Virus record (IMG/VR): IMGVR_UViG_3300017971_000250
Location: 20,920-84,919 of that record
DNA: 64,000 nt
Strand: one strand, 5' to 3'
DNA from: a virus
Shown: positions 1 through 64,000 of the stretch, piece after piece
Layout of the letters: each line of letters opens with the position of its first letter
Numbering within the stretch: position 1 is the stretch's first letter
Program-made: the position numbers and the translations under genes
Notes under the pieces: generated by a model
What the model saw: only the letters and a program-made list of their open reading frames with translations
Told to the model about the DNA's origin: nothing
Databases searched by the model: none

Positions 1-3000
1 AGATAATCGCGCCCCGGCTCTCACGGCAGATCGATGCCACTATCGGATGCGTCCCCTTTGCCGCCCGGACGCCGATTCGTTTTCGCTTCCGATAGGTGTC
101 CGAAAGACCGCTGTGCGACACGCCGGGTCGCCCGAGCGCGTTCAGGATAGCGACCTCCTCGAAGCTCTCGAACTTGAGCCCCTCGCAGAGCCGGTGCGCG
201 AGCGGAGTGTCTAGCTGAAAAATCCCCGCGAGGTTGCGCCGCGTGAACCCCACCAGCACCTTCGGATCGTTCAGACTGATCGCAGTCAGGTCGGGCGCTC
301 GCTTGCCTCGCCGCTCGATCGCCTCCAGGGCGTCACGGATCACCTTCAGGTTGTGGAGCCCGAGGATGTCCAGCTTGACGAGCCCGAGCGCCTCGACGCC
401 GTGCATATCGAGCGCCGTGACCGGGACGCGCTCGCCGTTGCTCTCGCGCGACTCCAGGGGGCAAACGTCGACGATCGGCTCGGGGGAGATCACGACGCCC
501 GCAGGATGAACCGTGAGCGCCTTCGTCGAACCCTCCAGCTTCAGCGCCGTCTCGACGACGGGCGGATACTTCTGTGCGAACTTCCTGCAAGCCGCCTCAT
601 TCTCAAACGGCCCCTTGAGCCCGCCCTCGTCTATCTCGGTCTGCGTGATGTACTTCTCCGGGATGAGCGGGATCAATTCCTCGATCTCCCGAATCGGAAC
701 CTGGAAAACGCGCCCGACGTCTTTCAGGCACTGCCGCCCGCGCATCGTCGAGCGCGCCGAGATGCGAGCGAAGTGATCGGCCCCGTAGACCGCCTGCAGA
801 TGCGCCAGCACCTCGTCGCGCTGGTCGCTGGCAAAATCACAGTCGATGTCCGGCAGATCGCTGTTTGAAACAAGAATGCCACCAGCGAAGTATTCATGCT
901 GGCCCTCTACCGAGAGGTCATAGACGGGACCGGAGAGAACGATTCGTCTGATGCTCGTGATCGTCGCTCGCGCCAGCGAGCCCATCGCAGCTTGTTCGCG
1001 CAACTCAGCGAGCAACATTCCTGACTCCTGGTCACGGGGGCGCGGAACATCGCTCCACACCACACACATGCACGATCGATCATCTTGAACCCGGCATATT
1101 TGATGCGTCTGGACGTTTCCACAAGGACATCCGTCAATCCCGCCCCCCTGATACTCCTGACAAAATCGTCCTGATAGAGCACCCGTAGGCGATCGCCAAG
1201 AAGCCGCTTCGCCAAGATCAGCTTGCGTCCATCCTGACCACGCCATCCCTTCAATTCGTAGAAGAGATCCTCCTGTGGGAGATAGAAGTCGGGGCAATAC
1301 GTCGTCCCGTCTGCCAACCGAAACCGCTCCGCCTCGTATCGGTAGTCCATGCCCATCCGGCGCAACAAACGCGCGAAGTCCGCCTCCAGCCCTGAACGCA
1401 CGAAATGGCCCAGGTCGGGACGGTATCCGGCCCGCCCCCGCGAATGCGTTCTTGTTCCTTGCAAAGCCCGCCCACACTTCCGGGAGCACGCCTTCTGCCG
1501 CTTCCCGCCCTTGAATTCCATTCCACAAACACAACACTGTCGATGGTGACTCCGAACAACCGCAAGGTAACGACATCGCTCGCTGCAATAGATTTGATTC
1601 CCAGTCCTGCGACGAAATACTCGGTCGCACCAAGGACATTCCGTTTCGCTCCCCACCTTCACCCACACGGGAGGACGGCTGCGTTTCGCCGGAGGAATCA
1701 TCATCGAACGGGTATGGCATCTCCGACTGCAATACTTTCTCTTCTGCGACGGATAGGCCCTGATTGCCATCCCGCAAACAGGACAGTAGCTCGTCACCAA
1801 CTTCGAGCTTACAGGCCGCCGCCTTCTCGTACCCTTCTTTGCGCCTGCCTCGCCTGAAGATTCTGTGCCCATAAGTACAGCGTACTAGAAAAGGCTTTCC
1901 GTCGCTAGTCGTTCCTTCGATTTTCACCCCCGGCTCTTTGCCCCACCGCGCATGGCGTGCCAGAACCCGCCGCAAGCCCATCCGCGTCCAAACCATCATC
2001 CCCGGCCGGACGTCATGGATCGGAAGTGCCCCCACAGAAGTCGACACCAGCGTCTCCCCGGGAAAACACCGCCCGGGAGCGAGGAAGCGCTCGAACATGA
2101 GCCCGTGCCGGATCGGATCGATCTGCGTGATCCCGAGCAGGTAGGCGACCAGGCTGCCACCAACCGAACCGCGCCCCGGCCCGACCATGATCCCTTCCTG
2201 CTTCGCCCAGTCGTAAAGCTCTTTGACCGCGAGGAAGTAGTCGACGACGCCACGCTCTTCGATTGTCGCTAGCTCGTGATTGAGACGGGTCTCGTATTTG
2301 TCGTCCGCCCCATGAAGCAATCCACCGTTCGAGAGATACGCCAGCGCCAACAGGCAGCTTTCCTGTAGATAATCGGCGTGCGTATGGCCGACCAAGACCT
2401 TGATCGGCGGCACGACGGGATCCCGGCGCGGTAGCTCGCTCAGCGCCGCGCACCGTTCGGAGACCTCCCTCGTGCGCAGGACAGCCCCGTCCGTAAAGGT
2501 CGCCCGCAGCCGGGGATGATTCGCCCTGAACGCCCGGACCATTTCGTCCTGGCTTCGCAGATGATACTCGCGCGTCTTGAGCCGGAACCTGGTCGGGCTC
2601 AGTAGGACGCCATGGGTATGAATCGCAAGCAGCGCTTCCTGGTAACGCCAGTCGTCCGCGTCAGGATAATGCGCGTCCTGTGTGGCGACCGCAGGAATGC
2701 CGAGCGCCTCGCCGATCTCGTAGAGCGCCTCGTTGGCGACCCGTAACTCGTCCAGGTCGTGCGGCATGATTTCCAGATAGAAGCGGTCGCCGAGCCGCTC
2801 CTGGAATTCCTCCGCGAGCGCGATCGCGTCCGAAGTCCGTCCCTGGTTCACCGCCAGCGAAACCGGCCCGACCATGCAACCGCTCAGAACGATCAGGCCC
2901 TCGGAGTGTTTCCAGAACGTCGGCAGGTCCACGCACGGCCGCCAGTGAAATCCCTCCAGCCAGGCGATCGAAGTTAGCCGGTAGAGATTGCGGAGCCCGG

Positions 3001-3355
3001 TTTCGTTCATGGCCAGGAGCGTCAGGTGCTGTCTGGTGAGTCCGCGCCGCTCCTCTTCAGCCTTCAGGATTTCGCGCCGCCTCCGGTACGGGGTCCCTTT
3101 GGTGATCTCTTTGATCTCTTCCTTCGAGAACCCGCGCCACGCCATGTCCTCGATCACATAAAGCTCGACGCCGAAGATCGGCCGGATGCCGAGACGCTGC
3201 GCCGCCTTGTCGAAGTCGTGAATCCCGCGCAGCGTGCCGTGCTCCGTAGTCGCGATCGCGTCGTGACGCATTTCGAGCGCCCGCTTGATGAACGCGGCAG
3301 GCTTCCTGAAACCGTCGAATCCCGTGTGATCGGTGTGAACGTGAAGATGAATCAT
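1..3355 (-). CDS. dnaE: DNA polymerase III alpha subunit (C-family, DnaE), intein-containing, partial at window edge
   Basis: Replicative-type C-family DNA polymerase. The ATG at 3355 opens with HLHVHTDHTG, an N-terminal PHP domain motif. The frame then shows the conserved active-site region GPGRGSVGGSLVAYLLGIT followed by FERFLAPGR. After a 402-codon intein (2068 down to 863) it resumes as SDLPDIDCDF, the catalytic two-aspartate motif. Extein spacing matches ordinary DnaE (FERFLNPER-xxx-PDxDxDF), which fixes both splice junctions. The frame is open from 3355 to base 1 (1118 codons) and the C-terminus lies outside the window. The ATG overlaps the stop of the upstream gene (ATGA), which suggests translational coupling. 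It is the last gene seen of the leftward replication unit that begins at the 11.5 kb promoter. The mature polymerase needs protein splicing to restore its active site. Confidence 0.93.
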   Translation of the reverse strand, partial: MIHLHVHTDHTGFDGFRKPAAFIKRALEMRHDAIATTEHGTLRGIHDFDKAAQRLGIRPIFGVELYVIEDMAWRGFSKEEIKEITKGTPYRRRREILKAEEERRGLTRQHLTLLAMNETGLRNLYRLTSIAWLEGFHWRPCVDLPTFWKHSEGLIVLSGCMVGPVSLAVNQGRTSDAIALAEEFQERLGDRFYLEIMPHDLDELRVANEALYEIGEALGIPAVATQDAHYPDADDWRYQEALLAIHTHGVLLSPTRFRLKTREYHLRSQDEMVRAFRANHPRLRATFTDGAVLRTREVSERCAALSELPRRDPVVPPIKVLVGHTHADYLQESCLLALAYLSNGGLLHGADDKYETRLNHELATIEERGVVDYFLAVKELYDWAKQEGIMVGPGRGSVGGSLVAYLLGITQIDPIRHGLMFERFLAPGRCFPGETLVSTSVGALPIHDVRPGMMVWTRMGLRRVLARHARWGKEPGVKIEGTTSDGKPFLVRCTYGHRIFRRGRRKEGYEKAAACKLEVGDELLSCLRDGNQGLSVAEEKVLQSEMPYPFDDDSSGETQPSSRVGEGGERNGMSLVRPSISSQDWESNLLQRAMSLPCGCSESPSTVLCLWNGIQGREAAEGVLPEVWAGFARNKNAFAGAGRIPSRPGPFRAFRAGGGLRAFVAPDGHGLPIRGGAVSVGRRDDVLPRLLSPTGGSLLRIEGMAWSGWTQADLGEAASWRSPTGALSGRFCQEYQGGGIDGCPCGNVQTHQICRVQDDRSCMCVVWSDVPRPRDQESGMLLAELREQAAMGSLARATITSIRRIVLSGPVYDLSVEGQHEYFAGGILVSNSDLPDIDCDFASDQRDEVLAHLQAVYGADHFARISARSTMRGRQCLKDVGRVFQVPIREIEELIPLIPEKYITQTEIDEGGLKGPFENEAACRKFAQKYPPVVETALKLEGSTKALTVHPAGVVISPEPIVDVCPLESRESNGERVPVTALDMHGVEALGLVKLDILGLHNLKVIRDALEAIERRGKRAPDLTAISLNDPKVLVGFTRRNLAGIFQLDTPLAHRLCEGLKFESFEEVAILNALGRPGVSHSGLSDTYRKRKRIGVRAAKGTHPIVASICRESRGAII
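863..2068 (-). other. Intein in DnaE (402 residues), inserted just before the PDIDCDF catalytic motif
   Basis: The intein starts with Cys (CFPGETLVSTSVGALPIHDV, block A) after the extein FERFLAPGR. It has a block-B-like VRCTYGHRIF and a KLEVGDELL segment, and ends with block F/G VYDLSVEGQHEYFAGGILVSN before Ser+1 of SDLPDIDCDF. Terminal Cys, terminal Asn and Ser+1 are the residues expected for splicing. The penultimate residue is Ser rather than the common His. The reading frame stays open throughout. The 260 or so residues between the GD segment and block F have no recognisable endonuclease in this frame; they are overprinted by a real endonuclease gene in the +1 frame (907-1872). Splicing is inferred from motifs and from exact restoration of the DnaE alignment. 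Confidence 0.88.
907..1872 (-). CDS. Zinc-finger PD-(D/E)XK homing endonuclease encoded out of frame inside the DnaE intein
   Basis: A 321-residue protein with four zinc-ribbon-like modules: C30-x2-C33/C48-x3-C52, C79-x2-C82/C96-x3-C100, C114-x-C116/C129-x3-C133, and C269-x2-C272 with a second Cys cluster near 287-292. Between the third and fourth lies a PD-(D/E)XK core: E163 in SGLEADF, D195 in YCPDFYL, and E206-x-K208 in YELKG. This resembles phage and intron-associated Vsr/EDxHD-like or PD-D/EXK homing enzymes. It is read one base downstream of the polymerase-intein frame. The ATG lies inside intein block B and the TAG inside block F; an in-frame TAG four codons upstream of the ATG fixes the start. 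There is no strong Shine-Dalgarno; a GGAAAG about 24 bases upstream is the nearest purine run. Expression could depend on internal initiation within dnaE mRNA. Likely role: cutting intein-free dnaE alleles. Activity is inferred. Confidence 0.85.
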   Translation of the reverse strand: MGTESSGEAGAKKGTRRRRPVSSKLVTSYCPVCGMAIRAYPSQKRKYCSRRCHTRSMMIPPAKRSRPPVWVKVGSETECPWCDRVFRRRTGNQIYCSERCRYLAVVRSHHRQCCVCGMEFKGGKRQKACSRKCGRALQGTRTHSRGRAGYRPDLGHFVRSGLEADFARLLRRMGMDYRYEAERFRLADGTTYCPDFYLPQEDLFYELKGWRGQDGRKLILAKRLLGDRLRVLYQDDFVRSIRGAGLTDVLVETSRRIKYAGFKMIDRACVWCGAMFRAPVTRSQECCSLSCANKLRWARWRERRSRASDESFSPVPSMTSR

Positions 3356-3879
3356 GGCGTCTGTGTTCCTATGTGACCGAGAGGCACCACGCGCATCTTG
3401 AGCTTGCCGCTCGGAGATCGCGGGGCGGTGTGGTTCAACCACGCCTCGACGATATCGCGTAGCTCGGCGGGAAAGGTCTCGGTCAGCATCCACTCCAGAT
3501 AGCCGCGCCCTTCCTGTGGATCACTCGCTAGCTCTGAAACGCTGTGCCCCGCATGGCGACCGAATTGGAGAATCGCATCAGTCGGCACACCCCCGAGCGT
3601 CGACGGCACAATCGCATAGTTTGCCCGGGGACGCTGCTTCCCGCGCGATCCGGGAACCTTACTCTCTCTCATCGCTGAAAGGTCCACGGCGCGATTCGGT
3701 GTCTTCACAACCCGGTCACCTTCCTGCCCGCCCATCCCCTCGATCAGATCCTTGAGTTGGGCTTCCGAATCCTTCTCGTCCGCCGTTGCTCCTGGAACCG
3801 CGTCGTCGCCGCCTTCGTCCTTCTTCTTGGGGAGGAACTTGCGGCGCATCTCGTCGAGTGATTTGCCTTCAGCGCTCAT
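3352..3879 (-). CDS. Small protein with DUF3820/ExoX-C-like domain
   Basis: A 175-residue protein starting at ATG 3879, chosen because AGGAGG lies 9 bases upstream; the longer upstream frame overlaps the preceding gene. The C-terminal half carries LQFGRHAGHSVSEL, then DPQEGRGYLEWMLTETFP, the pattern (F-G-K/R-H-x-G then D-P-x-Y-L-x-W) of DUF3820, also seen as the C-terminal domain of exonuclease X-like proteins and in many phage proteins. The N-terminus (KSLDEMRRKFLPKKK) is almost the same as that of the next protein upstream. The stop overlaps the dnaE start (ATGA), suggesting co-production with the polymerase. An accessory role in replication or repair is an inference from domain and position. 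Confidence 0.75.
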   Translation of the reverse strand: MSAEGKSLDEMRRKFLPKKKDEGGDDAVPGATADEKDSEAQLKDLIEGMGGQEGDRVVKTPNRAVDLSAMRESKVPGSRGKQRPRANYAIVPSTLGGVPTDAILQFGRHAGHSVSELASDPQEGRGYLEWMLTETFPAELRDIVEAWLNHTAPRSPSGKLKMRVVPLGHIGTQTP

Positions 3880-3880
3880 C

Positions 3881-4702
3881 TCACCAAGCCCTCCTGATTG
3901 CTTTCCCGACGCCCGCGAGCCACTTCCACTGCTTGACCGTTGCGACGTCCAATTCCGATGCCGGGGGCGGGGCCTCGGATGGGAGTCCTTTGATCTTGGC
4001 GGCATCGACCTTGAGCGGGGGGAGGTTATTGAAGGCACCAGCGTGCAGCGCGCCCTGAAGTGCGCGGGCGGCCTTTCCCCGTAAATGCTTCTCAAAACTA
4101 TCCTTCTCTCCCTGCGCGACCCATCGGTCCTCGATCGCCTTCTCCGCCAGCATCGCAGACGCGACGCCGATCAGGTATTCGAAGAGGCCCTCCAACGTAC
4201 CGGCCGCCGCCCCCACGAGCGAAGACTCGTCGATCTTGATGAAGCCCGCGAGGTCCGGCTTGCCGCGTCCGCTGAGCCCAAACCGAAACGAATAACAATC
4301 CTCCATCGGGATCCGCTCGACCTGGACCGTCATGTTCATCGCGTGGCCGGGACCGCCGTCCCATTGATTCCTCGTCTTCGGGAACATCCCCTCGACTGAC
4401 GTGCCGATCTGGCCCGCCGCACTGGCGACCGCCTTGATCGCTTCGGCAGCCTGCTGGACCGTCGCTCCCGACTGAGCAGCCAACTGTGCCGCTTGCCGCA
4501 CACGCTCTTCTAGCTTCTGCCGCTTCCTCTCCTCCGCGCGCGCCGAACGTAGCTCTCTCGCCTTCGCGCGTTCCTCGCGCAGCTTGCGGCCCTGCTCCTC
4601 GCGCACCTTGCGCGCGGCTTCCTCGGCGACCTTCTCGGCAGCGATCTCCTCCTCCGTCTTCGGGAGGAACTGTCGCCGCATTTCCTCGATCGTCTTTCCC
4701 AT
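3881..4702 (-). CDS. Unknown coiled-coil protein with shared EMRRQFLPK N-terminus
   Basis: Not recognised. A 273-residue protein starting at ATG 4702, which overlaps the previous stop as TGATG and has GAGGAG just upstream; a GTG one codon earlier is the alternative. The N-terminus (KTIEEMRRQFLPKTEEE) matches that of the 3352-3879 product. Residues 15-80 are very rich in Glu, Arg, Lys and Ala and look like a long charged helix or coiled coil. The C-terminal half is globular-looking, with CYSFRFGLSGRGKPDLAGF and a hydrophobic helix near LFEYLIGVASAMLA. It is co-transcribed with the polymerase unit and overlaps its neighbours, so a replication-associated role is plausible but unproven. Confidence 0.7.
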   Translation of the reverse strand: MGKTIEEMRRQFLPKTEEEIAAEKVAEEAARKVREEQGRKLREERAKARELRSARAEERKRQKLEERVRQAAQLAAQSGATVQQAAEAIKAVASAAGQIGTSVEGMFPKTRNQWDGGPGHAMNMTVQVERIPMEDCYSFRFGLSGRGKPDLAGFIKIDESSLVGAAAGTLEGLFEYLIGVASAMLAEKAIEDRWVAQGEKDSFEKHLRGKAARALQGALHAGAFNNLPPLKVDAAKIKGLPSEAPPPASELDVATVKQWKWLAGVGKAIRRAW

Positions 4703-6120
4703 CACTCCTCGGGGAGACCGATATGCAAGTCGAGCGCCGCGCCCGCGATCCGCTCCGTGACAAACTTGACCGCGTCGCGGTCGACCATCTGGAGGATGCT
4801 TCTGAACGCGCCGTGCTTGCGGGGCTTCACGAACTGCTCCAGCTTGCCCTTGTAGACCACGTGGTCAGGACCGAAGGGCAACTGGACGTGTATCGCTCCC
4901 AGGTTCCGCTTCGGCCAGAGCCGGATGAACGAGACCTCTTTCCCGTCGACGACGCGGTAGCCGGTCAAGAACCCGCCCTTCTCCGCTACCGTCAGGAAGC
5001 ACTCGCCCTCGTTCGGCTGATCGGGATCGTCGGCGGGGAGAATCCCTAGCTCCTCCAGCAGCGCGACCCAAAAGTCCTCGGCTAGCGTCTGGACCTCCTC
5101 GGCCGTGATCTGCGTCTTCGGCGGGGGAGGAGGCTCGCGCTTGGCCTTGAGAGCCGTTTTCGCGGGCTCTCCCGGCCCCGGGACCGCCTTCCGGTCCAAC
5201 CGGCCGCCCGGCTTCCCCTTCACCGGCCTCGGGGGCTCCTGCGGCTTCGCCGGTTCCCCGGCCCCCGGAGGCCCCTCCACCATGCCCGCAGGCGCGTGCG
5301 CCTCGGCCCCCTTCCCGGCCGACGCCTTCAGGCTCGGCGGGGGCTCGTAGGGACCGAACCGATCCAGTAGCTCCCCGGTCAGCTTCACGATCGCCGCGTG
5401 GTCGAGCGGGGTGCCGTCGGGCTTGCTCGTCGCCTCCTCGATCGGCTTCCCCTGCGTCCGGCAGAAATCCTGGAGCGCCATGCAGCGCTCGCGCCAGGTG
5501 CAAGGCGGATCCAGCTTCCCGCGCTTCGGATCATAGGAGCCGTCACAGACCCGCTCCTCGACGTGATACCCGACGCACCCAGGATGCGCAGGCTGCGCCT
5601 TTACCTTCGGCTTCGGAGCCGTAACCGACTTCGCACCCGGGGTGCCCGGCCCGGGGACGCCTTCCTCTTCGACCGGCTCCTCCTCGACGATGTCGTCGTC
5701 ATAGTCGTCGGCTTCGATTTCCTCCAGGTCGTCCTCCTCCATCGCCTCGACCGCCTCTTCGAATTTCATCAGGTCGGGATCGTCGTGCTCGCCGCGTTCG
5801 GCAGCCGCCGTCGCCGCGAGCTTCCTGTACCACGCGACCGCGTCGCTGAGGCTGCCAGAATCGGCACCACTGATTTCGCCCGTATCGATGTCGAGATCCC
5901 CGACCGCAACGACCGTCGCGTGCTGCCCGGCCTTCTTGTTCGACAGAAACAGGACGTGCCCCCACGGATACATTTCGATCTTGCGCGTCCAATCTTCGGT
6001 CTCAAAGCTCGCCATGGGCTCCTGCGCGAAGCCGTCAACCGGACGCGGATCCAGCTTGTGCTGCCGCATCACCTTCGAGACGAATGCCGTGTCCCAAAAC
6101 TTCCCACTGACTTCAATCAT
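4702..6120 (-). CDS. Unknown modular protein with acidic and Pro-rich linkers and a Cys cluster
   Basis: Not recognised. 472 residues, ATG 6120 preceded by AGGAGGAACCG. Residues 1-100 form a compact N-terminal domain (FWDTAFVSKVMRQH, YPWGHVLFLSNKK). A strongly acidic stretch follows (about 120-155), then a Cys motif around 180-222 (HPGCVGYHVEERVC, DPPCTWRERC, DFC) that could bind zinc. A Pro/Gly/Lys-rich linker (265-340) leads to a C-terminal domain (FLTGYRVVDGKEVSFIRLWP). The stop overlaps the start of the 3881-4702 gene by one base, and the start overlaps the upstream gene by eight bases. Position in the replication unit is the only functional hint. Confidence 0.7.
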   Translation of the reverse strand: MIEVSGKFWDTAFVSKVMRQHKLDPRPVDGFAQEPMASFETEDWTRKIEMYPWGHVLFLSNKKAGQHATVVAVGDLDIDTGEISGADSGSLSDAVAWYRKLAATAAAERGEHDDPDLMKFEEAVEAMEEDDLEEIEADDYDDDIVEEEPVEEEGVPGPGTPGAKSVTAPKPKVKAQPAHPGCVGYHVEERVCDGSYDPKRGKLDPPCTWRERCMALQDFCRTQGKPIEEATSKPDGTPLDHAAIVKLTGELLDRFGPYEPPPSLKASAGKGAEAHAPAGMVEGPPGAGEPAKPQEPPRPVKGKPGGRLDRKAVPGPGEPAKTALKAKREPPPPPKTQITAEEVQTLAEDFWVALLEELGILPADDPDQPNEGECFLTVAEKGGFLTGYRVVDGKEVSFIRLWPKRNLGAIHVQLPFGPDHVVYKGKLEQFVKPRKHGAFRSILQMVDRDAVKFVTERIAGAALDLHIGLPEE

Positions 6121-6745
6121 CGGTTCCTCCTGACGTCCTGACGTCCAACGTCACCGCCGCGAGCCCTCGACTACGCGATAAACTGCGGCGGACCTGATCG
6201 ATCGTGAGCCCGGTGAAGAGCGCGATTGCCTCCCTGCTCACCCGCCTGCGGACCCGCGCGAGTAGGTTCCGATCCAAGACTACCAGCTCGGGCGGCGGGG
6301 CGATGCGTAGATACAACACGCCACGGTCGCATGGCGATAGCTCCTTCCAGAAGCCCCGCTGCCGCTCGCGCCACTGAATGAAGTCACTCCATGCCCACGC
6401 ACGCGGTTGGCGCGGGGCCGCTATCGGTAGCTGCAGCCCGTTCAGGCTGACCAGTCGTCTGCGCTCGTTGCGCACCGCGACCACACGATCCCGGAGGTAG
6501 CAACGAACCATCGCCGCTATCAGACCATCGATGGTTTTGACGTTCGGCCTGTTGCGGTATTCCTGGATCGCGTAGAGCGCCAGCATAGCTCCCTCGCTCT
6601 CCATGTCGCTCCGCTCCAGATACGGGTCGTCACCGTAGCGCCGCACCTGGCTCCGAACGATCCGCAACCATCGCTCCGGTGCCTCTTCAAAGATCCGCAC
6701 CGCGTCGGGTTTCGGGGTCCAGCCCTCCGGGATCGCGCGTCGCAT
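6113..6745 (-). CDS. Putative sigma-factor-like / HTH DNA-binding protein
   Basis: 210 residues, ATG 6745 with AGGAGGG six bases upstream. The segment from about residue 45 (SDMESEGAMLALYAIQEY, then IDGLIAAMVRCYLRDRVVAVRNERRR) has the helical pattern of sigma-70 region 2 proteins (Asp-Leu-x-Gln-Glu-Gly-like, then a conserved helix ending in basic residues). The C-terminal part (VSREAIALFTGLTIDQVRRSLSRSRG) looks like a helix-turn-helix, comparable to region 4. Residue conservation is weak, so this is a low-to-moderate confidence guess; a different HTH regulator is possible. If correct it could direct late transcription. It overlaps the next gene by eight bases. Confidence 0.6.
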   Translation of the reverse strand: MRRAIPEGWTPKPDAVRIFEEAPERWLRIVRSQVRRYGDDPYLERSDMESEGAMLALYAIQEYRNRPNVKTIDGLIAAMVRCYLRDRVVAVRNERRRLVSLNGLQLPIAAPRQPRAWAWSDFIQWRERQRGFWKELSPCDRGVLYLRIAPPPELVVLDRNLLARVRRRVSREAIALFTGLTIDQVRRSLSRSRGLAAVTLDVRTSGGTDD

Positions 6746-6747
6746 TT

Positions 6748-7236
6748 CTATCCCTCCTGCTCGTCGTCCAGGACCTCGTCCTCACCGACAGGCTTCAGGA
6801 CCCGCGCCGACACTTCGACGTCCGGGGAGTCGTCGCCGCTCTCGATGAGCACCTTCGCCCATCCGTTCGCCGCTCGCTCGCCGCTGGACCAGGTGATGAA
6901 CTTCGCGGGGATGTCCTCGCCTTGGTAACGGACCGTCACCGTGTCGCCGAGGCTGAACTCGTCCTCGTTGCAGGAGGCCCACTTCGAGGTTCGCTCGGCA
7001 TCCTCGAAAAGGCCGCCCGCGTTCAGGCCCGCGCGCGCCAGCTTGACCGCCGCCTGAAAGACAATCCGCGTCCGGGGCGGGATGCCCTCACCGTCGGTGC
7101 CCTTCACGAAGACATCGCCGATCCGCTTGCCGAGCGCGATCACCGCGTCGTTCTTCTTGAGCACGTCCAACTCCTGCTTCCGCTCGGCCGCCCGCTTGCG
7201 GTCCGCCAGCTTCTGCTCGTCGGTTCTCGTTGCCAT
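6748..7236 (-). CDS. Unknown 162-residue protein
   Basis: Not recognised. ATG 7236 with GGAGGAG six bases upstream. The N-terminal 40 residues are charged and helical (RTDEQKLADRKRAAERKQEL). The middle contains ARTSKWASCNEDEF-like sequence and a beta-rich part (LGDTVTVRYQGEDIPAKFITW), reminiscent of a small SH3-like barrel. The C-terminus is acidic. It sits between the VWA protein and the sigma-like protein in one operon. Confidence 0.68.
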   Translation of the reverse strand: MATRTDEQKLADRKRAAERKQELDVLKKNDAVIALGKRIGDVFVKGTDGEGIPPRTRIVFQAAVKLARAGLNAGGLFEDAERTSKWASCNEDEFSLGDTVTVRYQGEDIPAKFITWSSGERAANGWAKVLIESGDDSPDVEVSARVLKPVGEDEVLDDEQEG

Positions 7237-7273
7237 CTCTCACTCCTCCATCGGGCTCTCGCCCGTTCAGGGT

Positions 7274-9331
7274 TTAGGTCGTCCGCCGTTCGGGCTTGCG
7301 CCCGTCCCTGCGGTCGACCAGCAACCGGCTCAGCACCCTCATTAGTGCGGCCGGAAACGTCGCCAGGTTATCGACCTGGAACCAGGTCGGGTAGTAGTGG
7401 CGCGGCGCGTCCGTCTGGATCCCCGCGCCGATGCACTCGATGCCCGCCTTGCCCGCGCGCTTGACGATCTCGCGTAGGTGGTCGCCGAGAATCTGCTGCG
7501 AGTCCCAACCCGATGGCTCGTAGGGCTGGCCGTCGCAGAAGGTGATCAGGATCTTACGTTCCTCGGGGCGGGTCGCTAGCTGGCGTGCCGCGAAAAGCAC
7601 CGCCTCGTCCTCCGGGGTGCAGCCGTCCGCCGTGATCCCCATCATCTTCAGGCGGGTCTCTTTGCCGTAGCGCTCCTCCCAGTCCTTGTAGATCCGGATG
7701 CGGACCCGGTTGAACCGGGTGTAAGGCCCCTCGACGCGGATCCCGCTGCACTCCGAGTCGTAGCCGCAAACCATGAAGCTCGCGCCGTTGACCTTCGAAA
7801 GGCACTCGCTCATCGCCAGCGCCGCCGCCCGCGCGTAGGTGGTTCTGTTGTTGCTCTGCATACTGTCCGACTCGTCGATCACGATCGCGACCGCCGCGCC
7901 GAGCTTCTCACCGGGCTCGCGCTCGGCGAAAACCCTGCGGTTGCCGAGCCGCACGCTGTAGAGGGTCGAGGCGTCAACCGAACCGCGCTCCTTGCCGCCG
8001 CGCCAGGTCGCCGCCGCGCGCGTCCGCAGGACCGCGAGGATCTTCTGCTTCAGTGTCGTGGCTGGTCCGTGGACCTCCTTGGCCACGCTGTTCAGGATCT
8101 TCTGGCGCTGGTCACGGTCGCTATCCTTGACCCGCTCGCGGATCACCCGGTCCATCGCCTGCGCCTGGGGATGCGGCAGGTAGCGGCGGTTCCCCTGCGC
8201 GTCCAGCGCCGCCGCCGCTTCGATCTGCTTGCGGACCTCGTCCTTCACGTCCAGCGTCTCGGGGAGGCCCTCGTTCAGCTTCCGGGCGAAATCGTCGCGC
8301 TCTGGATTCGGCTGGCTCTGCTGGCCGCCCTCGTTGCCCTCACCGCCGCCCGGCTTGTTTTCGTCACCGCTGCTCGGCTTGCGTCCCTTCCCGGGCTTGC
8401 CTCCGCCCGGGGTGCCCGGCTCGCTGCTCTCTTCGCCGCTGCCCTCGCCGCCGTCACCGTCGCCGCTCTCATCACCCTGGTCGTCGCCGTCCGTCCCGTC
8501 GCCCTCGCCCGCATCGCCATCCTCATCACCCTCGTCGCCGCCCTTGCTCTTTCCGCCCTGGCCGCTGCCCGGGGTGCCCGCGCCCTGGTCGTCGCCCTCT
8601 TCACCGCCGTCGCCCTGGTCCATCGGCTGCGGCGGCGGGGGGATCAGGTTCTTGATCCGCTCAACGGTCTCGCGCGCCAGCTTCAGCGCGTCGTCGACGC
8701 TGGTCTGGTGCTTCGCCCGCTCGATCAGGTCGGTCAGCATATCGGCTACCGCCCGCGCGCCCGGGGAAAGGTAGCTGTCGTCCGCACCCTGCGCCCGGTC
8801 GATAATCGCGCAGCCGATCTCCCACCAGGGGTCGGGGGTTTCACCGGCCGCGATCTTCTGGCCGTTGCGCTTGCGCATGAAGGAACCGAGGCGGGAAAGG
8901 TTCTCCGCGACCCCAGGGTAGTCAGCGCGACCGCCCGCCTCGATCCGAATGTCCTCGTAGGCGTTCAGCAGCATCGTCTCTTTGGCGATGGTCAGGATCA
9001 GGTTCTGGTCCGGCTTCGGGCTCCGAAGCTCCCGCTCCATCCGTCCCTGCTGCGCCTTCATAACGCTCATCGGCGAGGTGTAGCGCAGGCCCGCCCGCGT
9101 CGCCTCCTTCGCCCGGGCCTCCTCACGAACGTGCAGCCACTCGTGATCGATCATCCCCTCCAGCAGCCGCTGGTCGGCGTCCCGAAGGTAGTCGGCGTTT
9201 GCCGGGATCGCGATCACGTTGCCGTCCGTCGCGCAACCCGCGCCCGTCAGGACAACCCTCACGTCGCGCTGCTGTGAGAACACCCTGGCAATTTTCTCAA
9301 AATACGATTCCAACCGTGCCGCCGTCTTCAT
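7274..9331 (-). CDS. CobT-like VWA-domain protein (partner of the MoxR/CobS-type ATPase)
   Basis: 685 residues, ATG 9331. The N-terminal 230 residues contain a zinc-protease-like DHEWLH (63-67) and mostly helical sequence. Residues 236-345 are an extreme Asp/Glu/Gly/Pro-rich linker, as in cobaltochelatase CobT. The C-terminal VWA domain has a MIDAS motif IVIDESDSMQS (D486, S488, S490), a downstream GITADGCTPEDEA and FCDGQP. VWA proteins of this architecture work with MoxR/CobS AAA+ ATPases in remodelling or metal insertion; the ATPase lies upstream at 9987-11210, separated by an HNH gene. Its start overlaps the HNH stop (ATGA). Its substrate in the phage is unknown; cobalamin synthesis itself is unlikely because no other Cob genes are seen. 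Confidence 0.85.
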   Translation of the reverse strand: MKTAARLESYFEKIARVFSQQRDVRVVLTGAGCATDGNVIAIPANADYLRDADQRLLEGMIDHEWLHVREEARAKEATRAGLRYTSPMSVMKAQQGRMERELRSPKPDQNLILTIAKETMLLNAYEDIRIEAGGRADYPGVAENLSRLGSFMRKRNGQKIAAGETPDPWWEIGCAIIDRAQGADDSYLSPGARAVADMLTDLIERAKHQTSVDDALKLARETVERIKNLIPPPPQPMDQGDGGEEGDDQGAGTPGSGQGGKSKGGDEGDEDGDAGEGDGTDGDDQGDESGDGDGGEGSGEESSEPGTPGGGKPGKGRKPSSGDENKPGGGEGNEGGQQSQPNPERDDFARKLNEGLPETLDVKDEVRKQIEAAAALDAQGNRRYLPHPQAQAMDRVIRERVKDSDRDQRQKILNSVAKEVHGPATTLKQKILAVLRTRAAATWRGGKERGSVDASTLYSVRLGNRRVFAEREPGEKLGAAVAIVIDESDSMQSNNRTTYARAAALAMSECLSKVNGASFMVCGYDSECSGIRVEGPYTRFNRVRIRIYKDWEERYGKETRLKMMGITADGCTPEDEAVLFAARQLATRPEERKILITFCDGQPYEPSGWDSQQILGDHLREIVKRAGKAGIECIGAGIQTDAPRHYYPTWFQVDNLATFPAALMRVLSRLLVDRRDGRKPERRTT

Positions 9332-9990
9332 GACCGCGCCCCCTTGGCGGCATTGCAGCTCCGATGCGCCGCCTGCAGATTCTCGGGTGTCGTCTTCCCT
9401 CCCACCGCGATCGGAGTAACGTGATCAACCTCCGCCGAAAGCGGATGCGGGAACGAGAGCGTCGGATCAATCGCCCCACCACAAAGCCCACAAATCCAAC
9501 CGTCTCGTTCAAGAATTCTCGTCCGCGCAACAGCCGCGCCCTTTCCGGCACGGGCTCTGCGATTCCTGTTCCTCATTACCTTGACCGCCCGGGGGTTTCG
9601 CTTCCGCCACCGCTCATTCCGCTCCCGCGCCCATTCGGGATCCGCCTTCTGCCGTGCATTCGCTGCAGCAATCACTCGCTCGCGGTTCTTCTCGTACCAC
9701 CGCCTCTGCGCTCTACGAACCCTGTCAGGGTTCGCCAGACGCCAGGCTTCGCTTCCCGCCCGAATGCGCCCGGGGTTCGCCACTCGGTAGCACCGCGCCC
9801 GTTCGTTGTCCTTCGCCGCATTCGCCGCGTGTCTAGCACGCCGCCTAGCACGAATCGAATCGCCCTCCCTCTCCCGATAGCGACGATCACAAATCGCCTT
9901 CCCGCACCGTCTCGAACACCCACGCTGATCGCGCCGCCAAGGAACAAACGCCACCCCACAAGATCCACACACACGCTCCTGGAGGTTCAT
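9328..9990 (-). CDS. Free-standing HNH endonuclease
   Basis: 220 residues, ATG 9990 (GGAGCGAGCC upstream). A Cys4-like module opens the protein (CGSCGVAFVPWRRDQRGC). The middle is a basic, repetitive stretch built on an Asn-Pro-x-Arg theme (ANPGRIRAG, ANPDRVRRAQRRWYEKN, RKRNPRAVK), typical of DNA-contacting linkers of homing enzymes. The C-terminal HNH core reads RDGWICGLCGG, then AEVDHVTPIAVGGKTTPENL and AAHRSCNAAKG. It sits exactly between the ATPase and its VWA partner with four-base ATGA overlaps on both sides, so it is transcribed and translated with them. A mobile endonuclease that invaded a functional gene pair is the best reading. Confidence 0.88.
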   Translation of the reverse strand: MNLQERVCGSCGVAFVPWRRDQRGCSRRCGKAICDRRYREREGDSIRARRRARHAANAAKDNERARCYRVANPGRIRAGSEAWRLANPDRVRRAQRRWYEKNRERVIAAANARQKADPEWARERNERWRKRNPRAVKVMRNRNRRARAGKGAAVARTRILERDGWICGLCGGAIDPTLSFPHPLSAEVDHVTPIAVGGKTTPENLQAAHRSCNAAKGARS

Positions 9991-11210
9991 GGCTCGCTCC
10001 TCCCGAAGTGACGCTGCAGGACCCCCGCGACGAACTTGCGGTCGTCGGGTCCGAGCTTGTTGAGCACCGCGATCTCCGAGGCGCGCCGCGTCCCTAGCTG
10101 CCCGCTCTTCTCCGCCCAGGAAAGTAGGCGGCGCAGGCTGAAGGTGCAGCCGCAGTCCTCGTTGGCGTAGCCGAGGCGAACCGTCGTGGCTACCTCCACC
10201 ATCTTCTCGGCCTTGCTACGCTCGATCCCGGTCTTGGCCACCAGGATCCCGATCTCCTTGCTGCCTACCGGGTAGCCTTGCTGGATCACGATTCCGAAGC
10301 GGTCCAGGAAGGCTTCGTTCAGGACGTTGGTCCCGGTATAGAGCCCGGTGTCGTCGCCGCGCCCGAGCGTGTTGGCGGTAGCGATGATCCGGAAGGTCGG
10401 CGCGATCCTCACGACCCGGCCACCGTCGCCCGTCAGGACCAGGCGGCGGTTCTGCTCTAGCAGCGCCTGTAGCGCGAAAAGAATCTCGGGCGGAGCCGCG
10501 TCGATCTCGTCAAGCAGGAGCGCGTATCCCCGGGTCGCCGCCGTAGGCGCGATGCCGTCCTTCCAGGTCACGATGCTCTGCCCGGTCTCGGGATCGACGT
10601 CCAGGACCTTCTCACCGAGAAAGTCGGCCGCCCTGAAGTCGCCGTTCAGGTTCACCCGGATCGTCGGCCAGTTGAGGATGCTCAGTAGCTCCAGCGCCCC
10701 GCTGCTCTTGCCGCAGCCGGTCGGCCCTACGATCAGGACGTTGTCGTCATTGGCCAGCCCGAGCGCGAGCGCCTGCAGGCTCTCGTCGTCGAATTCATAG
10801 TGGGGGTCGTGCTCGGGTACGAAAGCCCGGTCCCGCTCGCTCAGGTCCGCGCGGATCCGAATCTTCACCGGCCCGAACTCTAACTCGGTGCCGAACAGGT
10901 CCTCGGCCTCGTCCTTCGGTAGCGAGGGATCGGCGGCTTGCGCCGTCTGCGCATCCGTCTTTGCCGCCATCACCTTCGCAACCCGCTCCTTCTCCTTCTG
11001 CCTGCGTGCCCGGCTCCAGCGACCCTTCTGGCCGACGCTGCCCTTCTTGCTCGCAGCCACGCCGATGGTCTCCGCACCCGGGTGCTTCTCCCGATACTGC
11101 TCGGTGCTCATCCCGTGGACGAGCCCGAGGTGGGTCGATAGCTGCTCGAAGCGCTTACCGCACTCCAGGCACTCGACCTTGCCGTCGCCTTTCATGGTTC
11201 CCTGGTTCAT
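9987..11210 (-). CDS. MoxR/CobS-type AAA+ ATPase with N-terminal Ros/MucR-like zinc finger
   Basis: About 407 residues from ATG 11210. The alternative ATG at 11219 has GGGGAG directly abutting it, so the later start has better spacing. The N-terminus has CLECGKRFEQLSTHLGLVHG followed by MSTEQYREKHPG, the Cys2-His2 signature of Ros/MucR regulators. The AAA+ core has Walker A VGPTGCGKSS, Walker B LLLDEIDAAPPE, sensor-like IIATANTLG and an arginine-finger-like FLDRFG. This matches CobS/MoxR ATPases, which act with VWA partners such as the CobT-like protein at 7274-9331. The zinc-finger fusion may tether the complex to DNA; that is inference. Its first codons (ATGAACCAGGGA) and leader match the cassette in front of 11472. 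Confidence 0.87.
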   Translation of the reverse strand: MNQGTMKGDGKVECLECGKRFEQLSTHLGLVHGMSTEQYREKHPGAETIGVAASKKGSVGQKGRWSRARRQKEKERVAKVMAAKTDAQTAQAADPSLPKDEAEDLFGTELEFGPVKIRIRADLSERDRAFVPEHDPHYEFDDESLQALALGLANDDNVLIVGPTGCGKSSGALELLSILNWPTIRVNLNGDFRAADFLGEKVLDVDPETGQSIVTWKDGIAPTAATRGYALLLDEIDAAPPEILFALQALLEQNRRLVLTGDGGRVVRIAPTFRIIATANTLGRGDDTGLYTGTNVLNEAFLDRFGIVIQQGYPVGSKEIGILVAKTGIERSKAEKMVEVATTVRLGYANEDCGCTFSLRRLLSWAEKSGQLGTRRASEIAVLNKLGPDDRKFVAGVLQRHFGRSEP

Positions 11211-11232
11211 CGGTTCCATCTCCCCTCGGCCC

Positions 11233-11472
11233 CTAGCTCAGCACCTTGACTTCGCGCTCGCCGTGGTCGGCCGCGTAGCGGATCGCCATCCTCTTCGCCT
11301 CGGCGAAGGAGCCGACCTGCCAGAAACGCTCGCTACCAATCTCGAAGGCCCAGTGGCCGTAGCCGCGCGGCTTGCGTCTATGCGCCCACTCGAACTCGGT
11401 CGTCACGACCCTCACGCTGCTCTGCGCTACCCGCGCCTCGCTTCCCGTTCCCGTCTGGCTTCCCTGGTTCAT
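11233..11472 (-). CDS. Small unknown protein, first gene after the 11.5 kb promoter
   Basis: 79 residues, ATG 11472 preceded by GAGGAGGAACCG; the longer frame starting at 11601 runs through the promoter and is rejected. The sequence is globular and aromatic (FEWAHRRKPRGYGHWAFEIG, FWQVGSFAEAKRMAIRYAADHG). The family is not recognised. It is the promoter-proximal gene of the leftward unit leading to the ATPase, VWA protein and DnaE, so it is probably expressed early. Confidence 0.72.
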   Translation of the reverse strand: MNQGSQTGTGSEARVAQSSVRVVTTEFEWAHRRKPRGYGHWAFEIGSERFWQVGSFAEAKRMAIRYAADHGEREVKVLS

Positions 11473-11609
11473 CGGTTCCTCCTCGGTTCCGGCCGGGGCC
11501 CCTTCCCCAACCACCATCATTATCGTCTCGGCCGCCCAGGAAGTCCAGAGAAATCTTCGCCGATCCCCCAACTTTCTGCTATCGCCTACGGCCGCCGCCA
11601 CTTACGGGG
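11473..11609 (-). promoter_or_regulatory. Conserved early promoter cassette, copy 1 (leftward)
   Basis: Sigma-70-like promoter reading left: -35 TGGACT (11542-11547), 17-base spacer, -10 GATAAT (11519-11524), then a leader ending in GAGGAGGAACCG and the ATG at 11472. An upstream block (CGTAGGCGATAGCAGAAAG, then GCGAAGATTTCTCT) is shared with the two rightward copies at 62.1 and 63.8 kb. Conservation over about 130 bases, including the untranslated leader, shows that all three were duplicated or are kept under common control. Confidence 0.83.
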
Positions 11610-12680
11610 TCACAGCAGCCCCCTCAATCGCCTGGTCACGGCCGCCCGCAGCGCCGATTCCAACGGCCGCGCGCCCTGGACCGCGCGCCTCAGCACATCG
11701 GGCGGGGCCTCCCCGGGGTCGCCGTAGCCTTCGAGGTCGTCCGTGATGCACGCGTCGATTCCGGCCCGGATGATTTGCTCGATCGCTTCGTCGTGCGCCT
11801 CGGGGTCGAGGCTCAGCACCAGCCGCGTTCCGCCTAGCATTCGAATCGTGCGCAGCGGTCCGAGCCCCTTACCGAGCAGCGCGACCGAAGCGAAGCCCGC
11901 GCGATCGTAGGCGAGCACATCGAAGACGCCCTCGGCGATCACGAGCGCCCGCTTGCCCGCCGCGATACGGGACGCCGCCTGAAACCATCCGAAGACCAGC
12001 TTGCCCGTCCCCGGCCCCGAGAGGTATCGGATCTCGGCCGCCTTCGAAACCGCACGCGCCGTGAAGCTCAATCCCTCGGGACAAACGACCGGGAAGATGA
12101 TCCTGCCGGAGTAGCGACCCGAATTGCAAAAGCCGATCTCGTAGCGCCGCGCCTGCTCGCGCGTCACCCCACGCTCCTGGAGATACTTCGGGAAGCGCCA
12201 CACCGGATCACGACTGCTGTCGTAGATAGGCTCCAGCCCGGGGATGCGCTCCTTCGCCAAAATCGCAAGCGCCCCGAGATGCGTGTTCGCCCGCCACTCG
12301 ATAGGTCCCTGCGGAGCGGACACGGGCCGGTGCGGTGTCCGGTTTTTGTCCCTTGTCCGGACTGCTGACCCGAAGCCAGCACCTCCCCGCACTTCGATCA
12401 CCAGTGCTGCCTTGGCCTCGTGGGGTTCGAGCCCTTCGTGCTCTGCGTAGAGCGGAGCGAACCCGGATCCCTTGCGCCCGCATCGAAAACAGATCCAAGC
12501 CCCGCGCTCATGGGTGCCGTGCTCGTCTTCCCACTCTTCGAGATTGACGTAGCAGCGGTCGGCGCTCTTGCAATCTTCGAACGGACACGGCCCGACCATC
12601 TGAGGAACCTTCCCGGTCGACGGCCGGTAGCCTGCCGCTTCGAGGTATCCCTCTAGGTCGAACTCGTCCAGGAAGCCCAT
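11610..12680 (-). CDS. DnaG-type DNA primase (zinc ribbon plus TOPRIM)
   Basis: 356 residues, ATG 12680, sharing one base with the helicase stop (TGATG). The N-terminal zinc ribbon has C32-x4-C37 and later CFRC (C64, C67). The middle has typical DnaG-like sequence (YLQERGVTREQARRYEIGF). The TOPRIM domain shows VIAEGVFDVLAYDRAG (acidic Glu motif) and LVLSLDPEAHDEA (D-x-E type motif). It is shorter than cellular DnaG and lacks a long C-terminal helicase-binding region, as usual for phage primases. It makes RNA primers at the fork together with the DnaB-like helicase encoded immediately upstream. Confidence 0.9.
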   Translation of the reverse strand: MGFLDEFDLEGYLEAAGYRPSTGKVPQMVGPCPFEDCKSADRCYVNLEEWEDEHGTHERGAWICFRCGRKGSGFAPLYAEHEGLEPHEAKAALVIEVRGGAGFGSAVRTRDKNRTPHRPVSAPQGPIEWRANTHLGALAILAKERIPGLEPIYDSSRDPVWRFPKYLQERGVTREQARRYEIGFCNSGRYSGRIIFPVVCPEGLSFTARAVSKAAEIRYLSGPGTGKLVFGWFQAASRIAAGKRALVIAEGVFDVLAYDRAGFASVALLGKGLGPLRTIRMLGGTRLVLSLDPEAHDEAIEQIIRAGIDACITDDLEGYGDPGEAPPDVLRRAVQGARPLESALRAAVTRRLRGLL

Positions 12681-13972
12681 CAGGTATCACTCACTGGCGG
12701 GGCCTTGATCAGCATCCGGGAGAAGTCGCAGACCGCCTGCACCCTGAATCGCGCGCGCCGCGTTCGGCCCTTGCTGATCCAGATATCCCGATGCGTCTCG
12801 CGGTCGAGGTTCGGGTCCTCCGGCATATTCACGCTCAGCACGATCGACGCGATCTCGCCCTTGCTCTGCGCGCCCCGGAGGTGCCGCGTTCCCGCCATCT
12901 TTCCCTCGGCCGATTTGTCCGCCTGCGTCATAACCCAAAGGCCCGCGTCGTGGCGTTGCGCCAGGCCCGCGAGCCTTCGGTAAACCGTCGTCAGATAGGC
13001 CCATCCATACTTCGGATCGAACGTGCCGCCCTCGCCCATCTTGAGGTGGTCAGGCGAGTCGAAGACGACGAGGTCCGGGATGAAGCCCCGGGCCTCTAGC
13101 TCCGTCCACGCCGCCTCGACGTCGGCCACGGTCGCCTGCTCGACGCCGATGTAGAGGACCTGTAGCTGCTCGGCCAGCCGCTTGTGATTGCGCTTCAACC
13201 AGGTCGTCAATAGCTGCTTGTGCGCGCCGCTGTAGCTCCCGCTTTCGATCAGCGCGTGCGGGATCCGCGTGAACCGCGAGATCACCCGCGAGGTCGTCAC
13301 CCGCTCCCCGTTCTCCGAATCGACATGGAGGACCCGGAAGCCCTGCCGGATAGCCGCGAAGTCGAGCGAGACGCCGAGCGAGGATTTGCCGTGCCCGGTG
13401 ACGCCGAAGACGATGCCTAGCTCGCCGCGCCCGATCCCGTCGATGACTTCGTCCAGCGCGTAGAGCCCAGTCGGGATCCGCTCGGCCCCGGGGATGTGGA
13501 GGAGATTCTTGGGGACGAGGGGACGCGCGCTCGGCCGCGACGACGACACGACGCCGCCAGCGAAGGTGCGGTCCAGGAGCGCGAGTGCCGCCTCGTCCTG
13601 TCCCTTCTCAAACCGTTTCGTCGCGCGGTCTATCGTGGTCAGCACCCGCCGCTTCGTCTGCCGCTTGGCGAGCATCCGCGCGACCACGCGCGGCCGCGCC
13701 TCGGGGACCGCCGTGGCAATCCCGTCGAGCGCATCATTGAGCGGATCGTGGAGGTCCGGGGGCAGCGCGAGCACCGCCGCCCGGAGCGCCGTCATGGACG
13801 GGGACTCGCCCGTTGCCTCGTAGGTTTCAACGACCTGTTTCCAGAGCCATCCGTGCTCGGGCTCGGCCCACTCGTAGCCGCCTAGCTCGGCGATCGTGGA
13901 GGCGCAGGACCCGCTGTCAACGATACAACGATGCAACAAGCAGGCTTCCAACTCGCCCCACTTCGCCTCCAT
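12680..13972 (-). CDS. DnaB-type replicative DNA helicase
   Basis: 430 residues, ATG 13972. A DnaB-N-like helical domain comes first, then a RecA-like C-terminal domain: PTGLYALDEVIDGIGRGE, Walker A GVTGHGKSS (190-198), HVDSENG with the catalytic Glu near 220, Walker B LVVFDSPD (300-307), VMTQADKS, and an arginine-finger region toward the end (ISKGRTRRARFRV). Overlap with the primase start and position next to the AT-rich repeat locus argue that it is the fork helicase. Confidence 0.9.
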   Translation of the reverse strand: MEAKWGELEACLLHRCIVDSGSCASTIAELGGYEWAEPEHGWLWKQVVETYEATGESPSMTALRAAVLALPPDLHDPLNDALDGIATAVPEARPRVVARMLAKRQTKRRVLTTIDRATKRFEKGQDEAALALLDRTFAGGVVSSSRPSARPLVPKNLLHIPGAERIPTGLYALDEVIDGIGRGELGIVFGVTGHGKSSLGVSLDFAAIRQGFRVLHVDSENGERVTTSRVISRFTRIPHALIESGSYSGAHKQLLTTWLKRNHKRLAEQLQVLYIGVEQATVADVEAAWTELEARGFIPDLVVFDSPDHLKMGEGGTFDPKYGWAYLTTVYRRLAGLAQRHDAGLWVMTQADKSAEGKMAGTRHLRGAQSKGEIASIVLSVNMPEDPNLDRETHRDIWISKGRTRRARFRVQAVCDFSRMLIKAPPVSDT

Positions 13973-13987
13973 GCGAACCCCCCGATC

Positions 13988-14743
13988 CTAAAGCGTATCG
14001 CCATCACTCTCGTCCACCTCCCGTCGTTTGCACCCGCGTGCAAGATACTCGCGTCGCGCACGCCCCATCGATGGCCACGGGAGACGAAGCCAGATGTGCG
14101 TTTGCCCGCGACGCGATTCCAATAACTTCCTCGTATTCTCGTCGGCCTCCTTGACCGCCGCGCGATCCTCGCGCTCCCCGGGAGGGATCCACTCGGGCAC
14201 CATGCTAAGCACTGCGGGACCGACAACATTGCGCAGCGGCGGATACCGAAGATGTCCAGGTCTGCGATAGTAGTCCTCCGCGACGTCGAAGAGGCGCTCG
14301 ACCGTGAAGCCGTACTCCAGCAACCACGTCGCACCCTTCTTACAGAGAGCGTCCGCGTTGCCGCCGTAATCCCGCCAGGCAACAACGGGACGGTTATGGG
14401 CGGAAGCCCATCGGGCAGCGTAGGTGCGACGGATCGTCTCGGCGAGACCGTCGACGGCCGCATACCAAAGCGCGCGACGCGCACTAGATCGGGAGCGCTT
14501 CCATTCAAGAAGCACCAATCGATCCTCCTCGCTGAGCGCTTGCCTTCCCGCGATGAGGCTCACCTGATAGGGTTTCTTCTTCCCAAGCACCGGAAGCGCG
14601 ATCTCCCGGGGACGGCCCACTCCCTTCCGTCCCTCCCGCCGCTTCTTACACATGGACGGTTCCGATTGGCGCTTTTCCTGATCACGATATGGCATGATCC
14701 CTTCCGGAGATGGGGTAGACAGGTTTGAATTTTGCGATTTCAT
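13988..14743 (-). CDS. Unknown basic protein beside the replicative helicase
   Basis: Not recognised. Up to 251 residues from ATG 14743; an ATG at 14695 has GGAAGGG just upstream and is the alternative. The N-terminus is basic (CKKRREGRKGVGRPRE). The body is helical, with GNADALCKKGATWLLEYGF, ERLFDVAEDYYRRPGH and YPPLRNVVGPAVLSMVPEW; this region could be a winged-helix or loader-like domain. The gene lies 15 bases upstream of the DnaB-type helicase and just downstream of the origin-like repeats. Origin-binding protein or helicase loader would fit this place in a phage operon, but this is inferred from position only. Confidence 0.7.
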   Translation of the reverse strand: MKSQNSNLSTPSPEGIMPYRDQEKRQSEPSMCKKRREGRKGVGRPREIALPVLGKKKPYQVSLIAGRQALSEEDRLVLLEWKRSRSSARRALWYAAVDGLAETIRRTYAARWASAHNRPVVAWRDYGGNADALCKKGATWLLEYGFTVERLFDVAEDYYRRPGHLRYPPLRNVVGPAVLSMVPEWIPPGEREDRAAVKEADENTRKLLESRRGQTHIWLRLPWPSMGRARREYLARGCKRREVDESDGDTL

Positions 14744-15009
14744 ACCTAACCCTTTGCAGCAAGCGAAGATCAGATTTTAGGCAAAACCCGGACCTCCCTA
14801 AGAATTAAGAATTAAGAATTAAGAATTAAATCTCTCTCTTATATATATAAGAGAGGTGGCCTTTTTGCCTGAAATCTGATCTTGCGATCCCGCATAGCGT
14901 TAACCCTGATCAGCCCCATAATCCAATTTGTCGCTCCAGCATTCCGAGGAGCCGCTCGGTATCGCGGAGGGTAGGGGCGCAACCCCGAGCGGTCTCCCCG
15001 TGGGACTGA
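14744..15009. other. Intergenic region between the unknown basic protein and the SF2 helicase
   Basis: The longest non-coding stretch of the replication region. Its left half (14766-14883) is the AT-rich repeat locus described separately. The right half (14885-15009) is GC-rich, with short inverted segments such as GAGCGGTCTCCCC, and shows no convincing promoter or gene. Confidence 0.6.
14766..14883. repeat. Candidate replication origin: AT-rich locus with direct repeats, palindrome and flanking inverted repeats
   Basis: Three nested elements. (1) Inverted repeats of 21 bases at 14766-14786 and 14863-14883 with one mismatch; similarity continues inward as imperfect ACCTCxC arms. (2) Four perfect tandem copies of the heptamer AAGAATT at 14800-14827. 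(3) A perfect 22-base palindrome at 14834-14855 with core TTATATATATAA. The AT content is striking in a GC-rich genome. Iteron-like repeats, an unwinding-prone AT stretch and location beside primase, DnaB and SF2 helicase genes are what an origin would show. A bidirectional regulatory hairpin or operator is the alternative. Confidence 0.6.
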
Positions 15010-16512
15010 TCACAGTCCCGAACTCCCCGGGAGCAGGTCGTCCGGTATCCGTGCCGGACGCGTCATTCCCTCGATCACCCTTATCCTGAACCCCCGCGTC
15101 TCGTCGTAGAGGTCAAGCCGCGCAAGTGAATGCTCTTGCATGTGCCTTTGCCCCAAGTCGGCGAAGTCGATCACAATAGCGCGCGTCTTGCCTTCCGAGA
15201 CCGTCAGGTTCCGAAGGCGCTGCATGACCGCGATCCGGCTCTTTCCTCCCTCGGCATTGATCACCACTTCAAGCTCCGGGATATCGACGCCCTCTCCCAG
15301 GATGGTCCCGATCACGACCGCGACCTTGCGCTTCTGGAACCGCTCGACGACGCGCCGCCGCCGCGCGGGAGGCGTCGAGCCGTGGAGCGTCTCGACCTCG
15401 ACGCCGCGCGCGCTCAGCATCTCCTCCAGCCGCCGCATCTGATCAAGCCGCCCGGTGTCGATGAGTGTCAGCAGGCCCGCCTTCGCAGCCTGCTCGGCCA
15501 GGTCCGCAATCGTCGCGTTACGCTCCTCATTGTTGGCGATGAACTCCGAGTAAGTCCGCCCGTAGCGCCAGCGCTGCGGAGCGCCGTGCAGCGGCATCCG
15601 GTAGAGCAGGACGGTCGGCTGTAGCAGATGCCCCTCCTGAATCAGCCGCTCGATCGGGACCTCGTAGCGGATCGGCCCGGTGCAGGCCCGCACCCAAATC
15701 GCCGAGCGCTCCTGTGGGATGTCGGGATCCTCGAAGAGCGTCGCGCTGAGTCCTATCTTCCCAAAGGCATCGGTGCGCATGATCGGTTTGCGCCATTCAT
15801 CGGCACGCATGTGGTGGACCTCGTCGATCAGGAGTAGATCCGTCTTCGCCTCCAGAGCCCGCGCCTCGCGTGGTCGCGCAAGCAGCGTCTGGACCGTTGC
15901 TACCGTGACCCACCTCGGATCCCATTCCCCGGAGCCGCAGACGCCGATCCATTCGTCCCTGAACGAACGCGGATGCAGATAGCTGCGGAGTGCCCGCGCG
16001 GTTTGCCCGAGGAGCATTTCCGATTCGACGACGAAAAGCGTGCTCCAGCCTAGCTCCGCGAGGATGCGCCCGGCGATGAGCGTCTTGCCCCCACGGATCG
16101 GGACCTTGATGATACCACGCGGGGCGAGTCCGCGCACGCGACATCGGTCGAGGATTGCGCGCACGGCTTCGCCCTGGTAGCCGCGCGGATCGGGACCAAC
16201 CCACTCGAAATCCATGCGCCCCTTCGGCCGCCGCCGCTTATCAGCGAATCGGTATCCCTTCAGGTGGCGCTGCGCGACGGCGAGGAGTCCGGTAGGAATG
16301 AGGAGGGGCTTCGGCTCACCGCGCTTCCCGCGCCGGGAGCGCCGCACTAGCTGGATCCGGCCGTCCCACACGCCGCTCTGGAACTTATCGGTGTGCTCGT
16401 GTCCGGCTACTAGATAGGCGGTCTCCTTGCGGAGCGCTTCGAGTGCGGTCCTGCCTCGCCTAGTAGCCTCCAGCCCTAGAACCCGAATGTAGTCGTTGTG
16501 GACGATGATCAC
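15010..16512 (-). CDS. SF2 DNA helicase (UvsW/XPB-like)
   Basis: About 500 residues. GTG 16512 is preferred because GGAGGGG lies about nine bases upstream; GTG 16530 would add six residues. Superfamily 2 motifs are present: motif I VPIRGGKTLIA, motif II LLLIDEVHH, motif III GLSATLFED, then TLIDTGRLDQM, LHGSTPPARRR, IGTILGEGVDIPELEVVI and motif VI IAVMQRLRNLT. The order and size resemble T4 UvsW-type and related phage helicases, which resolve recombination and R-loop intermediates. It lies immediately upstream of the origin-like locus. Confidence 0.88.
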   Translation of the reverse strand: MIIVHNDYIRVLGLEATRRGRTALEALRKETAYLVAGHEHTDKFQSGVWDGRIQLVRRSRRGKRGEPKPLLIPTGLLAVAQRHLKGYRFADKRRRPKGRMDFEWVGPDPRGYQGEAVRAILDRCRVRGLAPRGIIKVPIRGGKTLIAGRILAELGWSTLFVVESEMLLGQTARALRSYLHPRSFRDEWIGVCGSGEWDPRWVTVATVQTLLARPREARALEAKTDLLLIDEVHHMRADEWRKPIMRTDAFGKIGLSATLFEDPDIPQERSAIWVRACTGPIRYEVPIERLIQEGHLLQPTVLLYRMPLHGAPQRWRYGRTYSEFIANNEERNATIADLAEQAAKAGLLTLIDTGRLDQMRRLEEMLSARGVEVETLHGSTPPARRRRVVERFQKRKVAVVIGTILGEGVDIPELEVVINAEGGKSRIAVMQRLRNLTVSEGKTRAIVIDFADLGQRHMQEHSLARLDLYDETRGFRIRVIEGMTRPARIPDDLLPGSSGL

Positions 16513-16570
16513 GAGTTGCGCCCCCTCCACCTCTACTGTGCGGGGGAGGCGCTGACCGGCGCAGGAATTT

Positions 16571-16906
16571 CTAGCGGGAGAGGAAGTAGATCAGGAGCGT
16601 TATCCCGCAAGGCAACAACGCCCCGAGCAGGCCCCACATGGCACTCATTCCCTTGAGCTTCAGCGCCAGCGGGGAGATCCGTTCCTCGACGCACTTCTGC
16701 TCAGCCCTCTGCCGTTCGAGCCGAACGGACGCGATCTCTCTCGTCCACTTGAGATCGAGCGTATAGATCGCCTCCAGAAGCTCCTGCTTTGCCTTAACCA
16801 ACTCCTTGCCGCCATCGCTGATGGCGTCGCGTAAATCTTTGAGGTCTTCGGTGACGTTCTGCGCCCACTCACGCAGTGGGTCGTCCCTCGGGATTCCGTT
16901 CGGCAT
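16571..16906 (-). CDS. Small tail-anchored membrane protein, holin/XhlA-like
   Basis: 111 residues, ATG 16906 with AAGGAG seven bases upstream. A long helical, charged N-terminal part (NVTEDLKDLRDAISDGG onward) is followed by a single C-terminal hydrophobic segment (WGLLGALLPCGITLLIYF) and a short basic end. Coiled coil plus C-terminal membrane anchor is the XhlA-like arrangement found in phage lysis clusters. The endolysin lies 1.1 kb upstream. It overlaps the cupin gene by 38 bases. Confidence 0.7.
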   Translation of the reverse strand: MPNGIPRDDPLREWAQNVTEDLKDLRDAISDGGKELVKAKQELLEAIYTLDLKWTREIASVRLERQRAEQKCVEERISPLALKLKGMSAMWGLLGALLPCGITLLIYFLSR

Positions 16907-17360
16907 CGGGCGGCTCCTTCACAAGGTCGAGTAGCTCCTCCATCGGTCCCGGCCAGCGCGGATCTCCCGGGAGGGTCATGGCGAGGAACCAGGTGTCTAC
17001 GGGGAACTCGGCGCGGTGCGCCGTGTTCGGTTCCAGAGTTATCGCTTCATGTTGCGCGACTCGCGTTTCGGTCCAATCTTCAATCGGGGTGTCGGCACGC
17101 CCCGAGCGAACAATCATCTCTCCCCTGATCACCGCGAGCACCTCGCGGCACGAATGCGTGTGGCTCGGAAAGACTGAACCGGCGCTGCAGAATGTGCGAG
17201 CGACTGCGCAGTCGTGATTCTTGAAGAGCCCAACGGAAAGCCCGGTCCCCTCCTCCATCTTGATCTGCTGAGCGAAGAGGTTGTTGCACCCAAGAAGCTC
17301 CGCGTAGTTTGGGATCTGTTTTGCCAGCCGCTCCAGCTTATCGATGCGCTCCGGGTTCAT
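16869..17360 (-). CDS. Cupin-domain protein in the lysis cluster
   Basis: 163 residues from ATG 17360, which has AGGAGGAGAG upstream; the longer frame from 17450 is rejected. A single cupin barrel is visible: GSVFPSHTHSCREVLAVIRGEM (His-x-His and Glu of motif 1) and ITLEPNTAHRAEFPVDTWFL (motif 2 with His). The metal-binding residues of motif 1 appear intact. Cupins bind metals or small sugars and acids; the ligand here is unknown. Location between holin-like and endolysin genes is unusual. Confidence 0.82.
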   Translation of the reverse strand: MNPERIDKLERLAKQIPNYAELLGCNNLFAQQIKMEEGTGLSVGLFKNHDCAVARTFCSAGSVFPSHTHSCREVLAVIRGEMIVRSGRADTPIEDWTETRVAQHEAITLEPNTAHRAEFPVDTWFLAMTLPGDPRWPGPMEELLDLVKEPPDAERNPEGRPTA

Positions 17361-17370
17361 CACTCTCCTC

Positions 17371-17688
17371 CTACAACAGCCCGTCCCAAAACCCGCGCCC
17401 GATCGACTTTCGGACCCGTCCCCTCGGGATGCCCCATACGACCGAGACACCCTTCGGGCCGCCCTGACGGAACGACGTGCGATACTCGAAGCGGGTCTTG
17501 TCGGGGTCGTACTGCCGGAAGCGCAGGAAGTTGGCGGCGCGATCTAGACCGTCGATCCGGTAGTCGTGCTCGTTCAACCACCTGCGCGCCCGGCTCTCAT
17601 CCCAAAGGTCCCTGTCAAATAGGACGCTCTGAGCGTGCGTCTTGTTCGGAGCCGATCGTCCGACCCTCGGCTTCCCGATATGGATCAC
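17371..17688 (-). CDS. Small phage protein of unknown function
   Basis: 105 residues from GTG 17688 (GGAGG eight bases upstream). It contains ARRWLNEHDYRIDGLDRAANF then LRFRQYDPDKTRF, a pattern I recognise as a recurrent phage module (helix with W-L-x-x-H, then R-F-R-Q), often seen in or near capsid protease and tail genes. Function is not established. It sits between the cupin and a small membrane protein. Confidence 0.68.
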   Translation of the reverse strand: MIHIGKPRVGRSAPNKTHAQSVLFDRDLWDESRARRWLNEHDYRIDGLDRAANFLRFRQYDPDKTRFEYRTSFRQGGPKGVSVVWGIPRGRVRKSIGRGFWDGLL

Positions 17689-17691
17689 CGA

Positions 17692-17964
17692 CTACGACCT
17701 CCGCGTGACCTCGTTCTTGATGGTCAGCAACAGATTGTCCGACTTCGCCTGCGCCCACCGTGCGCGGATCGTGTTCCAGCCGACGAGCAGGATTCCCGCA
17801 TCGGCCAGCAGCATATCGAGGAACGAGAACCGCCCCTCCATCATCAGCACCAGCGACAGCAGACCGAACGCGACCATTCCAAGGATCGCCGTCCAGCCGC
17901 TGCCCGTCTTGAACATCGCCGCGAACGCGGACCAGATTTCCCTTGGGCTCGGTATCGATGGCAT
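17692..17964 (-). CDS. Small membrane protein, holin candidate
   Basis: 90 residues, ATG 17964 with GGGAGG upstream. Two hydrophobic segments are visible: GWTAILGMVAFGLLSLVLMM and FLDMLLADAGILLVGWNTI. A charged C-terminal tail follows (ARWAQAKSDN). Size, topology and position next to the endolysin fit a holin. Confidence 0.7.
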   Translation of the reverse strand: MPSIPSPREIWSAFAAMFKTGSGWTAILGMVAFGLLSLVLMMEGRFSFLDMLLADAGILLVGWNTIRARWAQAKSDNLLLTIKNEVTRRS

Positions 17965-17979
17965 TCCAGACCTCCCTCT

Positions 17980-18546
17980 CTAGACCCCGGTGTTCGAGGC
18001 GTTCGGGGTTCCGATTTCAATTCCCGGGCTCCACAGTCGTCGCGTGCCCAGGATGCGGTCGGTATCGTACTCTCCAACGCCGACCGCATTCTGCTGGTTG
18101 CCGCCTAGCAACAGCACCTTCCCGCCATCAAGCCCCGCGAAGAACCCGACGTGTCCCGTAGCATTGATCACCTCGGGACCCGGTTGGTTGCCGCCGCCCC
18201 GTTTCAGGACGACGACGTCGAAGCCGACGCGCGCGTCCGTGATCTTGATCACTGGCGTGCCGACCTGGAGCCAGGTCCGGGCGCGCAGCGACTTCGAGCG
18301 CGGGAGCCGTAGGAGCCACGCGACGTAGTTTACGAACGCGCTGCACCACGCGACCTCATCGTTCTCTGGCCAGTCAGCATCGAGCTTCAGCATCGCCAGC
18401 ACCTGCGGGTTGTCCTCGCGCCCCGGGATCTCCTGGACCCCGACGAACCGTTCTGCTAGCTGATAGGCCGTCAGCACCAGGCCCTGCGGCTGCGGGGACG
18501 GCGGCGGCAGGAACCAGAACGGCGACATGGACATCCGTCCCGCCAT
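17980..18546 (-). CDS. Endolysin, TIGR02594/NlpC-P60-like cysteine peptidase
   Basis: 188 residues, ATG 18546 directly after the upstream stop; later in-frame ATGs at 18534 and 18528 are possible. The core has ENDEVAWCSAFVNYVAW (catalytic Cys near 68) and ATGHVGFFAG (catalytic His near 132), then VLLLGGNQQNAVGV. This Cys-His arrangement is the TIGR02594 type of peptidoglycan peptidase common as phage endolysins. No signal peptide is evident, so export would depend on the adjacent holin candidates. Confidence 0.83.
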   Translation of the reverse strand: MAGRMSMSPFWFLPPPSPQPQGLVLTAYQLAERFVGVQEIPGREDNPQVLAMLKLDADWPENDEVAWCSAFVNYVAWLLRLPRSKSLRARTWLQVGTPVIKITDARVGFDVVVLKRGGGNQPGPEVINATGHVGFFAGLDGGKVLLLGGNQQNAVGVGEYDTDRILGTRRLWSPGIEIGTPNASNTGV

Positions 18547-18897
18547 CTAGTTTCCCCTTCCCGCCCCGGGAGGTGCGGGGGTCTTCCTGCCATCACCAGA
18601 CGGACCGTCCTTCTTGGCGGCTGCGTCAATGCGATTTAGCTCCTTGAGCACCATCGCTTCGCAGACCTCCCGACCGCCGAGGATCTTGAGGTGGCGTTCC
18701 TGGATCTGTGCCAGGCGCGCCTGGAGCGCGCGCACCTCATTCTCGATCGCTGGCTCCTTCTCGATTAGCTCGTACCATTGAGCAACGAGCGACTTCAGCG
18801 TTTCGTTCGGCTGGTTGTCCTGCCTTTGCAGAACGGCTAGCAGCCGGTCGTCGCGCAGGATCGTTCTTGCCATCTGCTGTGGCTGATTTCGGTCCAT
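18547..18897 (-). CDS. Small helical protein of unknown function
   Basis: 116 residues, ATG 18897 with AGGAGAGGAGAAG upstream. Mostly helical and charged (IENEVRALQARLAQIQERHL), with a disordered Lys/Pro/Gly C-terminus. It lies between the fibre protein and the endolysin and is not recognised. Confidence 0.65.
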   Translation of the reverse strand: MDRNQPQQMARTILRDDRLLAVLQRQDNQPNETLKSLVAQWYELIEKEPAIENEVRALQARLAQIQERHLKILGGREVCEAMVLKELNRIDAAAKKDGPSGDGRKTPAPPGAGRGN

Positions 18898-18914
18898 GAC
18901 TTCTCCTCTCCTTG

Positions 18915-21900
18915 TTATGGGACGATCGCGTTCAGCGTAGCGTCGCCGATCGACCCGGTTCCAGAAACGCTCAACGACCCGTCGAGTATGTTACCAATGA
19001 CCGTGCAGTATGCGCCGGTCGAGGTGATATCGTTCATGTAGGCACCACCAATGCAGCAGTTGCCGGTGATCGAGCAGTAATTCCCGTCGTTGTAGATCGC
19101 GTCGGTACCGCTCGCCGTTCCGTGGTTTCCCGTGATCGTCGTATTCTGGCACGTGTTGTAGATAAACTTTCCGGCTGCGATGTAGCCGCTGTTTCCCGCA
19201 ATCGTCAGACCGTGATCCGTCGAGTAGTTGGTTTCGATTCCCCTTGTCAGGGTGCCGGTCCCGGTGATGTTGATATAGTTGTCACGAATGAACGCGTGGC
19301 CAGCGGTCAGTCGGATTCCGTATATCGTCTCCCCACTAGATGCGCTGCCGGTAAACTTGCAATCACTGATGTGCGTGTAGGTCGCGCCCGTCACGATGAC
19401 CCCGCCTTGGGTTCCGCCCACACCGGTGACCGACGACTCGCACTTGCTAATATGCACAGTCTCGGCATTTGCGATTTGTGCAAAGATGCGGGCCGTGTTC
19501 GATTCACAATCGCGGATCGTGATAGTAGACGTGCCCCCTTCGATATTGAAGATCGTCGGAGTGACCGAGCCCGTGTTCCAGTAGAAGCGACAGTCCTCAA
19601 CTAGGAGCCGGTGGAATTGGTAGGAAGCAGTGTCGGACCGGAAAACGGTCACGCCCGCAGGGTCCGTCATGCAATTAGAGAAGCGGCAATCGCTCACACG
19701 CAGGTTGTAGATCGATCCGCCGTAGGCTCCAACGAAGGTGCGCCACGGATAATCGTTGTAGCGATTCAGAATCCGACAGTGAAGAAACGCGATGTCCCAC
19801 GTTGCCGTTCCAACATAGAAGAGGTTGCTGTTCACATACGATCCCGTGTGCTCGTAGACAAACGTCAGGTCGCGGAAGGTGATGTTGGTGACGGACGGAG
19901 AGCCCTGCGTTCTGAAAAGCCAGCTCGGCGTGCCCGTCCCTTCCCAAATAATCGCGGCGGTGCCGAAGTCCGATTCGGTCCCGTATCCCCACCAGGCCGA
20001 CTCGTCGGCGTGGCCAACACCCCGGATCGTCAATCCCGAGTGCTCGGGCCGGAGGTCGTAGCCGCCGAGGCCGGTGAGGTCCGTCGTACCGACGATCACG
20101 ATTTCAATTTCCGGCCACTCCATTGACGTCAATTGCGCCCGGACGTCGCGCACCCAATTGAGCGCCTCGAATAGGTTAGCGAAGTCGCAAAGCGAATCTG
20201 GATCCGCCGAGGAGCCGACCGTGACGACGTGCCGCCGCCCGACGGTGCCGATGAACGGCCGCCCTGAACGAAGATCGGTCACCGCCGAACTGTCCGTAAC
20301 CGCCGCCCCCAGGACGAGCGTATCTCCGGCTGCCGGGTAGGCGGTCGCCTGCGTCGTCGTGGAGGTGATCGTCCCCGCGTTGGTGATGTAGATGTAGTTG
20401 GTCTGGTTCGTTGCGAGCGTAAGCTCCGTCGTGCCCGAATAGGTGTACCGTACCCCGTTCACAATCGCCGAGCCCGTGTTGACCGTGACCTTCGGGGGGC
20501 TGCTGCCAGTGATCGAAAGCGCGAGGTCGTTTAGATTTTCCTGGACGCCCGATACCCGAAGCCCCGCAGACGCGGTGCGGATTTCATCGATCGCCCCGAG
20601 CAACGACTGCGCGCCGGTATTGAGCTGCGTCCCTCCGGTTTCACTGTTGCTGCTTAGCGGGATCCCCGCGCTCGGAGTGATGTACTGATCGTCGAGATAG
20701 AGCGGACCGGCTCCAGTGTCACCACGGAGCTTTGCTGGAGAGCCGCGCATGAGGATTTCGCCGTCCTCGATGCGGAGACCGCCACGCCCCACTCCGGTGT
20801 TCCGAATCCAGAAGTAGCGTTCACTTGGGTCGGAAATCTGCGCGACCAGGTAACGCAACGTGTTGTCGTAGTACATCTCCCAATAGCCACTGTTCCCGTA
20901 GAAAAATAGTGGTGGCGAACTCCCCGAAGGATTGATTCCGAGGAAAATCGGTCCGTCGGTCTTGATCCCAAAGACGCCACCGCCGCCATCGTTGCGCACT
21001 TCGAGATAGCTCTCTCCGCCGACCGCGTCGTTGCGGCGGATCGTGATACCGCTGCTCTCCGCATAGATTTCACGGTCAATGCTACTTGCCGCAAAGATGA
21101 TTTTACCGCCCGGGTCGGCCTCGTCGTCGTCGCCGATGTAGAGGTTCGACCAGCGATCGTAGGGGGCCGAGTCGGTTTTCTCCCCCGCATGAAGCCGTAG
21201 CTGCGACCAAAGCTCCATCGTATCGGTGCTCGGGTCGTCGCCGACCTCCGTGCTCCCGAGCACGATTTCGACGTCGGTGATTGTCTCCGAGCCGCCAACG
21301 ACTAGGTCGCCGCTCATCGTGACGTCGCCGTCCTTGTCAACTTTGAAGACCGGCGTTCCCCCGGTATCGAGCACGCTGATCTGACGCTGGTCCGCCGCCT
21401 CCCCCGCGTAGACCTGGACCGCGACCTTGGCGTGTGCGTTGACCGGGTCGTACTCGATGAAGTCCTGCGCGAAGATGGCCAGGTCGCCGTGGAGGTTCTG
21501 GAGCGACAAATCGATCGAGGAGATTGTATTGCCGCTGGCCGCCGCCGTGACCTCGGCGAGGTACACGACTCCCGCGACCCCAGTAAGGTCCTGGACCGCC
21601 TTGCGTTTGATCTTCGGGCCGATCAGCAGCACCCGGTAGTCGGCAGCCGTCGTTGACGGGGAGTCCTGGCCTAGATGCGCCGTCGTGAGGATCGAGTTGT
21701 TCGGGTTGCTGTAAGTGACCGCAACCTCCTCGAAGGCCACGTCAGCGTCCTGGCTCTGCGGCCCCGGGCCGCCGTCCTGGACCGACTTCAACCAGACCCG
21801 CACCGTGCGTCCGGAGTGATCGTAGCCTGACTCCAGGAGCGAATTGACCGTCACCCGGAGGCCGCCGCCTTCGACCGCGACCGAATCCGGGGTGCCGAGC

Positions 21901-22310
21901 ACGCCGATCTCTTCCTCGAAGTAGTCGTACTCGTACTCGCCAGTGCGCGGGTTCGTGACGACGCCCTGATCAGTCAGGGCGAACTCGAAGCCGAGGTGGT
22001 AGAGGTCGGTTGCCCCGGGGTCGGGCGGGATCTTGATCCCCTGGAGATACGATTCCCCCGCGCTGCCCTCCAGGAGGTGCCCGTCGCCATCAGTGCTAGC
22101 GAAGGCCGCAGCCGCCGCGATGTCGACCTTGTTCGGCGAGGCGCTGGCCGCGACGGTGACCTGCGTGTCGAACGCGCCGTCGCTCCGAAAGATTCTGCTC
22201 AGGGCGCTCTCGACCGCCCCGGCCGTGTAGTCGAGAACGCGGTCGCGCCAATCCTCCAGCGAGAGGATTCGCTTATTGAACATGTGGACCTTTTTGCTAC
22301 CAGTCGCCAT
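18915..22310 (-). CDS. Tail fibre / tailspike with right-handed beta-helix
   Basis: 1131 residues, ATG 22310. The N-terminus (FNKRILSLEDWRDRVLDYT) looks like a virion-attachment region. The middle has repeated beta-strand and Gly-rich fibre sequence (GDVTMSGDLVVGG and similar). From about residue 720 there are repeated short strands with stacked Ile, Val, Asn and Cys (FRDLTFVYEHTG, LRVSDCRFSNC, TITIRDCESN, THISDCKFTG, TTITGNHG), the signature of a parallel beta-helix typical of receptor-binding tailspikes that bind or cleave surface polysaccharide. It is the last structural gene of the baseplate block. Confidence 0.85.
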   Translation of the reverse strand: MATGSKKVHMFNKRILSLEDWRDRVLDYTAGAVESALSRIFRSDGAFDTQVTVAASASPNKVDIAAAAAFASTDGDGHLLEGSAGESYLQGIKIPPDPGATDLYHLGFEFALTDQGVVTNPRTGEYEYDYFEEEIGVLGTPDSVAVEGGGLRVTVNSLLESGYDHSGRTVRVWLKSVQDGGPGPQSQDADVAFEEVAVTYSNPNNSILTTAHLGQDSPSTTAADYRVLLIGPKIKRKAVQDLTGVAGVVYLAEVTAAASGNTISSIDLSLQNLHGDLAIFAQDFIEYDPVNAHAKVAVQVYAGEAADQRQISVLDTGGTPVFKVDKDGDVTMSGDLVVGGSETITDVEIVLGSTEVGDDPSTDTMELWSQLRLHAGEKTDSAPYDRWSNLYIGDDDEADPGGKIIFAASSIDREIYAESSGITIRRNDAVGGESYLEVRNDGGGGVFGIKTDGPIFLGINPSGSSPPLFFYGNSGYWEMYYDNTLRYLVAQISDPSERYFWIRNTGVGRGGLRIEDGEILMRGSPAKLRGDTGAGPLYLDDQYITPSAGIPLSSNSETGGTQLNTGAQSLLGAIDEIRTASAGLRVSGVQENLNDLALSITGSSPPKVTVNTGSAIVNGVRYTYSGTTELTLATNQTNYIYITNAGTITSTTTQATAYPAAGDTLVLGAAVTDSSAVTDLRSGRPFIGTVGRRHVVTVGSSADPDSLCDFANLFEALNWVRDVRAQLTSMEWPEIEIVIVGTTDLTGLGGYDLRPEHSGLTIRGVGHADESAWWGYGTESDFGTAAIIWEGTGTPSWLFRTQGSPSVTNITFRDLTFVYEHTGSYVNSNLFYVGTATWDIAFLHCRILNRYNDYPWRTFVGAYGGSIYNLRVSDCRFSNCMTDPAGVTVFRSDTASYQFHRLLVEDCRFYWNTGSVTPTIFNIEGGTSTITIRDCESNTARIFAQIANAETVHISKCESSVTGVGGTQGGVIVTGATYTHISDCKFTGSASSGETIYGIRLTAGHAFIRDNYINITGTGTLTRGIETNYSTDHGLTIAGNSGYIAAGKFIYNTCQNTTITGNHGTASGTDAIYNDGNYCSITGNCCIGGAYMNDITSTGAYCTVIGNILDGSLSVSGTGSIGDATLNAIVP

Positions 22311-22322
22311 AGCTCCACCTCT

Positions 22323-23510
22323 CTACCCGCAGAAGCTGCTGGAGGTCGTGATCCCGTCTGGACCGTGGATCGCCCATCGTAGCGGCCGCCTCCAAACCTC
22401 CATGTTATCAATCTGATTGTTCTCCGTCGACCCCGCGCTGTTCCCGATGTAGATGGTTCCGTAGCGCAGGGACGTCGATTCGCCGCCCGACGGCGACTCG
22501 TACTGCAACACATCGTCAATGTAGACTTTCAGATACGGCGCGGGGTCGTTGATCGTCTCGATGCGTAGCTTGTAGAAAGCCCCCGGGACAATCGTGATTC
22601 CGCCAATCGCGTCTCCCGAGTAGATCGTTGTGGGGATGCCGGTTGCCCACCTTCGGATGATAATCTGCGGGGACGTGTCGGTGATCTGAATCGAGAGCAG
22701 CGAACTGCCCGAGAGCCTGTACCAGCAGACGAGATGGTCGTTTCCCGTCACCCCGAGCAGAAATTTGTGAACGATGGTGTAGTCCTGCAATTCGGTCACC
22801 GGGACGATCTCGATATTCGGTTCGTAGAAGCTCCCCGGGACGATATTGAAAACGCCGCCTTCAATGTAGGAGAGCGTCCCCGTTCGACGCGTCCATCGGT
22901 CCAACGACCCGCTGAAGGTATCGAGGAAGTCCATCAGGACCGCCTCGATGTACTCGTTCGTCGGGCGCATCAAGCCGATCAGATCCAGCAGCAGGATTTC
23001 GTCGATCGTGCCGTTGTCCATGATGCGTATCGTGGAGACGAACGGACTGCGTGGCGGGGTCTCGCTCGTGATAATCCAGGGATCCGTGCCGATCTGATCG
23101 AGCCCGATCTGCGTTTCCCCGACGACGAAGCGGTAGTCAAACCAGTCCTGGTACATCGGCGTGCGCCCGGTGAATTGGATCCCGAGTGAAACGACACCCT
23201 GCCCCGTCCCCTTCTGCCGCCAGAACGGGACGGCCGTGTCGACCAGCTTTCGAAGCGTGGCGACGCTGAGCCGGTCCGTGATCTCAGCCAGGTCGGCCGT
23301 GAATCCGACGTGCGGCAGCAGATACTTCACCAGCGCGTCCGGGCAGGCCCCGGGGCTGTCGGTATTCTCCAGCGACCGGATCCGCGTTTCGGTTTCGTCG
23401 AAGTGATATTGCGGTCGCTCCAGGAGCGCCTGCAGGAGCCCGCCTCCTAGCTGCTCGTCGAGCGTGCGGAGCGCCAGGATGAGGGAGTCGTATAGGGTCG
23501 GCTTTTCCAT
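22323..23510 (-). CDS. Baseplate/tail protein I-like with C-terminal LamG-like domain
   Basis: 395 residues, ATG 23510. The N-terminal part (LLPHVGFTADLAEIT, RKLVDTAVPFWRQKGTGQGV) matches the phage tail protein I pattern found just after baseplate J proteins. The C-terminal 200 residues are beta-rich (FSGSLDRWTRRTGTLSYIEGG, KVYIDDVLQYES, DNMEVW), resembling a concanavalin/LamG fold that could bind glycans. It abuts the gpJ-like gene without a gap. Confidence 0.8.
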   Translation of the reverse strand: MEKPTLYDSLILALRTLDEQLGGGLLQALLERPQYHFDETETRIRSLENTDSPGACPDALVKYLLPHVGFTADLAEITDRLSVATLRKLVDTAVPFWRQKGTGQGVVSLGIQFTGRTPMYQDWFDYRFVVGETQIGLDQIGTDPWIITSETPPRSPFVSTIRIMDNGTIDEILLLDLIGLMRPTNEYIEAVLMDFLDTFSGSLDRWTRRTGTLSYIEGGVFNIVPGSFYEPNIEIVPVTELQDYTIVHKFLLGVTGNDHLVCWYRLSGSSLLSIQITDTSPQIIIRRWATGIPTTIYSGDAIGGITIVPGAFYKLRIETINDPAPYLKVYIDDVLQYESPSGGESTSLRYGTIYIGNSAGSTENNQIDNMEVWRRPLRWAIHGPDGITTSSSFCG

Positions 23511-25688
23511 CTAGGCCACCATCGTGAGGGTGATCGTCCCGATTGTCGGTAGCTCGCGCGCCGCCATCACCACGTCCGACGCGGGAGCCGTGAGCACGAC
23601 GTTTCGTGGATACGGGGCCGTGCCCATGATCGCCGCGATGATTCGGCTGCGTGGGATGTCCTCGCCGAAGTCCCACTCGTAGGTCACGCCATCGCTCCTA
23701 AGCGCCCCGGCCGAGAGGAAGGTAGCGAGTGCCGATTCGATCGCCTCCTGCTCGCCGCCGTAGACCGTAGCCGTGACGTCGATCGCGTGTGGGGTGTAGT
23801 TTGAAGCGGTCGCCTCGGTATTCAGGAGCAGCACGCCGCGCGTCGTCCGATCCGCCGTGCCATTGAAGTACTCCTCCAATTCGGTGAGGTAGTCGGTCGG
23901 CACCGTGGAACCGCCCGCGCCCACCACCACCACCTCGACCGTCTTGTCCCCGAAGCTCTCTTCGATCGCGAGCGCCCGCCCGAAGGGCTTGGTGCTGTCT
24001 GCGGCCTCGAAGTCCTTAGTCAACAGCTCGATGTCCTGCGGAGTGACGCCACGCCCCTGAACTCGTAGCTCGGCCGGGCCGGTGATCTTCGCTAGCTCCA
24101 GCCCCGCCTCCGTGGAGCCCTCCGCTACCGCGTAGCCGCTGGCCGCGCGCGGATTCGTGATCGCTCCGAGGTACGCATTACCCGCACGGTTGACCGTGAT
24201 CGTCCCCGCACCAACATTGCCATTCTGCTCTTCGAGCACACGATAGGCGGCGCTGATATTATCGGTCCCCGCATCGGGGGTCTTGCCGTTCGTCCCGTCG
24301 CCGAACTGGATCGTCGCTCGGCCGTCATTGTCAAATATCACCCGGAAGTGCTTGCTCTGATAGGTGGAGTTGATGAAGTTGTCGACCCGCGTCCACGCCT
24401 CGTCACCGCTACCCTCATCGACGTAGACGATCAACGTCACGTCGTCGATCACGGGATAGTTTGCAAACGTGAATTCCTGATTTGCCATCCCGTCCGAGGA
24501 GCCGAGCGGATCCTCAGAGTAGGCTTGTCCCTGCGTCGCGCTCGATAGCAGGTAGCGGTCTCCGGTTGATGGATCATAGGCAGCAAGCGAAGGGATCGAA
24601 CCGCCCGAGGCGCTGATCACCCGGAAGCGGATCCAGTAGGCTTCGACTTGCGCCCCCGTAGGACCAAGCAACAGCTTCTTCCAGTCCAACGTCGTCGTTT
24701 GCGGGAGCGTAAAGGAGAGCGATTTCGTCCCCGTGATCTTGAGCATCCCCGTCTCGTCGACGACGTCGGGGAATTCCTGCCAAAGCGAGCCGACGCTGTA
24801 GTCCTCGGTGTCGGTCGAGATCGTTGCCTGGCCTAGCTTGCCAGCCGTGTCGACCTTGTTGACCCCGCCCGAATAGTAGACCGCGAGGTCGTCCTCGTAG
24901 GCCCCGGTCAGATTGCACTTCACCCGGACGAGTGTGCCTGTGCGATCGCTCGTACCAAGCCAGTCGTTCAATTCGAGCGTGATGTAGGTCGTTTGATCCG
25001 TAACCGAATCGGGGGTTGTGTCTTCGAGGTCGCCGTCATAGTACTCCCAAACGCCCTGCGTGAGGCCGCTAGCGGCGGTGCTGACGTACATCGCCAGCGT
25101 GCTCCAGAGCATATCGGTGTGTCCGAAGTAGAGCAGGTCCCCGGCTTCAGGAGCCCCTGCCCATCCCGGAGTCACCGCCGCGCCGATGGTGTGCGTCGTC
25201 CATGTGCTCGTCGACTCATCATAGGAAAAGATGTCCGTAAGCTCGTCGGTCCGTGCTGTCGCAACATCTGTCAGCACCTCGAATTGGATCCCCTCCGTCT
25301 CGGCGGTCGCCTCAGTCGCAAAGGCGGAGTTGGCGGGGATCACCGTCGTCTGCGCGGTGAACTCGCGCGAAAGCTCGAAGAGTAGATCGGCGACGGCGGG
25401 GTTCGGCTGGTCGAGCGTGACGCCGATCAACGCCAGGTGCGCTGCGACCGAAGTCCGCAGACGCGCGGTCGTGATAAAGCGCTCGCGCGCAACGGCATCG
25501 AGCAGCACGTTGTTGAGGTGTGCCGCCAGTGCGACCGACCGCAGGATCTGGATGTAGGGTTCGGCGGGGTCCTCGTCGTCCAGGTCCGGGAGAGCCGTCC
25601 GGTTGTAGAGGATGAGGTCCTCTAGAATCTCGGGATAGTAGAAGCCCGAATACTCGAAGTCGGGAACTTCAATCGTGACCGATGGCAT
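23511..25688 (-). CDS. Baseplate J-like protein
   Basis: 725 residues, ATG 25688. It has the gpJ organisation: an N-terminal YYPEILEDLILYNRTALPDL and helical ILRSVALAAHLNNVLLDAVA, a central beta-rich part with FGDGTNGKTPDAG (the G-x-G region of gpJ proteins), and a C-terminal TVEVVVVGAGGSTVPTDYL and DIPRSRIIAAIMGT. It forms part of the baseplate wedge. It lies between the gp25-like and tail protein I-like genes, the canonical order. Confidence 0.9.
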   Translation of the reverse strand: MPSVTIEVPDFEYSGFYYPEILEDLILYNRTALPDLDDEDPAEPYIQILRSVALAAHLNNVLLDAVARERFITTARLRTSVAAHLALIGVTLDQPNPAVADLLFELSREFTAQTTVIPANSAFATEATAETEGIQFEVLTDVATARTDELTDIFSYDESTSTWTTHTIGAAVTPGWAGAPEAGDLLYFGHTDMLWSTLAMYVSTAASGLTQGVWEYYDGDLEDTTPDSVTDQTTYITLELNDWLGTSDRTGTLVRVKCNLTGAYEDDLAVYYSGGVNKVDTAGKLGQATISTDTEDYSVGSLWQEFPDVVDETGMLKITGTKSLSFTLPQTTTLDWKKLLLGPTGAQVEAYWIRFRVISASGGSIPSLAAYDPSTGDRYLLSSATQGQAYSEDPLGSSDGMANQEFTFANYPVIDDVTLIVYVDEGSGDEAWTRVDNFINSTYQSKHFRVIFDNDGRATIQFGDGTNGKTPDAGTDNISAAYRVLEEQNGNVGAGTITVNRAGNAYLGAITNPRAASGYAVAEGSTEAGLELAKITGPAELRVQGRGVTPQDIELLTKDFEAADSTKPFGRALAIEESFGDKTVEVVVVGAGGSTVPTDYLTELEEYFNGTADRTTRGVLLLNTEATASNYTPHAIDVTATVYGGEQEAIESALATFLSAGALRSDGVTYEWDFGEDIPRSRIIAAIMGTAPYPRNVVLTAPASDVVMAARELPTIGTITLTMVA

Positions 25689-25689
25689 C

Positions 25690-26085
25690 CTACACCTCCA
25701 CCTGCGCGACGCCGCTCAGCGCAGTCGCGTAGAGGATGCTGATTTCCTCCTCGCGCGTCGTTTCGAGATTGACGTAGCGCACCTCGCAGTGAAGCTCCTG
25801 GCTCACCTGATCAGCGGTGAAGATCGGATATCCCTGCGAGAGCCGGGCGCGGCCCTCGCGCTCCAGCCGCTTGAAGAGCGTGGCGATGTTGCGCGAGATT
25901 CGGGCGCGCGTCGTTGGATCGTCGACGTCGAAAACCATCGCCGACCCGATCCCGATATCTTGGAACGGATTGGAGCTTTCGCAATCGGAGAGGTTGAGCA
26001 CGATGACCTTGCGAAGCTGGTCCTCACCCCGGACCGTTTCGAGTCGCCCCGCACTCGCCTGTATTGGTATCCTTAGTCCCTTCAT
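25690..26085 (-). CDS. Baseplate wedge protein, GPW/gp25-like
   Basis: 131 residues from ATG 26085, which shares a base with the upstream stop (TAATG); the longer frame to 26184 overlaps the neighbour and is rejected. The sequence RKVIVLNLSDCESSNPFQDIGIG and ARISRNIATLFKRLE fits the GPW_gp25 family size and pattern. Position directly upstream of gpJ supports this. Confidence 0.8.
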   Translation of the reverse strand: MKGLRIPIQASAGRLETVRGEDQLRKVIVLNLSDCESSNPFQDIGIGSAMVFDVDDPTTRARISRNIATLFKRLEREGRARLSQGYPIFTADQVSQELHCEVRYVNLETTREEEISILYATALSGVAQVEV

Positions 26086-26411
26086 TATGTCGTCACCGGG
26101 TCGAGGTTCTCGTAGACCTGAAAGGTCTCCCGGCTCGACCACCACTTCCCCGTGGGGAATTCGAGATAGGCTTGCATCTCCCAAGGCCCCGCTTCGTCGA
26201 TATCACCGAGGACCGTCTCGTACTTCAGAATGCCGTCGGTGCCGTCCGTGTCGAACTCGGCCGTCTTCTCGATGATCGTTCCGCCCGGCTTCTTGAACCG
26301 AAACTTCTTGACCGTCGCCGCGCTGATGTTCTGAACGGCACCCTCCTCCATGATCCGGGCCTTGAGAGCGGTCCCGATATCTCCAACGTGGACTTCTTCG
26401 GTTGCGCTCAT
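26085..26411 (-). CDS. Small structural protein with BppU-N-like fold
   Basis: 108 residues, ATG 26411. Beta-rich sequence GDIGTALKARIMEEGAVQ, KFRFKKPGGTIIEKTAEF, and LGDIDEAGPWEMQAYLEF resembles the N-terminal domain of baseplate BppU-like proteins and related Ig-like phage modules. It overlaps the start of the gp25-like gene by one base and the stop of the repeat fibre gene by four. Confidence 0.7.
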   Translation of the reverse strand: MSATEEVHVGDIGTALKARIMEEGAVQNISAATVKKFRFKKPGGTIIEKTAEFDTDGTDGILKYETVLGDIDEAGPWEMQAYLEFPTGKWWSSRETFQVYENLDPVTT

Positions 26412-29347
26412 AGCTCCACCAGCTCCTTGTAGATTTCGCGGTCGATCGATAGGTCCATCTGCTGCACGCGGTTCAAGACCTGATCGACCTGCTGGTTCCG
26501 ATTCAAAACTAGGTCCGGCTGTGCCGAACGATTGATGCGGATCTCGACTAGCTCCGCCCGGTTCAGTTTCAGGTCCGCCACGAGGATATCACGAACGGCG
26601 GCTCCGAAGTAGACCGTAGCCGAGCCGAACGCGACTGTGGAGGCGATGCCGTTGCCCGAGCAATTGATGACCTGCATCAATTGCTGCACCAGCACCGTTC
26701 CGAAAACGACGCCCGACGCGATCCCGTTCGCCGTGATGTTGAGGTCTAGCTGCGGGCTGCCGAAGGCGGCGGTCGACGCGATCCCGGTCGGGGCAATGGT
26801 GAACCCGACCGAGGCCGTTCCGAAGGCGGCGGTCGACGCGATCCCACTCGGGGCGATATCGAGGGTCAGCTTTGCCGTGCCGAAGGTAGCCGTGGAGGCG
26901 ATGCCGCTCGGGGCGATGCTGAGATTTAGCTGCGGGCTGCCGAGCGTAGCCGTGGAGGCGATGCCGCTCGGGGCGATGCTCAGCTTGACGTGGGCCGTGC
27001 CGAAGGTAGCCGTGGAGGCGATCCCCGTACAGGTGATCGTTTGCGGTCCCGCTTCCGGCTGGACCGTAGCGGTCCCGAACGCGACCGTGGGGGCGATACC
27101 GTTCGCCGTGATGTTGAGGTCTAGCTGCGGGCTGCCGAAGGCGGCGGTAGGGGTGATGCCCGTGGGGGCGATGCTCAGCTTGACGTGGGCGGTGCCGAAG
27201 ACGGCGGTAGGGGCGATGCCGCTCGGTGCGACATCCTGATCCGGAGAGACCGTAGCGGCCCCGAACGCCGCCGTGGGGGCAATGCCCGTCGTAGTGATAT
27301 TGAGGTCTAGCTGCGGAGTCCCGAAGGCGGTCGTGGAGGCGATCCCGTTGCCGGAGCAGTCGATTGTTTGCCCCGTCGTGACCGAGGCCGCTCCGAACGC
27401 GACCGTGGAGGCGATCCCGCTTGCCGTGATGTTGAGGTCTAGCTGCGGGGCCCCGAACGCAGCCGTGGAGGCAATACCACTCGGGGCGATGCTCAACTTG
27501 ACGTGGGCGGTTCCGAAGGCGGCGGTAGGAGCAATGCCGCTCGGGGCGACATCCTGCTCGGGCGCTACTGTTGCCGTTCCGAAGGCGGCGGTAGGAGCGA
27601 TGCCTGTGGGAGTGATGTTGAGGTCTAGCTTCGCGGTTCCGAAGGCGACCGTGGGAGCAATGCCCGAGCAGATGATTGTTTGTCCCGCTGCTACCGTCGC
27701 GGTTCCGAACGCGACCGTGGAGGCGATGCCGCTCGGGGCGATGCTCAGCTTGACGTGGGCCGTGCCGAAAGCGGTCGTGGAGGCGATGCCGTTTGCCGTG
27801 ATGTTGAGGTCCAGCTTCGCGGTGCCGAAGGCGGCGGCTGGAGGAATCCCGCTTGGGGCGACGTTGAGGTCTAGCTGCGCCGTTCCGAACGCGACCGTGG
27901 AGGCGATTCCGGACGGAGCGACTTCCTGATCAGGTGCTACCGTCGCGGTTCCGAACGCGACCGTGGAGGCGATGCCGTTCGCCGTGATGTTGAGGTCTAG
28001 CTTCGCGGTTCCGAAGGCTGCTGTTGGCGCAACACCACTCGCCGTGATGTTGAGGTCTAGCTTCGCGGTTCCGAACGCGACCGTGGAGGCGATGCCGTGG
28101 TCGGTGCAGTCGATCTCCTGCGCTACTTGCGTCTCGACCGTGGCGGTTCCGAAGGCGACGCCCGACGCGATACCGTTCGCCGTGATGTTGAGGTCTAGCT
28201 TCGCGGTTCCGAACGCGACCGTGGAGGCGATGCCGTTACCCGAGCAACTGATCGCTTGCTCGGGCTTGACTAGGATCTCGCAATAGATCGCCGTGCAGCG
28301 CCCCGTGCCAAGGGAGAAGACGTTGAGATGAACGCCGCCCTGGTAGTCGTTGAAATAGGTCGGCGTCCAGGGATCGTTCGTGTGCCCGAAGTCGACGAGG
28401 TCCATCTTCGTGCGGAAGACATAAGAGCTTCCAGGATTGTTATTCGTGGTCGTCGTATCGTCGACGCTGTTCGACCGCGAAATGTAGCGCAGATTGATCG
28501 TCCCACCAGCCGTTTTCACAACATAATAGAGACGCAGGCAGGCGATCACGTCGCCATCGTTCATCCCGACCGTCGAGTAGTTTTCGAAGGTGACTAGCTC
28601 TTTCTGCCCATTCGTGAGAGAAGAAATGTAGTCGGAGTCGCTGGTGTGGGGCAATTCGTCGACGTCGGTGTAGTCACCACTCCATGCTGTATAGTAGCCA
28701 TTCCCGTCAGGCAGCGCGATCGGGACCTCGAACTCCGAGTCCATCCGGCTCGTGTCGACAACAAAATCGTCAATGTAGATCGTGAAGGCGCTAGAGCTTC
28801 GACGGATGTAGTCGCCAAAGTAAATCCGGTCGGCCGACTCGCTCGAAAAGTCCGCAGTCCCGGAGTACTCAAGATCGCCATTGATGTGAAGCTCATAGTT
28901 ACCAGACGCCCCGCCGTCGCACCGCACCTCGATCCGATACCAGGTATCGGTTGCGAGGACCGTCGTCCCGGTGCCCTGCTCGTTGCTGTTCTTGTCGTAG
29001 AGATTGAGCTTCCCGTCGCTGGTGAGCCCGATGTAGCACATCTGCTTATTCGTCTGCGTGCGATACTGGAGGATCTCTTCGTGGCCAGACGAAGGGCGCG
29101 ACGCCGCGCGGAGATAGAAGCAGACCCACGCCGGGCTGATACCGAGAAACGTCGCCAGCGTGCCTTCAGCATTGCCGGAGGCGTCGCCAATCGAGGCGTA
29201 GTTTGTCGTCGCGCCGTCACCAGTGATCTTCATAGACCGATCACCAGTGCGGACAATCGAAGACTCTAGTGCGACCGATCCGCTCGTGACCAGGAAGTAG
29301 GCTGTTAGGTCACGAACCTCCAGGCCGCCGAAGGCGCGCAACGCCAC
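26408..29347 (-). CDS. Tail/fibre protein with N-terminal lectin-like domain and 26 tandem 20-residue repeats
   Basis: 979 residues. GTG 29347 lies six bases after the HNH stop and has no good Shine-Dalgarno. Residues 1-210 are a LamG/concanavalin-like domain (TWYRIEVRCDGGASGNYELH, FTIYIDDFVVD), followed by another beta domain to about 370. From 28245 down to about 26595 the protein consists of 26 copies of a unit beginning Gly-Ile-Ala-Ser/Pro-Thr-x-Ala-Phe-Gly and usually ending Leu-Asp-Leu-Asn-Ile-x-x-x. Longer units carrying a Cys-Ser-Gly or Cys-Thr insert recur at intervals. The C-terminus (VADLKLNRAELVEIRIN) is helical. Likely an elongated virion fibre; repeat number may vary by recombination. 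Confidence 0.82.
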   Translation of the reverse strand: MALRAFGGLEVRDLTAYFLVTSGSVALESSIVRTGDRSMKITGDGATTNYASIGDASGNAEGTLATFLGISPAWVCFYLRAASRPSSGHEEILQYRTQTNKQMCYIGLTSDGKLNLYDKNSNEQGTGTTVLATDTWYRIEVRCDGGASGNYELHINGDLEYSGTADFSSESADRIYFGDYIRRSSSAFTIYIDDFVVDTSRMDSEFEVPIALPDGNGYYTAWSGDYTDVDELPHTSDSDYISSLTNGQKELVTFENYSTVGMNDGDVIACLRLYYVVKTAGGTINLRYISRSNSVDDTTTTNNNPGSSYVFRTKMDLVDFGHTNDPWTPTYFNDYQGGVHLNVFSLGTGRCTAIYCEILVKPEQAISCSGNGIASTVAFGTAKLDLNITANGIASGVAFGTATVETQVAQEIDCTDHGIASTVAFGTAKLDLNITASGVAPTAAFGTAKLDLNITANGIASTVAFGTATVAPDQEVAPSGIASTVAFGTAQLDLNVAPSGIPPAAAFGTAKLDLNITANGIASTTAFGTAHVKLSIAPSGIASTVAFGTATVAAGQTIICSGIAPTVAFGTAKLDLNITPTGIAPTAAFGTATVAPEQDVAPSGIAPTAAFGTAHVKLSIAPSGIASTAAFGAPQLDLNITASGIASTVAFGAASVTTGQTIDCSGNGIASTTAFGTPQLDLNITTTGIAPTAAFGAATVSPDQDVAPSGIAPTAVFGTAHVKLSIAPTGITPTAAFGSPQLDLNITANGIAPTVAFGTATVQPEAGPQTITCTGIASTATFGTAHVKLSIAPSGIASTATLGSPQLNLSIAPSGIASTATFGTAKLTLDIAPSGIASTAAFGTASVGFTIAPTGIASTAAFGSPQLDLNITANGIASGVVFGTVLVQQLMQVINCSGNGIASTVAFGSATVYFGAAVRDILVADLKLNRAELVEIRINRSAQPDLVLNRNQQVDQVLNRVQQMDLSIDREIYKELVEL
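26595..28245 (-). repeat. Tandem 60-base coding repeat, 26 units
   Basis: The DNA shows a 60-base period, one unit per 20 residues, encoding Gly-Ile-Ala-x-Thr-x-Ala-Phe-Gly cores. Units differ by synonymous and conservative changes. Some are near-identical blocks, such as the recurring GTGATGTTGAGGTCTAGCT on the plus strand. It is a protein-coding array and lacks the unique spacers of a CRISPR. Confidence 0.85.
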
Positions 29348-29353
29348 GGAACT

Positions 29354-29788
29354 CTACTCTTTCTCAAAACACCGGCCCCCCGGACAGTGATAGTCCGAAG
29401 ACCGAATTCCTGGAGGATCTTTCATTTTCCAAAGCTCCAGATTCTCGGGACGGTTATCATCTCGCTTCCCATTCTTGTGATGGACCCGTTCTCCCGAAAG
29501 AAGGGGGCGGCCAAGGATTCGAGACATGACAAAACGGTGTTCGAGCACATAGACCCCCCGTTTCCCCCAGGTGCTTCCCGAAGCATTGGGATGTCCTGGC
29601 GCATACCGCCAGATGTAGCCATTTGGTCCCCGAATTTTCTGTCGTGGCTTTCGCTCTCCCTGCCGCCATTCCCTCTTCCGCGCACAGGAACGCGAACAGG
29701 TCCTCACCCTACCATCGGGCCGTTGTTTGAATTCGCCACCACAAATGGGACAGATCGCGGCAACCCATCGCCTTTGTTCCAGTTGCAT
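29354..29788 (-). CDS. Free-standing HNH endonuclease
   Basis: 144 residues from ATG 29788, chosen because AAAGGAGGAACCGATCA precedes it; 12 more upstream codons lack a site. A Cys4 zinc module (CPICGGEFKQRPDGRVRTC, SCARK) is followed by GPNGYIWRYAPGHPNA and the HNH core EHRFVMSRILGRPL, VHHKNGKRDDNRPENLELW. It ends six bases before the GTG of the repeat fibre gene, whose own ribosome binding site seems to have been displaced. The coding sequence is visibly less GC-rich than its neighbours, consistent with recent arrival. Confidence 0.88.
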   Translation of the reverse strand: MQLEQRRWVAAICPICGGEFKQRPDGRVRTCSRSCARKREWRQGERKPRQKIRGPNGYIWRYAPGHPNASGSTWGKRGVYVLEHRFVMSRILGRPLLSGERVHHKNGKRDDNRPENLELWKMKDPPGIRSSDYHCPGGRCFEKE

Positions 29789-29838
29789 TGATCGGTTCCT
29801 CCTTTCCAAAGGAGAACCTACCAATGGGACTATAGTGC

Positions 29839-30273
29839 CTACAAGGCAAAGATCTTATTCGCGCCCGAGTCCCAGGTGACATTGATGTCGCCGTCGTTCG
29901 GGGTCACCGGGAGCCCCGTCGCCGTGTCGATGAAGGCGATCAGCGGGCTCGTCGAGGCGGTCCCCGTGTCCTTGTAGATCACGAGCGACTCGCACGGGTC
30001 TCCGGACGCGACCGCAGAGAAGACCGTATCAGCCGCGTCGAAGACGCCACCCGTGATCGCCTTCGAGCTAAGGTTCGCCGTCGTCGCCACGATCCCCGCC
30101 GAGATGTCGTCGAGGTACTCATCGGTCGCCGGGACCGGAGTATCGAGCGCGTGGTCGACAAGGCAGACCTTGATGTTGTCGTCGATCAGGTCGACCGCCG
30201 TACCGCTCGTGGTTCCGAGCGTGCCGGGGTCCATGATCTTCTCCTTGTACTTCGTGAAGAGCGCGTTTGCCAT
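29839..30273 (-). CDS. Conserved phage structural protein of unknown role
   Basis: 144 residues from ATG 30273 (AGGAGGAGGAAC upstream); the longer frame to 30396 is rejected. The sequence (IKVCLVDHALDTPVPATDEY, GGVFDAADTVFSAV, SPLIAFIDTATGLPVTPNDG, WDSGANKIFAL) matches a very common family of small beta-rich phage proteins seen near tail or head genes. Its role is not established. Confidence 0.8.
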   Translation of the reverse strand: MANALFTKYKEKIMDPGTLGTTSGTAVDLIDDNIKVCLVDHALDTPVPATDEYLDDISAGIVATTANLSSKAITGGVFDAADTVFSAVASGDPCESLVIYKDTGTASTSPLIAFIDTATGLPVTPNDGDINVTWDSGANKIFAL

Positions 30274-30284
30274 TGTTCCTCCTC

Positions 30285-30875
30285 CTAGAACACCGTGCAG
30301 GTGTTCGTCACAGGCAACGGCCCCGTTGGCGGCGGGGTCGTATCGAGACCACTGATCAGGACCGTCACGTCCGCCGTGGTCGCGTTGTGAAAGCACTGCG
30401 CGATCGCGAGCGCTTTCGCTGCTCCATCCGTGGAGAGATTATTGAACTCGGAAAGCAGCGCCGCCTGAAGCGACGTCCCGACGGCCGCTATCACCGCGCT
30501 CGTGTTCTCCACTGCGAAAATCTTAGTGCCCGATCCCTGGTTTGCACAGGGCGGACTTCCCGTCCCCGAAATCAGCGAGCCGACCGCGAAGCTCCCCCCG
30601 GTCCAGTAGGCGACGAATGCGGCCGCCATCGCCGCCGCCGCATCGGCCGCCGTCCAGGTGCTCAGCATCGCATTGAGCGCCGAGCGGAATCCGGACGGGG
30701 ACTTCGAGGCGACCGAATCGCCGGAGTAGTCCTCCGCATCGCTCGCGTAGGTGTCATAAGCGTCACGGATCCGGTCCAGCGCCTCCGAGCGCGTGCTCGA
30801 CCAGTAGAACCCCCCGGCCCCGGGATCGAACATCGGCAGGAACTCGTCCCGCAGTTTCGTGACGCTGAGGCTCAT
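30285..30875 (-). CDS. Unknown structural-region protein
   Basis: 196 residues from ATG 30875, overlapping the baseplate spike stop as TGATG; the GTG one codon earlier is the alternative. Ala-rich and helical in the middle (AADAAAAMAAAFVAYWTGG), with LRDEFLPMFDPGAGGFYWSS at the N-terminus and a Pro-rich C-terminus. It is not recognised, but it lies between the baseplate spike and a conserved structural protein, so it is probably part of the tail or baseplate. Confidence 0.68.
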   Translation of the reverse strand: MSLSVTKLRDEFLPMFDPGAGGFYWSSTRSEALDRIRDAYDTYASDAEDYSGDSVASKSPSGFRSALNAMLSTWTAADAAAAMAAAFVAYWTGGSFAVGSLISGTGSPPCANQGSGTKIFAVENTSAVIAAVGTSLQAALLSEFNNLSTDGAAKALAIAQCFHNATTADVTVLISGLDTTPPPTGPLPVTNTCTVF

Positions 30876-31678
30876 CACTTCACCTTGTGGTTTGATGAGA
30901 GCGCGCTCGACGGCAGGTTCGTCTCCGATACCGTCGGCGGTCCGCTCGGCCCCGTACCCGTAGGATGGATGTGCGCATTGTACTTCGAGACGTGACCGTC
31001 GAGCCAGGTCTTGACGTCGTCGCCCCGGAGAATCGCCTGGGTTGCTCCCTTGTCAAGTTTGATATTCGTCGCGTGAACCGTGGTCGTTCCGTCCGCCGCC
31101 ATCACGATAAACGAATCGCTCGCCTTGGATTGGATCGTTACCGTCCCATCGGGCTCCATCTTCAGAAGCGTCTCGTCCTCGGTAGACTGCAGCGTGATCA
31201 CGCCGTCTTGATCCATCTCAAAAAACGTGATCCGGTTCTTGTGCTTGACCGTGATCACCTCGGCGTCCTTGGTATCGTCGAAGATCACGACGTGCCCGCT
31301 CGGTGACATAAAACCCCGGCGCTTCGGGTAGTTGGCCTCCGTGAAATGCGCCGGGGGCTTGAGCGCCATCGAGAACGGCCCCGTCAGGTAGCGAGTCGTC
31401 TTGGGATTGGAAACGAAGCTCTCCCAGGGTGCCGAGTCCCCACTTGCCTCGATCAGCACCTCCAGGATCACGCGCGTCTCTAGCTCCGGGATGAAGAACC
31501 AGCCTGCCCCACCTGTGGCGTCCATCGTCGGCTTCGATGCGCAGCCGCCCGCAGGCGGGATCCAAAACGGAAGCGCGATGCCCTTGGCAACCAGGTCCTG
31601 GCACTCGACCTTGATGCGTCCGAGCTTCTCGGGATCGTCGTTATCCGTAACGATTGCGTTATAGCGTTCCCACTTCAT
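30875..31678 (-). CDS. Baseplate spike / gpV-like protein
   Basis: 267 residues, ATG 31678 overlapping the hub stop (ATGA). An OB-fold start (YNAIVTDNDDPEKLGRIKVEC, then GWFFIPELETRVILEV) is typical of gpV/VgrG-like baseplate spikes. A repetitive beta-stalk follows (FMSPSGHVVIFDDTKDAEVI, LQSTEDETLLKMEPDGTVTI, SFIVMAADGTTTVHATNIKL). It punctures the cell envelope at the tip of the contractile tail. Confidence 0.87.
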   Translation of the reverse strand: MKWERYNAIVTDNDDPEKLGRIKVECQDLVAKGIALPFWIPPAGGCASKPTMDATGGAGWFFIPELETRVILEVLIEASGDSAPWESFVSNPKTTRYLTGPFSMALKPPAHFTEANYPKRRGFMSPSGHVVIFDDTKDAEVITVKHKNRITFFEMDQDGVITLQSTEDETLLKMEPDGTVTIQSKASDSFIVMAADGTTTVHATNIKLDKGATQAILRGDDVKTWLDGHVSKYNAHIHPTGTGPSGPPTVSETNLPSSALSSNHKVK

Positions 31679-33003
31679 ACCAGCACCTTGTTTGCGATGA
31701 ACTCGGTCTCGTAGGCGAGCCCGCCGCCGAGGTCCATCTTGTGACGCACTGCGTGGAAATAGTACGCGCCGGAGAGCCGTGGCCCGAGCCCCTGTAGCTC
31801 ATGGACCTGTCGCTTCTGAAGTAGCTCGCAGCCGACGGTCTTCCCGCGCGCCATGACGAAGTGATCCTTCCGCTGCCGGAACCACTCGGTCGCCCAGTTT
31901 GCTGCCTCGGCCAGGCCCCCGAAAGGCCGCCCCGCAATGACGTCGATCGAGACGCCGCCCGCCGCCATTCGGAATTTCGTGCTGCTGGTGATCGCGTCCA
32001 TCAGCACCTCCTCCGAAGCGCCCGCGCCCTCCTCGGGATCCTCGGTGCCCTCCGCCTGGGTCCGCCGACTCGCGCGCCCGGTCCCCTTGCGCCATTTCGG
32101 ATCCGGCCCCATTGCGTTCTCGACCAGGACGGTGCTGACCCAGGAATGGTAGTCCTCGCTCCAAGCTAGAACGTGGACGTCCGTGATCGTATCGCGGATC
32201 CCATAGTCAAGCTCGATTTCCAGGAGCGTACTCTCGTCGCCTTCGTTGTACTTGAAGACCAGCTCAGGCTTGATGTTGTAGCGCTCCGGGATGCGCTTCC
32301 AATTGCAAACCCAACGCCGCAGGTCGCGGTCCCAATCGATCCAGAACTCGAAGTTGTTGAGCGTGGCCAGGATGCGAAGGAACTCGTAGTCGGACATTCC
32401 TTTCGGCTGGACGAGCCCCTCGCCCGGCTCAAAGGTCTTCGCGCTCGTGATCGGATCGATGTTCGGATGCAGGCCCCACTTCTTTGCGATCTCGCGCACG
32501 ATTTCGTGGTGCTGCTTCTCGACATAGACCTGCCCGGAGTCCTCCTTCTTTTCGTTCGTGGGGTCCTCGACGGCCGCGCGCACGCGCGTCTCTGCACCGC
32601 CCGTGATCTCGCCTTCCATGTTCATCAGGAAGAACGCCTTGTCGTGACCGAGAATCTCCAGCATGGGAACGCCGTCGGCAGGGAACTGCGGAAGGTGACG
32701 CGCAAGGATCGCGCGCCCGATAAACTTAAGGCTCGCCTCGCCTCCGTATCCCATGAAGACATCGACCTCGTTGCCGGGCTGAAAAACCTTGTGGGACACC
32801 AGGTCGGGAGGCAGGTCGCCGGAGGTGAAACCGAAGCCCTGGTTGATAACCGAGATGCGAAGCTCGTCGGATAGGTCAACCGCCGACTCGAATTCGACGG
32901 TGCTGATCAGGCGCGAAATGTCCCCCGTGACATCGTTGCCCTCAACGACGAGAGCGACGCGCGGGACGAGGTCCTCTCCGTATGCTCGCTCGACCAATGC
33001 CAT
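31675..33003 (-). CDS. Tail hub protein, gpD-like
   Basis: 442 residues, ATG 33003. Features of late control protein D/tail hub: FESAVDLSDELRISVINQ, EVDVFMGYGG, IVREIAKKWGLHPNID, GMSDYEFLRILATLNNFEFW (the conserved Asp-x-x-Phe-Leu-x-x-Leu-Ala region) and AANWATEWF. It forms the hub carrying the spike encoded just downstream. Confidence 0.85.
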   Translation of the reverse strand: MALVERAYGEDLVPRVALVVEGNDVTGDISRLISTVEFESAVDLSDELRISVINQGFGFTSGDLPPDLVSHKVFQPGNEVDVFMGYGGEASLKFIGRAILARHLPQFPADGVPMLEILGHDKAFFLMNMEGEITGGAETRVRAAVEDPTNEKKEDSGQVYVEKQHHEIVREIAKKWGLHPNIDPITSAKTFEPGEGLVQPKGMSDYEFLRILATLNNFEFWIDWDRDLRRWVCNWKRIPERYNIKPELVFKYNEGDESTLLEIELDYGIRDTITDVHVLAWSEDYHSWVSTVLVENAMGPDPKWRKGTGRASRRTQAEGTEDPEEGAGASEEVLMDAITSSTKFRMAAGGVSIDVIAGRPFGGLAEAANWATEWFRQRKDHFVMARGKTVGCELLQKRQVHELQGLGPRLSGAYYFHAVRHKMDLGGGLAYETEFIANKVLV

Positions 33004-33005
33004 CG

Positions 33006-33824
33006 CTACAACACATGGGACACGCGCGACTTGCGGCGGTCCTCAAAAAGCTCCCTTCGCATCGTGCTCGCCGCAGTCGTCCGCACCAGCGGGATCGAGT
33101 ATGGGGTCGGTGTGAGGCCCCGGAATCGACTCGGCTTCAGGACGTCGACGGTCTGCCCTCCCACCAGGAATTCCTTTGACGGATTGCGCCTCCGTAGGAG
33201 GTCGCCCTTGAGCGCCTCCTTGTAGTGCAGCCGGGCAAGCTCCTCCCAGGTATCCCCGGTCCGGACGATGTGATGAAACGTATCACGGTCCAGATCGGCG
33301 AGGCTCGGAATCTCGATCCCGAACGGCTCGTAGTGCTTCAGGCGCATCCGGAACTGGACGGTGCGTAGCTGCTGTCCCGGGCCGGTCCCGAGCAGCGCCC
33401 CGTAGAGCCGATCAGCAATGACCCCGGTGATCGTATCGTTTGCCCGGGGCTCGCCGTACTCAATGCCGCCGACCGATTCGATAATGACGCTGGTGTCGAT
33501 GATGAAGTCGCCCCAGGAGAAGGTCCAGAGGGGCGGCCGCTTGAGCGTCGCGTTCGCGCGCACCGCCGCGATGAGCGCCTCGACCTTGTCCGAAATCGTG
33601 TCGGTCGTCCGCTCCGCGAAGAGCAGCGCCCGGAAGGAGTAGGTTTCCGATTCCTGCGTGACGTATTGGAGCACGGGATGATCGCGTCCGAAGGCGGACT
33701 TCTCCGCCCAATTGGACGCCACGTTTCGAATGAAACGATCCGGGACGAACTGGAACTCGATCGCCCGGTATCCTTCGTCGTTCGGATCCAACCTCGGCTT
33801 CGGTGCTCGTTTCAGAATACCCAT
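33006..33824 (-). CDS. LysM-containing baseplate/tail protein
   Basis: 272 residues, ATG 33824 with AGGAGCAGAG upstream. The N-terminal domain (RAIEFQFVPDRFIRNVASNW) is followed by a LysM-like module HHIVRTGDTWEELARLHYKE and QTVDVLKPSRFRG. Proteins of this kind link tape measure and hub in contractile tails. Gene order (tape measure, LysM protein, hub, spike) is canonical. Confidence 0.82.
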   Translation of the reverse strand: MGILKRAPKPRLDPNDEGYRAIEFQFVPDRFIRNVASNWAEKSAFGRDHPVLQYVTQESETYSFRALLFAERTTDTISDKVEALIAAVRANATLKRPPLWTFSWGDFIIDTSVIIESVGGIEYGEPRANDTITGVIADRLYGALLGTGPGQQLRTVQFRMRLKHYEPFGIEIPSLADLDRDTFHHIVRTGDTWEELARLHYKEALKGDLLRRRNPSKEFLVGGQTVDVLKPSRFRGLTPTPYSIPLVRTTAASTMRRELFEDRRKSRVSHVL

Positions 33825-33834
33825 CGCTCTGCTC

Positions 33835-36800
33835 CTAGACCCTGACCGGGGTCATGTCGACGGCGCGCACGATCAGCGACCGCCGCTGCCACGGTTTCGT
33901 CTTCGCGCCCGCCCGGTCCCGGATGCCGACGCGATACTTCTCTGTGGCGACTGCGACTTTCTGACCGTCGATCTCGACGTTGGTGACATGAGTCATGTCA
34001 ATTGGTGGGATCTCTTCTCCTTCCTCCTCTCCACGCTTCTCTCTGATCGTCTCCGCTAGCTGCTCCTCAAGTGATTTAGGTTTTCCCCCATACAGCTCCT
34101 CCATCATCTTCTCATAAGGCGTTACCGGATGCGTGGGGGCGAGCGAAATTTCCGATTCGCTAAGCTCGCGGAGTCCCTGGACCGCACCCGACAGGTCGAT
34201 TCCGATCTTCTTCGCAATTCCAGAAATCGAATCCAGGATAGTCGCCAAGATTCCCGCTGCCGTCCGCATTGGGGTGAGGAGCCAATTCACAAGCTGGACG
34301 CCGAATTCTCCGACCTTCCGTGCCGCCTCCGCGAACAGTTTGATCATCGCCGGAAGCACCATCGCAACGTATTTACCCGCTTGAATGAAGAGCCAGACGA
34401 GGGGACGGAACGCGGCCCATAGGATCTTCCCGACGACCACTAGTCCTTTAATCGCCACTCCGATGAGTTTGAAGATGATCACGAGCACGTCAGCAATCGG
34501 GCGCATCGCGGACATCCAGGTGCCGCCAACCTCACCCGCCGCCTGTCCGAACATACCCAATACATCCCCCATGACCGTCCGGAACAGATCACCGATCGGG
34601 GCGACGGCTTCCATGAACGCATCGATCACGGGCCCGAATATCAGGCTGAGTTTGTGCCAGGTTGTTCTCACGAATTCGATCGACTTTCCAAAGCCCGATG
34701 CAATAGCGCCGCCAATACGCCCAAACATCTCACCCGTGCTCTCGCCACGTTTCTGAAGTAGAAGCAGCAGCACACCCACGATCGCCCCGACAATCCCGAG
34801 CGCCTTGAGTGATCCCGCCGCCGCCCCGGCACCTCGGGCAATCCAGGATCCCGCCCGGCCGAAGCGCCCGGCCGCGACGGCCGCCCCGATCAAAGCGCCC
34901 TCGGTCTTCGCCGTCGCCGGAGTCGTCCGCGCTGCCGCTGCCCCGATAGCCTGAAGCCCGGCCGCCGCCGCCGCCGTTCCGCCCGCCGCCTGGGTCCCCG
35001 CCGCCCCAAGGCCCCGAAGCGCACCGGCAGCCCCCGTGATGGGGCCTGTGGCTGTCGTAGCGGCCGTCCCTGCCTCTCCAAGCGCCGTGGCGGTAGCTTG
35101 GACCGGACCGGGAGCCGTTAGGGCCGCTGTGCGCAGCGCTCGCATTGCCGATGCCGCGCTGAGGGTTCCGCCCGCCGCCATCTCGGCTTTGATGGCTTCG
35201 TCGCTCAGCGCCGTCGAGGTCCGGTAGATCGGCGTCGCCGCCTGGGAGGCCGCCGTACCAACCGCCGAGGTCCCGACCGCCGCCGCCTCGGTCGTAGCCG
35301 CTGCCGCTCCAGCCGCCGCGCCCAGGGTCCCGACGCCAGTAGCCGCCGCTGCTGACTCAGCACCGGCAGCAGCCGCTGATGTCCCCATCCCCAGTAGGCC
35401 GCCGCCGAGCCCAGTGACCACGCCGATTGCGCCCCGGACGATGTTGACCCCTCCGGTCAGGATTCCGAAGAGCCCGCCGAAGGCGAACTTCAAACCAACG
35501 ACCGACAGCAACACCGGCCCGGCCACCGCGCCCACGAGCGCGATGGTCGTTGCGAAACGTGCCGCCGCGCGGATCCCTTCCTCACTCATTGACGTTAGTC
35601 CGAGCGCCTCGGCTCCACGCTTGACCGTATCGAAGAGCCCCGTGACCGCGTCGGCAATTCCCTGGACCGCCTCGAAGATCCCCCGAGCGATCGCAACCGC
35701 CGTCTCTGGATTGAGGAAGCTATCCTTCTCCGCCCCCATCATCACCGCAATCGAACCGACCGACTCCATCTGGTCCCGGACATTCTGGAGCGGGTCGGCA
35801 ACGCCCGCCTGGACCGCGCGCATCCCGAAGACGATGCTGTTGAGCCCATCGATCACGCGCCCGATGGCGATAGCAAACGGCTCCTCGAATTTCTCCTCCA
35901 GGGTGATCCAGAATGCCTCGACGGACGCGCCCACCATCTTGAGCGCCCCCGAGACGTTCTTGAGCCGCGTATCGGCCATCCGCTTCGCGGCCCCGTCCGC
36001 ACCCTCGAATTGCTTGGTCAACTCCTGGAGCCGTCCCGCCTCCGTCTTCAGGAGCGCATTCCCGGCACGCATCCCCCGGATCCCGAATAGCGTCTGCAGC
36101 GCGCTCTCCTTCTGGACCGGGGTGAGCTTTTCGAGCCCTGTGCGAAGACGATCAACAACCGTTCCGAGACCGTAGGTTGTCACGCTAACCTGGTGTGCCT
36201 GCAGCCCCATATCCATGAGCAGCTTCTTCGCCTGCTTCGATGGGCTCGCCAGGTGGATCAGCATTTGCGAGAAGTTTGTCCCCGCCATCGACGCGCGGAC
36301 ACCACGGTCGGCCATGACCGCAAAGGCGGCCGTCGTCTCTTCGAGGCTGATATTCATCATCGACGCCTGCGCCGCGCCGTAGACGAACGACTCCCCGAGC
36401 ATTCGGATGTTCGTATTGGCGCTGGCCGCCGCGTTCGCAAGGACATCGGCAACGTGCCCCGCGTCGCTGGCGTCGAGGTTCATCCCCCGGACCGCGATGG
36501 AGATGATATCGGCGGCCTCGGCCATCTCCAGCCCTTCGGCTGCGGCTGCGGCAAGAACACCCGGGGTCGCCCCCAGGACTTCGTTGACGTTGAAGCCCGC
36601 GCGGGAGAGAATCTCCATCGCGTTAGCGACCTGGGTTCCGGTGTAGACGGTCTGTAGAGATAGATCGACGGCGTTCTGACGCAGCCGACTCATGTCCTCG
36701 CTGGTTGCATTCGTGATCGCCTGGACGCCGGACATTCCCTCGTTGAACTTCGTCGCGGAGCGGACGCCCATAGCGACCGGGACGGTGAGCGCAAGAAGGG

Positions 36801-36903
36801 AGCCGCCAAGAGCACCGGCTCCCATCGTGACCTGGCTCATGCCCTGCTTCATCCGGCCGACCGATGCGTGCAGTGACTGGAACTGCCGCTGCGTTTGTCG
36901 CAT
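33835..36903 (-). CDS. Tail tape measure protein, N-terminus disturbed by the adjacent HNH gene
   Basis: 1022 residues from ATG 36903. The TP901-type core has FNEGMSGVQAITNATSEDM, TQVANAMEILSRAGFNVNEV, DVLANAAASANTNIRMLGES and GTNFSQMLIHLA, followed by long Ala-rich helical regions and several hydrophobic stretches. In the same frame 24 more codons can be read upstream of the ATG (to 36975) and give NLFENVGIGAVLSFDNSRAV, which looks like a genuine tape measure N-terminus, but no ATG, GTG or TTG precedes it before a TGA. The usual start has apparently been lost to, or captured by, the HNH gene at 36981-37508. Translation may begin at 36903 or at CTG 36966. Confidence 0.88.
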   Translation of the reverse strand: MRQTQRQFQSLHASVGRMKQGMSQVTMGAGALGGSLLALTVPVAMGVRSATKFNEGMSGVQAITNATSEDMSRLRQNAVDLSLQTVYTGTQVANAMEILSRAGFNVNEVLGATPGVLAAAAAEGLEMAEAADIISIAVRGMNLDASDAGHVADVLANAAASANTNIRMLGESFVYGAAQASMMNISLEETTAAFAVMADRGVRASMAGTNFSQMLIHLASPSKQAKKLLMDMGLQAHQVSVTTYGLGTVVDRLRTGLEKLTPVQKESALQTLFGIRGMRAGNALLKTEAGRLQELTKQFEGADGAAKRMADTRLKNVSGALKMVGASVEAFWITLEEKFEEPFAIAIGRVIDGLNSIVFGMRAVQAGVADPLQNVRDQMESVGSIAVMMGAEKDSFLNPETAVAIARGIFEAVQGIADAVTGLFDTVKRGAEALGLTSMSEEGIRAAARFATTIALVGAVAGPVLLSVVGLKFAFGGLFGILTGGVNIVRGAIGVVTGLGGGLLGMGTSAAAAGAESAAAATGVGTLGAAAGAAAATTEAAAVGTSAVGTAASQAATPIYRTSTALSDEAIKAEMAAGGTLSAASAMRALRTAALTAPGPVQATATALGEAGTAATTATGPITGAAGALRGLGAAGTQAAGGTAAAAAGLQAIGAAAARTTPATAKTEGALIGAAVAAGRFGRAGSWIARGAGAAAGSLKALGIVGAIVGVLLLLLQKRGESTGEMFGRIGGAIASGFGKSIEFVRTTWHKLSLIFGPVIDAFMEAVAPIGDLFRTVMGDVLGMFGQAAGEVGGTWMSAMRPIADVLVIIFKLIGVAIKGLVVVGKILWAAFRPLVWLFIQAGKYVAMVLPAMIKLFAEAARKVGEFGVQLVNWLLTPMRTAAGILATILDSISGIAKKIGIDLSGAVQGLRELSESEISLAPTHPVTPYEKMMEELYGGKPKSLEEQLAETIREKRGEEEGEEIPPIDMTHVTNVEIDGQKVAVATEKYRVGIRDRAGAKTKPWQRRSLIVRAVDMTPVRV

Positions 36904-36980
36904 CGCCCCAACGGCCCGACTATTGTCGAAGCTGAGGACTGCGCCTATGCCGACATTTTCAAACAGGTTGGGCTCTCAAT

Positions 36981-37508
36981 CTACGGCCCCACATGACTCC
37001 AATTTGTCCTGTCAAGAACAAAACGGATCGTGCTGCGCGTGACGCCGTATTCACGCGCTAGAGCACCGATATTCAATTCGGGAAACCGGAATCGCCGTTG
37101 TCGGATCTCACGCACCTGTGCTTCGGTAAGTTTTGCCCGCGAATGCGTTTCACCACGCGTCCCTGGACCACGCATGTGACCCTTCGTCGCTGCGTCCTGA
37201 ATGTTGTCTTTCTGCGTTCCTAGAAATAGGTGATCAGGATTCACACAAAGGGGGTTATCGCAATGGTGACAAACCTGCAGACCGCGTGGAATCGCTCCGC
37301 GATGAAGGATCCAGGAGGCACGATAAGCCGTTGTCCGCTTCCCGTTGTCTAGAACGGTTTGTCCCCTGGACTGATCGACTCCGCACCGCGCTCCGGTCCA
37401 GAGCCAGCAACCGGACCGATTCCGTTGGATGTACTGATAGAATCGCTCCCGTAGAGGAATCCGTGCGAACGTCCCATCATCGCAACGCACTGCGTTCAGA
37501 TTTGCCAT
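36981..37508 (-). CDS. Free-standing HNH endonuclease with C-terminal HTH
   Basis: 175 residues, ATG 37508 with AAGGTGG six bases upstream. HNH_3-type core: GCWLWTGARCG, ASWILHRGAIPRGLQVCHHC, DNPLCVNPDHLFLGTQKDN. A C-terminal KLTEAQVREIRQRR and IGALAREYGVTRSTIRFVL helix-turn-helix completes the usual homing enzyme. Its first codons ATG-GCA-AAT-CTG mirror AAC-CTG at the exposed tape measure N-terminus, as if it inserted after the original tape measure start. Less GC-rich than neighbours. Confidence 0.88.
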   Translation of the reverse strand: MANLNAVRCDDGTFARIPLRERFYQYIQRNRSGCWLWTGARCGVDQSRGQTVLDNGKRTTAYRASWILHRGAIPRGLQVCHHCDNPLCVNPDHLFLGTQKDNIQDAATKGHMRGPGTRGETHSRAKLTEAQVREIRQRRFRFPELNIGALAREYGVTRSTIRFVLDRTNWSHVGP

Positions 37509-37535
37509 CGTCGCCCACCTTGTAGGTGTCGCCGT

Positions 37536-37826
37536 CTATCGTTTGCGGCCGCGCGTCTTCGGAACCAGTAACCGAGCTAGTTGTCGGACAGCTCCACCAA
37601 ACGCGCCGACCTCTTGCTGCCTTCTTTTAAGCTCCTTCCCCACGAACTCCGCGTGAGCCTCGCGCTCTCGACTCGTCATGTGGTGGACCTCCGTCCAGGT
37701 CAGTCCACCGTGATACACCAAGAAGAAAATCTCCTCGGCTATTTCTCTCCACTCTCGGAGGGGGAAGAGAGCCCGAAAAAAACGTCGTAACTCCACTCGA
37801 TCGTCTGCATCAGCGACCGCGCGCAC
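37536..37826 (-). CDS. Tail assembly chaperone extension, reached by -1 frameshift
   Basis: 96 codons are open in this frame, but the upstream part only overlaps the preceding chaperone gene. The meaningful part starts at the slippery site (37775-37781). After the shift the ribosome reads FFRALFPLREWREIAEEIFF and VYHGGLTWTEVHHMTSRE, then a basic C-terminus, adding 79 residues to the first 300 of the 37739-38674 product (379 in total). This is the classical G/GT arrangement of tail chaperones upstream of a tape measure gene. Independent initiation at an internal ATG (37679) is possible but less likely. Confidence 0.8.
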   Translation of the reverse strand: MRAVADADDRVELRRFFRALFPLREWREIAEEIFFLVYHGGLTWTEVHHMTSREREAHAEFVGKELKRRQQEVGAFGGAVRQLARLLVPKTRGRKR

Positions 37827-38674
37827 TTCTCGCAGTCCGCCTCGATGAATAGCTGCGGTCCCGCCATCGACTCCTGGACGGCAGCCATCAACTCATTCTT
37901 GGTCTTGACCCTCATCCGCGCCCGCTCCAGATCCTGCAGCGTCACGATGATCGGTTTGCCGTCTAGCTCCTTGATCGCGCCTTTGAGCATCACCATGTCC
38001 CGGATCGCGGGGTTGAAGGCATGAATCCCCTCCAGCGCCGGGGTATCCATCGCTGCCCACTCGATCGGTCCAATCGTGAGCGCCGTCCCCGTTTCCTTTC
38101 CGAAAGTGATCGGCTCGTCGAGGATATGCTCGAAGGTCTGATCGACGAGCGTGTCCTCCTCGCCGTCCCCGTAGTCGATCACCTTGACGTCGAGGTCGTT
38201 CAAGTCGGTGCTGAAGCGGAAGGTTGACCGGCAACCGGGGCAAGTGATCCCGATCGGGAACTCGGTGCCGAGCGATTCGACGCGGACCCAAAAGTAGGTG
38301 TAGAGAACGTCCATCATTTGCATCTTGGCCAGCGCGACGAGCCGCTCCGACTTCTTCATCTTCTCGAAGTCGTGCGGCCCTAGCTGCGTGCAGGTGACGG
38401 ACAGCACCTCGGAGACCAGGCGGCCAGCCGTGAGGCCCTTCGCCTTCGCCCGGAAGCCACCGATCTCCTTTTCCTCGGCAAGCGTGAATTCACGAACGCC
38501 GATCGTGCGCTCGAACTTCTGACCGGAAGGAATGCCGACAGGAAGGCGCGCCCCTAGATCGCCGAGGGTCGTCGTTCGATACCGCGCGATCTTGAGGGGC
38601 GCATCAGCCGTTGCCGTTTCGGATTCTGCCTTCTTCATGCCAGGCGACACGCGCCTGATCTTCTTCTCGTCCAT
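37739..38674 (-). CDS. Tail assembly chaperone (0-frame product)
   Basis: 311 residues, ATG 38674 with GGAGGATCG upstream. Contains GQKFERTIGVREFTLAEEKE, a CPGC pair (GITCPGCRSTFRF) and a second ADCEKCARSL near the C-terminus, so a zinc site is possible. It ends YDVFFGLSSPSESGEK. The FF codons lie on a slippery heptamer. It lies upstream of the tape measure and downstream of the tube gene, the usual position for chaperones that assemble on the tape measure. Confidence 0.82.
   Translation of the reverse strand: MDEKKIRRVSPGMKKAESETATADAPLKIARYRTTTLGDLGARLPVGIPSGQKFERTIGVREFTLAEEKEIGGFRAKAKGLTAGRLVSEVLSVTCTQLGPHDFEKMKKSERLVALAKMQMMDVLYTYFWVRVESLGTEFPIGITCPGCRSTFRFSTDLNDLDVKVIDYGDGEEDTLVDQTFEHILDEPITFGKETGTALTIGPIEWAAMDTPALEGIHAFNPAIRDMVMLKGAIKELDGKPIIVTLQDLERARMRVKTKNELMAAVQESMAGPQLFIEADCEKCARSLMQTIEWSYDVFFGLSSPSESGEK
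37775..37781 (-). promoter_or_regulatory. Programmed -1 ribosomal frameshift site (T TTT TTC)
   Basis: In the frame of the upstream chaperone the codons are GTT TTT TTC GGG, which contain the canonical X-XXY-YYZ heptamer T-TTT-TTC. A -1 slip continues exactly in the frame of the 37536-37826 sequence. The 0-frame stop follows 11 codons later. Position upstream of a tape measure gene agrees with known tail chaperone frameshifts. Confidence 0.82.
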
Positions 38675-38832
38675 CGATCCTCCAATCGCCCCGTGGGGCT
38701 TGTGAGGTTAGAGCCTGCACTGACTGGAGCGGGTCCCGTCACTGCGGCCGTGAATGATCGGTTTGCGCACTCGTAGCATCGACGCTCGCGCCTACCGCCT
38801 CATCCCTCTAAGACCCGACCAGCCAGGACCCG
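38675..38832 (-). other. Intergenic leader with inverted repeats upstream of the tail chaperone gene
   Basis: 158 bases without a gene. On the minus strand AGCGGGTCC is followed about 85 bases later by GGACCCGCT, and a small GCCC-CACG-GGGC hairpin precedes the ribosome binding site of the chaperone. The right part ends in CCA after an acceptor-like stem, but there is no T-arm or anticodon loop, so I do not call a tRNA. A structured leader or processing site is possible. Confidence 0.4.
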
Positions 38833-39273
38833 CTAGACCGGGATCACTTCGTCGACCGAGAGCGCCCAGGAGATATTCACGATGTCGCCATCGTTCGCCA
38901 TATCGAGGTCAGGCGAACTCCGGCTCGTCGGGAATACTCCGATCAGCGAGTAGGATCGGAACCCGGTGCCGTCCACGGTCTGCATGATGAGCGTCGCAGC
39001 CTTCTTGTAGGTCGGGCTGCCCGCCTTCGCCTCACCGAACCACAACTCCATCGCTGCGATTTCGGTATCGTGATGCGCGGGGAGCGCGATGGTGACTTCG
39101 GTCGGGTTGGTATCCCCGCCCGTCGCCCGCGTCCGATCCGGAAGATCGGTCGTTAGCAGCTCCTCGCTGATTCCACTGACCGTCACTGGCGTCAGTGGCG
39201 GAAGCCCAATCACATGAAGCTCGTAACGATTCGTTGCGATGTGATTGGGCTGGAGTGTTCCTTTCAGACCCAT
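38833..39273 (-). CDS. Tail tube protein (gp19-like)
   Basis: 146 residues, ATG 39273 with GGAGGTAGAAAG upstream. Sequence features NRYELHVIGLPPLTPVTVSG, EVTIALPAHHDTEIAAMELW and YSLIGVFPTSRSSPDLDMAN fit a contractile-tail tube subunit. It lies downstream of the sheath gene and upstream of the chaperones, the expected order. Confidence 0.83.
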   Translation of the reverse strand: MGLKGTLQPNHIATNRYELHVIGLPPLTPVTVSGISEELLTTDLPDRTRATGGDTNPTEVTIALPAHHDTEIAAMELWFGEAKAGSPTYKKAATLIMQTVDGTGFRSYSLIGVFPTSRSSPDLDMANDGDIVNISWALSVDEVIPV

Positions 39274-39325
39274 CTTTCTACCTCCAGGCTTGCACCGCTA
39301 GCGCGTGCGGCCAGTGGCCTCGTTT

Positions 39326-39592
39326 CTAAGTCTCGTAGTCGACATACTGCGTGCCCGCGCTCGCCGCACTCGGCGTCAGCGAATTCTCGGGCGCGCCAGT
39401 ATCAGGCAGCGAGCACCTCGATGCTGCGTAGGAGCTACCCGGGCACTCGTGGGTGTGTGCGTTGTACTTCGTGCGCAGGTCTTTCAACTCCTGCACGATG
39501 GCGAAGAGCACGTCCTTGACATTCGAGTCGGTGAACCGATCCGTGCCGATCCCGCCCTCGCCGATTGACTTCCTGACTGTTACGACCGCCAT
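39326..39592 (-). CDS. Small unknown protein between sheath and tube
   Basis: 88 residues, ATG 39592 with AGGAGGGAAAAG upstream. The N-terminal helix (VKDVLFAIVQELKDLRTKYNAH) is followed by a Ser/Ala-rich tail. Not recognised. The segment LKDLRTKYNAHTH resembles the KYNAHIH stretch near the C-terminus of the baseplate spike, a motif commonly found in phage spike tips. Confidence 0.6.
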   Translation of the reverse strand: MAVVTVRKSIGEGGIGTDRFTDSNVKDVLFAIVQELKDLRTKYNAHTHECPGSSYAASRCSLPDTGAPENSLTPSAASAGTQYVDYET

Positions 39593-39623
39593 CGTCCTTT
39601 TCCCTCCTCCTATGAGTGGGTTG

Positions 39624-39697
39624 TTGCGGGAGCGGAAATCGAATCCGCTTCTTCGTGGTTATGAGCCACGCGAGATGCCTTACCTCCCCCCCCCGCG
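39624..39697 (-). tRNA. tRNA-Met (CAT), initiator-like
   Basis: A full cloverleaf can be folded. Acceptor CGCGGGG with TCCCGCA (C1-A72 mismatch, otherwise paired with one G-U); D-stem GGGA with TCTC and a loop containing GG; anticodon arm CGTGG-CTCATAA-CCACG; T-arm GCGGA-TTCGATT-TCCGC. The C1-A72 mismatch is the hallmark of bacterial initiator tRNA, though only two of the three usual G-C pairs at the base of the anticodon stem are present. CCA is not encoded. It sits eight bases after the sheath stop, inside the virion operon, so it must be processed from the late transcript. Confidence 0.75.
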
Positions 39698-39705
39698 TCA
39701 ATCCC

Positions 39706-41991
39706 CTATGCCGTCTGCTCGAACACTCCGTCCTTGCTGATCGTGATCACGAACCGCTCGATGGTGTCCGCAAGCTGGAGCGCGATCTCCGCGTAAAGCT
39801 CTCCAGCCGCCCGCGTCGCAGCGGTGTTGATATCATCGTCCACCTTCAGCGAGCAGGCTTCGTCGAACGTCGCGCCGCGCAGCGCCCGCTTCCGCCACTC
39901 CGGCAGGAAGTAGTCCCTCAGCGTCGAAAGGATCTTCTGCTGCATGACCGCATCATTGATTTCGAAGATCGTCCAGTCGAAGGTCTCGCGCAGCGTGTTC
40001 TCGTAGTGGCTCATCATGGCGCGGTGATGCAGGAAGCGCCAGGCCGAGTCGATTGCGATTGTGCGAGCGCCCCAAAGGATGCAATTGCCCTTCTGGATCT
40101 TGACGACGTTGATGCCCTGCGGAGTCAGCACCTCCTCACTGAGCCGCGTCGCGTCCAGACTGACGACCCGCGACAGAACCACGCTGGTCCCGGCCGGGGC
40201 CTTGTGATATCCGTCGTAGTCCTTCGCAATCTTGGCAACGCGTCCGAGGATCGCTCCGGTGAGCGGGACCGACTTCAGCATTCCAGACTTGTCGGGGTCG
40301 TCGACGTTCCCGTAGCTCGGGAAGTAGGTCCGAGCGAAGTCGTTACGCCCAATGGTGCTGTTGATGAATTCGATCGCGTCGTTCTCCGTGAGCTTCGACG
40401 GATCGATTTCCACCTGGAACACCCAGTTTTTCCCCTCGGCGAAGTTAATCCCGGCCTTCTGAACCGTCGCGGAGTAGGCTCCGGGGGTCGCAACGTGAAC
40501 GAGCCCTTTGTTCTCTCCGACCAGCTCGTTCAGATAGCTCAGGTCGGTATCGAAGTGCGTGGCGGTGTAGTCGGCGTCGGCAACGCCCGCGATCCCGTCG
40601 TACCCGTTGAAGAGACCCTGCGGATACTGGACCATAAACGAGTCATTGATCGCGCCGCTGGTCGTCAGGTCGCCAACCGAGACGGTGAGCGTGTTGACCG
40701 TGTTGTCGATGATGCGATAGCGCTCGTTCGGTGCGTTGATCTTGTCGGGATAGATGTACCCGCCGATCAGCGCGTCCGGCTCCCAGGGGAAGTAGTTGAT
40801 CACGATCTCGTCGTCCTCGGTCGCGCCGGTCGGCGTGATCGTGAACGGAGGAACGTCCGGGCAGCCCGCGTACTGTGCCGCGAGCGTTTCGGCCGCACCG
40901 ATCTTGACCTCGTAGCCGTCGGCGAAGGTCGCATAGACGTCCATCGTCGTCACCGTCGCCAGAACGACGCACCGGATCTTGACCGGGTACTTCATCGTCT
41001 GCGTCAGCGTACCGAGCGCGACGGTGTAGGTGCCCGTCCCGGTGTAGGAGTACTGGTAGGCTTTCGAAGTCAGCACCGTCGCGGTGACCGCGCTGATCAG
41101 CCCGTAGTCGTTCGCCGGGCGGCGCTTCGGATCGGTGTTGCCGCCGTTGTTATCGGTGACCACGATTTCGTGGTTGTTCGAGTCGTCGTTGATCAGATTG
41201 AGGAAGTAGTACTCGGACGCGGGGTCCATCGAGAGGTTCGGATAGTAGAGCGTCGGGTCCCCGTCGACGTAGACGCGCAGGCTCCACAGCGTAGTGGAAT
41301 CCGCCTCGCCGTCGCCGATTTCCAGGGTGATCTGCTTCGTCGCCGTCCGCTCAAGCTCCAGGGTGTACCCTTCGTCCGCATCGCTGTTCCAGTCGGTCTC
41401 CATCGTCGAGTCGGCGGTGACCGTGATCACGCCCGCCGTGGTGTTGGAGACGATCGTGTAGGTCTTCGTGGTGACGGCATCCAACTTCACCTTGCCGCCC
41501 GCCCACTCATTGAGCTTCATCGTGATGCCGGTCGTCAGCGTGGTCTCGGTGATGTTCCCGGCCCCACCGAACTCCCCGGCCATAACTCGGGTGCGGCCTC
41601 CCCAACGGCCGCCGTTCTTCGCCTCGACCTTGATCACCGCCAGCTTATTCGTGGCGGGGCTGTTGAGGCTCTCGCGCGACCATAGGTTGATGAACGCCTT
41701 GACCTCCGTGCCGTCCGTCACGCGGCAGAGATGAAGCTCACCCGCGCCGCCGCTGTGATTGAAGAAGTCCTGGCAGGCATCGGGCAGCGTGCTGTAGTCT
41801 ACCCGGCCCCCGCAGAGCCGCTTGAAATCACGAGCGCTGTAACACGAGATCAGCTTCGTGGTGTCTCCCTTCTCCAGCATCCCGACAAAGGCCGTGACGC
41901 CGAGGGGAGCCCTCTGGAGTGACTTTCCGGCATCCGCCTCAATGACCGCCACGCCAGGCCCGCGCGTCGGACCGTATCTCCTCTGTGCCAT
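39706..41991 (-). CDS. Contractile tail sheath protein
   Basis: 761 residues from ATG 41991 (AAGGAGGG nine bases upstream); the TTG two codons earlier is not needed. The N-terminus RYGPTRGPGVAVIEADAGKS is typical of sheath proteins, as is the C-terminal half: RTYFPSYGNVDDPDK, GINVVKIQKGNCILWGARTI and WRFLHHRAMMSHYENTLRE. A large beta-rich insertion in the middle is common in long sheaths. It forms the contractile outer tube with the adjacent tube protein inside. Confidence 0.9.
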   Translation of the reverse strand: MAQRRYGPTRGPGVAVIEADAGKSLQRAPLGVTAFVGMLEKGDTTKLISCYSARDFKRLCGGRVDYSTLPDACQDFFNHSGGAGELHLCRVTDGTEVKAFINLWSRESLNSPATNKLAVIKVEAKNGGRWGGRTRVMAGEFGGAGNITETTLTTGITMKLNEWAGGKVKLDAVTTKTYTIVSNTTAGVITVTADSTMETDWNSDADEGYTLELERTATKQITLEIGDGEADSTTLWSLRVYVDGDPTLYYPNLSMDPASEYYFLNLINDDSNNHEIVVTDNNGGNTDPKRRPANDYGLISAVTATVLTSKAYQYSYTGTGTYTVALGTLTQTMKYPVKIRCVVLATVTTMDVYATFADGYEVKIGAAETLAAQYAGCPDVPPFTITPTGATEDDEIVINYFPWEPDALIGGYIYPDKINAPNERYRIIDNTVNTLTVSVGDLTTSGAINDSFMVQYPQGLFNGYDGIAGVADADYTATHFDTDLSYLNELVGENKGLVHVATPGAYSATVQKAGINFAEGKNWVFQVEIDPSKLTENDAIEFINSTIGRNDFARTYFPSYGNVDDPDKSGMLKSVPLTGAILGRVAKIAKDYDGYHKAPAGTSVVLSRVVSLDATRLSEEVLTPQGINVVKIQKGNCILWGARTIAIDSAWRFLHHRAMMSHYENTLRETFDWTIFEINDAVMQQKILSTLRDYFLPEWRKRALRGATFDEACSLKVDDDINTAATRAAGELYAEIALQLADTIERFVITISKDGVFEQTA

Positions 41992-42004
41992 CGGCAATCC
42001 CTCC

Positions 42005-43285
42005 TTAGCTAATCGTCACGGCGGCATCGCCCGTCAGCTTCACCGACTGGATCGGGTAGACGCCGTCCTGATCAGTCAACACTCCGCGAGTGTGGAAGTA
42101 CAAATCTGCGATCTCAAACCGTGCTTGGCTGGAATGGAGCCCCTCGGCTGTCGGAACCGTCGTCGAGCGAAACTCGTCAACGAGCCGGAGCCCGAAAGGT
42201 TCGTCTGTTCCGTTCGTCCGCATGATCCGATTGGCCTCGAAGAACTTAGTTGTCTCCTCCACCAGGCGCTGCAGGTCAACACCTCTCGCCGCCGTCGCTA
42301 TGATATCACAGAGAAAGGTCATGCGATAGGGCGGGGGAAAGACCAGGATCGTTGGATCGACCGCGTCTTTGTCCGTAACCGAATCACGCAGCGCCGTCGG
42401 GTGCGTCCCCGTCGGCGTCAGGCCCGTCAGCACCAGGGCCGGGACCTTTTCTAGCTCGATGAAGTCCGGGCTCGTCGCTTCGAAGACAAGCTCGGGCTCG
42501 ATGGTCGCCTCGATGAAGGCGACCTTGGACGATGCCAGCGACCCGGAGAGCGTGATAATCTGCGTCGTCGAATTGTAGCTGCTGAGTAGATCGCTCAGGT
42601 GACCGGAGTCGTCGGTGTGGTTGTAGACCGCATCCACGCCGACGATCTGGTAGGTCATTTTTGTCGCCGTCAGCACCGCGCCGAGGTCGATAGAAGACGA
42701 ACCAGCCCCATTCGTAACAAACCTGGCGACCGGCCGCACCGCCGCAGACATCGCAGGTAGCAGCGTCCGGTAGACCAGGTCCTCCTGCTCGCTCCGAAGG
42801 TTTGCCTCGTAGGCGAGGCGGAGCCCTCTCAGGATCGGCGTGTAGCTCTTGTTCGTCGTTTTGAGATTGACCACGATCCGGAGGGTCCGCGTCGCGGTCG
42901 CAATGTAACTGCTTATATTCGTTGCGATTTCCGCTTCGGCGTTCCAGGTGCTCGTCCCCTGCTCCCAGGCCGCACCGTTCCAGAACCACTGGTTCGTGCC
43001 GTCGTGGAGCCGGTATTTGGTCGAGGTGACGACGGTCTCGCCGCGCGTCATTCCCTGCTCGACCTCCGCCTGGAACGCGACCCAGGAGCGCACCGCCTGC
43101 GGGCTCATCGCCGCCGAGACGATGTAGATATCGTCGTCGGTCGGGTAGCTCCCGGGGGTGCCTCGCAGGGTGACCTGGTGGAGCTTCGGATCGAGACGGA
43201 TCTTCGTCCGGTCGGAGAAGGCGACCGAGGCGCGGTCCTGCTCCGTGAAGGTGAGCCGCTTCATCAGGGTCAGCAGTGTCGCCAT
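42005..43285 (-). CDS. Unknown virion-region protein (neck/tail)
   Basis: 426 residues, ATG 43285. Beta-rich first half (WFWNGAAWEQGTSTWNAEAE, ILRGLRLAYEANLRSEQ) and a C-terminal part with FEANRIMRTNGTDEPFGLRL and ARFEIADLYFHTRGV. Not assigned to a family. Gene order (connectors, this gene, sheath) suggests a neck or tail-terminator-associated protein. Confidence 0.7.
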   Translation of the reverse strand: MATLLTLMKRLTFTEQDRASVAFSDRTKIRLDPKLHQVTLRGTPGSYPTDDDIYIVSAAMSPQAVRSWVAFQAEVEQGMTRGETVVTSTKYRLHDGTNQWFWNGAAWEQGTSTWNAEAEIATNISSYIATATRTLRIVVNLKTTNKSYTPILRGLRLAYEANLRSEQEDLVYRTLLPAMSAAVRPVARFVTNGAGSSSIDLGAVLTATKMTYQIVGVDAVYNHTDDSGHLSDLLSSYNSTTQIITLSGSLASSKVAFIEATIEPELVFEATSPDFIELEKVPALVLTGLTPTGTHPTALRDSVTDKDAVDPTILVFPPPYRMTFLCDIIATAARGVDLQRLVEETTKFFEANRIMRTNGTDEPFGLRLVDEFRSTTVPTAEGLHSSQARFEIADLYFHTRGVLTDQDGVYPIQSVKLTGDAAVTIS

Positions 43286-43287
43286 CG

Positions 43288-43923
43288 CTACTTACCATGC
43301 AGCGCCTTACCCATCGCCGCCTGCCAATTCTTCCTCGCCTTCTCCCGGAGAGCGTCGTCCTCGATCACCTCTCGCAGGAAAGGCCGCGCCGGAACCGTGA
43401 TCGCCGTGGTCGTGGGCTTCAGCGGATAGATCGTCGTCCCCTTCTTGAGCCGCTCCGCTATCTCGCGAGCGCGGCCGGTCAGGCTATCGATCGATGCGGT
43501 CCCCTGCGTGTAGCGCGCCAGCGCATAGAAGAGCCCACGCGTCCCTGGAGTGACCTTGACTGTGAACCCCTCGTGCAGCGCGATCGCCAGGTTCAGCATT
43601 TCACCGCCCGCCTTCGTCTTCTGCTGTCGCATGATTCCTGCGAGCGCCGTGCGGGGGTTGACCATCTGATAGGTGACCGCTCGCCAGAGGTCTCCCTGGT
43701 CGATGAGCGGGGTGCTGGAGCGCTTGATCGCCGTCGTCAGGTCCGCGTTCGGTGCATACTGTTTGCTCCGGATCCGTTGTCGGACCTCCCGGACCACCAG
43801 CATCGCATTGACCTTCGTCGCCTGCGCCAGATTGACGTCGAGAGCCTTTGCTACCCGGTCCGCATCCCATAGCCAGCGGAGATGCTTCCACTTCCCGGTT
43901 AGCTGGACGTCGGTCTTGAACAC
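43288..43923 (-). CDS. Tail completion / neck protein candidate (gp10-like)
   Basis: 211 residues from GTG 43923, directly after the previous stop. Helical with basic stretches (KVNAMLVVREVRQRIRSKQY, DQGDLWRAVTYQM, LALHEGFTVKV-like). The combination of a DxGxLxxSI-like segment and a 'His-Glu-Gly' pattern resembles HK97 gp10-type and virion morphogenesis proteins. A moderate-confidence call based on pattern and position. Confidence 0.65.
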   Translation of the reverse strand: MFKTDVQLTGKWKHLRWLWDADRVAKALDVNLAQATKVNAMLVVREVRQRIRSKQYAPNADLTTAIKRSSTPLIDQGDLWRAVTYQMVNPRTALAGIMRQQKTKAGGEMLNLAIALHEGFTVKVTPGTRGLFYALARYTQGTASIDSLTGRAREIAERLKKGTTIYPLKPTTTAITVPARPFLREVIEDDALREKARKNWQAAMGKALHGK

Positions 43924-44340
43924 CTATGCTACCCTCGCCGGGGCGCGGTCCGTGAAGTAGAACCGCACGAGCGTCGCGCCCTGCTGATCGGGATAATGCC
44001 CGCAGTCCTCTTTGCCGTCGATGTGGAGGTCGTAGCCGCTACGCTTTCCGATTGTCGTGATCACATCGCCCCTCTGAATCGTGACGCCGAGCCTGTCCAT
44101 GTCGAGATATCGAACCAGGATGTAGCCTGACGACTCCTCCCGAATTCCTGCCTGCATTGCCCGGGGGTCGTCTTCGCGCCCCCACTGGACCTGCGCAGGG
44201 ATCGTGAATGGCTGCCCCGCCGCGCCCGCCGAGACGTTGCCGGGGATATCCTCCCGCGCGTCGTCGTCGTAGACCTGCGCCGCCTCGACGAACGGCTGGA
44301 TCGTGACCCTGATCGGATGGAGCAGCTTCGGTTGCGCCAC
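43924..44340 (-). CDS. Head-tail joining protein candidate
   Basis: 138 residues from GTG 44340 with AGGAGGGGCA upstream. Beta-rich (PFTIPAQVQWGREDDP, ILVRYLDMDRLGVTI, GDVITTIGKRSGYDL, ATLVRFYFTD), the layout of head closure and joining proteins. It is located between the connector and neck genes. Confidence 0.68.
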   Translation of the reverse strand: MAQPKLLHPIRVTIQPFVEAAQVYDDDAREDIPGNVSAGAAGQPFTIPAQVQWGREDDPRAMQAGIREESSGYILVRYLDMDRLGVTIQRGDVITTIGKRSGYDLHIDGKEDCGHYPDQQGATLVRFYFTDRAPARVA

Positions 44341-44348
44341 TGCCCCTC

Positions 44349-45089
44349 CTAGCTCGCGTGCAACCAGAGCACGTCGCTGGACGCCTCGATCGCCAGCGGC
44401 CGCCGATAGGTTGCGATTATCTCCTCGACCTCGGCGCTACCCGTCAGCGCCAGCGTCCCCGTCCGCTGTGCCCGGTAGGACGGCGCGGCATAGGTGATGC
44501 TGTGGCGGTCGGTCGTTTCTTTCTGCTTCGGCCCGGAGACACCACTCGACGCCTCATTCTCCGGGGTCGTGCTGCCCTCCCCCACGAAGAGCGGATTCGT
44601 GAGGTCGCGGATCGTAAGTATCATCGCCGCCCGCTGAATCGGCAGCGGCGTCGTATCGTCGGCTTCGAGGTAGCCGAACGCGCCGACGATGCGCTGGTTC
44701 TGCCGCCCCGCTGAGAACACCGGAGTCTGCGGGTCTTCAAACGGCGCGAAGATATCCGTGCTCTTGACGAGCTTGATCATGGGATTGGAGCGGTGATCGC
44801 TCGGCTCCTGGCGGCCGTTGTAAACCGCATACGATTCGGAGTCGAGCGCGTTCGTGAAGTCGCCGTTCACATAGAGGGAGGTCACGGAGATCACCGGCAC
44901 CGGAAGGAAGAGCGTGTCGGTGCCGTTGCCATCTAGGGTAGCCGTGACGGCACGGCTCTCGAACCACTGTCCGGTTAGACGGTCGAGAAGCGCGCAGGAG
45001 CGCGCGATTGCCGCATTGACTTTCCCGTCGGGGAAGTCGGCGGCTTTCAGTCCCTCACTGCGGACTTGAGCAAGAGTGATGTACGCCAT
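44349..45089 (-). CDS. Head-tail connector protein (gp6-like)
   Basis: 246 residues, ATG 45089. The start AYITLAQVRSEGLKAADF and DGKVNAAIARSCALLDRLTG, then WFESRAVTATLDGNGTDTLF and VPVISVTSLYVNG, is characteristic of head-tail adaptor proteins of the gp6/gp15 kind. It overlaps the upstream gene by 35 bases. Confidence 0.75.
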   Translation of the reverse strand: MAYITLAQVRSEGLKAADFPDGKVNAAIARSCALLDRLTGQWFESRAVTATLDGNGTDTLFLPVPVISVTSLYVNGDFTNALDSESYAVYNGRQEPSDHRSNPMIKLVKSTDIFAPFEDPQTPVFSAGRQNQRIVGAFGYLEADDTTPLPIQRAAMILTIRDLTNPLFVGEGSTTPENEASSGVSGPKQKETTDRHSITYAAPSYRAQRTGTLALTGSAEVEEIIATYRRPLAIEASSDVLWLHAS

Positions 45090-45516
45090 CCCGACGCCCC
45101 TTCCTACGAGGCCGCCCGCCGTCGTAGCGGTCGGTCGTATCCTGTGGCCAGGGCCGGTCGGGAGGCAGGTGGCGTGGCTTGCCGAGATTCGTAACGTCGA
45201 CCCGGACGTGCTTCGGTCGAATCCCCCGAGCGTTGTAGACGCTCAACATGATTCGGACGCCGTCCGCGTGGCATCCCGCGCACTCTCCTATGACCGCCCC
45301 GCCCCGATTCCTGATCGCTTCGCCCATGAAGCTCACCCGCGAAAACCGCGAAGGGATCGGGACGACGTGGAGCGCGCCTCCGCTATGAACCCCGATGCCT
45401 GTGATCTGTCGCTGAAACGCGACGTCCCGCTGCTTCGAGATCCAACGACTACGATCCTCCGGGTTCTCTAGGTCGTAGCTCAGCGTCCGTCCGTTCTGAA
45501 GATTGACCTTCAGCAC
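45055..45516 (-). CDS. Small unknown protein with CxxC motif
   Basis: 153 residues from GTG 45516. Beta-rich N-terminal part (GRTLSYDLENPEDRSRW) and a CAGC pair (GGAVIGECAGCHADGVRI) before a YNARGIRPKHVRVDV strand. The C-terminus is basic and overlaps the connector start. Position between capsid and connector genes suggests a virion or assembly protein, but the family is not recognised. Confidence 0.62.
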   Translation of the reverse strand: MLKVNLQNGRTLSYDLENPEDRSRWISKQRDVAFQRQITGIGVHSGGALHVVPIPSRFSRVSFMGEAIRNRGGAVIGECAGCHADGVRIMLSVYNARGIRPKHVRVDVTNLGKPRHLPPDRPWPQDTTDRYDGGRPRRKGRRDGVHHSCSSPQ

Positions 45517-45523
45517 GGAGCAT

Positions 45524-45856
45524 CTACTCGCTCCCGGATCGACGCCCCTTCCGCGTCCGCACTCGCGGCCTTGTTGGGGGTTCCGCTTCCGGTGCGTGTT
45601 CCTTCGCCTCGTCTACCGCAACGGGCTCCTCCTTCTTGGATTCCTCCGCGACGGGTTTCACCTTCGGCGTCGGCTTCGGCCGCACCAGCAACAGCGCGAA
45701 AACGTCAGGGCGATGCGCCTCGATCCAGCGATATTCGTCCTCGGTGATCGACTTCATGCTTCGGGGCAGAAGATGAAGCGCTCCAGGAGCGCCGCGCTCG
45801 CCCGTGATGCCGTCGACCATCGTGTGGCTCGTACCGCGAAACTCGACGTCGATCAT
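45524..45856 (-). CDS. Small unknown protein with charged tail
   Basis: 110 residues, ATG 45856 overlapping the upstream stop (ATGA). The ordered N-terminal half (VEFRGTSHTMVDGITGERGA, DEYRWIEAHRPDVFALLLVR) is followed by a Lys/Glu/Pro-rich disordered tail. Not recognised. Confidence 0.62.
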   Translation of the reverse strand: MIDVEFRGTSHTMVDGITGERGAPGALHLLPRSMKSITEDEYRWIEAHRPDVFALLLVRPKPTPKVKPVAEESKKEEPVAVDEAKEHAPEAEPPTRPRVRTRKGRRSGSE

Positions 45857-46305
45857 CGCTTGCCGCCCTTCTTCCCGCTACGAGATGAGGATTTCTTGGA
45901 GGCCCGTCCAGTCTCCTTCTCCGCCTTCGGGGGAGCCGAAGGTGCTGGCGGGGCTGTAGGCTCTGCTGACTCGGGCTCAGCAGCCGGGTCTGCAGGATCC
46001 TCCTCCTCGACGATGTCGCCGTCCTCTTCCTCGTCAAGGCCCGCTCCAGCCGGAGGAACTGCACCGGCCTTTGCGACCTCTTCTTCAGGCTTCGATTCCT
46101 TCGACGCTTTCGGAGCCGTGGGTGCCGCCGCCGCGCTCTCGTTCTCGTCAAGGTACTCGATACGGATCAGGCTCTTGGGGCTGCTCTCAAAAAGAGCTAG
46201 CTCATCGCCCCTCATAATGACGGGCCGTCCCTTGACCAGTTGTCGCATCGAACCGTGAACCGAGAACGTCGCGCTTCCAATCAGCGTCACTCGTGCTCGC
46301 TTCAT
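45853..46305 (-). CDS. Small unknown protein with acidic disordered C-terminus
   Basis: 150 residues, ATG 46305 with GAGGGAGAT upstream. A short ordered N-terminal part (RVTLIGSATFSVHGSMRQL, GRPVIMRGDELALF) precedes a long Glu/Ala/Pro-rich stretch and a Lys/Ser-rich end. It directly follows the capsid gene and a stable hairpin. Possibly a decoration or connector-associated protein. Confidence 0.62.
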   Translation of the reverse strand: MKRARVTLIGSATFSVHGSMRQLVKGRPVIMRGDELALFESSPKSLIRIEYLDENESAAAAPTAPKASKESKPEEEVAKAGAVPPAGAGLDEEEDGDIVEEEDPADPAAEPESAEPTAPPAPSAPPKAEKETGRASKKSSSRSGKKGGKR

Positions 46306-46322
46306 GTTATCTCCCTCGGTAG

Positions 46323-46347
46323 AGGCGCGCGGTCAAGCCGCGCGCCT
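46323..46347 (-). terminator. Stable hairpin after the capsid gene (no U-tract)
   Basis: A perfect 10-base-pair GC-rich stem (AGGCGCGCGG with CCGCGCGCCT) and five-base loop between the major capsid stop and the next start. No run of U follows, so it is more likely an attenuator or mRNA-stabilising/processing element than a strong terminator. Confidence 0.5.
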
Positions 46348-46374
46348 ACCACTCATCGACCTCGACGCGCTCGC

Positions 46375-47592
46375 CTAGACGGCGGTCTCGCCGAAGTTTT
46401 TGCCGAAGACCAGCGCGGTCAATTCCTCGAAGTCGCAAGCGATCTTCGTGGTGATCGCATACTGGTTGACGCCCTTGAAAATGTCCCTGTCCTTCTCGAT
46501 ACGGATCTCGCGACCGATACCGACGATCAGGTTCATAAAGTGCGTCAGCACGACCTGCGGCTGCGCGGAGTAGGTGATCTTGACGGTGTCACCATCACCG
46601 AGCGAGCCGCCAGCGTTTCGAGCAATCGTTCCGTTCGTGTAGTCCATGTCGTAGTCGGTGCCCTCGACCAGCGGCGTGCGCGGGGTATCCCCGGTCAGCG
46701 TATCGCCGGTCATGTCGAACACGACCTCGGACGCGGAAACGATCGGAGCGAAGAGGCACGAAACCGCCGTGGTCGTAGGCAGCACGAGGTGCTCCGTGAT
46801 CTTCGGGTTGAAAGGCCAGAGCGGGAACGGAGCCATCTCAAGTCCGTAAGGGGTCAGCGGCGAGCGGGAACTCAGAGCCGCATCACCAGCCGCCGTCGCA
46901 CGAGAGGCGGTCCGCTCGCGGAAGAGTTGCTCCAGATCAGGAGCCAGCAGCATCCGCAGCTTCGAGTAGTCACGACGGAACTTCTGCGGCATCGCACGAA
47001 TCATTCCGGAGACCGTGGAGGGTCCGATATTCGCGCCAGCCGCGTTGTAGACGTTCCCGGAACGTGCCTTCTTGAGCCAGCCGTCGAAAAGCTGCAGGTA
47101 GGTGTCGAGGACGTACTGTGTAGCCGATCCGCCGTCGATGATATCGCCCTGCAGAGAAGCCCGACCGAGCGTATCGCCGTTGACGTACAACTCCTCCATG
47201 TCGTTCGCAAGCTGAGCCGCCATCATGCGGATGATCGTGTCCTCGACGTCGTCGCCTTCGATGTTCTCTTCGCGGAACTCGTCTCCGATCTCGAAGGGCA
47301 CCACGATCGTCTTCGGGGTCAGCGTCACCTTGGAGGTCGTGACGCCGCGCCGACCGGACGGAGCGACCGCCTCGGTCTTGGGCATCGCCACACGCTTCCC
47401 GACGCCGATCTTGTCAATCTCCCAGTCCGTCTTGATACGCACGATGCGCGCGTTGTTCTTGAGGCCCGAGAGATCGACGACGTAGTCGATGAACTTTTCC
47501 GCCTGCTGCGGATTGAGCCGACCGGCCAATGCGATCGCATCGGCCGTCACGACCGCTTTGCGGACCAGCTCCTCATTTGAGACCTTTGCCAT
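46375..47592 (-). CDS. Major capsid protein
   Basis: 405 residues, ATG 47592 with AGGAGGAAGG upstream. The segments NPQQAEKFIDYVVDLSGLKN, EIDKIGVGKRVAMPKTEA, ITLTPKTIVVPFEIGDEF-like sequence, AAQLANDMEELYVNGDT and HFMNLIVGIGREIRIEKDRD fit a HK97-fold major capsid protein of large myoviruses. It lies after the scaffold/protease genes and before the connectors, as expected. Confidence 0.88.
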   Translation of the reverse strand: MAKVSNEELVRKAVVTADAIALAGRLNPQQAEKFIDYVVDLSGLKNNARIVRIKTDWEIDKIGVGKRVAMPKTEAVAPSGRRGVTTSKVTLTPKTIVVPFEIGDEFREENIEGDDVEDTIIRMMAAQLANDMEELYVNGDTLGRASLQGDIIDGGSATQYVLDTYLQLFDGWLKKARSGNVYNAAGANIGPSTVSGMIRAMPQKFRRDYSKLRMLLAPDLEQLFRERTASRATAAGDAALSSRSPLTPYGLEMAPFPLWPFNPKITEHLVLPTTTAVSCLFAPIVSASEVVFDMTGDTLTGDTPRTPLVEGTDYDMDYTNGTIARNAGGSLGDGDTVKITYSAQPQVVLTHFMNLIVGIGREIRIEKDRDIFKGVNQYAITTKIACDFEELTALVFGKNFGETAV

Positions 47593-47666
47593 CGTCGCCT
47601 TCCTCCTGTTTGGTCGATTCCCAACGCCACCGGGGAAGTTACAGAACAGCGTCCCCTAGCAGGACG

Positions 47667-48566
47667 CTAGAGAACGCCTCCCCAAAACTTCCCTTCGTCG
47701 GGCGAACCGTCGGTGCCGTCGGTCTTCTTGACCTTGCTGACGCCGGTCGCGCCCTCTACATCTTCCATCCGCTTCTGCAGACCCGCGAGCGCCTCTTTCA
47801 AGTCGCTCAACAGCTTGCCGTCGCCTGCATCGCCGTTCGATCCCGTAAGCTCCGCGAACCCGTCCGGGTCGAGGTCCTTGTAGAGACCGAGGAACGCTTC
47901 GGCCGCCTTGCGCATCTGATCACGACGGGTGTTGGTAAAGCCCTTGACGCCCTTCGTGGTCTTCTTGCCCTTGCCCTTCGCGCCCTTCTCGTCCTCGTCC
48001 TCTTCCTCGTCTTCCTCGTCCTCGTCCTGCTTGCGGCCGCGCGCCTTGTCCTTCTCTTCCTCGGCCTCGTCGTCCTTCGGCTTTTTGGCCTTCGCCTTCT
48101 TGTCGTCCTCGTCCTCGTCGTCCTCGTCGGCCTTCGCACCACGTGCCTTCTCCGCGCCACCTTCGCCGTCGGCGTTCAGGAGCGCACTCAGCATCTGTGC
48201 GAGCTTTGACATTGGACCACGCAGCGAGGCGGGGAGCCCGGCCGATTTCTTCTCATCGTCCTTCGACTTCCCCGCCTTCTCCGCATCCCGCTGATCGCCA
48301 TCGTCGCCTTCGTTCCCGAGTCCGTAGACGGACAGCGCATCGGTCAAACTCTTGATCGCCTCGACGACCTCTGCGGAGTCCGTAACCGGAGCCCCGGCAG
48401 CCTCGGGATTGTCCACAACTGTGGTCTTCCCCATCTCTTCGCCCTCCTTGTCTTGCCGCTTCACAACGGCAAACGGTCTCCTGTTTGCGGGATTATCCAC
48501 GAGGCTCACCTCATCGACCCGCAGCGTCGTCAGTCTCTGCTTTGCACCCTGATCAGTTTTGGCCAT
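47667..48566 (-). CDS. Scaffold-like protein with XkdF-like N-terminal motif
   Basis: 299 residues, ATG 48566. It begins with LRVDEVSLVDNPANRRPF, a motif shared with phage prohead protease (XkdF-type) proteins. The middle is a very acidic Glu/Asp/Lys low-complexity region (about 130-215) and the C-terminus is helical (AAEAFLGLYKDLDPDGF, LSDLKEALAGLQKRME). Acidic helical proteins placed between the protease and the capsid gene are usually scaffolds cleaved during maturation. Confidence 0.75.
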   Translation of the reverse strand: MAKTDQGAKQRLTTLRVDEVSLVDNPANRRPFAVVKRQDKEGEEMGKTTVVDNPEAAGAPVTDSAEVVEAIKSLTDALSVYGLGNEGDDGDQRDAEKAGKSKDDEKKSAGLPASLRGPMSKLAQMLSALLNADGEGGAEKARGAKADEDDEDEDDKKAKAKKPKDDEAEEEKDKARGRKQDEDEEDEEEDEDEKGAKGKGKKTTKGVKGFTNTRRDQMRKAAEAFLGLYKDLDPDGFAELTGSNGDAGDGKLLSDLKEALAGLQKRMEDVEGATGVSKVKKTDGTDGSPDEGKFWGGVL

Positions 48567-48616
48567 AGCAGTGATCTCCGTCTCGCCAAAAGGCTATCGC
48601 CTGATCAGAACCCGTG

Positions 48617-51517
48617 TCAATCACGCAATCGTTGAGCGCGCGCGACACCGCCAATACTGAACCCGTTGATTTCTCCGGCCTTGACCTTTTCCCAGGCCGC
48701 GTCGTCGTTCACGCGCTGCGACATCATCCAGGAGCCCTTCTTCACTTGCTGACTCCCGAACTTTGCTTCCTCGCGCGTCACCCACGACTCGACCAGGTCC
48801 AGATCACGACCGAACTCCTTGTGCATATAGCCGGTGCGCGTCCGGTGATTGTAGTCTGCGAGATACCTGTAGGCCGCCTCTTTCACGACCTCCGCCGAGT
48901 AGATATCGCCTTGTGCATCAACCGTTTCCGGCTGGAGCACAACGCCCGTCACGACCCGCTCCGGGGGTTTGCCGTTCCCCGGGCTGCGGACCTCCGCCTT
49001 CACGATCGGACAGTAGAACGTCTTGATGACCTCGACCGTTTCGGCGACCTCCGCGAGCGCCTTCGAAGCAAGCTCCTGGTCCTCGGGGCGCTCGATCGTC
49101 CAGCCATCCGCCGCGCGCTTGACGAGGTAGCGCCCACGGATCCCGTCGCCCTCGAACCAGAACTCCCGCTCGTCCTCGGTCTGGACGCCCGCCCACCATT
49201 TGAACGACTTACGCACCCGGAACCGGGACCAGGAATCCTCGGTCGACCCCGGCCGTCCGGGCGGGAACGCCTGCGCCGTGCGCTTGCCGACGTCCAGCCA
49301 GGCCAGGTGCCCGCGCGTGACGTCGGCGCTCTTCGAAAGCTCCGCAGGCTCCTGATCGGCGTCTTTCAGGTGCGCCGCGACGTGGCTCCAGACGCCCTGC
49401 CGCTCTGCAGCCGGGATGGTCGTGCCTCCCCGGCCGCCATTCAGGATGGCGATCGACGATGAGCACGCCTTCAGGTTCGCCGCGCCCACCTTGCCATCAG
49501 GACCGACCTCGTGGTGGATGAACTTGTAGGCGGCCTTTTTCTCGGGGTCTCCATCCGGATCGACCCAGGCAAACGCGCCGCGATAGTAGTCAGCGGTGCC
49601 GTCGTTCTTGAGACGTGCCTTCGCTCCCGGCCCGTCCCACGGCTTGTCGGACGTCGCCGTGTGGTGTATCGGCAACGCACGCTTGGTGATCACGGCGGGC
49701 GGCTGCAGATTCATCGGAACCGGATCCGTCATGGGACCGGAAAATGCGTTCTCCTGATACTGGTCGCCAGGGGTCAGCACCTCGCCGCCCTGCCAGTGAT
49801 CGTCCCCCTTGCGGACTAGCCGCAGGTCGGTATGGATATCGAGCGCGTCCAGGCCCCCGCCGTCTTCCGCTTTCTGAACGGGCTCCCATCCGAGCGCGTT
49901 CGCCTCCTTCGCCTGGTCCTCGACGAGGCCCCGCTCGTGCGTCTGCAGGATCCCGTAGCCGTGCTCGCCCTCCTGGAAATCGAATCCCCCGAGCCGCTTA
50001 GCCGCCGCCGCTTCGAGCGCCTCGTCCTGCTTATCGAAGACCGCGACCAGAACGTCCTCGCCCCGGCCACCCGGGGAGGTGGTGAGGTGGAACCGCTTGG
50101 TGAAGCAGCCGTCGACGCCCGCCTTGCCGAGCCAGTCGACGAACTCCTCCATGCTAGACCACGCCTTGACCTGCGTCGTATCGCGGCCGGGCGCGCTGCC
50201 ATTGCTGAGGTGGACGAGGTGGACCGCGCGCTGCTTCGCTACCCGGAGCGATTCGGCGATCGCCTTCTCCGCCCGGGGGACGTGGCCGAGCAGGTCGATC
50301 GAGAACGCGGTGTCGAACGCGCCGTCGGCGAATGATAGGTCGGTCGCATCCTCGCGCACGACCTGGAGTCCCTTGGCGACCGCCTTCTCAACCGCATAGC
50401 TGGACAGGTCCACGCCCTGCACCTTCGCCCCCGAGGCCGTCAGGAGCCCGAGCCCGCGTCCGGGACCGCAGCCGACTTCCAGTATCTCCTGCCCTTCGAG
50501 GTGCTTGGCGACCTCCGTGAAGAGCGCCGCGTAGTCGACGTCCGCTTCCTCCCGGCCCTCGAAGTAGTGCTCGTCGAAGACGTCGCCCGCAGGCTCGATC
50601 GATTTCACCCGCTGGATCGCGCCGCCGCTGAACGTGACGAGCGTCGGCGCGTCGTCCATCTCGATAATTTCCCAGTCCGAATCCTCGATCGCCTCTGCTG
50701 ACTTCCTGGAGAGCTTGTAGTTTGTCAAGATGAGCGTGGTCAGCGCCTTAGAGCCGCCGACCCGCGCGGCCGGATGCCGACGCGGCCGGATGATCATCTT
50801 GTGCGTCCCCGAGGTGTCGAGCGCTCCCTTCGCGCCGTAGGTCACCAGCCAGTGTCCCTTGAGCCCCTGGAGAACCTTTCGGAACCGCGCGACGTCGAAG
50901 TCGCTCTCACCGACGCGATGGTTGTAGTTGTCATAAGGCGGGTCCAGGTAATGAAATGCGTGGGAGCCGTCGTACTTCTGGAGCGTCTTTGCATAGTCCT
51001 GGTGGTAGATGTTGACGCCCTTCAGGCGGGGCCGCGCGCGCGCAACGTGCTGGCCGATGCCGACCGCCTCGTTGTCCTCGCCCTCTAGATAGGTCCCCTT
51101 CCCGCGAGCGATCGAGAGGCGGCGGAGGTAAAGCTCCTTGTAGAGCCGCTGCAGCTTGTCCTTGGGATCCGAGCCCTTCAGCTTCAGGAACGTCGACCGG
51201 CGCGCGCGCCAGTCGAAGGCCATGAACTTTTCCAGATCCGCGTCGGTCATATCCCGGACCGTGATGTAGCACTCGGGCACGTCGGGATTGAGGTCGCTGA
51301 GCGCCTCGGTCTTGACCTTCGGCTTCATAAAGAAACAGGCCGCCCCGCCCATGAACGCCTCGGTGTAGGTGCTGTGGTTGGCATCGAACATGGGGATCAG
51401 CACCTTGGTCAGTCTGATCTTGCCAGCCGGAGACGGATAGAAGGGGCTCGGCTTTCCGAACTTGCTCTCTTCGACGCGGGTTTCCTCGCCCTTTTCAGGC
51501 GCGGCTGTCTTTCCCAT
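48617..51517 (-). CDS. Fusion protein: Dam-like DNA adenine methyltransferase + second SAM methyltransferase + prohead protease (XkdF-like)
   Basis: 966 residues in one uninterrupted frame, ATG 51517 with GGAGG upstream. Domain 1 (about 20-300): Dam/D12-like N6-adenine methyltransferase with EAFMGGAACFF and DPPY (192-195). Domain 2 (about 325-495): class I SAM methyltransferase with ILEVGCGPGRGLGLL and a VQGVDLSSYAV acidic loop. Then a linker, a phage protease-associated domain (615-727, HHTATSDKPWDGPGAKARL), and a C-terminal XkdF-type putative serine protease domain (834-957; GVVLQPETVDAQGDIYSAEV, MHKEFG with H899, NGFSIGG with S954). It may couple DNA modification to capsid maturation, or a protease may have captured a methyltransferase. 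Catalytic motifs look intact. Confidence 0.85.
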   Translation of the reverse strand: MGKTAAPEKGEETRVEESKFGKPSPFYPSPAGKIRLTKVLIPMFDANHSTYTEAFMGGAACFFMKPKVKTEALSDLNPDVPECYITVRDMTDADLEKFMAFDWRARRSTFLKLKGSDPKDKLQRLYKELYLRRLSIARGKGTYLEGEDNEAVGIGQHVARARPRLKGVNIYHQDYAKTLQKYDGSHAFHYLDPPYDNYNHRVGESDFDVARFRKVLQGLKGHWLVTYGAKGALDTSGTHKMIIRPRRHPAARVGGSKALTTLILTNYKLSRKSAEAIEDSDWEIIEMDDAPTLVTFSGGAIQRVKSIEPAGDVFDEHYFEGREEADVDYAALFTEVAKHLEGQEILEVGCGPGRGLGLLTASGAKVQGVDLSSYAVEKAVAKGLQVVREDATDLSFADGAFDTAFSIDLLGHVPRAEKAIAESLRVAKQRAVHLVHLSNGSAPGRDTTQVKAWSSMEEFVDWLGKAGVDGCFTKRFHLTTSPGGRGEDVLVAVFDKQDEALEAAAAKRLGGFDFQEGEHGYGILQTHERGLVEDQAKEANALGWEPVQKAEDGGGLDALDIHTDLRLVRKGDDHWQGGEVLTPGDQYQENAFSGPMTDPVPMNLQPPAVITKRALPIHHTATSDKPWDGPGAKARLKNDGTADYYRGAFAWVDPDGDPEKKAAYKFIHHEVGPDGKVGAANLKACSSSIAILNGGRGGTTIPAAERQGVWSHVAAHLKDADQEPAELSKSADVTRGHLAWLDVGKRTAQAFPPGRPGSTEDSWSRFRVRKSFKWWAGVQTEDEREFWFEGDGIRGRYLVKRAADGWTIERPEDQELASKALAEVAETVEVIKTFYCPIVKAEVRSPGNGKPPERVVTGVVLQPETVDAQGDIYSAEVVKEAAYRYLADYNHRTRTGYMHKEFGRDLDLVESWVTREEAKFGSQQVKKGSWMMSQRVNDDAAWEKVKAGEINGFSIGGVARAQRLRD

Positions 51518-51586
51518 TTCTGCCTCCTGATCGCGACGGACGCCCTACCCGACAAAATCGTATCAGGCGGACAGCACCCGGCGCAA

Positions 51587-52357
51587 TTACTCCTCTTCGT
51601 GCAGCGCCGCGCTCTTCACCGCCAGCCCCAGGGCGACGGTCGCTGCGTGCTCTAGCGTGCGCGCTCGTACCAACTCCGGCCGCGAGCACGAGATCGTGTA
51701 GCCATTCGATCCTTCGTCCCACAGATACTCCATGATTGAATTCGCCGTCTGGCCGCCGCTATCGAGCGACTCGCCGAGACCGGCGTTCTCGTCGTCCTCC
51801 ATATACTCGAAACCAAGCGCGGCGGAAAACAGGATCTCCCTGCCGTCGGTAACGTAGACGCCTGTCAACGTCCAGGACTGATCGCTACGCTCGCGCGTGT
51901 ATCTTCGAGAGAACCGGAACTCGCGCTTCGGCTGCGCCTTCGGAGCTTTCGCCCTCGGCTGCCTGACCAACACCTCTGCGGTGCGCTCTAGCGCCACTTT
52001 CGTCATGCCACGCTCCTCGGCGGTGAGCCACTCGCCGAGACCGCGCCGCTCGGAAGAGGCGATTCGGCGCACCCGGATGCGCATTGCCGCGACGCCATCC
52101 GCCTCGGGTCCCTGTAGCTCCAAGGCTCCGTCCTTGACGCGTTCCACGTCGTGCGCCTCGAAGGTGTGGACGCCATCCTGAAAGGGTGCGGCCCATGCTA
52201 CCCGGCCACCCGAAACGAAGACCGCATCCGCGATCACCGTCCAGACCACGTCGCCGACGGGCTCGCCGTCTTCGTCGATGTCGATCGGCGAGATAGCGAC
52301 GCCCTTATCGGCCGCCAGCCAGGTTTTGATTTCCGAGAACGCGTCCGAGAGCTTCAT
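51587..52357 (-). CDS. Unknown protein between MuF-like and methyltransferase-protease genes
   Basis: 256 residues, ATG 52357. Residues 25-110 are beta-rich (DVVWTVIADAVFVSGGRVAW, TFEAHDVERVKDGALEL). There is a basic linker (RQPRAKAPKAQPKREF), then another beta region (DQSWTLTGVYVTDGREILF) and a helical C-terminus (EHAATVALGLAVKSAAL). Not recognised. It is encoded in the capsid block, so a virion or assembly role is likely. Confidence 0.65.
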   Translation of the reverse strand: MKLSDAFSEIKTWLAADKGVAISPIDIDEDGEPVGDVVWTVIADAVFVSGGRVAWAAPFQDGVHTFEAHDVERVKDGALELQGPEADGVAAMRIRVRRIASSERRGLGEWLTAEERGMTKVALERTAEVLVRQPRAKAPKAQPKREFRFSRRYTRERSDQSWTLTGVYVTDGREILFSAALGFEYMEDDENAGLGESLDSGGQTANSIMEYLWDEGSNGYTISCSRPELVRARTLEHAATVALGLAVKSAALHEEE

Positions 52358-52364
52358 CCTAGCC

Positions 52365-55300
52365 TCACTCGAAAAGCGGTCGACCGACGATCGTGATCGC
52401 TTGCTCGATCTTGCGGTCGCCGAGCTTCTTGATTCCGTGCTTGCGCAGGACTGCTAGAACTTCCTGCTTCTCCTGTAGATTCGGAACAACGACCGATTCC
52501 AACGCATCGCTAAAGTCGACGAAGTTGCGGACCGTCGTTTCGTTGCCATAATTGTCCGCGCTAGCCGCCCAATCCCGCGCGTTGAAAAGACGGGTGTTGC
52601 GCGCCCGCGTTTTCATTGAGCCATACCGATCACCCTCATAACTGAAGGTCGTGGTCTTGCGCATCGTTTTCCGGGGATTGAGAACGTAGCTGTTCCCCAT
52701 GTCGCCGACACTATTGGCCCCGTAACCCGTCCCCTTTTTGATCTTTCTGATGCGGGTGAAGACGTTGACGGCTCCACCTGACGCGCGGTCAGCAGTCGGA
52801 GACATACCGGCGATTCCGATCCCCGCGCGGATCTTCTCTTCGGTGGCGATCAGGCCCTCGGTGCCGCTGAGGATCTTATCGAGCGACTCCGAGATCCTCT
52901 TACTCGTCCCGGTGATCGTGTGGACGAGCTTATGGCTTTGATAGAACTCCTCTTCTGCCTGCGTGACGGGAGCCTCCCAATAGGCGCGGCCAAACTTCGT
53001 CCCATGATCGAACTTCGGCACCGAACTAAACCCGCGCTCCTTGGTGAGCGGGACATTGTTCTCGCTCAGCAGGTCGCGTAGCTTCTTCTTCTGCGTGGCG
53101 GGTGTGAGCGTCTCTCTGACCTTTGCAGCCCGCTTGCCGAGACCCTTGTTCTCCGCTACCAGCCGCAAGTAGAGCAGGTCGATGTCGTCCGCCGTCGCGA
53201 TCTGTGAATTGAGCCCGAGCGACTTTAGCTCGCCGAGCATCGCTTTGACCTCGGTGATCGTGACGTCGGCCGCTCCCTTCGCCTTCGGTAGCCGCATCAC
53301 AAACTGCCCGGAGGCGGAGAAGTGGTTCTTCGTATTCTCGGCGATGAATGGGGTGTACTCGATCTCGATTCCGCTCGGCGTCTTGATCTCCCAGGTCATT
53401 GCCGCGCGGCGCAGCGATGAGCTTGTCTCCCCCGTCCATTCGATCTCGCGCGTGGTGAAATTGAACTCTCGCCTGCGAACGGGCATCTCCCGAAACCGAC
53501 GCACGGAGTATCCTCGCGGCGGGTCCTGCATGACCTTTTCGAGCTTCCGCATCGACCCCTGGCGGAGCTTGCCCTCCATGAGGAAGCCCTCGCCCTTCAC
53601 CTGATAGGCGAGAAGCTGCATCTCCTCGAAGTCGCTACCGCCGACCATGACCGCCTTGCCCGCCCACTTCGACTCGATGATCTCCCTCACAAGCACGTCG
53701 TCTAGCTGCTGGACGGCTCCCGGAGGCATGGACACCTCGGGGGCAGCAATCGAAACGGTTGGTGCCTTGGGGACGGGCGGATGAAGCTTCTTTTCGAGCA
53801 CCTTGTAGAACTTCTCGGCTTCCTTCCGAAGGGCTCGCTTGCGCGCGGCCGCCTGCGCGATGAACTCGTCGGCGCTCAAGTCCTTCATCCAGAACTGCCC
53901 CGAGAAGCCCATCCGAACCGCGCCCTCCTTGTAGGCTTTCTCGGCAGCGAGAGCATAGGGCCGGATGATGTTGGCGAATGCCTCGTCGGACATATCATCG
54001 ACGGCTTTGAGGAACCCCTGAATTCGTCTGTGATTGATTTCTGCTAGCTGGACAGCGTCACCTTTGATCGCCGATTGAAACATCGTGTGATAGTAGGTCG
54101 ACGACGGGTTCGGAGTGCCGGACGCTCCGTAGCCGAGCGTCAGCTTGTCCTTCCCGAAGAATCGGAACGTCTGCCCCTTATCGATAAAGACCGTGTGGCC
54201 GTTGGTGAGTTTGATGAGGTTGCCCGAATGTGTGTCGTGCTGACTGATCAGCCAGTCGAAGAGGTGCTGCCGCTGAATGATTGAGCATTCGGTTGCCGAG
54301 AGCGAGCTAGGAGCGATGCTCCCGTAGTCGCTGACGACGTTGGTGTACATCTTTTGAATCGAGCCGACCTTGCCGCCGAGCCGCGTCATGTAGACGTCCG
54401 GAGTCTCCAGCCCGAGCGCCTTCGCCATATCAGCAGCCAGCACATCGCCGCGCGCCCTGAACTCCGACTGCGGTTTGAAGAGCCAGCGCGTCCCGTCGGG
54501 GGCTTCATAGACCGACTTCGAATGCATCCCGTCGAGTCCCTGGCGGCCGAGGTCCTTCATCTGGCTCTCTTCGAAGGGGAACGCGTCAGGCGGCCGGTCA
54601 GGCGGGGGCTTGATCGGTTGCGGCTTCGGAGGGGGCGGCGGCTTCTTGGGGAGCGGAGCGGATAGCGGCTGCCCCGCGACCGGAGGCTTCGGCGGAATCG
54701 TTACCGGGGGCTCGGCGGGCTTCGCGGGTTCCGGCGCGTCCGGGATTTCCTCGTAAGGCTTGAACGTCGCGTCCTCGGCGATATCGATGTCGCACCGGCA
54801 GCGGAAGTGATAGGTCGGCAGGCAGTGACCCGTTTTGGCGAGCGCCTGCGCCTTGTGAGGTGCGACGCGGCCGGTGTCCTTCGACGTCGTGAGTGAGTCC
54901 TTGTTGATTTGTTTCAGGCGGGACCACGGCTGGATCAGCTTGACACTGTTCGGTTCGCTCGCCCCCTGTAGCTCGGTGACCTGCGTGTCGGCCTGCTGGA
55001 GCGTGAAGACCTTTTTGTCCATGAACCCGCAGACCTCGCAGGTCCGCTCGTCCTGCGCCGCGATCACTTCGATCAGGCTCGCCCCGACCTCTTTGTACTC
55101 CTGGACCTTTCCCGCGATCCGCGCGGTCGTCGTCGCGTTCGCGGCAACGCCCTCGAAGTATTGAATCGGCGAGCCGTTCCACTTCCCGGGGATCCCGAAG
55201 GTCCCCGCCGTCCCGAACGGCTGCTTTGGGTCGTACCCGAACTCCGCCTTCAGTGATGCCTCTAGAGCCTTCGCCGCCTCCCGACGACTGAGGCCCTGCT

Positions 55301-55934
55301 TGAGCATCGTATCCTCGGCAATCGTGGCGATCTTGTTGGAGACGTTCTTGGCGTGGTGCTGCCCGATCCAGTAGGTCTGGTGGGTCTTCATCGATTCGAC
55401 GGCCGCGTCGTCGACGACGCTGAATCGCGGTTTGATTTCGAAGGTGGTGCGCGGCTTCCCCTTCGCCTTGCGCACGTCGTCGAACGTCAGGTGTGGGGAG
55501 ACTGGACGGACCACGCGGTTGTTGGGATGCGCGTTCGCTCGGGCGGCCGCCTGGACCTTCGCTTCCCGATACGACGCGCGGAGCACCGCCTCGACGATGT
55601 GCTCCGTTCCCGCATCCCAGTTTTGGAAGGCGCGGTCGACTCGCTGCTTGACCGCTTCGACGTCGGCACGAGTAGGCCGCCCGTCCGGGTCCCCTTGGCC
55701 TGCGCGGTCGGTAGCATCACGCACCGCAACGCGAGCGGCCTTGGTGTAGGCCCGGACGAGCGTCTTGAATAGCCGCGCCTCCAGCGCGACGAACGGAGCC
55801 GTCGGATCCTTCGTCGCCGCCTTGACGAGGATCACGTCAGTGGCGACCAGCGCCTCCGCTAGCTGCTGCGGGGTGCTGTGCTCCAGGTCAGCACCCGGGG
55901 GTGCGGTGACCTGGTCAGTCGGCGAGCCGCCCAC
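52365..55934 (-). CDS. Giant MuF-type head morphogenesis protein fused to a HipA/PI-kinase-like domain and an unknown C-terminal domain
   Basis: 1189 residues from GTG 55934 (AAGGAG upstream), overlapping the portal stop by 20 bases. MuF/SPP1-gp7-like part (about 185-395) with ERTCEVCGFMDKKVF (C299, C302) and HCLPTYHFRCRCDIDIA. A Pro-rich linker (400-450) leads to a kinase-like domain (455-680): RWLFKP (K487), LISQHDTHSGNLI (H566-D567, N572) and FIDKGQTF (D585), the catalytic layout of HipA and phosphatidylinositol-kinase-like folds. C-terminal regions (750-950 and 975-1189) are unassigned; KLVHTITGTSKRISESLDKI, GIAGMSPTADRASGGAVNVF and TRI resemble modules found at the ends of actinophage MuF fusions, perhaps ADP-ribosyltransferase-like. 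MuF proteins are packaged and can carry effector domains. Confidence 0.83.
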   Translation of the reverse strand: MGGSPTDQVTAPPGADLEHSTPQQLAEALVATDVILVKAATKDPTAPFVALEARLFKTLVRAYTKAARVAVRDATDRAGQGDPDGRPTRADVEAVKQRVDRAFQNWDAGTEHIVEAVLRASYREAKVQAAARANAHPNNRVVRPVSPHLTFDDVRKAKGKPRTTFEIKPRFSVVDDAAVESMKTHQTYWIGQHHAKNVSNKIATIAEDTMLKQGLSRREAAKALEASLKAEFGYDPKQPFGTAGTFGIPGKWNGSPIQYFEGVAANATTTARIAGKVQEYKEVGASLIEVIAAQDERTCEVCGFMDKKVFTLQQADTQVTELQGASEPNSVKLIQPWSRLKQINKDSLTTSKDTGRVAPHKAQALAKTGHCLPTYHFRCRCDIDIAEDATFKPYEEIPDAPEPAKPAEPPVTIPPKPPVAGQPLSAPLPKKPPPPPKPQPIKPPPDRPPDAFPFEESQMKDLGRQGLDGMHSKSVYEAPDGTRWLFKPQSEFRARGDVLAADMAKALGLETPDVYMTRLGGKVGSIQKMYTNVVSDYGSIAPSSLSATECSIIQRQHLFDWLISQHDTHSGNLIKLTNGHTVFIDKGQTFRFFGKDKLTLGYGASGTPNPSSTYYHTMFQSAIKGDAVQLAEINHRRIQGFLKAVDDMSDEAFANIIRPYALAAEKAYKEGAVRMGFSGQFWMKDLSADEFIAQAAARKRALRKEAEKFYKVLEKKLHPPVPKAPTVSIAAPEVSMPPGAVQQLDDVLVREIIESKWAGKAVMVGGSDFEEMQLLAYQVKGEGFLMEGKLRQGSMRKLEKVMQDPPRGYSVRRFREMPVRRREFNFTTREIEWTGETSSSLRRAAMTWEIKTPSGIEIEYTPFIAENTKNHFSASGQFVMRLPKAKGAADVTITEVKAMLGELKSLGLNSQIATADDIDLLYLRLVAENKGLGKRAAKVRETLTPATQKKKLRDLLSENNVPLTKERGFSSVPKFDHGTKFGRAYWEAPVTQAEEEFYQSHKLVHTITGTSKRISESLDKILSGTEGLIATEEKIRAGIGIAGMSPTADRASGGAVNVFTRIRKIKKGTGYGANSVGDMGNSYVLNPRKTMRKTTTFSYEGDRYGSMKTRARNTRLFNARDWAASADNYGNETTVRNFVDFSDALESVVVPNLQEKQEVLAVLRKHGIKKLGDRKIEQAITIVGRPLFE

Positions 55935-58800
55935 CTACCGGCTCCTTCTTCTTGCGCCCGGATCCGTTATCCCGCCCCTCCTCCATCTCGACAAAGAGAC
56001 GGCGTTCGAACTCCTCCTCTAGCGCATCCCGGACAGCGAGGATCGCCTGCAGCGGTCCGACCTCCAGCCGCTTCATCATTCCGTCTCCAGGATTCATGTC
56101 CTGGTTCTTCGCCGCCTCGGCGACCTGGAGCGTGAATGGGACATTCACGTCGATGCCGGTCACCGGGGGAAGCTCGCGGCCGACGATGTCGCCGATGATC
56201 TCGCGCGCCAGCCACGGGCTCATTCCGCCCGTGCGCTCCGCCGCCATCAGCACCCGGATCAGGTCCTGGTCGTCGGTGACGTTCGGCCCCTGCGAGACGA
56301 ACTTGTGGTAGACGATCCCCATTGCGGGAAAGAGGAACTTGTTGATCCAGTTATCGAAGGCAAGCCGCTCGGGAGCGAAGATTTGCTCGTCGGCCAGCTT
56401 CCGGCTCGCGTCGGCGGTCGCGCGGGTGTAGTCGTCTGAATTGCCCGAAATCAAGACGCGTCCATTGCGACGCGTAACGAGCGTTCCGTTCGGAACTGTG
56501 AAGCATGTCACTTTGCCAGAGTACGGGACAGTCCGGATCTGTTTTCGTGCCTGAAGAAGATGCCTGCTGTCACGATGCCCGTAGGAAATCCATCGAATGC
56601 TCCGATTCTCGCCCCGATCTTCTTCGCGTGTCGTGAGTGCGTACCCAAGCCGGAGTGCGATCTCATGTAATTGATCGCTTAGCACTCTTGATGTCGTCGA
56701 GTAGACGAAAGCGTCTTCCGTCCCAAGCGGAGGACGGTTTCCGTCGCCCTCGATCATTGCGTTGAGAAGACTCTCGATCTGTTCCTGTTCCAGGTCTAAC
56801 ACCCACCGAGGAAGGCGCTTATTAGAGCAGCCTACACCGCAATTCTCACGCAACCACTCCCACAACCCACTATGACAGATTGTCAGACTGTATTGCCCTG
56901 GACGGCCTTCGGTTCGACTAGGATCGAAGCCGAGTCGTTTGAGAACATCCACCATCCTCTCCAAAACCTCACCCTCGTTCTGTGAGAGCATGATCGGTCC
57001 ACGCCGTTCTGTCGTAGACCCCTCGGAGATAAAATAACCTAGGAATTGCAAAAACGCGTCCATGGACACGTCACGATTCGCATACTTCACTACCGCACGC
57101 TCTGCACGCTCGGTATCCCGATGCGGATTCTTGGACGGAGGCGATGCCCCGTCACGGCCGTTAATACGACCGCCTGGGGGAATCGCAAACCGTTCTATCT
57201 TTCTCCCTCTCCAAGACGCGGAGACTGGAATCTCCATGCAGCCACCATTTCCTCGCAAGCATTCGGTCGCAAGAGTGTCGGCGGCGAGAAATTCCCATGG
57301 CTTCGGCGTCCGCGACATAGCAGCGGTCGGACGCGTCCAAAAACGGTGATTCGGCGTAACCATCGCATCGATTCCACGATTCTGTAGATGGAGCAACTCC
57401 CCTTCAAAACTATAGCTGTGCCGTTCTGTAGGCACTTGATATTCTAATGCCCCCGATGCCGTGTTCATGGTCGCTACCGCCACACCATCCGCAACATCCT
57501 CGAATCGCTTCCAACCCACCTCGGTGAGGTATTCCGTGTCCTCCGAATGACATCCTCCGATGAAGATAGGCGGCAGCCGGAACGCCTCGCGGATCTTGTC
57601 GCGGTTCGCAGCGCCGTACTCCTGGAACATCATGTCGCGCATTTGCTCGTTGGTGAGCGGTTTGATTTCGAGCTTGATCTGACCCGTGTCCGTCCCGTCC
57701 TGAAGCTGCGACGGCTCGCCTTCGAGGATCAGGAACCGGCTCCAGTTTGCGGAGCCCTGAATCTGCGTCTGGACGAACTCACGGATCCGCTTCACCGAGC
57801 CGGAGGTGAGACGGCCGTTCGAGACGGTGATCGCCATCGACGGGATGTTGTTATTGCGCAGGGTCGTGAAGTTGACCTCCTCGGCGGAGCGGTCCCCCAT
57901 GATAGTGATCAGATTCCCGAGCCAGCGCGGCAGCCCGTAAGGGGTACGCGGAGAATGGTTGCAGAAGTAGATCAACTCATTGGCGCGCTTCTCGGGCTCC
58001 AGCTTCTCCCCATCAGGAGCGAACTTTCCGGTCTCCGCGTCCAGATCGCGCGGGTCCCCAAATTGCTTGAACCAGACCGGCTTGTCATTCGTCCCGACGG
58101 GCGGGACGACGACGTAGCGGCGGAAGTAGCGCTTCACCTTGACGTTTCTGATCTCGCGTGAGCCGTTATCTGTCAGCATCGCCATCGCCTGCTCCGTTTC
58201 GACCAGCTCGCGCCCCATGTGCGCCAGCCGGATACGGTAGCCGGGGACGTAGTTGAGGAATTGGATTTCGCCACTGACCGGACCCCGGATGACTTCCCAT
58301 CCTCCAAAACCGATCGACTCACGATCACGGCGCGTCTTCGAGCGTAGCTCGACGAATGTATCCTCGGCACTGCAATTGGCAAAGAAGTTAGTCAGTCGGG
58401 TGCGCTCGGCCTTGACTGCGATCTTGAGCCGATCGGGGCATTCGGGATCGTCGGTGTTGACGAGGCGCTGGAAAGCATGCCCGAAGCCCTCGATGTTGAC
58501 GACCATGACGTCGATGCACTTCCCAAGGTGAGCGGACTGCTCTGGTAGCATCGCCAAGACCAGTGGCTCGAATGGCGGGGAGATGACCTCGTTGCGGGAC
58601 ATCGATCCGAATCCCTCAGAGGGAAACGTACGTGGCCGCCCACTCGTCGCGGTTCCTTTCTCGATACCGACCGGCCCAATGATGAAGGCTCGCGCGGCAC
58701 CGCTCGCCCGCTTCTGCATTTCGGCCGCTTCGGTTCCCGGCTGCGGATTGCCTTCGCCCGGAACTGCGCGCCGCCTTGCTTTCGTCTCTTTGCTGGACAC
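55915..58800 (-). CDS. Portal protein containing an intein
   Basis: 961-residue precursor from GTG 58800 (AGGAGGGAAGCC upstream). Portal extein N-terminal part: EVISPPFEPLVLAMLPEQSA, GGWEVIRGPVSGEIQF, NHSPRTPYGLPRWLGNL, EEVNFTTLRNNNIPSMAIT, and EYGAANRDKIREAFRLPPIFIGG. It resumes after the intein with SDDYTRATADASRKLADEQI and a helical clip/crown region. Removing residues 417-787 gives a 590-residue portal of normal size. The insertion falls in the conserved loop before the Asp-Asp-Tyr-Thr-Arg helix. Encoded between terminase and the MuF gene, the standard order. Confidence 0.92.
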   Translation of the reverse strand: MSSKETKARRRAVPGEGNPQPGTEAAEMQKRASGAARAFIIGPVGIEKGTATSGRPRTFPSEGFGSMSRNEVISPPFEPLVLAMLPEQSAHLGKCIDVMVVNIEGFGHAFQRLVNTDDPECPDRLKIAVKAERTRLTNFFANCSAEDTFVELRSKTRRDRESIGFGGWEVIRGPVSGEIQFLNYVPGYRIRLAHMGRELVETEQAMAMLTDNGSREIRNVKVKRYFRRYVVVPPVGTNDKPVWFKQFGDPRDLDAETGKFAPDGEKLEPEKRANELIYFCNHSPRTPYGLPRWLGNLITIMGDRSAEEVNFTTLRNNNIPSMAITVSNGRLTSGSVKRIREFVQTQIQGSANWSRFLILEGEPSQLQDGTDTGQIKLEIKPLTNEQMRDMMFQEYGAANRDKIREAFRLPPIFIGGCHSEDTEYLTEVGWKRFEDVADGVAVATMNTASGALEYQVPTERHSYSFEGELLHLQNRGIDAMVTPNHRFWTRPTAAMSRTPKPWEFLAADTLATECLRGNGGCMEIPVSASWRGRKIERFAIPPGGRINGRDGASPPSKNPHRDTERAERAVVKYANRDVSMDAFLQFLGYFISEGSTTERRGPIMLSQNEGEVLERMVDVLKRLGFDPSRTEGRPGQYSLTICHSGLWEWLRENCGVGCSNKRLPRWVLDLEQEQIESLLNAMIEGDGNRPPLGTEDAFVYSTTSRVLSDQLHEIALRLGYALTTREEDRGENRSIRWISYGHRDSRHLLQARKQIRTVPYSGKVTCFTVPNGTLVTRRNGRVLISGNSDDYTRATADASRKLADEQIFAPERLAFDNWINKFLFPAMGIVYHKFVSQGPNVTDDQDLIRVLMAAERTGGMSPWLAREIIGDIVGRELPPVTGIDVNVPFTLQVAEAAKNQDMNPGDGMMKRLEVGPLQAILAVRDALEEEFERRLFVEMEEGRDNGSGRKKKEPVGGRLAD
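56440..57552 (-). other. Intein with LAGLIDADG homing endonuclease in the portal protein (371 residues)
   Basis: The intein begins with Cys (CHSEDTEYLTEVGWKRFEDV) and ends VTRRNGRVLISGN before Ser+1. Block B is AMVTPNHRFW (66-69). Two LAGLIDADG motifs are present: FLQFLGYFISEG (about 167-178) and LLNAMIEGDGN (about 262-272), each with an acidic residue, so the endonuclease may be active. The residue before the terminal Asn is Gly instead of His. The coding sequence is more AT-rich than the portal extein, consistent with later acquisition. Confidence 0.92.
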
Positions 58801-58810
58801 GGCTTCCCTC

Positions 58811-60331
58811 CTAGATCAGCCCCGGCTCCTCGCGGGGCTCCATCGCGCGCCCGGTGCGCGCCTCGGATGCGTGAATCGCCAGGTCGGTCGCGTCGAACAA
58901 GTCGTCGGGCGAGGTATCATCGCCTCGGAAGAGCACCAGGTGATCGATGAGATCGGTGTGCGCGCCCCGAACGAAGTGGACGTTTCCCGCTTCGGTGCGC
59001 GCGGAGAGCTTCGCTGCCCTGATCGGCTTGTTCTTGTTCGTGATCTGTGGGTAGGCATTGAGCCAGGGTGCCTGGCGACGCACCTCCTGGAACTGCGCCT
59101 TCTGATACGCATTCGATTCGATCGCGGTTCGATTCGGCCGGTAGCGCTTCCCGAACTCGATAATCTTCTCGGTCTGCTTGTGGAACGGCAGCCCCTGCTT
59201 CTCGTAGAACGTCCACACCCAAATATCGTCCCATCGTTGCGGGACACGGCCGATCACAACAATCGCAAACTTGTCGGCCCGCTTCGAATCGCCGATCGCC
59301 AGGTCGACGCCCATGAAGATTTCGACGTCGTGAGGCGAGGGGAAGTCAGCAGCGTCGACCTGGTGCAGGTCTCCGAGCGGGAAGTAGGAGCCCTTCATCG
59401 GGTCATAGTTGCAGAGCCATTGCGAAGCAAAGATCACAGTGCCGACTTTGCGTCGCTTGCGCTCGATCCAGTCGCGCGGATAGCGATCCGGCCAAACGGG
59501 GGTCCCATTCGGCTTCACGATTGGGATCACGAGCGTGCGCTCTTTCATATCGGTCTGCAGGAAGTGCCACCAGAGGTCGTCGATCTGATACGGGGTGCCG
59601 TTGTAGTGTTTCTGTCCGCACTCCGGATCGTCAGGGTAGGCGGCCGGAGGGAGCCCGCAGGGATCCAGCACGCGGTCGTGCCATTCCTGGAGCCGCTTGC
59701 GTTGGTAGGCGGTCGCTGAGTTTTCCTCCTCGACCAGGTCGTCGCCGAAGATGATGCGGTAGTGCTTCGAGGCGACCGCGCCCTCAACGCCGACGGTATT
59801 GATGGTCGGCGTGACGCGCTTCCGGGCAACGCCCGCGACGTCGATTGCCTCCTCGGTCCAGCGATACTCACCAACGAAGTCGCCAAAGATCTCGCGTAGC
59901 TTCTCGTTCGATTCGAAATGCCCTTTGATCTCGCCGAGCATATCCATCGAGTTGCCGTGCTTCTTGGAGCCGATCAGGATGGTGGTTTCGCGGTTGCGAA
60001 TGACCGCGCCGATCGATTTGACGACCGTGCGCATCGTCGTCTTGCCGGAGCCCCGGAAGGCCAGCACCAGGTCCTCGCGGTGCCGGGCGGTGTGGGCAAG
60101 CATCCGATCGTGAAGGCCGCGACGGATCTTGTAACCGAGGACCTCGGTCGCCAAGACGTCGTCGCGGCCAGCAAGAACCGCACGACGAATCAGGGAGTTT
60201 TTCGTCTCCCTGATCCCTTCGTGAACCCGGACTAGCTCATCGCGGCCCGCCTTCTTGAATCGCTCCGACTCGAGGGTGCGGACGAAATCCAAACCGGGAT
60301 GCGCAACGAGTGATGGCTTGCCTGCTGGCAT
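58811..60331 (-). CDS. Terminase large subunit
   Basis: 506 residues, ATG 60331. ATPase domain: Walker A LAFRGSGKTT (about 90-99), Walker B RIIFGDDLVEEE (192-203) and a coupling-like region downstream. The RNase H-like nuclease shows acidic residues in FMGVDLAIGDSK (D343), TAIESNAYQKAQ (E405) and DDLFDATDLAIHA near the C-terminus. It packages DNA through the portal encoded immediately downstream. Confidence 0.92.
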   Translation of the reverse strand: MPAGKPSLVAHPGLDFVRTLESERFKKAGRDELVRVHEGIRETKNSLIRRAVLAGRDDVLATEVLGYKIRRGLHDRMLAHTARHREDLVLAFRGSGKTTMRTVVKSIGAVIRNRETTILIGSKKHGNSMDMLGEIKGHFESNEKLREIFGDFVGEYRWTEEAIDVAGVARKRVTPTINTVGVEGAVASKHYRIIFGDDLVEEENSATAYQRKRLQEWHDRVLDPCGLPPAAYPDDPECGQKHYNGTPYQIDDLWWHFLQTDMKERTLVIPIVKPNGTPVWPDRYPRDWIERKRRKVGTVIFASQWLCNYDPMKGSYFPLGDLHQVDAADFPSPHDVEIFMGVDLAIGDSKRADKFAIVVIGRVPQRWDDIWVWTFYEKQGLPFHKQTEKIIEFGKRYRPNRTAIESNAYQKAQFQEVRRQAPWLNAYPQITNKNKPIRAAKLSARTEAGNVHFVRGAHTDLIDHLVLFRGDDTSPDDLFDATDLAIHASEARTGRAMEPREEPGLI

Positions 60332-60357
60332 GGAGCCTCACCTCCCGTCGGCCCGGT

Positions 60358-60735
60358 CTAGAAAACGGCCACGTCGATGTCGATCTTCGGATTCGTCCCC
60401 GTCAGCGTATGCACGGCAATGAAAAAGATCCGACCACGATTCTCGAACGTGATCACACCAGCCGCCGTCCCGAGGTCCTTCTCTGCGATGTCGGGATCGG
60501 CAACCCAGTCTGCAAGCACGTCGTCCCAAAAGAGCGGTCGGAGCTTCAGACTCGTCAGAGAGCCGCTGGCCAGGCGCGCACGCGCGTGACCGTACATATA
60601 CTCCGACGCCTGCACTCCGGCCGAGAGGGTCGAGGTCGTGATCGGGATCGTGTCAGCCGCTGCGACGGCGCGCCGATGAATCGCCCAGTCCGGCAGCTTC
60701 GCCGGGACGTTGTGTGATGTCGAGAGTCCAGGCAC
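60358..60735 (-). CDS. Small unknown protein next to the terminase
   Basis: 125 residues from GTG 60735. Beta-rich (ADTIPITTSTLSAGVQASEY, AGVITFENRGRIFFIAVHT, TGTNPKIDIDVAVF). Not recognised; could be a small virion or decoration protein. It is encoded between the 60744-61049 gene and the terminase large subunit. Confidence 0.65.
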   Translation of the reverse strand: MPGLSTSHNVPAKLPDWAIHRRAVAAADTIPITTSTLSAGVQASEYMYGHARARLASGSLTSLKLRPLFWDDVLADWVADPDIAEKDLGTAAGVITFENRGRIFFIAVHTLTGTNPKIDIDVAVF

Positions 60736-60743
60736 GGGTCAGC

Positions 60744-61049
60744 CTATCCCCACGCCATCCACTTGATGTGCTCGGCGCTGGCGTTGATATCGGCATCGAC
60801 GCCAATGTCGAAGCCATCCGCCTGCGGCGCGATGCCGTTGGCGACGGTCGTCACGAGCGCGCCGGTTCCGGCCGCCAGCTCCTTGTAGACCTCGCCGTCA
60901 ATGAACGAGTCGATCCACGTCCCCTTGTCTCCGCTGGTGATATTGTAGACCTCAACGCGCTTCGGCGTGAACCCGAGTCCGCGCACTTCGATCTTCGCGC
61001 CGGTCCCGACAACGCCACCAGAGGCCATCTGTACACTCGGGCTTCCCAT
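60744..61049 (-). CDS. Small unknown structural-type protein
   Basis: 101 residues, ATG 61049 with AGGAGGATCGAGGAA upstream. Beta-rich (GTGAKIEVRGLGFTPKRVEV, GTWIDSFIDGEVYKEL, DGFDIGVDADINASAEHI), a pattern seen in small phage virion proteins. Function unknown. Confidence 0.67.
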   Translation of the reverse strand: MGSPSVQMASGGVVGTGAKIEVRGLGFTPKRVEVYNITSGDKGTWIDSFIDGEVYKELAAGTGALVTTVANGIAPQADGFDIGVDADINASAEHIKWMAWG

Positions 61050-61138
61050 TTCCTCGATCCTCCTCTTAGGTCAATCTGCGAATCTGAGCACGGCTGCTCA
61101 CCGCTCAAAACGCTACACCCGAACAACCTCTGCGTCAA

Positions 61139-61888
61139 TCATTCGGGAGGGGCCGTAGCTTTGCTCCGACGCACCAGGTTCCTGCGGAGCTTCACGCGCG
61201 CGCCCTTCGCGCGGTCGGCTCCGCGTCCAGCTATCCGCCTGCGGCGCTCGGTCTGATCGATGCGGTCGCCGTTGCCGCCGTCCGTCTCGATCGAAATCAC
61301 CCGACCGCTATCTTTATTTTCGGTCCCCGCATCGCCGACCAGGCGCTGGAGGCGGTTGAGTGCTCCCAATTCCTGCCGGACTAGCTCGCGCATCTTGTGA
61401 GGAGGAAGCTCGGCGATGAACTCGCCTTTGAGGATTTCGCGCCGTTGGGGAGCCTTCTGGAGGACGCCGAACTCCTGACCCCGCATCATCACCCGGTCCA
61501 GGATTTCACTCTTCGCCTTGACCGCACCGACGACGACGTGGGCAGTCTTGGGCTCCTTGCCAAAGCGCTCGATCGCGTCGTTCAGATCGCGGATGCAGCC
61601 TTCCTGGCGCAGGACGTAGTCGGCGAAGACCTCATTGGTCGGCCGTCCCATCGAAACGATCTCGGCATCCCGGACCGCCTTGCGCAAGACCTCGACGGCT
61701 TCGATCGGCCAGCTTTGCTCCTCGGCAATCGTCTCGTCGCTTTCCCCGTTGGCGATGGAGGCCCGTATCGTGGCGAGGTGCTGACGCAAGGTGGTGTCGC
61801 CTAGCTCGGTCCGTAGCCGCTCCAGGGTGAGCGGAACCGTGACGGCTCCCGGGGGACTGCCCGCTGGCGGGACGGATGCTGACGCCAT
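61139..61888 (-). CDS. Terminase small subunit candidate
   Basis: 249 residues, ATG 61888 with AGGAGGTATCG upstream. Helical, with a probable HTH: LRQHLATIRASIANGESDET, IAEEQSWPIEAVEVLRKAV. A central helical region (YVLRQEGCIRDLNDAIERFG, EILDRVMMRGQEF) could oligomerise and the C-terminus is very basic (RRRRIAGRGADRAKGARV). It is the first gene of the long leftward operon, two small genes before the large subunit, where the small subunit is expected. No family-specific motif was identified. Confidence 0.68.
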   Translation of the reverse strand: MASASVPPAGSPPGAVTVPLTLERLRTELGDTTLRQHLATIRASIANGESDETIAEEQSWPIEAVEVLRKAVRDAEIVSMGRPTNEVFADYVLRQEGCIRDLNDAIERFGKEPKTAHVVVGAVKAKSEILDRVMMRGQEFGVLQKAPQRREILKGEFIAELPPHKMRELVRQELGALNRLQRLVGDAGTENKDSGRVISIETDGGNGDRIDQTERRRRIAGRGADRAKGARVKLRRNLVRRSKATAPPE

Positions 61889-62194
61889 CGATACCTCCTG
61901 GACGGCAGCCTACCCTAGCGGCGGCACGCGGCACAAGCCCCGAGGCGACCCGGGGCCGCCGAGCACGGCCCCGGGCATGGGAGTGAGTGATGGCGGCCGC
62001 CTTGACCGCCCTGGCTACCTTCGAGGTTCGCTACGCCCTGATCATACCGCGCCCCCGGCCCCGGACACAATCCGCCAAATTTCGCCCGGCCGCGAGCCCG
62101 TAACTGGCGGGGTCCGTAGGCGATAGCAGAAAGTTGCGGGAGGGACGAAGATTTCTCTTTACCTCCTGGGGGTTCGAGGCGATAATGATGGTGG
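61889..62194. other. Divergent intergenic region between the leftward virion operon and the rightward early genes
   Basis: About 300 bases with no gene. It holds a leftward promoter candidate (62041-62070), a GCCCCG/CGGGGC hairpin at 61937-61956 in the putative leader of the leftward transcript, and the upstream half of the rightward cassette promoter. Confidence 0.65.
62041..62070 (-). promoter_or_regulatory. Candidate leftward promoter of the virion operon
   Basis: Minus strand -35-like TTGTGT (62065-62070), 18-base spacer, -10-like TATGAT (62041-62046). It lies about 150 bases before the small-terminase start and differs from the early cassette, so it may belong to another expression class. 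Confidence 0.5.
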
Positions 62195-62231
62195 TTGAGG
62201 GAAGGGACCCCGACCGGAAGGAGGAGCCGAG
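62094..62231 (+). promoter_or_regulatory. Conserved early promoter cassette, copy 2 (rightward)
   Basis: -35 TTTACC (62158-62163), 17-base spacer, -10 GATAAT (62181-62186), upstream block GGCGATAGCAGAAAGTTG and downstream leader ending in AAGGAGGAGCCGAG before an ATG at 62232. It matches copies at 11.5 kb (opposite strand) and 63.8 kb. Confidence 0.83.
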
Positions 62232-62644
62232 ATGAAGGCAACGAGGCAGGCGAAGGGGAACCGGGACGAGACGACGCCGACGGGGCGAAGCGGCAACGCA
62301 CCTGGGTGCGCGAGGTGACCGCCCTGATCAAAGAGCCGGTCGCCAAGGTCCTCAACCAGGACCCCAAGGACATGAAGCTGCGCTGGAGCCAGACGGCCGG
62401 TTGCGCCTGCGGCTGCTCGCCTGGCTGGATCGTTTCGGATTCCTGGACGATGGACACGGTTTGGGTCGACGTTCTCGACCCCGAGGAGCAAGCCCGGAAG
62501 GCCCGCACGAAGGTTCGCAACGAAATCATGGAGGCCGCGCACAAGGCCGCCGATGAAGCTGGAGAGGCCGCCGCCGCCGAGGCCCGCACGAAGACCCAGG
62601 CCGCCGAGGCCGCCCTGACCGAGATCGAATTCGTCAACTGCTAG
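62195..62644 (+). CDS. Early gene product, reading frame probably shifted near its start
   Basis: The only well-placed start, ATG 62232 behind AAGGAGGAGCCGAG, opens a frame that stops at 62318 after 28 codons. The main open frame (one base back, -1) runs to 62644 and encodes WVREVTALIKEPVAKVLNQD, TAGCACGCSPGWIVSDSW (Cys-rich) and an Ala/Glu-rich helical end. In that frame only TTG 62195 or internal GTG codons could start. A small indel or a frameshift between 62235 and 62315 would join them. No canonical slippery heptamer is seen. Function unknown. Confidence 0.55.
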   Translation: MREGTPTGRRSRDEGNEAGEGEPGRDDADGAKRQRTWVREVTALIKEPVAKVLNQDPKDMKLRWSQTAGCACGCSPGWIVSDSWTMDTVWVDVLDPEEQARKARTKVRNEIMEAAHKAADEAGEAAAAEARTKTQAAEAALTEIEFVNC

Positions 62645-62673
62645 CCGCGCGGGAGCGCGGGGAGGGAAACGAG

Positions 62674-63135
62674 ATGGCCAGTGAATTTGAACGCCTGCAG
62701 ATAAAATACGAGAGCGTCGATGCCCTCGTCGGAGTCCTCCAGGATGCCGCCACGCGGCTGCGCGACCTGAATGCCGCCGAGCCGGACGACCCGGACACCT
62801 TCACTCCAATGCTGCGCAAGATCGAGGAACTTCTGGACGGCTCCCCGGACGGATTGGTTGAGCTAGCCAGGGACTTGGAGGCCGCGCGCGACGATGCGCG
62901 CGAGCGCCTTCACGACGAGGTCACCCTCGCCTGGCTACCCGGCCCGAACGCCGAGACGCCCGAGGAGCACCCGTTCGAGGCGCGCGCCGACTCGCTCCAC
63001 GAAGGCAAGCGCTGCGCGCGCAACCTGGTCTTCAGTGGGGCGGCCCGGGAGGTCCTGGTGACGCGCGGGGGAGTGACCCTGCACCGCGTCCAGCGCCAAG
63101 GCGACGACGTGATCGAGATACCGACGAAGGGTTGA
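62674..63135 (+). CDS. Early unknown protein, paralogue 1
   Basis: 153 residues, ATG 62674 with GGGGAGGGAAACGAG upstream; a perfect GGGA-loop hairpin (62645-62660) precedes it. The sequence is helical then beta: SEFERLQIKYESVDALVGVL, DEVTLAWLPGPNAETPEEH, CARNLVFSGAAREVLV, GVTLHRVQR. It shares length and landmarks (EFER, WLPGP, AAREV, final EIP) with the next gene. Family not recognised; early expression is inferred from the cassette promoter. Confidence 0.72.
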   Translation: MASEFERLQIKYESVDALVGVLQDAATRLRDLNAAEPDDPDTFTPMLRKIEELLDGSPDGLVELARDLEAARDDARERLHDEVTLAWLPGPNAETPEEHPFEARADSLHEGKRCARNLVFSGAAREVLVTRGGVTLHRVQRQGDDVIEIPTKG

Positions 63136-63201
63136 CGTCGGCTACAATGCAAGAATCCGCGTGGCCGCTAGGGGTCGCGCGCTACCGAGGAGGGAAGGAA
63201 G

Positions 63202-63663
63202 ATGTCGCGGAACGAGTTTGAGAGGAAGATGTCGATTTGCGACCACCTCAATATGCTGATCGGCGCGTTCAATACGGCGCGGGAGCACTGCGTCACGATC
63301 AACGGGCTGCTACCCGAGAACCCCGATTATCTGGATCCCGTGATCGCCCGAATCGATCAGGTCCTCCACACCGAGCCCTACAACCTCATGCAGCGACTCC
63401 AGGACATCCAGCAAGAGCGGCAGGACCTTTGGGATGAGCTTCAGGCGCAGGTCGATCTGGAATGGCTCCCGGGACCCGACTCCGAATTCCCGGGCGGGAT
63501 GGATCCCTTCTACGCCGTCGCCGCCGACCTGGACGCTGGACGACGCGACGCGCGCGATATGGTCTACGCCGACGCCGCGCGCGAGGTGAAGATATCGCGG
63601 AACGGAAACCTGATCGGGACCGTGACGAAGATCGACGGCAAGGTGGTCGAGATTCCTGCTTAG
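63202..63663 (+). CDS. Early unknown protein, paralogue 2
   Basis: 153 residues, ATG 63202 with GAGGAGGGAAGGAAG upstream. Landmarks RNEFERKMSICDHLNMLIGA, VDLEWLPGPDSEFPGG, ARDMVYADAAREVKI and a final VVEIPA parallel the preceding gene residue for residue in order, indicating a tandem duplication. Unknown function. Confidence 0.72.
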   Translation: MSRNEFERKMSICDHLNMLIGAFNTAREHCVTINGLLPENPDYLDPVIARIDQVLHTEPYNLMQRLQDIQQERQDLWDELQAQVDLEWLPGPDSEFPGGMDPFYAVAADLDAGRRDARDMVYADAAREVKISRNGNLIGTVTKIDGKVVEIPA

Positions 63664-63684
63664 CGTCGGACCTAACCCCCCGAC

Positions 63685-63743
63685 GCCGCCACCCGCCCTG
63701 AACCCTGGTGGTTCCTCCGGGGAAGGGGCGGGCGGCATTATTT
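63685..63743 (+). terminator. Probable rho-independent terminator after paralogue 2
   Basis: GCCGCC...CGCCC pairs with GGGCGGGCGGC across about 50 bases with one bulge, followed by ATTATTTCT. It lies between the stop at 63663 and the next cassette promoter, where a transcript end is expected. Confidence 0.6.
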
Positions 63744-63759
63744 CTAGGCCGCTATCTGG

Positions 63760-63884
63760 CGGCGTCCCTACGAGATAGGAGAAAGTTGCGGGGAGGGCGA
63801 AGACTTCTCTTTACTTTCGACCGCCCCGGTCCGATAATGATGGTGGTTGGGGAAGGGACCCCGGCCGGAACCGAGGAGGAACCG
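63760..63884 (+). promoter_or_regulatory. Conserved early promoter cassette, copy 3 (rightward)
   Basis: -35 TTTACT (63810-63815), 17-base spacer, -10 GATAAT (63833-63838), leader GGTGGTTGGGGAAGGGACCC and GAGGAGGAACCG before ATG 63885. Upstream GAGAAAGTTGCGGGGAGGG matches the other two copies. Confidence 0.83.
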
Positions 63885-64000
63885 ATGAAGACCAGAAGCC
63901 AGAGCCAGACGAAGGGAACGGGGATCCCCCGCACGCAGAACCGCGAGTGGGGTTTCTTCGGAACCTGCAGCAGCGCGAACCGCGCAAACCCCGAGGCCGA
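63885..64000 (+). CDS. Early gene, partial at right edge
   Basis: ATG 63885 with GAGGAGGAACCG upstream opens a frame to the window end: a polar N-terminus rich in Lys, Arg, Ser and Gln, then NREWGFFGTCSSANRANPEA. Only 38 codons are visible. The start context is identical to that of the 11472 gene. Confidence 0.7.
   Translation, partial: MKTRSQSQTKGTGIPRTQNREWGFFGTCSSANRANPEA

What the first reader, a model, noticed from the sequence alone, without database searches (positions are those of the whole stretch)
863..2068. A homing endonuclease gene overprinted in the +1 frame of a complete intein in DnaE
The polymerase-intein frame is open without a stop from 3355 to 1, and intein blocks A, B, F and G are all in that frame. 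The endonuclease (907-1872, four zinc modules, E163/D195/E206-x-K208) is encoded one base out of phase on the same strand. It starts inside block B and stops inside block F. At both ends the intein frame carries the conserved motifs and the endonuclease sequence is bland; in the middle the reverse holds. Usually an intein endonuclease is fused in frame, or lies free between the halves of a split intein. Keeping about 320 codons free of stops in both frames argues for selection on both. Splicing and homing would then be separately translated functions. This is the strongest candidate for an undescribed arrangement here.
Basis: partly seen in the sequence, partly recalled or inferred. Interest (0 to 1): 0.92.

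Follow-up and report, generated by a model that had tools for sequence, protein, structure and literature searches.

The report
Intein with out-of-frame homing endonuclease
A phage DNA polymerase gene carries a self-splicing insert whose own mobility enzyme is written over it in a different reading frame, and the same layout recurs in many other phage genes, so it looks like a common but overlooked way for such elements to spread.

Summary
In a viral contig, dnaE (minus strand) contains a 402-aa intein (2068-863). A 321-codon endonuclease ORF (1872-907) lies inside it, shifted by one base. The intein frame has no stop across that ORF against 13.4 expected (0 of 20,000 shuffles); the endonuclease frame has none against 4.9: double coding, not indel errors. 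The model folds intein residues 1-100 and ~361-402 into a Hint domain and leaves the overlapped middle disordered; the endonuclease keeps E163/D195/E206/K208.

It is not unique. Of the 80 viral loci most like HNH endonucleases of four terminase inteins, 72 are overprinted (two repeat query phages), 71 in the other relative frame, with Shine-Dalgarno-like starts enriched. A DUF559-type case sits in a helicase intein (L210). Three nuclease types suggest several origins.

It is not wholly undescribed: a 2015 brucellaphage paper mentions an intein-encoded HNH gene out of frame in terL (PMC4422536); ShiLan elements (PMC11855218) are out-of-frame HNH insertions without an intein. Verdict: new variant of a known but little-recognised kind. 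How this endonuclease is translated is unresolved: no Shine-Dalgarno at its ATG.

The parts
1..3355 (-). dnaE (DNA polymerase III alpha); continues beyond the window to contig 19078
   Evidence: PHP, DNA_pol3_alpha and DNA_pol3_finger in Pfam; open frame
2069..3355 (-). N-extein of DnaE
   Evidence: aligns to uninterrupted phage DnaE up to the junction
863..2068 (-). intein, 402 aa, Cys1 to Asn402, Ser+1
   Evidence: C1, T65, H68, N402 invariant in an alignment of 32 inteins, the window's among them; TIGR01443 intein C-terminus 18.2 bits against cut-off 15.6; Hint fold
1769..2068 (-). N-terminal half of the Hint splicing domain (intein residues 1-100; blocks A and B)
   Evidence: block means of pLDDT 77-96
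986..1768 (-). intein residues 101-361: stop-free, predicted disordered linker, for the most part the out-of-phase reading of the endonuclease gene
   Evidence: pLDDT mostly below 50; 0 stops against 13.4 expected across the endonuclease ORF
863..985 (-). C-terminal half of the Hint domain (blocks F and G)
   Evidence: block means of pLDDT 92-96 from about residue 371
907..1872 (-). endonuclease ORF, 321 codons, shifted +1 against the intein; starts in block B, stops in block F
   Evidence: PHROG 1271 (HNH endonuclease; zinc part) E 2.8e-21 and PHROG 9019 (Holliday junction resolvase) E 3.8e-12
1795..1800 (-). alternative start codons TTG (from 1800) and GTG (from 1797), just before the first zinc module
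   Evidence: inference from position; Shine-Dalgarno energies -1.7 and -0.6, weak
1717..1785 (-). zinc module 1 (C30-C33-C48-C52)
   Evidence: sequence
1573..1638 (-). zinc module 2 (C79-C82-C96-C100)
   Evidence: sequence
1474..1536 (-). zinc module 3 (C113 or C114, C116, C129, C133)
   Evidence: sequence
1228..1410 (-). PD-(D/E)XK nuclease core, E163, D195, E206-x-K208
   Evidence: invariant in an alignment of 17 sequences; block means of pLDDT 83-97 over residues 151-240
1000..1068 (-). zinc module 4 (C269, C272, C286 or C287, C291)
   Evidence: sequence
1..862 (-). C-extein of DnaE (SDLPDIDCDF...)

Best explanation
This is a mobile intein in phage dnaE whose homing endonuclease is encoded as an overlapping gene in the +1 frame. 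Shown by sequence and models: the host frame gives exteins plus a Hint splicing domain made of the first ~100 and last ~40 intein residues, joined by about 260 residues, predicted disordered, that are mostly the out-of-phase reading of the endonuclease gene and are kept free of stops; the endonuclease frame gives a zinc-module PD-(D/E)XK nuclease with its catalytic residues in place. Inferred: the intein splices in cis to give active DnaE; a second initiation event on the same mRNA, inside the intein, makes the free endonuclease, which cuts empty dnaE alleles near the PDIDxDF motif so that repair copies the whole intein in. Inferred origin: a free-standing zinc/PD-(D/E)XK nuclease entered an intein out of phase, and stops in the host phase were excluded afterwards.
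For: Stop avoidance in both frames. Hint fold with disordered middle; best PDB match the gp41-1 intein, E 1.8e-5. Catalytic residues invariant. The 15 DnaE loci of my scans that can be read across the site lack an insert there (4 of 4, 11 of 12). In the HNH comparison class: 72 of 80 overprinted; 0 stops in the host phase against 130 expected over 65 loci, while the third phase shows 1170 against 1217; Shine-Dalgarno energy at the endonuclease start at or below -6 in 37% of 59 against 6% of 945 other-frame ATGs, p 1.6e-8; third-position excess of substitutions in the endonuclease frame. Control: of 80 viral loci with PD-(D/E)XK relatives, 0 are covered by another open phase and 0 lie in an ORF over 450 codons. 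A related nuclease is fused in frame in a Miltoncostaea dnaE intein.
Against: No Shine-Dalgarno at ATG 1872 (+0.7 kcal) or at the TTG/GTG starts (-1.7, -0.6), although this phage's crudely called genes tend to have one; no promoter-like site in 1700-2400. No close relative of this locus was found, so no substitution test was possible on it, and none of the PD-(D/E)XK relatives seen is overprinted. Splicing, expression and cleavage were not measured. The intein scores below Pfam's cut-offs (Intein_splicing 15.4 against 35.8 bits, Hint_2 14.8 against 28.4), and its penultimate residue is Ser, not His. The endonuclease model has no PDB fold match at E <= 0.001.
Confidence: 0.8

Rival explanations
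1. The endonuclease is made by programmed +1 (or -2) ribosomal frameshifting from the dnaE frame, as an N-extein/N-intein/endonuclease fusion, not by internal initiation. This differs from the best explanation only in the translation step.
For: No Shine-Dalgarno at the window's start codons; the endonuclease frame is open for a few codons upstream of the ATG (open frame of 325 against 321).
Against: The overprinted class occurs in both relative phases (71 of 72 in one, L112 in the other, the window and L210 in the same phase as L112), which one frameshift type would not serve; in the HNH class 44 of 65 loci have an ATG at the start, against 20% of 325 deeper windows, with Shine-Dalgarno enrichment. 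No search for slippery sequences was made.
Confidence: 0.18
2. The endonuclease is a decaying, no longer translated remnant inside an intein that survives by splicing alone.
For: No recognised translation start; disordered middle in the intein frame.
Against: 321 codons without a stop where 4.9 stops are expected, all four catalytic residues and four zinc modules in place.
Confidence: 0.12
3. Sequencing or assembly artefact: two indels displaced an endonuclease that is really fused in frame.
For: An in-frame fusion of a related nuclease exists in Miltoncostaea oceani dnaE.
Against: The displaced phase would then be noise, yet it has 0 stops against 13.4 expected (0 of 20,000); 72 of 80 viral loci and four phage GenBank records show the same kind of layout.
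Confidence: 0.02
4. A split intein whose halves are translated separately with a free endonuclease gene between them.
For: Known split-intein loci place a free endonuclease between the halves (recalled, Dassa 2009; only seen as a reference).
Against: One frame runs through from N-extein to C-extein without a stop, and its openness is under selection.
Confidence: 0.03
5. A group I or II intron carrying an endonuclease ORF.
For: Introns often carry free endonuclease ORFs (general knowledge).
Against: No Rfam match up to E 1 in 600-2400; intein motifs and Hint fold present.
Confidence: 0.01

Closest known systems
Putative intein-encoded HNH endonuclease out of frame in brucellaphage terL (PMC4422536, 2015; passages and reference list read)
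   Same: An intein in an essential phage gene with the endonuclease gene in another phase of the same stretch.
   Different: Terminase and HNH nuclease, treated in one paragraph; here dnaE, a zinc/PD-(D/E)XK nuclease, tests of both frames, and a wider class. The brucellaphage sequence itself was not examined (an accession given from memory was not in the collection).
ShiLan and Pacc40 out-of-frame HNH insertions in phage methylases (PMC11855218, 2025; abstract, passages and two sections read)
   Same: Endonuclease hidden out of frame in an insertion kept open in the host frame.
   Different: That paper finds no intein splicing domain; here a Hint domain is present.
Full inteins with an in-frame endonuclease, for example Miltoncostaea oceani plasmid dnaE (L019)
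   Same: Related zinc/PD-(D/E)XK nuclease (55% identical over 65 residues) inside a dnaE intein.
   Different: Fused in frame, at another insertion site.
Split inteins with a free endonuclease between the halves (recalled; Dassa 2009 seen only in reference lists)
   Same: Endonuclease translated apart from the intein.
   Different: There the gene is broken in two; here the host frame stays contiguous.
Free-standing zinc/PD-(D/E)XK nucleases of viruses and bacteria (L118-L197, L026-L036)
   Same: Same catalytic residues and, in the longer relatives, zinc modules.
   Different: Not inside an intein: 0 of 80 viral loci and 0 of 12 genome loci are overprinted.

Membership tests
Intein (Hint, Cys1) | Cys1/block A, T-x-x-H of block B, terminal Asn and Cys/Ser/Thr +1 | tested here: met
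Intein (Hint, Cys1) | Hint fold | tested here: met
   predicted model, (gp41-1 intein, E 1.8e-5)
Intein (Hint, Cys1) | curated profile score | tested here: inconclusive
   TIGR01443 above its cut-off; Pfam Intein_splicing and Hint_2 below theirs
Intein (Hint, Cys1) | penultimate His | tested here: not met
   Ser in the window; also Ser in 13 of 63 HNH-class inteins, so not treated as a defining feature
Intein (Hint, Cys1) | insertion in a conserved site, absent from homologues | tested here: met
   15 of 15 readable loci uninterrupted; the 1227 phage records were not checked at the junction
Intein (Hint, Cys1) | protein splicing | not testable with these tools
   needs expression
Full intein with in-frame endonuclease | endonuclease in the same frame as the splicing domain | tested here: not met
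Split intein | host gene interrupted between the halves | tested here: not met
   open frame throughout
PD-(D/E)XK homing endonuclease, phage endonuclease I-like | E...D...E-x-K catalytic set | tested here: met
   invariant in an alignment of 17 sequences
PD-(D/E)XK homing endonuclease, phage endonuclease I-like | profile or fold match | tested here: inconclusive
   PHROG 9019 E 3.8e-12, Pfam Phage_endo_I below cut-off, no PDB fold match at E <= 0.001
PD-(D/E)XK homing endonuclease, phage endonuclease I-like | cleavage of the empty site | not testable with these tools
   needs an assay
Out-of-frame intein endonuclease (brucellaphage type) | intein frame open and endonuclease in another phase, same strand | tested here: met
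ShiLan-type element | no splicing domain | tested here: not met
   Hint domain present
Group I/II intron | intron RNA fold | tested here: not met
   no Rfam match

The most novel reading that the evidence does not exclude
Overprinting is a general third way, beside in-frame fusion and split inteins, for inteins to carry a homing endonuclease. It arose more than once, with at least three nuclease families (HNH, PD-(D/E)XK, DUF559) and both relative phases, in terminase, polymerase and helicase genes. It separates the endonuclease from the splicing domain in translation, fold and regulation, at the price of a long disordered linker in the precursor. The window is the only case I saw in dnaE with a PD-(D/E)XK nuclease.
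Probability: 0.65. Interest if true: 0.85.

Novelty: new variant of a known kind. Interest (0 to 1): 0.72.

Why it matters
An endonuclease that lies out of phase is missed when an intein is read in its own frame: the records of L018, L022 and L023 annotate the terminase but not the overlapping endonuclease. If the class is general, some inteins taken for immobile mini-inteins with odd linkers may be mobile. It would also be a natural case of long overlapping genes with a clear asymmetry, one frame conserved as protein and the other mainly kept open. And, if the models are right, the Hint domain tolerates about 260 disordered residues between its halves.

Tried and rejected
Two-indel artefact: rejected by stop avoidance. 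Intron: no Rfam match. Split intein: frame contiguous. In-frame fusion: the endonuclease is in another phase.

Closer relatives of the window's endonuclease: viral-contig scans gave none or 48 stretches and none confirmed. Scans with the C-extein (4 loci) and N-extein (12 loci) gave DnaE without an insert here. The intein's N-part gave 11 stretches and one confirmed locus, L210, in a helicase gene.

So the window's nuclease type is rarely overprinted in what I could see.

The ORF in the second DnaE intein (contig 20727-19657) looked like another overprinted nuclease, but nothing above a cut-off or confirmed matched it in Pfam, PHROGs, PDB, phages, plasmids or viral contigs, and its own frame is not significantly stop-poor (1 against 3.1, 11% of shuffles). 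I do not claim it as a gene.

The stop test on single HNH-class loci is weak (13 of 65 below 1%); the strength is in the sum. The 80 loci are the best of 440 by likeness to an overprinted query, so 72 of 80 is not a population frequency; L038 is query phage TJE1 itself, and L088 looks like a copy of query record MT838676 (same intein N-part). Only 10 host ORFs of the class were tested in Pfam, 7 with a terminase domain. A first pattern for block A failed and was replaced; in that pass two rows (L068 start, L089 end) are misplaced by the pattern, and L046 and L102 were not matched. Several DnaE loci are near copies (L198, L199, L204; L208, L209).

Literature: ten searches in open PMC text only. 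The preprint 10.1101/2025.01.02.630785 on actinobacteriophage inteins with 'non-canonical architecture' is not held (title seen in a reference list); it may describe such cases. Gorbalenya 1998 is not held. PMC5050341, PMC3229294 and PMC7886860 were read in passages only, and the passages shown do not describe the layout.

Full report
What was checked. The window lies at 20920-84919 of an 84,919-base virus record. On the minus strand dnaE is open from 3355 to the window's end and on to a stop at contig position 19078. It holds an intein of 402 residues, Cys1 at 2068 and Asn402 at 863 with Ser+1. Inside it, one base out of phase, lies a 321-codon ORF, 1872-907, that encodes an endonuclease.

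Is it more than chance? I shuffled synonymous codons of the endonuclease and counted stops in the intein frame: 0 observed, 13.4 expected, 0 of 20,000 shuffles reached 0. Stops in that frame can only arise where a codon ending in T precedes one starting AA, AG or GA. None of the 69 codons in that position ends in T; 68 of the other 252 do (Fisher 8.8e-9). The converse test, shuffling the intein frame, gives 0 stops in the endonuclease frame against 4.9 expected (0.2% of 5000), while the third frame is as expected, 12 against 12.0. Two frames are protected and the third is not. Two hidden indels would not be expected to produce that.

What the two frames encode. AlphaFold on an alignment of 32 inteins (the window's first) gives block means of pLDDT from 77 to 96 for residues 1-100 and above 90 from about residue 371 to 402; most of residues 101-361 are below 50. 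The folded part matches solved inteins (gp41-1 E 1.8e-5; 15 chains, Hedgehog domains among them, at E <= 0.001). C1, T65, H68 and N402 are invariant. So the splicing domain looks complete and the overlapped middle is predicted to be a disordered linker. By profile the evidence is mixed: TIGR01443 is above its cut-off, Pfam's Intein_splicing and Hint_2 are below theirs. The endonuclease has four zinc modules and a PD-(D/E)XK core: E163, D195, E206 and K208 are invariant in an alignment of 17 sequences; PHROG 9019 matches at 3.8e-12; Pfam's Phage_endo_I is below its cut-off; the predicted fold has no PDB match at E <= 0.001, though TT1808, AbaSI and T7 endonuclease I are among the top rows.

The site. 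The 15 DnaE loci of my scans that can be read across the junction are uninterrupted there (4 of 4, 11 of 12; L201 ends at the site; several are near copies). The 1227 phage records were not checked. The intein sits just before the conserved PDIDxDF stretch; that this holds catalytic aspartates is recalled, not tested.

Relatives of the nuclease. In Miltoncostaea oceani plasmid dnaE a related zinc/PD-(D/E)XK nuclease (55% identical over 65 residues) is fused in frame in an intein at another site.

A wider class. The window intein's N-part matched, weakly (E 3e-3), a terminase intein of Rhodobacteraceae phage LS06-2018-MD07. Between its halves an HNH and zinc endonuclease is encoded out of phase. 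The same holds for Tetrasphaera phage TJE1, Acinetobacter phage Highwayman and a faecal phage record, MT838676, while vir335 has a short intein without one. The host ORFs of the four have terminase domains and Hint or intein matches in Pfam, the intein model above its cut-off in two of four; HNH_3 is found in the two nucleases tested. A viral-contig scan with the four nucleases gave 440 relatives, of which the best 80 were kept. In 72 of 80 the nuclease match lies at least 95% inside an open frame of another phase; 71 in one phase, L112 in the other. L038 is TJE1 itself and L088 looks like a copy of MT838676, so at least two of the 72 repeat the query. The list is selected for likeness to an overprinted query. 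The covering frames carry intein blocks: 63 of 65 non-redundant ones by pattern, two with a misplaced end. Ten host ORFs tested in Pfam all match Intein_splicing at E < 0.01, four above the cut-off; seven have a terminase domain, one of these (L058) below its cut-off.

How the class behaves. Over 65 non-redundant loci the host phase has 0 stops in the overlap against 130 expected; the third phase has 1170 against 1217. Single loci are rarely decisive (13 of 65 below 1%). In 9 pairs with 70-90% identical endonucleases, 56% of base differences fall in the endonuclease's third positions, and identity is 80% in the endonuclease frame against 61% in the intein frame. So in the overlap the endonuclease is conserved as a protein and the intein frame seems mainly to be kept open. 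Near the beginning of homology 59 of 65 have a start codon, 44 of them ATG, with Shine-Dalgarno energy at or below -6 in 37% of 59, against 6% of 945 other-frame ATGs (p 1.6e-8) and 5% of 94 inner ones (p 1.9e-5). An ATG occurs there in 44 of 65 loci, against 20% of 325 deeper windows and 42% of 130 windows at the same place in other frames. This points to internal initiation in many of them; 63% of the 59 lack a strong Shine-Dalgarno by this measure.

A third nuclease type. L210 has an intein in a ResIII/helicase gene with an overlapping ORF that matches DUF559 above its cut-off (27.5 against 20.6). The intein frame has 0 stops across it against 11.1 expected. Its phase is the window's. Different nuclease families and phases suggest that the layout arose more than once.

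What remains weak. The window's ATG has no Shine-Dalgarno (+0.7) and the alternatives are poor (-1.7, -0.6), although this phage's genes, crudely called, tend to have one (best of three starts at or below -6 in 67% of 40 against 34% of 41 controls). No promoter-like site was found in 1700-2400. Translation of this endonuclease is therefore inferred from its conservation and from the HNH class. No close relative was found for a substitution test at this locus.

Comparison with print. [quoted passage not shown] A 2025 paper describes out-of-frame HNH insertions in phage methylases without a splicing domain (PMC11855218; abstract, passages and two sections). Another announcement mentions an out-of-frame HNH in a methylase (PMC12613952, listing only). 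My ten searches of open PMC text brought up nothing that I recognised on dnaE, on a PD-(D/E)XK nuclease in this layout, or on the breadth of the class; a preprint with 'non-canonical architecture' in its title could not be read. I therefore call this a new variant of a known, little-recognised kind.

Noticed in passing
G000:C1:20698-19646 (L211), outside the window, in the same dnaE: A second, Ser1-type intein (351 aa) in the same polymerase, at FNK|S...SHN|SHATAY, with a long bland middle and an overlapping 357-codon ORF in another phase. By eye the ORF resembles a Vsr-like nuclease, but no library confirmed it and its openness is not significant.
   Followed up: partly
L210:2602-4950: Helicase-gene intein with an overprinted DUF559-type zinc endonuclease in the window's relative phase.
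   Followed up: partly
L018, L022, L023: Deposited phage genomes whose terminase gene is annotated as one long CDS while the overlapping HNH endonuclease is not annotated.
   Followed up: yes
L213 (Acinetobacter phage BP10): A free-standing relative (46% identical to the L049 nuclease) of the overprinted HNH lies directly upstream of the small and large terminase genes.
   Followed up: no
L039, L079, L095, L100, L104, L108, L110, L115: The eight HNH relatives that no other phase covers have only 2-7 stops in the +1 phase, so such nucleases may start out nearly open in that phase.
   Followed up: no
window 3352-4705, minus strand: Two neighbouring ORFs share a similar short motif (DEMRRKFLPK and EEMRRQFLPK), perhaps paralogues.
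   Followed up: no
L005 / G003:C1:48691-49697: A related DnaE has a long in-frame insertion at another place, near query residue 400.
   Followed up: no

Follow-up and report, generated by a model that had tools for sequence, protein, structure and literature searches.

We analyzed a 64-kb stretch of viral DNA (hereafter, the window), part of an 84.9-kb IMG/VR record, and found its predicted head-maturation protease to be the C-terminal domain of a single polypeptide that also contains two methyltransferases and a module resembling the LigD 3'-phosphoesterase (PE). The recurrence of such fusions in dozens of uncultured viruses and in myxobacterial prophages suggests that the protease carries protective enzymes into the phage particle. 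The reading frame is intact and starts with ATG, encoding 966 aa plus stop, and is laid out as follows:

51523..51528, minus strand: AGGAGG ribosome-binding site of the fusion gene, 5 nt upstream of the ATG
48617..51517, minus strand: complete ORF, D12 methyltransferase, class I methyltransferase, LigD-PE-like module interrupted by WDG, XkdF
50663..51454, minus strand: D12 (Dam-type) N6-adenine DNA methyltransferase domain, aa ~22-285 (Pfam PF02086, phrog_13242)
50018..50590, minus strand: class I SAM-dependent methyltransferase (Methyltransf_11/MetW-like), aa ~310-500 (Pfam PF08241)
49682..49981, minus strand: LigD 3'-phosphoesterase-like module, part one, aa ~513-612, with QTHERG and HTDLR (HxDxR) (phmmer with the L115 module, alignments)
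49331..49681, minus strand: WDG module, aa ~613-729, inserted in the PE-like module (recurrence in phage head proteases)
49028..49330, minus strand: LigD 3'-phosphoesterase-like module, part two, aa ~730-830, with GHLAWL and GDGIRGRYLVKR strands (phmmer to the L115 module)
48623..49039, minus strand: XkdF-type (Peptidase_S78_2) head-maturation serine protease domain, aa ~827-965 (Pfam PF14550, phrog_3017)

The preliminary description of this DNA had placed two methyltransferases and a prohead protease in one frame. The ORF lies at exactly its coordinates, Pfam recovers three families above their curated cut-offs (D12, Methyltransf_11, and Peptidase_S78_2), and the domain searches that it had proposed agree between Pfam and PHROGs on D12 and XkdF. 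The LigD-PE-like and WDG modules, spanning residues ~513-830, had been passed over.

The D12 domain matched PF02086 (MethyltransfD12) at residues 32-197 (E 6e-13, 49.5 bits against a cut-off of 22) and phrog_13242 at residues 15-310 (E 9e-76). Its motif I (TYTEAFMGG, at residue 50) and the previously noted DPPY (residues 192-195) are both conserved in an alignment with 16 relatives; relatives are ~27-39% identical to the window protein. The class I methyltransferase matched PF08241 (Methyltransf_11) at residues 346-431 (E 1.5e-16), and the GCGPG motif reported for it earlier is present within EVGCGPG (residues 347-353). The same module recurs in the XkdF polypeptides of two other loci, L115 and L326. 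Judged by these motifs, both methyltransferases look catalytically intact. The window shows no overall depletion of GATC sites (638 seen, 659 expected), which is compatible with the predicted methylation activity of the D12 domain without proving it.

The XkdF domain matched PF14550 (Peptidase_S78_2) at residues 852-960 (E 6.7e-27, 94.4 bits against a cut-off of 24), and phrog_3017, labeled "head maturation protease," matched the C-terminus of the fusion (E 7e-28). His899 and Ser954 were invariant among 20 aligned sequences. The profile, the His and Ser residues, and the position before the scaffold and capsid genes all fit a predicted head-maturation protease, which we take to belong to the assemblin-like peptidase class. 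The preliminary description had named missing catalytic residues as grounds for abandoning its reading; the motifs are retained in the D12 and XkdF alignments of relatives. A search of the viral record for an alternative S78 protease found none. The ORF has no in-frame ATG at residues 602-898, and a scan of its internal starts found no strong ribosome-binding site ahead of the XkdF domain; the fusion therefore appears to be the sole source of the protease.

Sheath and baseplate genes in the record indicate a contractile-tailed phage. The head genes are ordered terminase, portal (with an intein), MuF-like protein, a 256-aa protein of unknown function, fusion, acidic scaffold-like protein, and major capsid protein, with the following assignments around the fusion:

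58811..60331, minus strand: terminase large subunit
55915..58800, minus strand: portal protein interrupted by an intein
52365..55934, minus strand: MuF-like head protein with HipA/kinase-like region, 1189 aa (weak sub-cutoff Pfam matches, motifs read by eye)
47667..48566, minus strand: acidic scaffold-like protein, directly downstream of the fusion (phrog_13975, E 0.0013)
46375..47592, minus strand: major capsid protein (phrog_1623, same family as at the Myxococcus xanthus AM003 prophage locus)

Within the head operon, the fusion takes the usual place of the protease, flanked by portal/MuF on one side and scaffold/major capsid on the other. In M. xanthus AM003, a fusion likewise lies between terminase/portal and scaffold and capsid families matching those of the window, the family downstream being again phrog_13975. 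Elsewhere in the window, the portal intein (55915-58800, minus strand) has LAGLIDADG_3 domains and runs from CHSEDTEYLT to VISGNS; the MuF-like protein, with the motifs QHDTHSGN and FIDKGQ and more unknown sequence, is a second head protein with passenger domains; and a 685-aa CobT-like protein with a VWA domain is encoded at 7274-9331 (minus strand).

For the middle region of the fusion, Pfam and NCBIfam gave no useful match, and WDG has no family name in either. Neither the full-length fusion protein nor the PE-like region alone found a relative when viral contigs were searched with single-sequence patterns. The second half of the PE-like module matched the module of L115 (phmmer E 7.8e-14), which is uninterrupted there, with no WDG inside, as it is in L326 (57% identical to L115). 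Profile comparisons joined the window-type module to a second variant from other XkdF polypeptides (hhalign probability 94.6) and the phage modules to myxobacterial LigD over the whole domain (probability 91.7, E 8e-7). A PDB sequence search with the second variant returned LigD PE chains as all of its top four matches (best E 0.001), and the H...HxDxR motif is invariant in the alignment of PE-like modules. MAFFT alignments that combined WDG with PE sequences were excluded, as they put the PE parts in the wrong place. The module thus resembles the LigD 3'-phosphoesterase in its HxDxR motif and in its profile match to myxobacterial LigD but differs in lying below the curated LigD_N cut-off (PF13298, 31.1 bits; no Pfam match in the window, best phage relative 15.9 bits) and, in the window variant, in carrying an insertion with the WDG module. 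The structural model reached a pLDDT of 68, and a fold search placed LigD PE at ranks 22 and 24, not significant. Because of the sub-cut-off LigD_N match and the low-confidence fold search, we restrict the name to "LigD-PE-like."

The inserted WDG module (~115 aa) has the signature WDG...KFxHHEV...GARGGT. In Thermus phage Riverbug it is joined to a Mu-I-type protease, in Streptomyces phages to the annotated fusion of maturation protease and MuF, and in viral contigs to proteases of the S49 and S78 types; the loci bearing it are L022, L015, L023, L031, L006, L008, and the window at 49331-49681. WDG is common to at least four kinds of predicted phage head protease (S78, S49, Mu-I-type, and XkdF). 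Its AlphaFold model, a confident one (pLDDT 95), found no similar fold in the PDB, and the module is a target for separate study.

Using D12-seeded searches of viral contigs and GTDB genomes, we gathered, from independent contigs and genomes, 57 further proteins that have D12 and XkdF in a single frame (58 with the window), ranging from 418 to 2175 aa. D12 precedes XkdF in all 58, and XkdF is C-terminal in 57, with at most 31 residues following; the gap between the two is 12 residues or less in 30 of the 58. Most proteins have one D12 copy (45), with two in 9 and three in 4 of them. Motif I and DPPY are both kept in 71 of the 75 D12 copies, the GxS pattern of XkdF is present in 55 of 58 proteins, and both Pfam domains were recovered in 16 of 16 proteins, window included, in alignment A6. 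The pairwise distances of the D12 and XkdF domains were strongly correlated (Mantel r 0.83, 0 of 2000 permutations) and remained so among divergent pairs (r 0.62). The other passengers vary: an ATP-dependent DNA ligase is found in L115, L174, L277, and L326 and the class I methyltransferase in the window, L115, and L326. The L326 polypeptide has no D12, its XkdF being accompanied by the ligase, the PE-like module, and the class I methyltransferase. In L280, L295, and L299, D12 and XkdF lie unfused in adjoining, overlapping frames.

The D12-ligase-XkdF polypeptide of L277 (1794-7130) itself carries an intein. Myxococcales genome G012 contains two giant ORFs with LigD_N-like regions, L174/L361 of 2175 aa and L332 of 2140 aa, the former combining three D12 copies, the ATP-dependent DNA ligase, and XkdF. 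The D12-XkdF polypeptide at L258 (1153-5625) has an above-cut-off Pfam match to the Thoeris (Type I) inhibitor Tad3 (residues 1238-1306, 34.6 bits), hinting at anti-defense cargo.

As D12-seeded searches are biased toward the fused form, we searched Myxococcota with the XkdF model alone. In total, 31 of 195 genomes were positive, and D12 was in the same ORF as XkdF at 27 of the 30 loci examined. Counting the 2175-aa L174/L361, whose D12 copies lie outside the stretch retrieved in the XkdF survey and are known from the family survey, 28 of 30 loci are fused. In this phylum, the premise of the preliminary description that a prohead protease usually stands by itself or with scaffold does not hold. 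Among the matches listed from 50,697 deposited phage records, none had D12 and XkdF joined, and the best match listed covers 29% of the fusion protein; this may explain why the arrangement has gone undescribed. No description of a D12-XkdF fusion was found in the literature covered, in which subscription journals were largely absent.

In the 64-kb window, 13-14 of 36 testable 6-bp palindromes occur at less than one quarter of expectation, against 4 of 2532 nonpalindromes below the same threshold; CCGCGG was not seen (~45-50 expected), CTCGAG was seen once (~34 expected), and GGCGCC was not seen (30-38 expected). Control stretches of proteobacterial chromosomes had 0 of 38 palindromes depleted, while related records and prophage loci had one to five. 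We read the avoided palindromes as the mark of strong pressure from type II restriction, and the avoidance indicates that the phage probably lives with DNA-restricting hosts. The phage's own methylases evidently leave the avoided sites unprotected, and the avoidance supports the pressure rather than the mechanism. As fusion-bearing myxobacterial prophages show little avoidance, the fusion is not generally linked to restriction.

Head-maturation proteases work from the inside of the procapsid. If XkdF acts there, the enzymes fused to it would enter along with it, and since the protease shows no separate start and D12 lies within 12 residues of XkdF in 30 of the 58 family members, we infer that the methyltransferases reach the procapsid unless they are cut off beforehand. 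At maturation, the protease would probably cut itself and the enzyme parts loose, and the freed enzymes could stay in the head until they leave it together with the DNA. Once in a new host, methylation by the Dam-type enzyme would shield the arriving DNA from restriction, and its breaks and ends would be tidied by the end-processing module, together with the DNA ligase in relatives. The passengers, predicted to be Dam-type methylases, DNA ligase, and LigD-PE-like modules, mostly suit such care of an incoming genome. We found no capsid-targeting signal or cleavage site in the fusion protein, and fusion by itself can serve co-expression, a point against the cargo reading. Also against it are the avoided palindromes that the methylases leave uncovered and the sub-cut-off match of the PE-like module. 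In its favor are the conserved architecture and the co-variation of D12 and XkdF across the family, the fused state of 28 of the 30 Myxococcota loci examined, the DNA-directed passengers, the adjacent unfused genes at three loci, the matching head module of M. xanthus AM003, the restriction pressure on the phage, and the precedents of polyvalent proteins and DarB. On balance, we put the chances evenly that the fusion is a capsid-targeted polyvalent cargo protein delivering DNA-protecting enzymes. With slightly less confidence, we propose that XkdF may be a general cargo chassis, on which a large group of uncultured phages would load and release interchangeable DNA-protecting and repair enzymes for delivery. 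The preliminary description had suggested that a methyltransferase is placed in the procapsid, possibly to be cut off by the protease, and this is still the best reading; delivery with the genome, however, has better support than its proposal that the enzyme marks DNA at packaging.

Packaging-time marking belongs to a possible but doubtful alternative, in which the methyltransferases act in the producing cell, co-expressed and placed at the procapsid, methylating the DNA of the progeny as it is packaged or earlier, and are discarded afterward. The late-gene position of the fusion and the intact catalytic motifs would be expected from it as well, and stand-alone D12 methylases are common in phages. 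Co-expression, however, needs no fusion to the one protein entering the procapsid, and the ligase and LigD-PE-like passengers have no obvious part in marking DNA for packaging.

A mainly structural part for the N-terminal domains, as bulk or scaffold of the procapsid with methyltransferase folds exapted for assembly and not catalysis, is unlikely. In its favor, the domain content is highly variable and scaffold is often fused in the protease slot, but the retention of DPPY and motif I at the above rate, despite identities of ~27-39%, points to catalysis, and a separate scaffold-like gene immediately follows the fusion. We regard as similarly improbable that the long ORF yields separate proteins through internal initiation or host proteolysis and that the fusion is functionally meaningless. 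The split, adjacent versions at three loci indicate that fusion is not obligatory; on the other hand, the region before the protease domain has neither the in-frame ATG nor the strong ribosome-binding site that internal initiation would use, about half of the family has the domains at most 12 residues apart, and nearly all Myxococcota loci examined are fused. A sequencing or assembly artifact joining separate genes, raised in the preliminary description as a possible refutation, can be dismissed almost entirely, as isolate genomes and unrelated contigs yielded 57 independent fusions with an unchanged domain order and nothing was found in its favor.

If delivery by the protease is true, the head protease would be both the loading signal and the release mechanism for enzymes acting on the genome at cell entry. 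Injected phage enzymes could then be found by a simple rule, reading the fusion partners of the protease, and the system would be testable in M. xanthus prophages.

The closest known concept is that of polyvalent proteins. The passages of Iyer et al. (2017; PMC5512222) on this class describe several unrelated enzyme domains per polypeptide, encoded among virion genes, with DNA adenine methylase a frequent passenger and assemblin-like peptidases always C-terminal, and a delivery model is published there for the class. The window fusion is similar in having at least two disparate enzyme domains, a C-terminal peptidase, and a late position among virion genes. It differs in its methylase, which in those passages is DarB/type-I-like with a SWI2/SNF2 helicase and here is Dam-type D12 joined to XkdF. 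Term searches of the main text of that article turned up no XkdF, and the ligase passage in it concerns RNA ligases.

Phage P1 provides a further parallel. Its DarB, a DNA-methylase protein in the head, is believed, in the passages of PMC9024508 and PMC5512222 that treat it, to enter the cell with the DNA and act against restriction. Both systems would have a head-carried methylase. DarB, however, is a protein of its own (250 kDa), with a helicase and an N-terminal targeting signal, and the P1 Pro protease has its own gene; Pfam found no helicase domain in the window polypeptide, which is thus not a DarB-type methylase-helicase.

Homologous protease domains also stand alone between portal and capsid genes, in Otagovirus and Rhizobium phage RHph_Y1_11, but at 152-212 aa and without passenger enzymes. 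The phage-record matches named "DNA methyltransferase/prohead protease" (RHph_Y1_11) and "DNA methyltransferase" (Otagovirus) were rejected, as both contain XkdF only. The phrog_1530 label "DNA methyltransferase" sits on XkdF-only proteins such as that of Otagovirus, and the bare 152-aa XkdF proteases of Otagovirus and related records (e.g., L003) apparently take their annotation from it. Our analysis corrects this annotation, a methylase label hiding a protease. In PHROGs v4, the short D12-XkdF form, ~460 aa long in Myxococcus or Corallococcus prophages such as those of L175 and L184, is represented by phrog_13242 (450 aa), which L184 matches over its full length (E 4.5e-302); the family is labeled "unknown function," and the window adds the class I methyltransferase, PE-like, and WDG modules to it.

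Already known, then, are polyvalent proteins, as a concept, with a maturation peptidase at their C-terminus, and the clustering of the short form, without a function, in phrog_13242. New are the Dam-XkdF fusion, the form in which the predicted head protease of Myxococcota normally occurs; the putative ligase, LigD-PE-like, and class I methylase passengers as a modular set on the XkdF chassis; and the WDG module shared by otherwise unrelated predicted head proteases.
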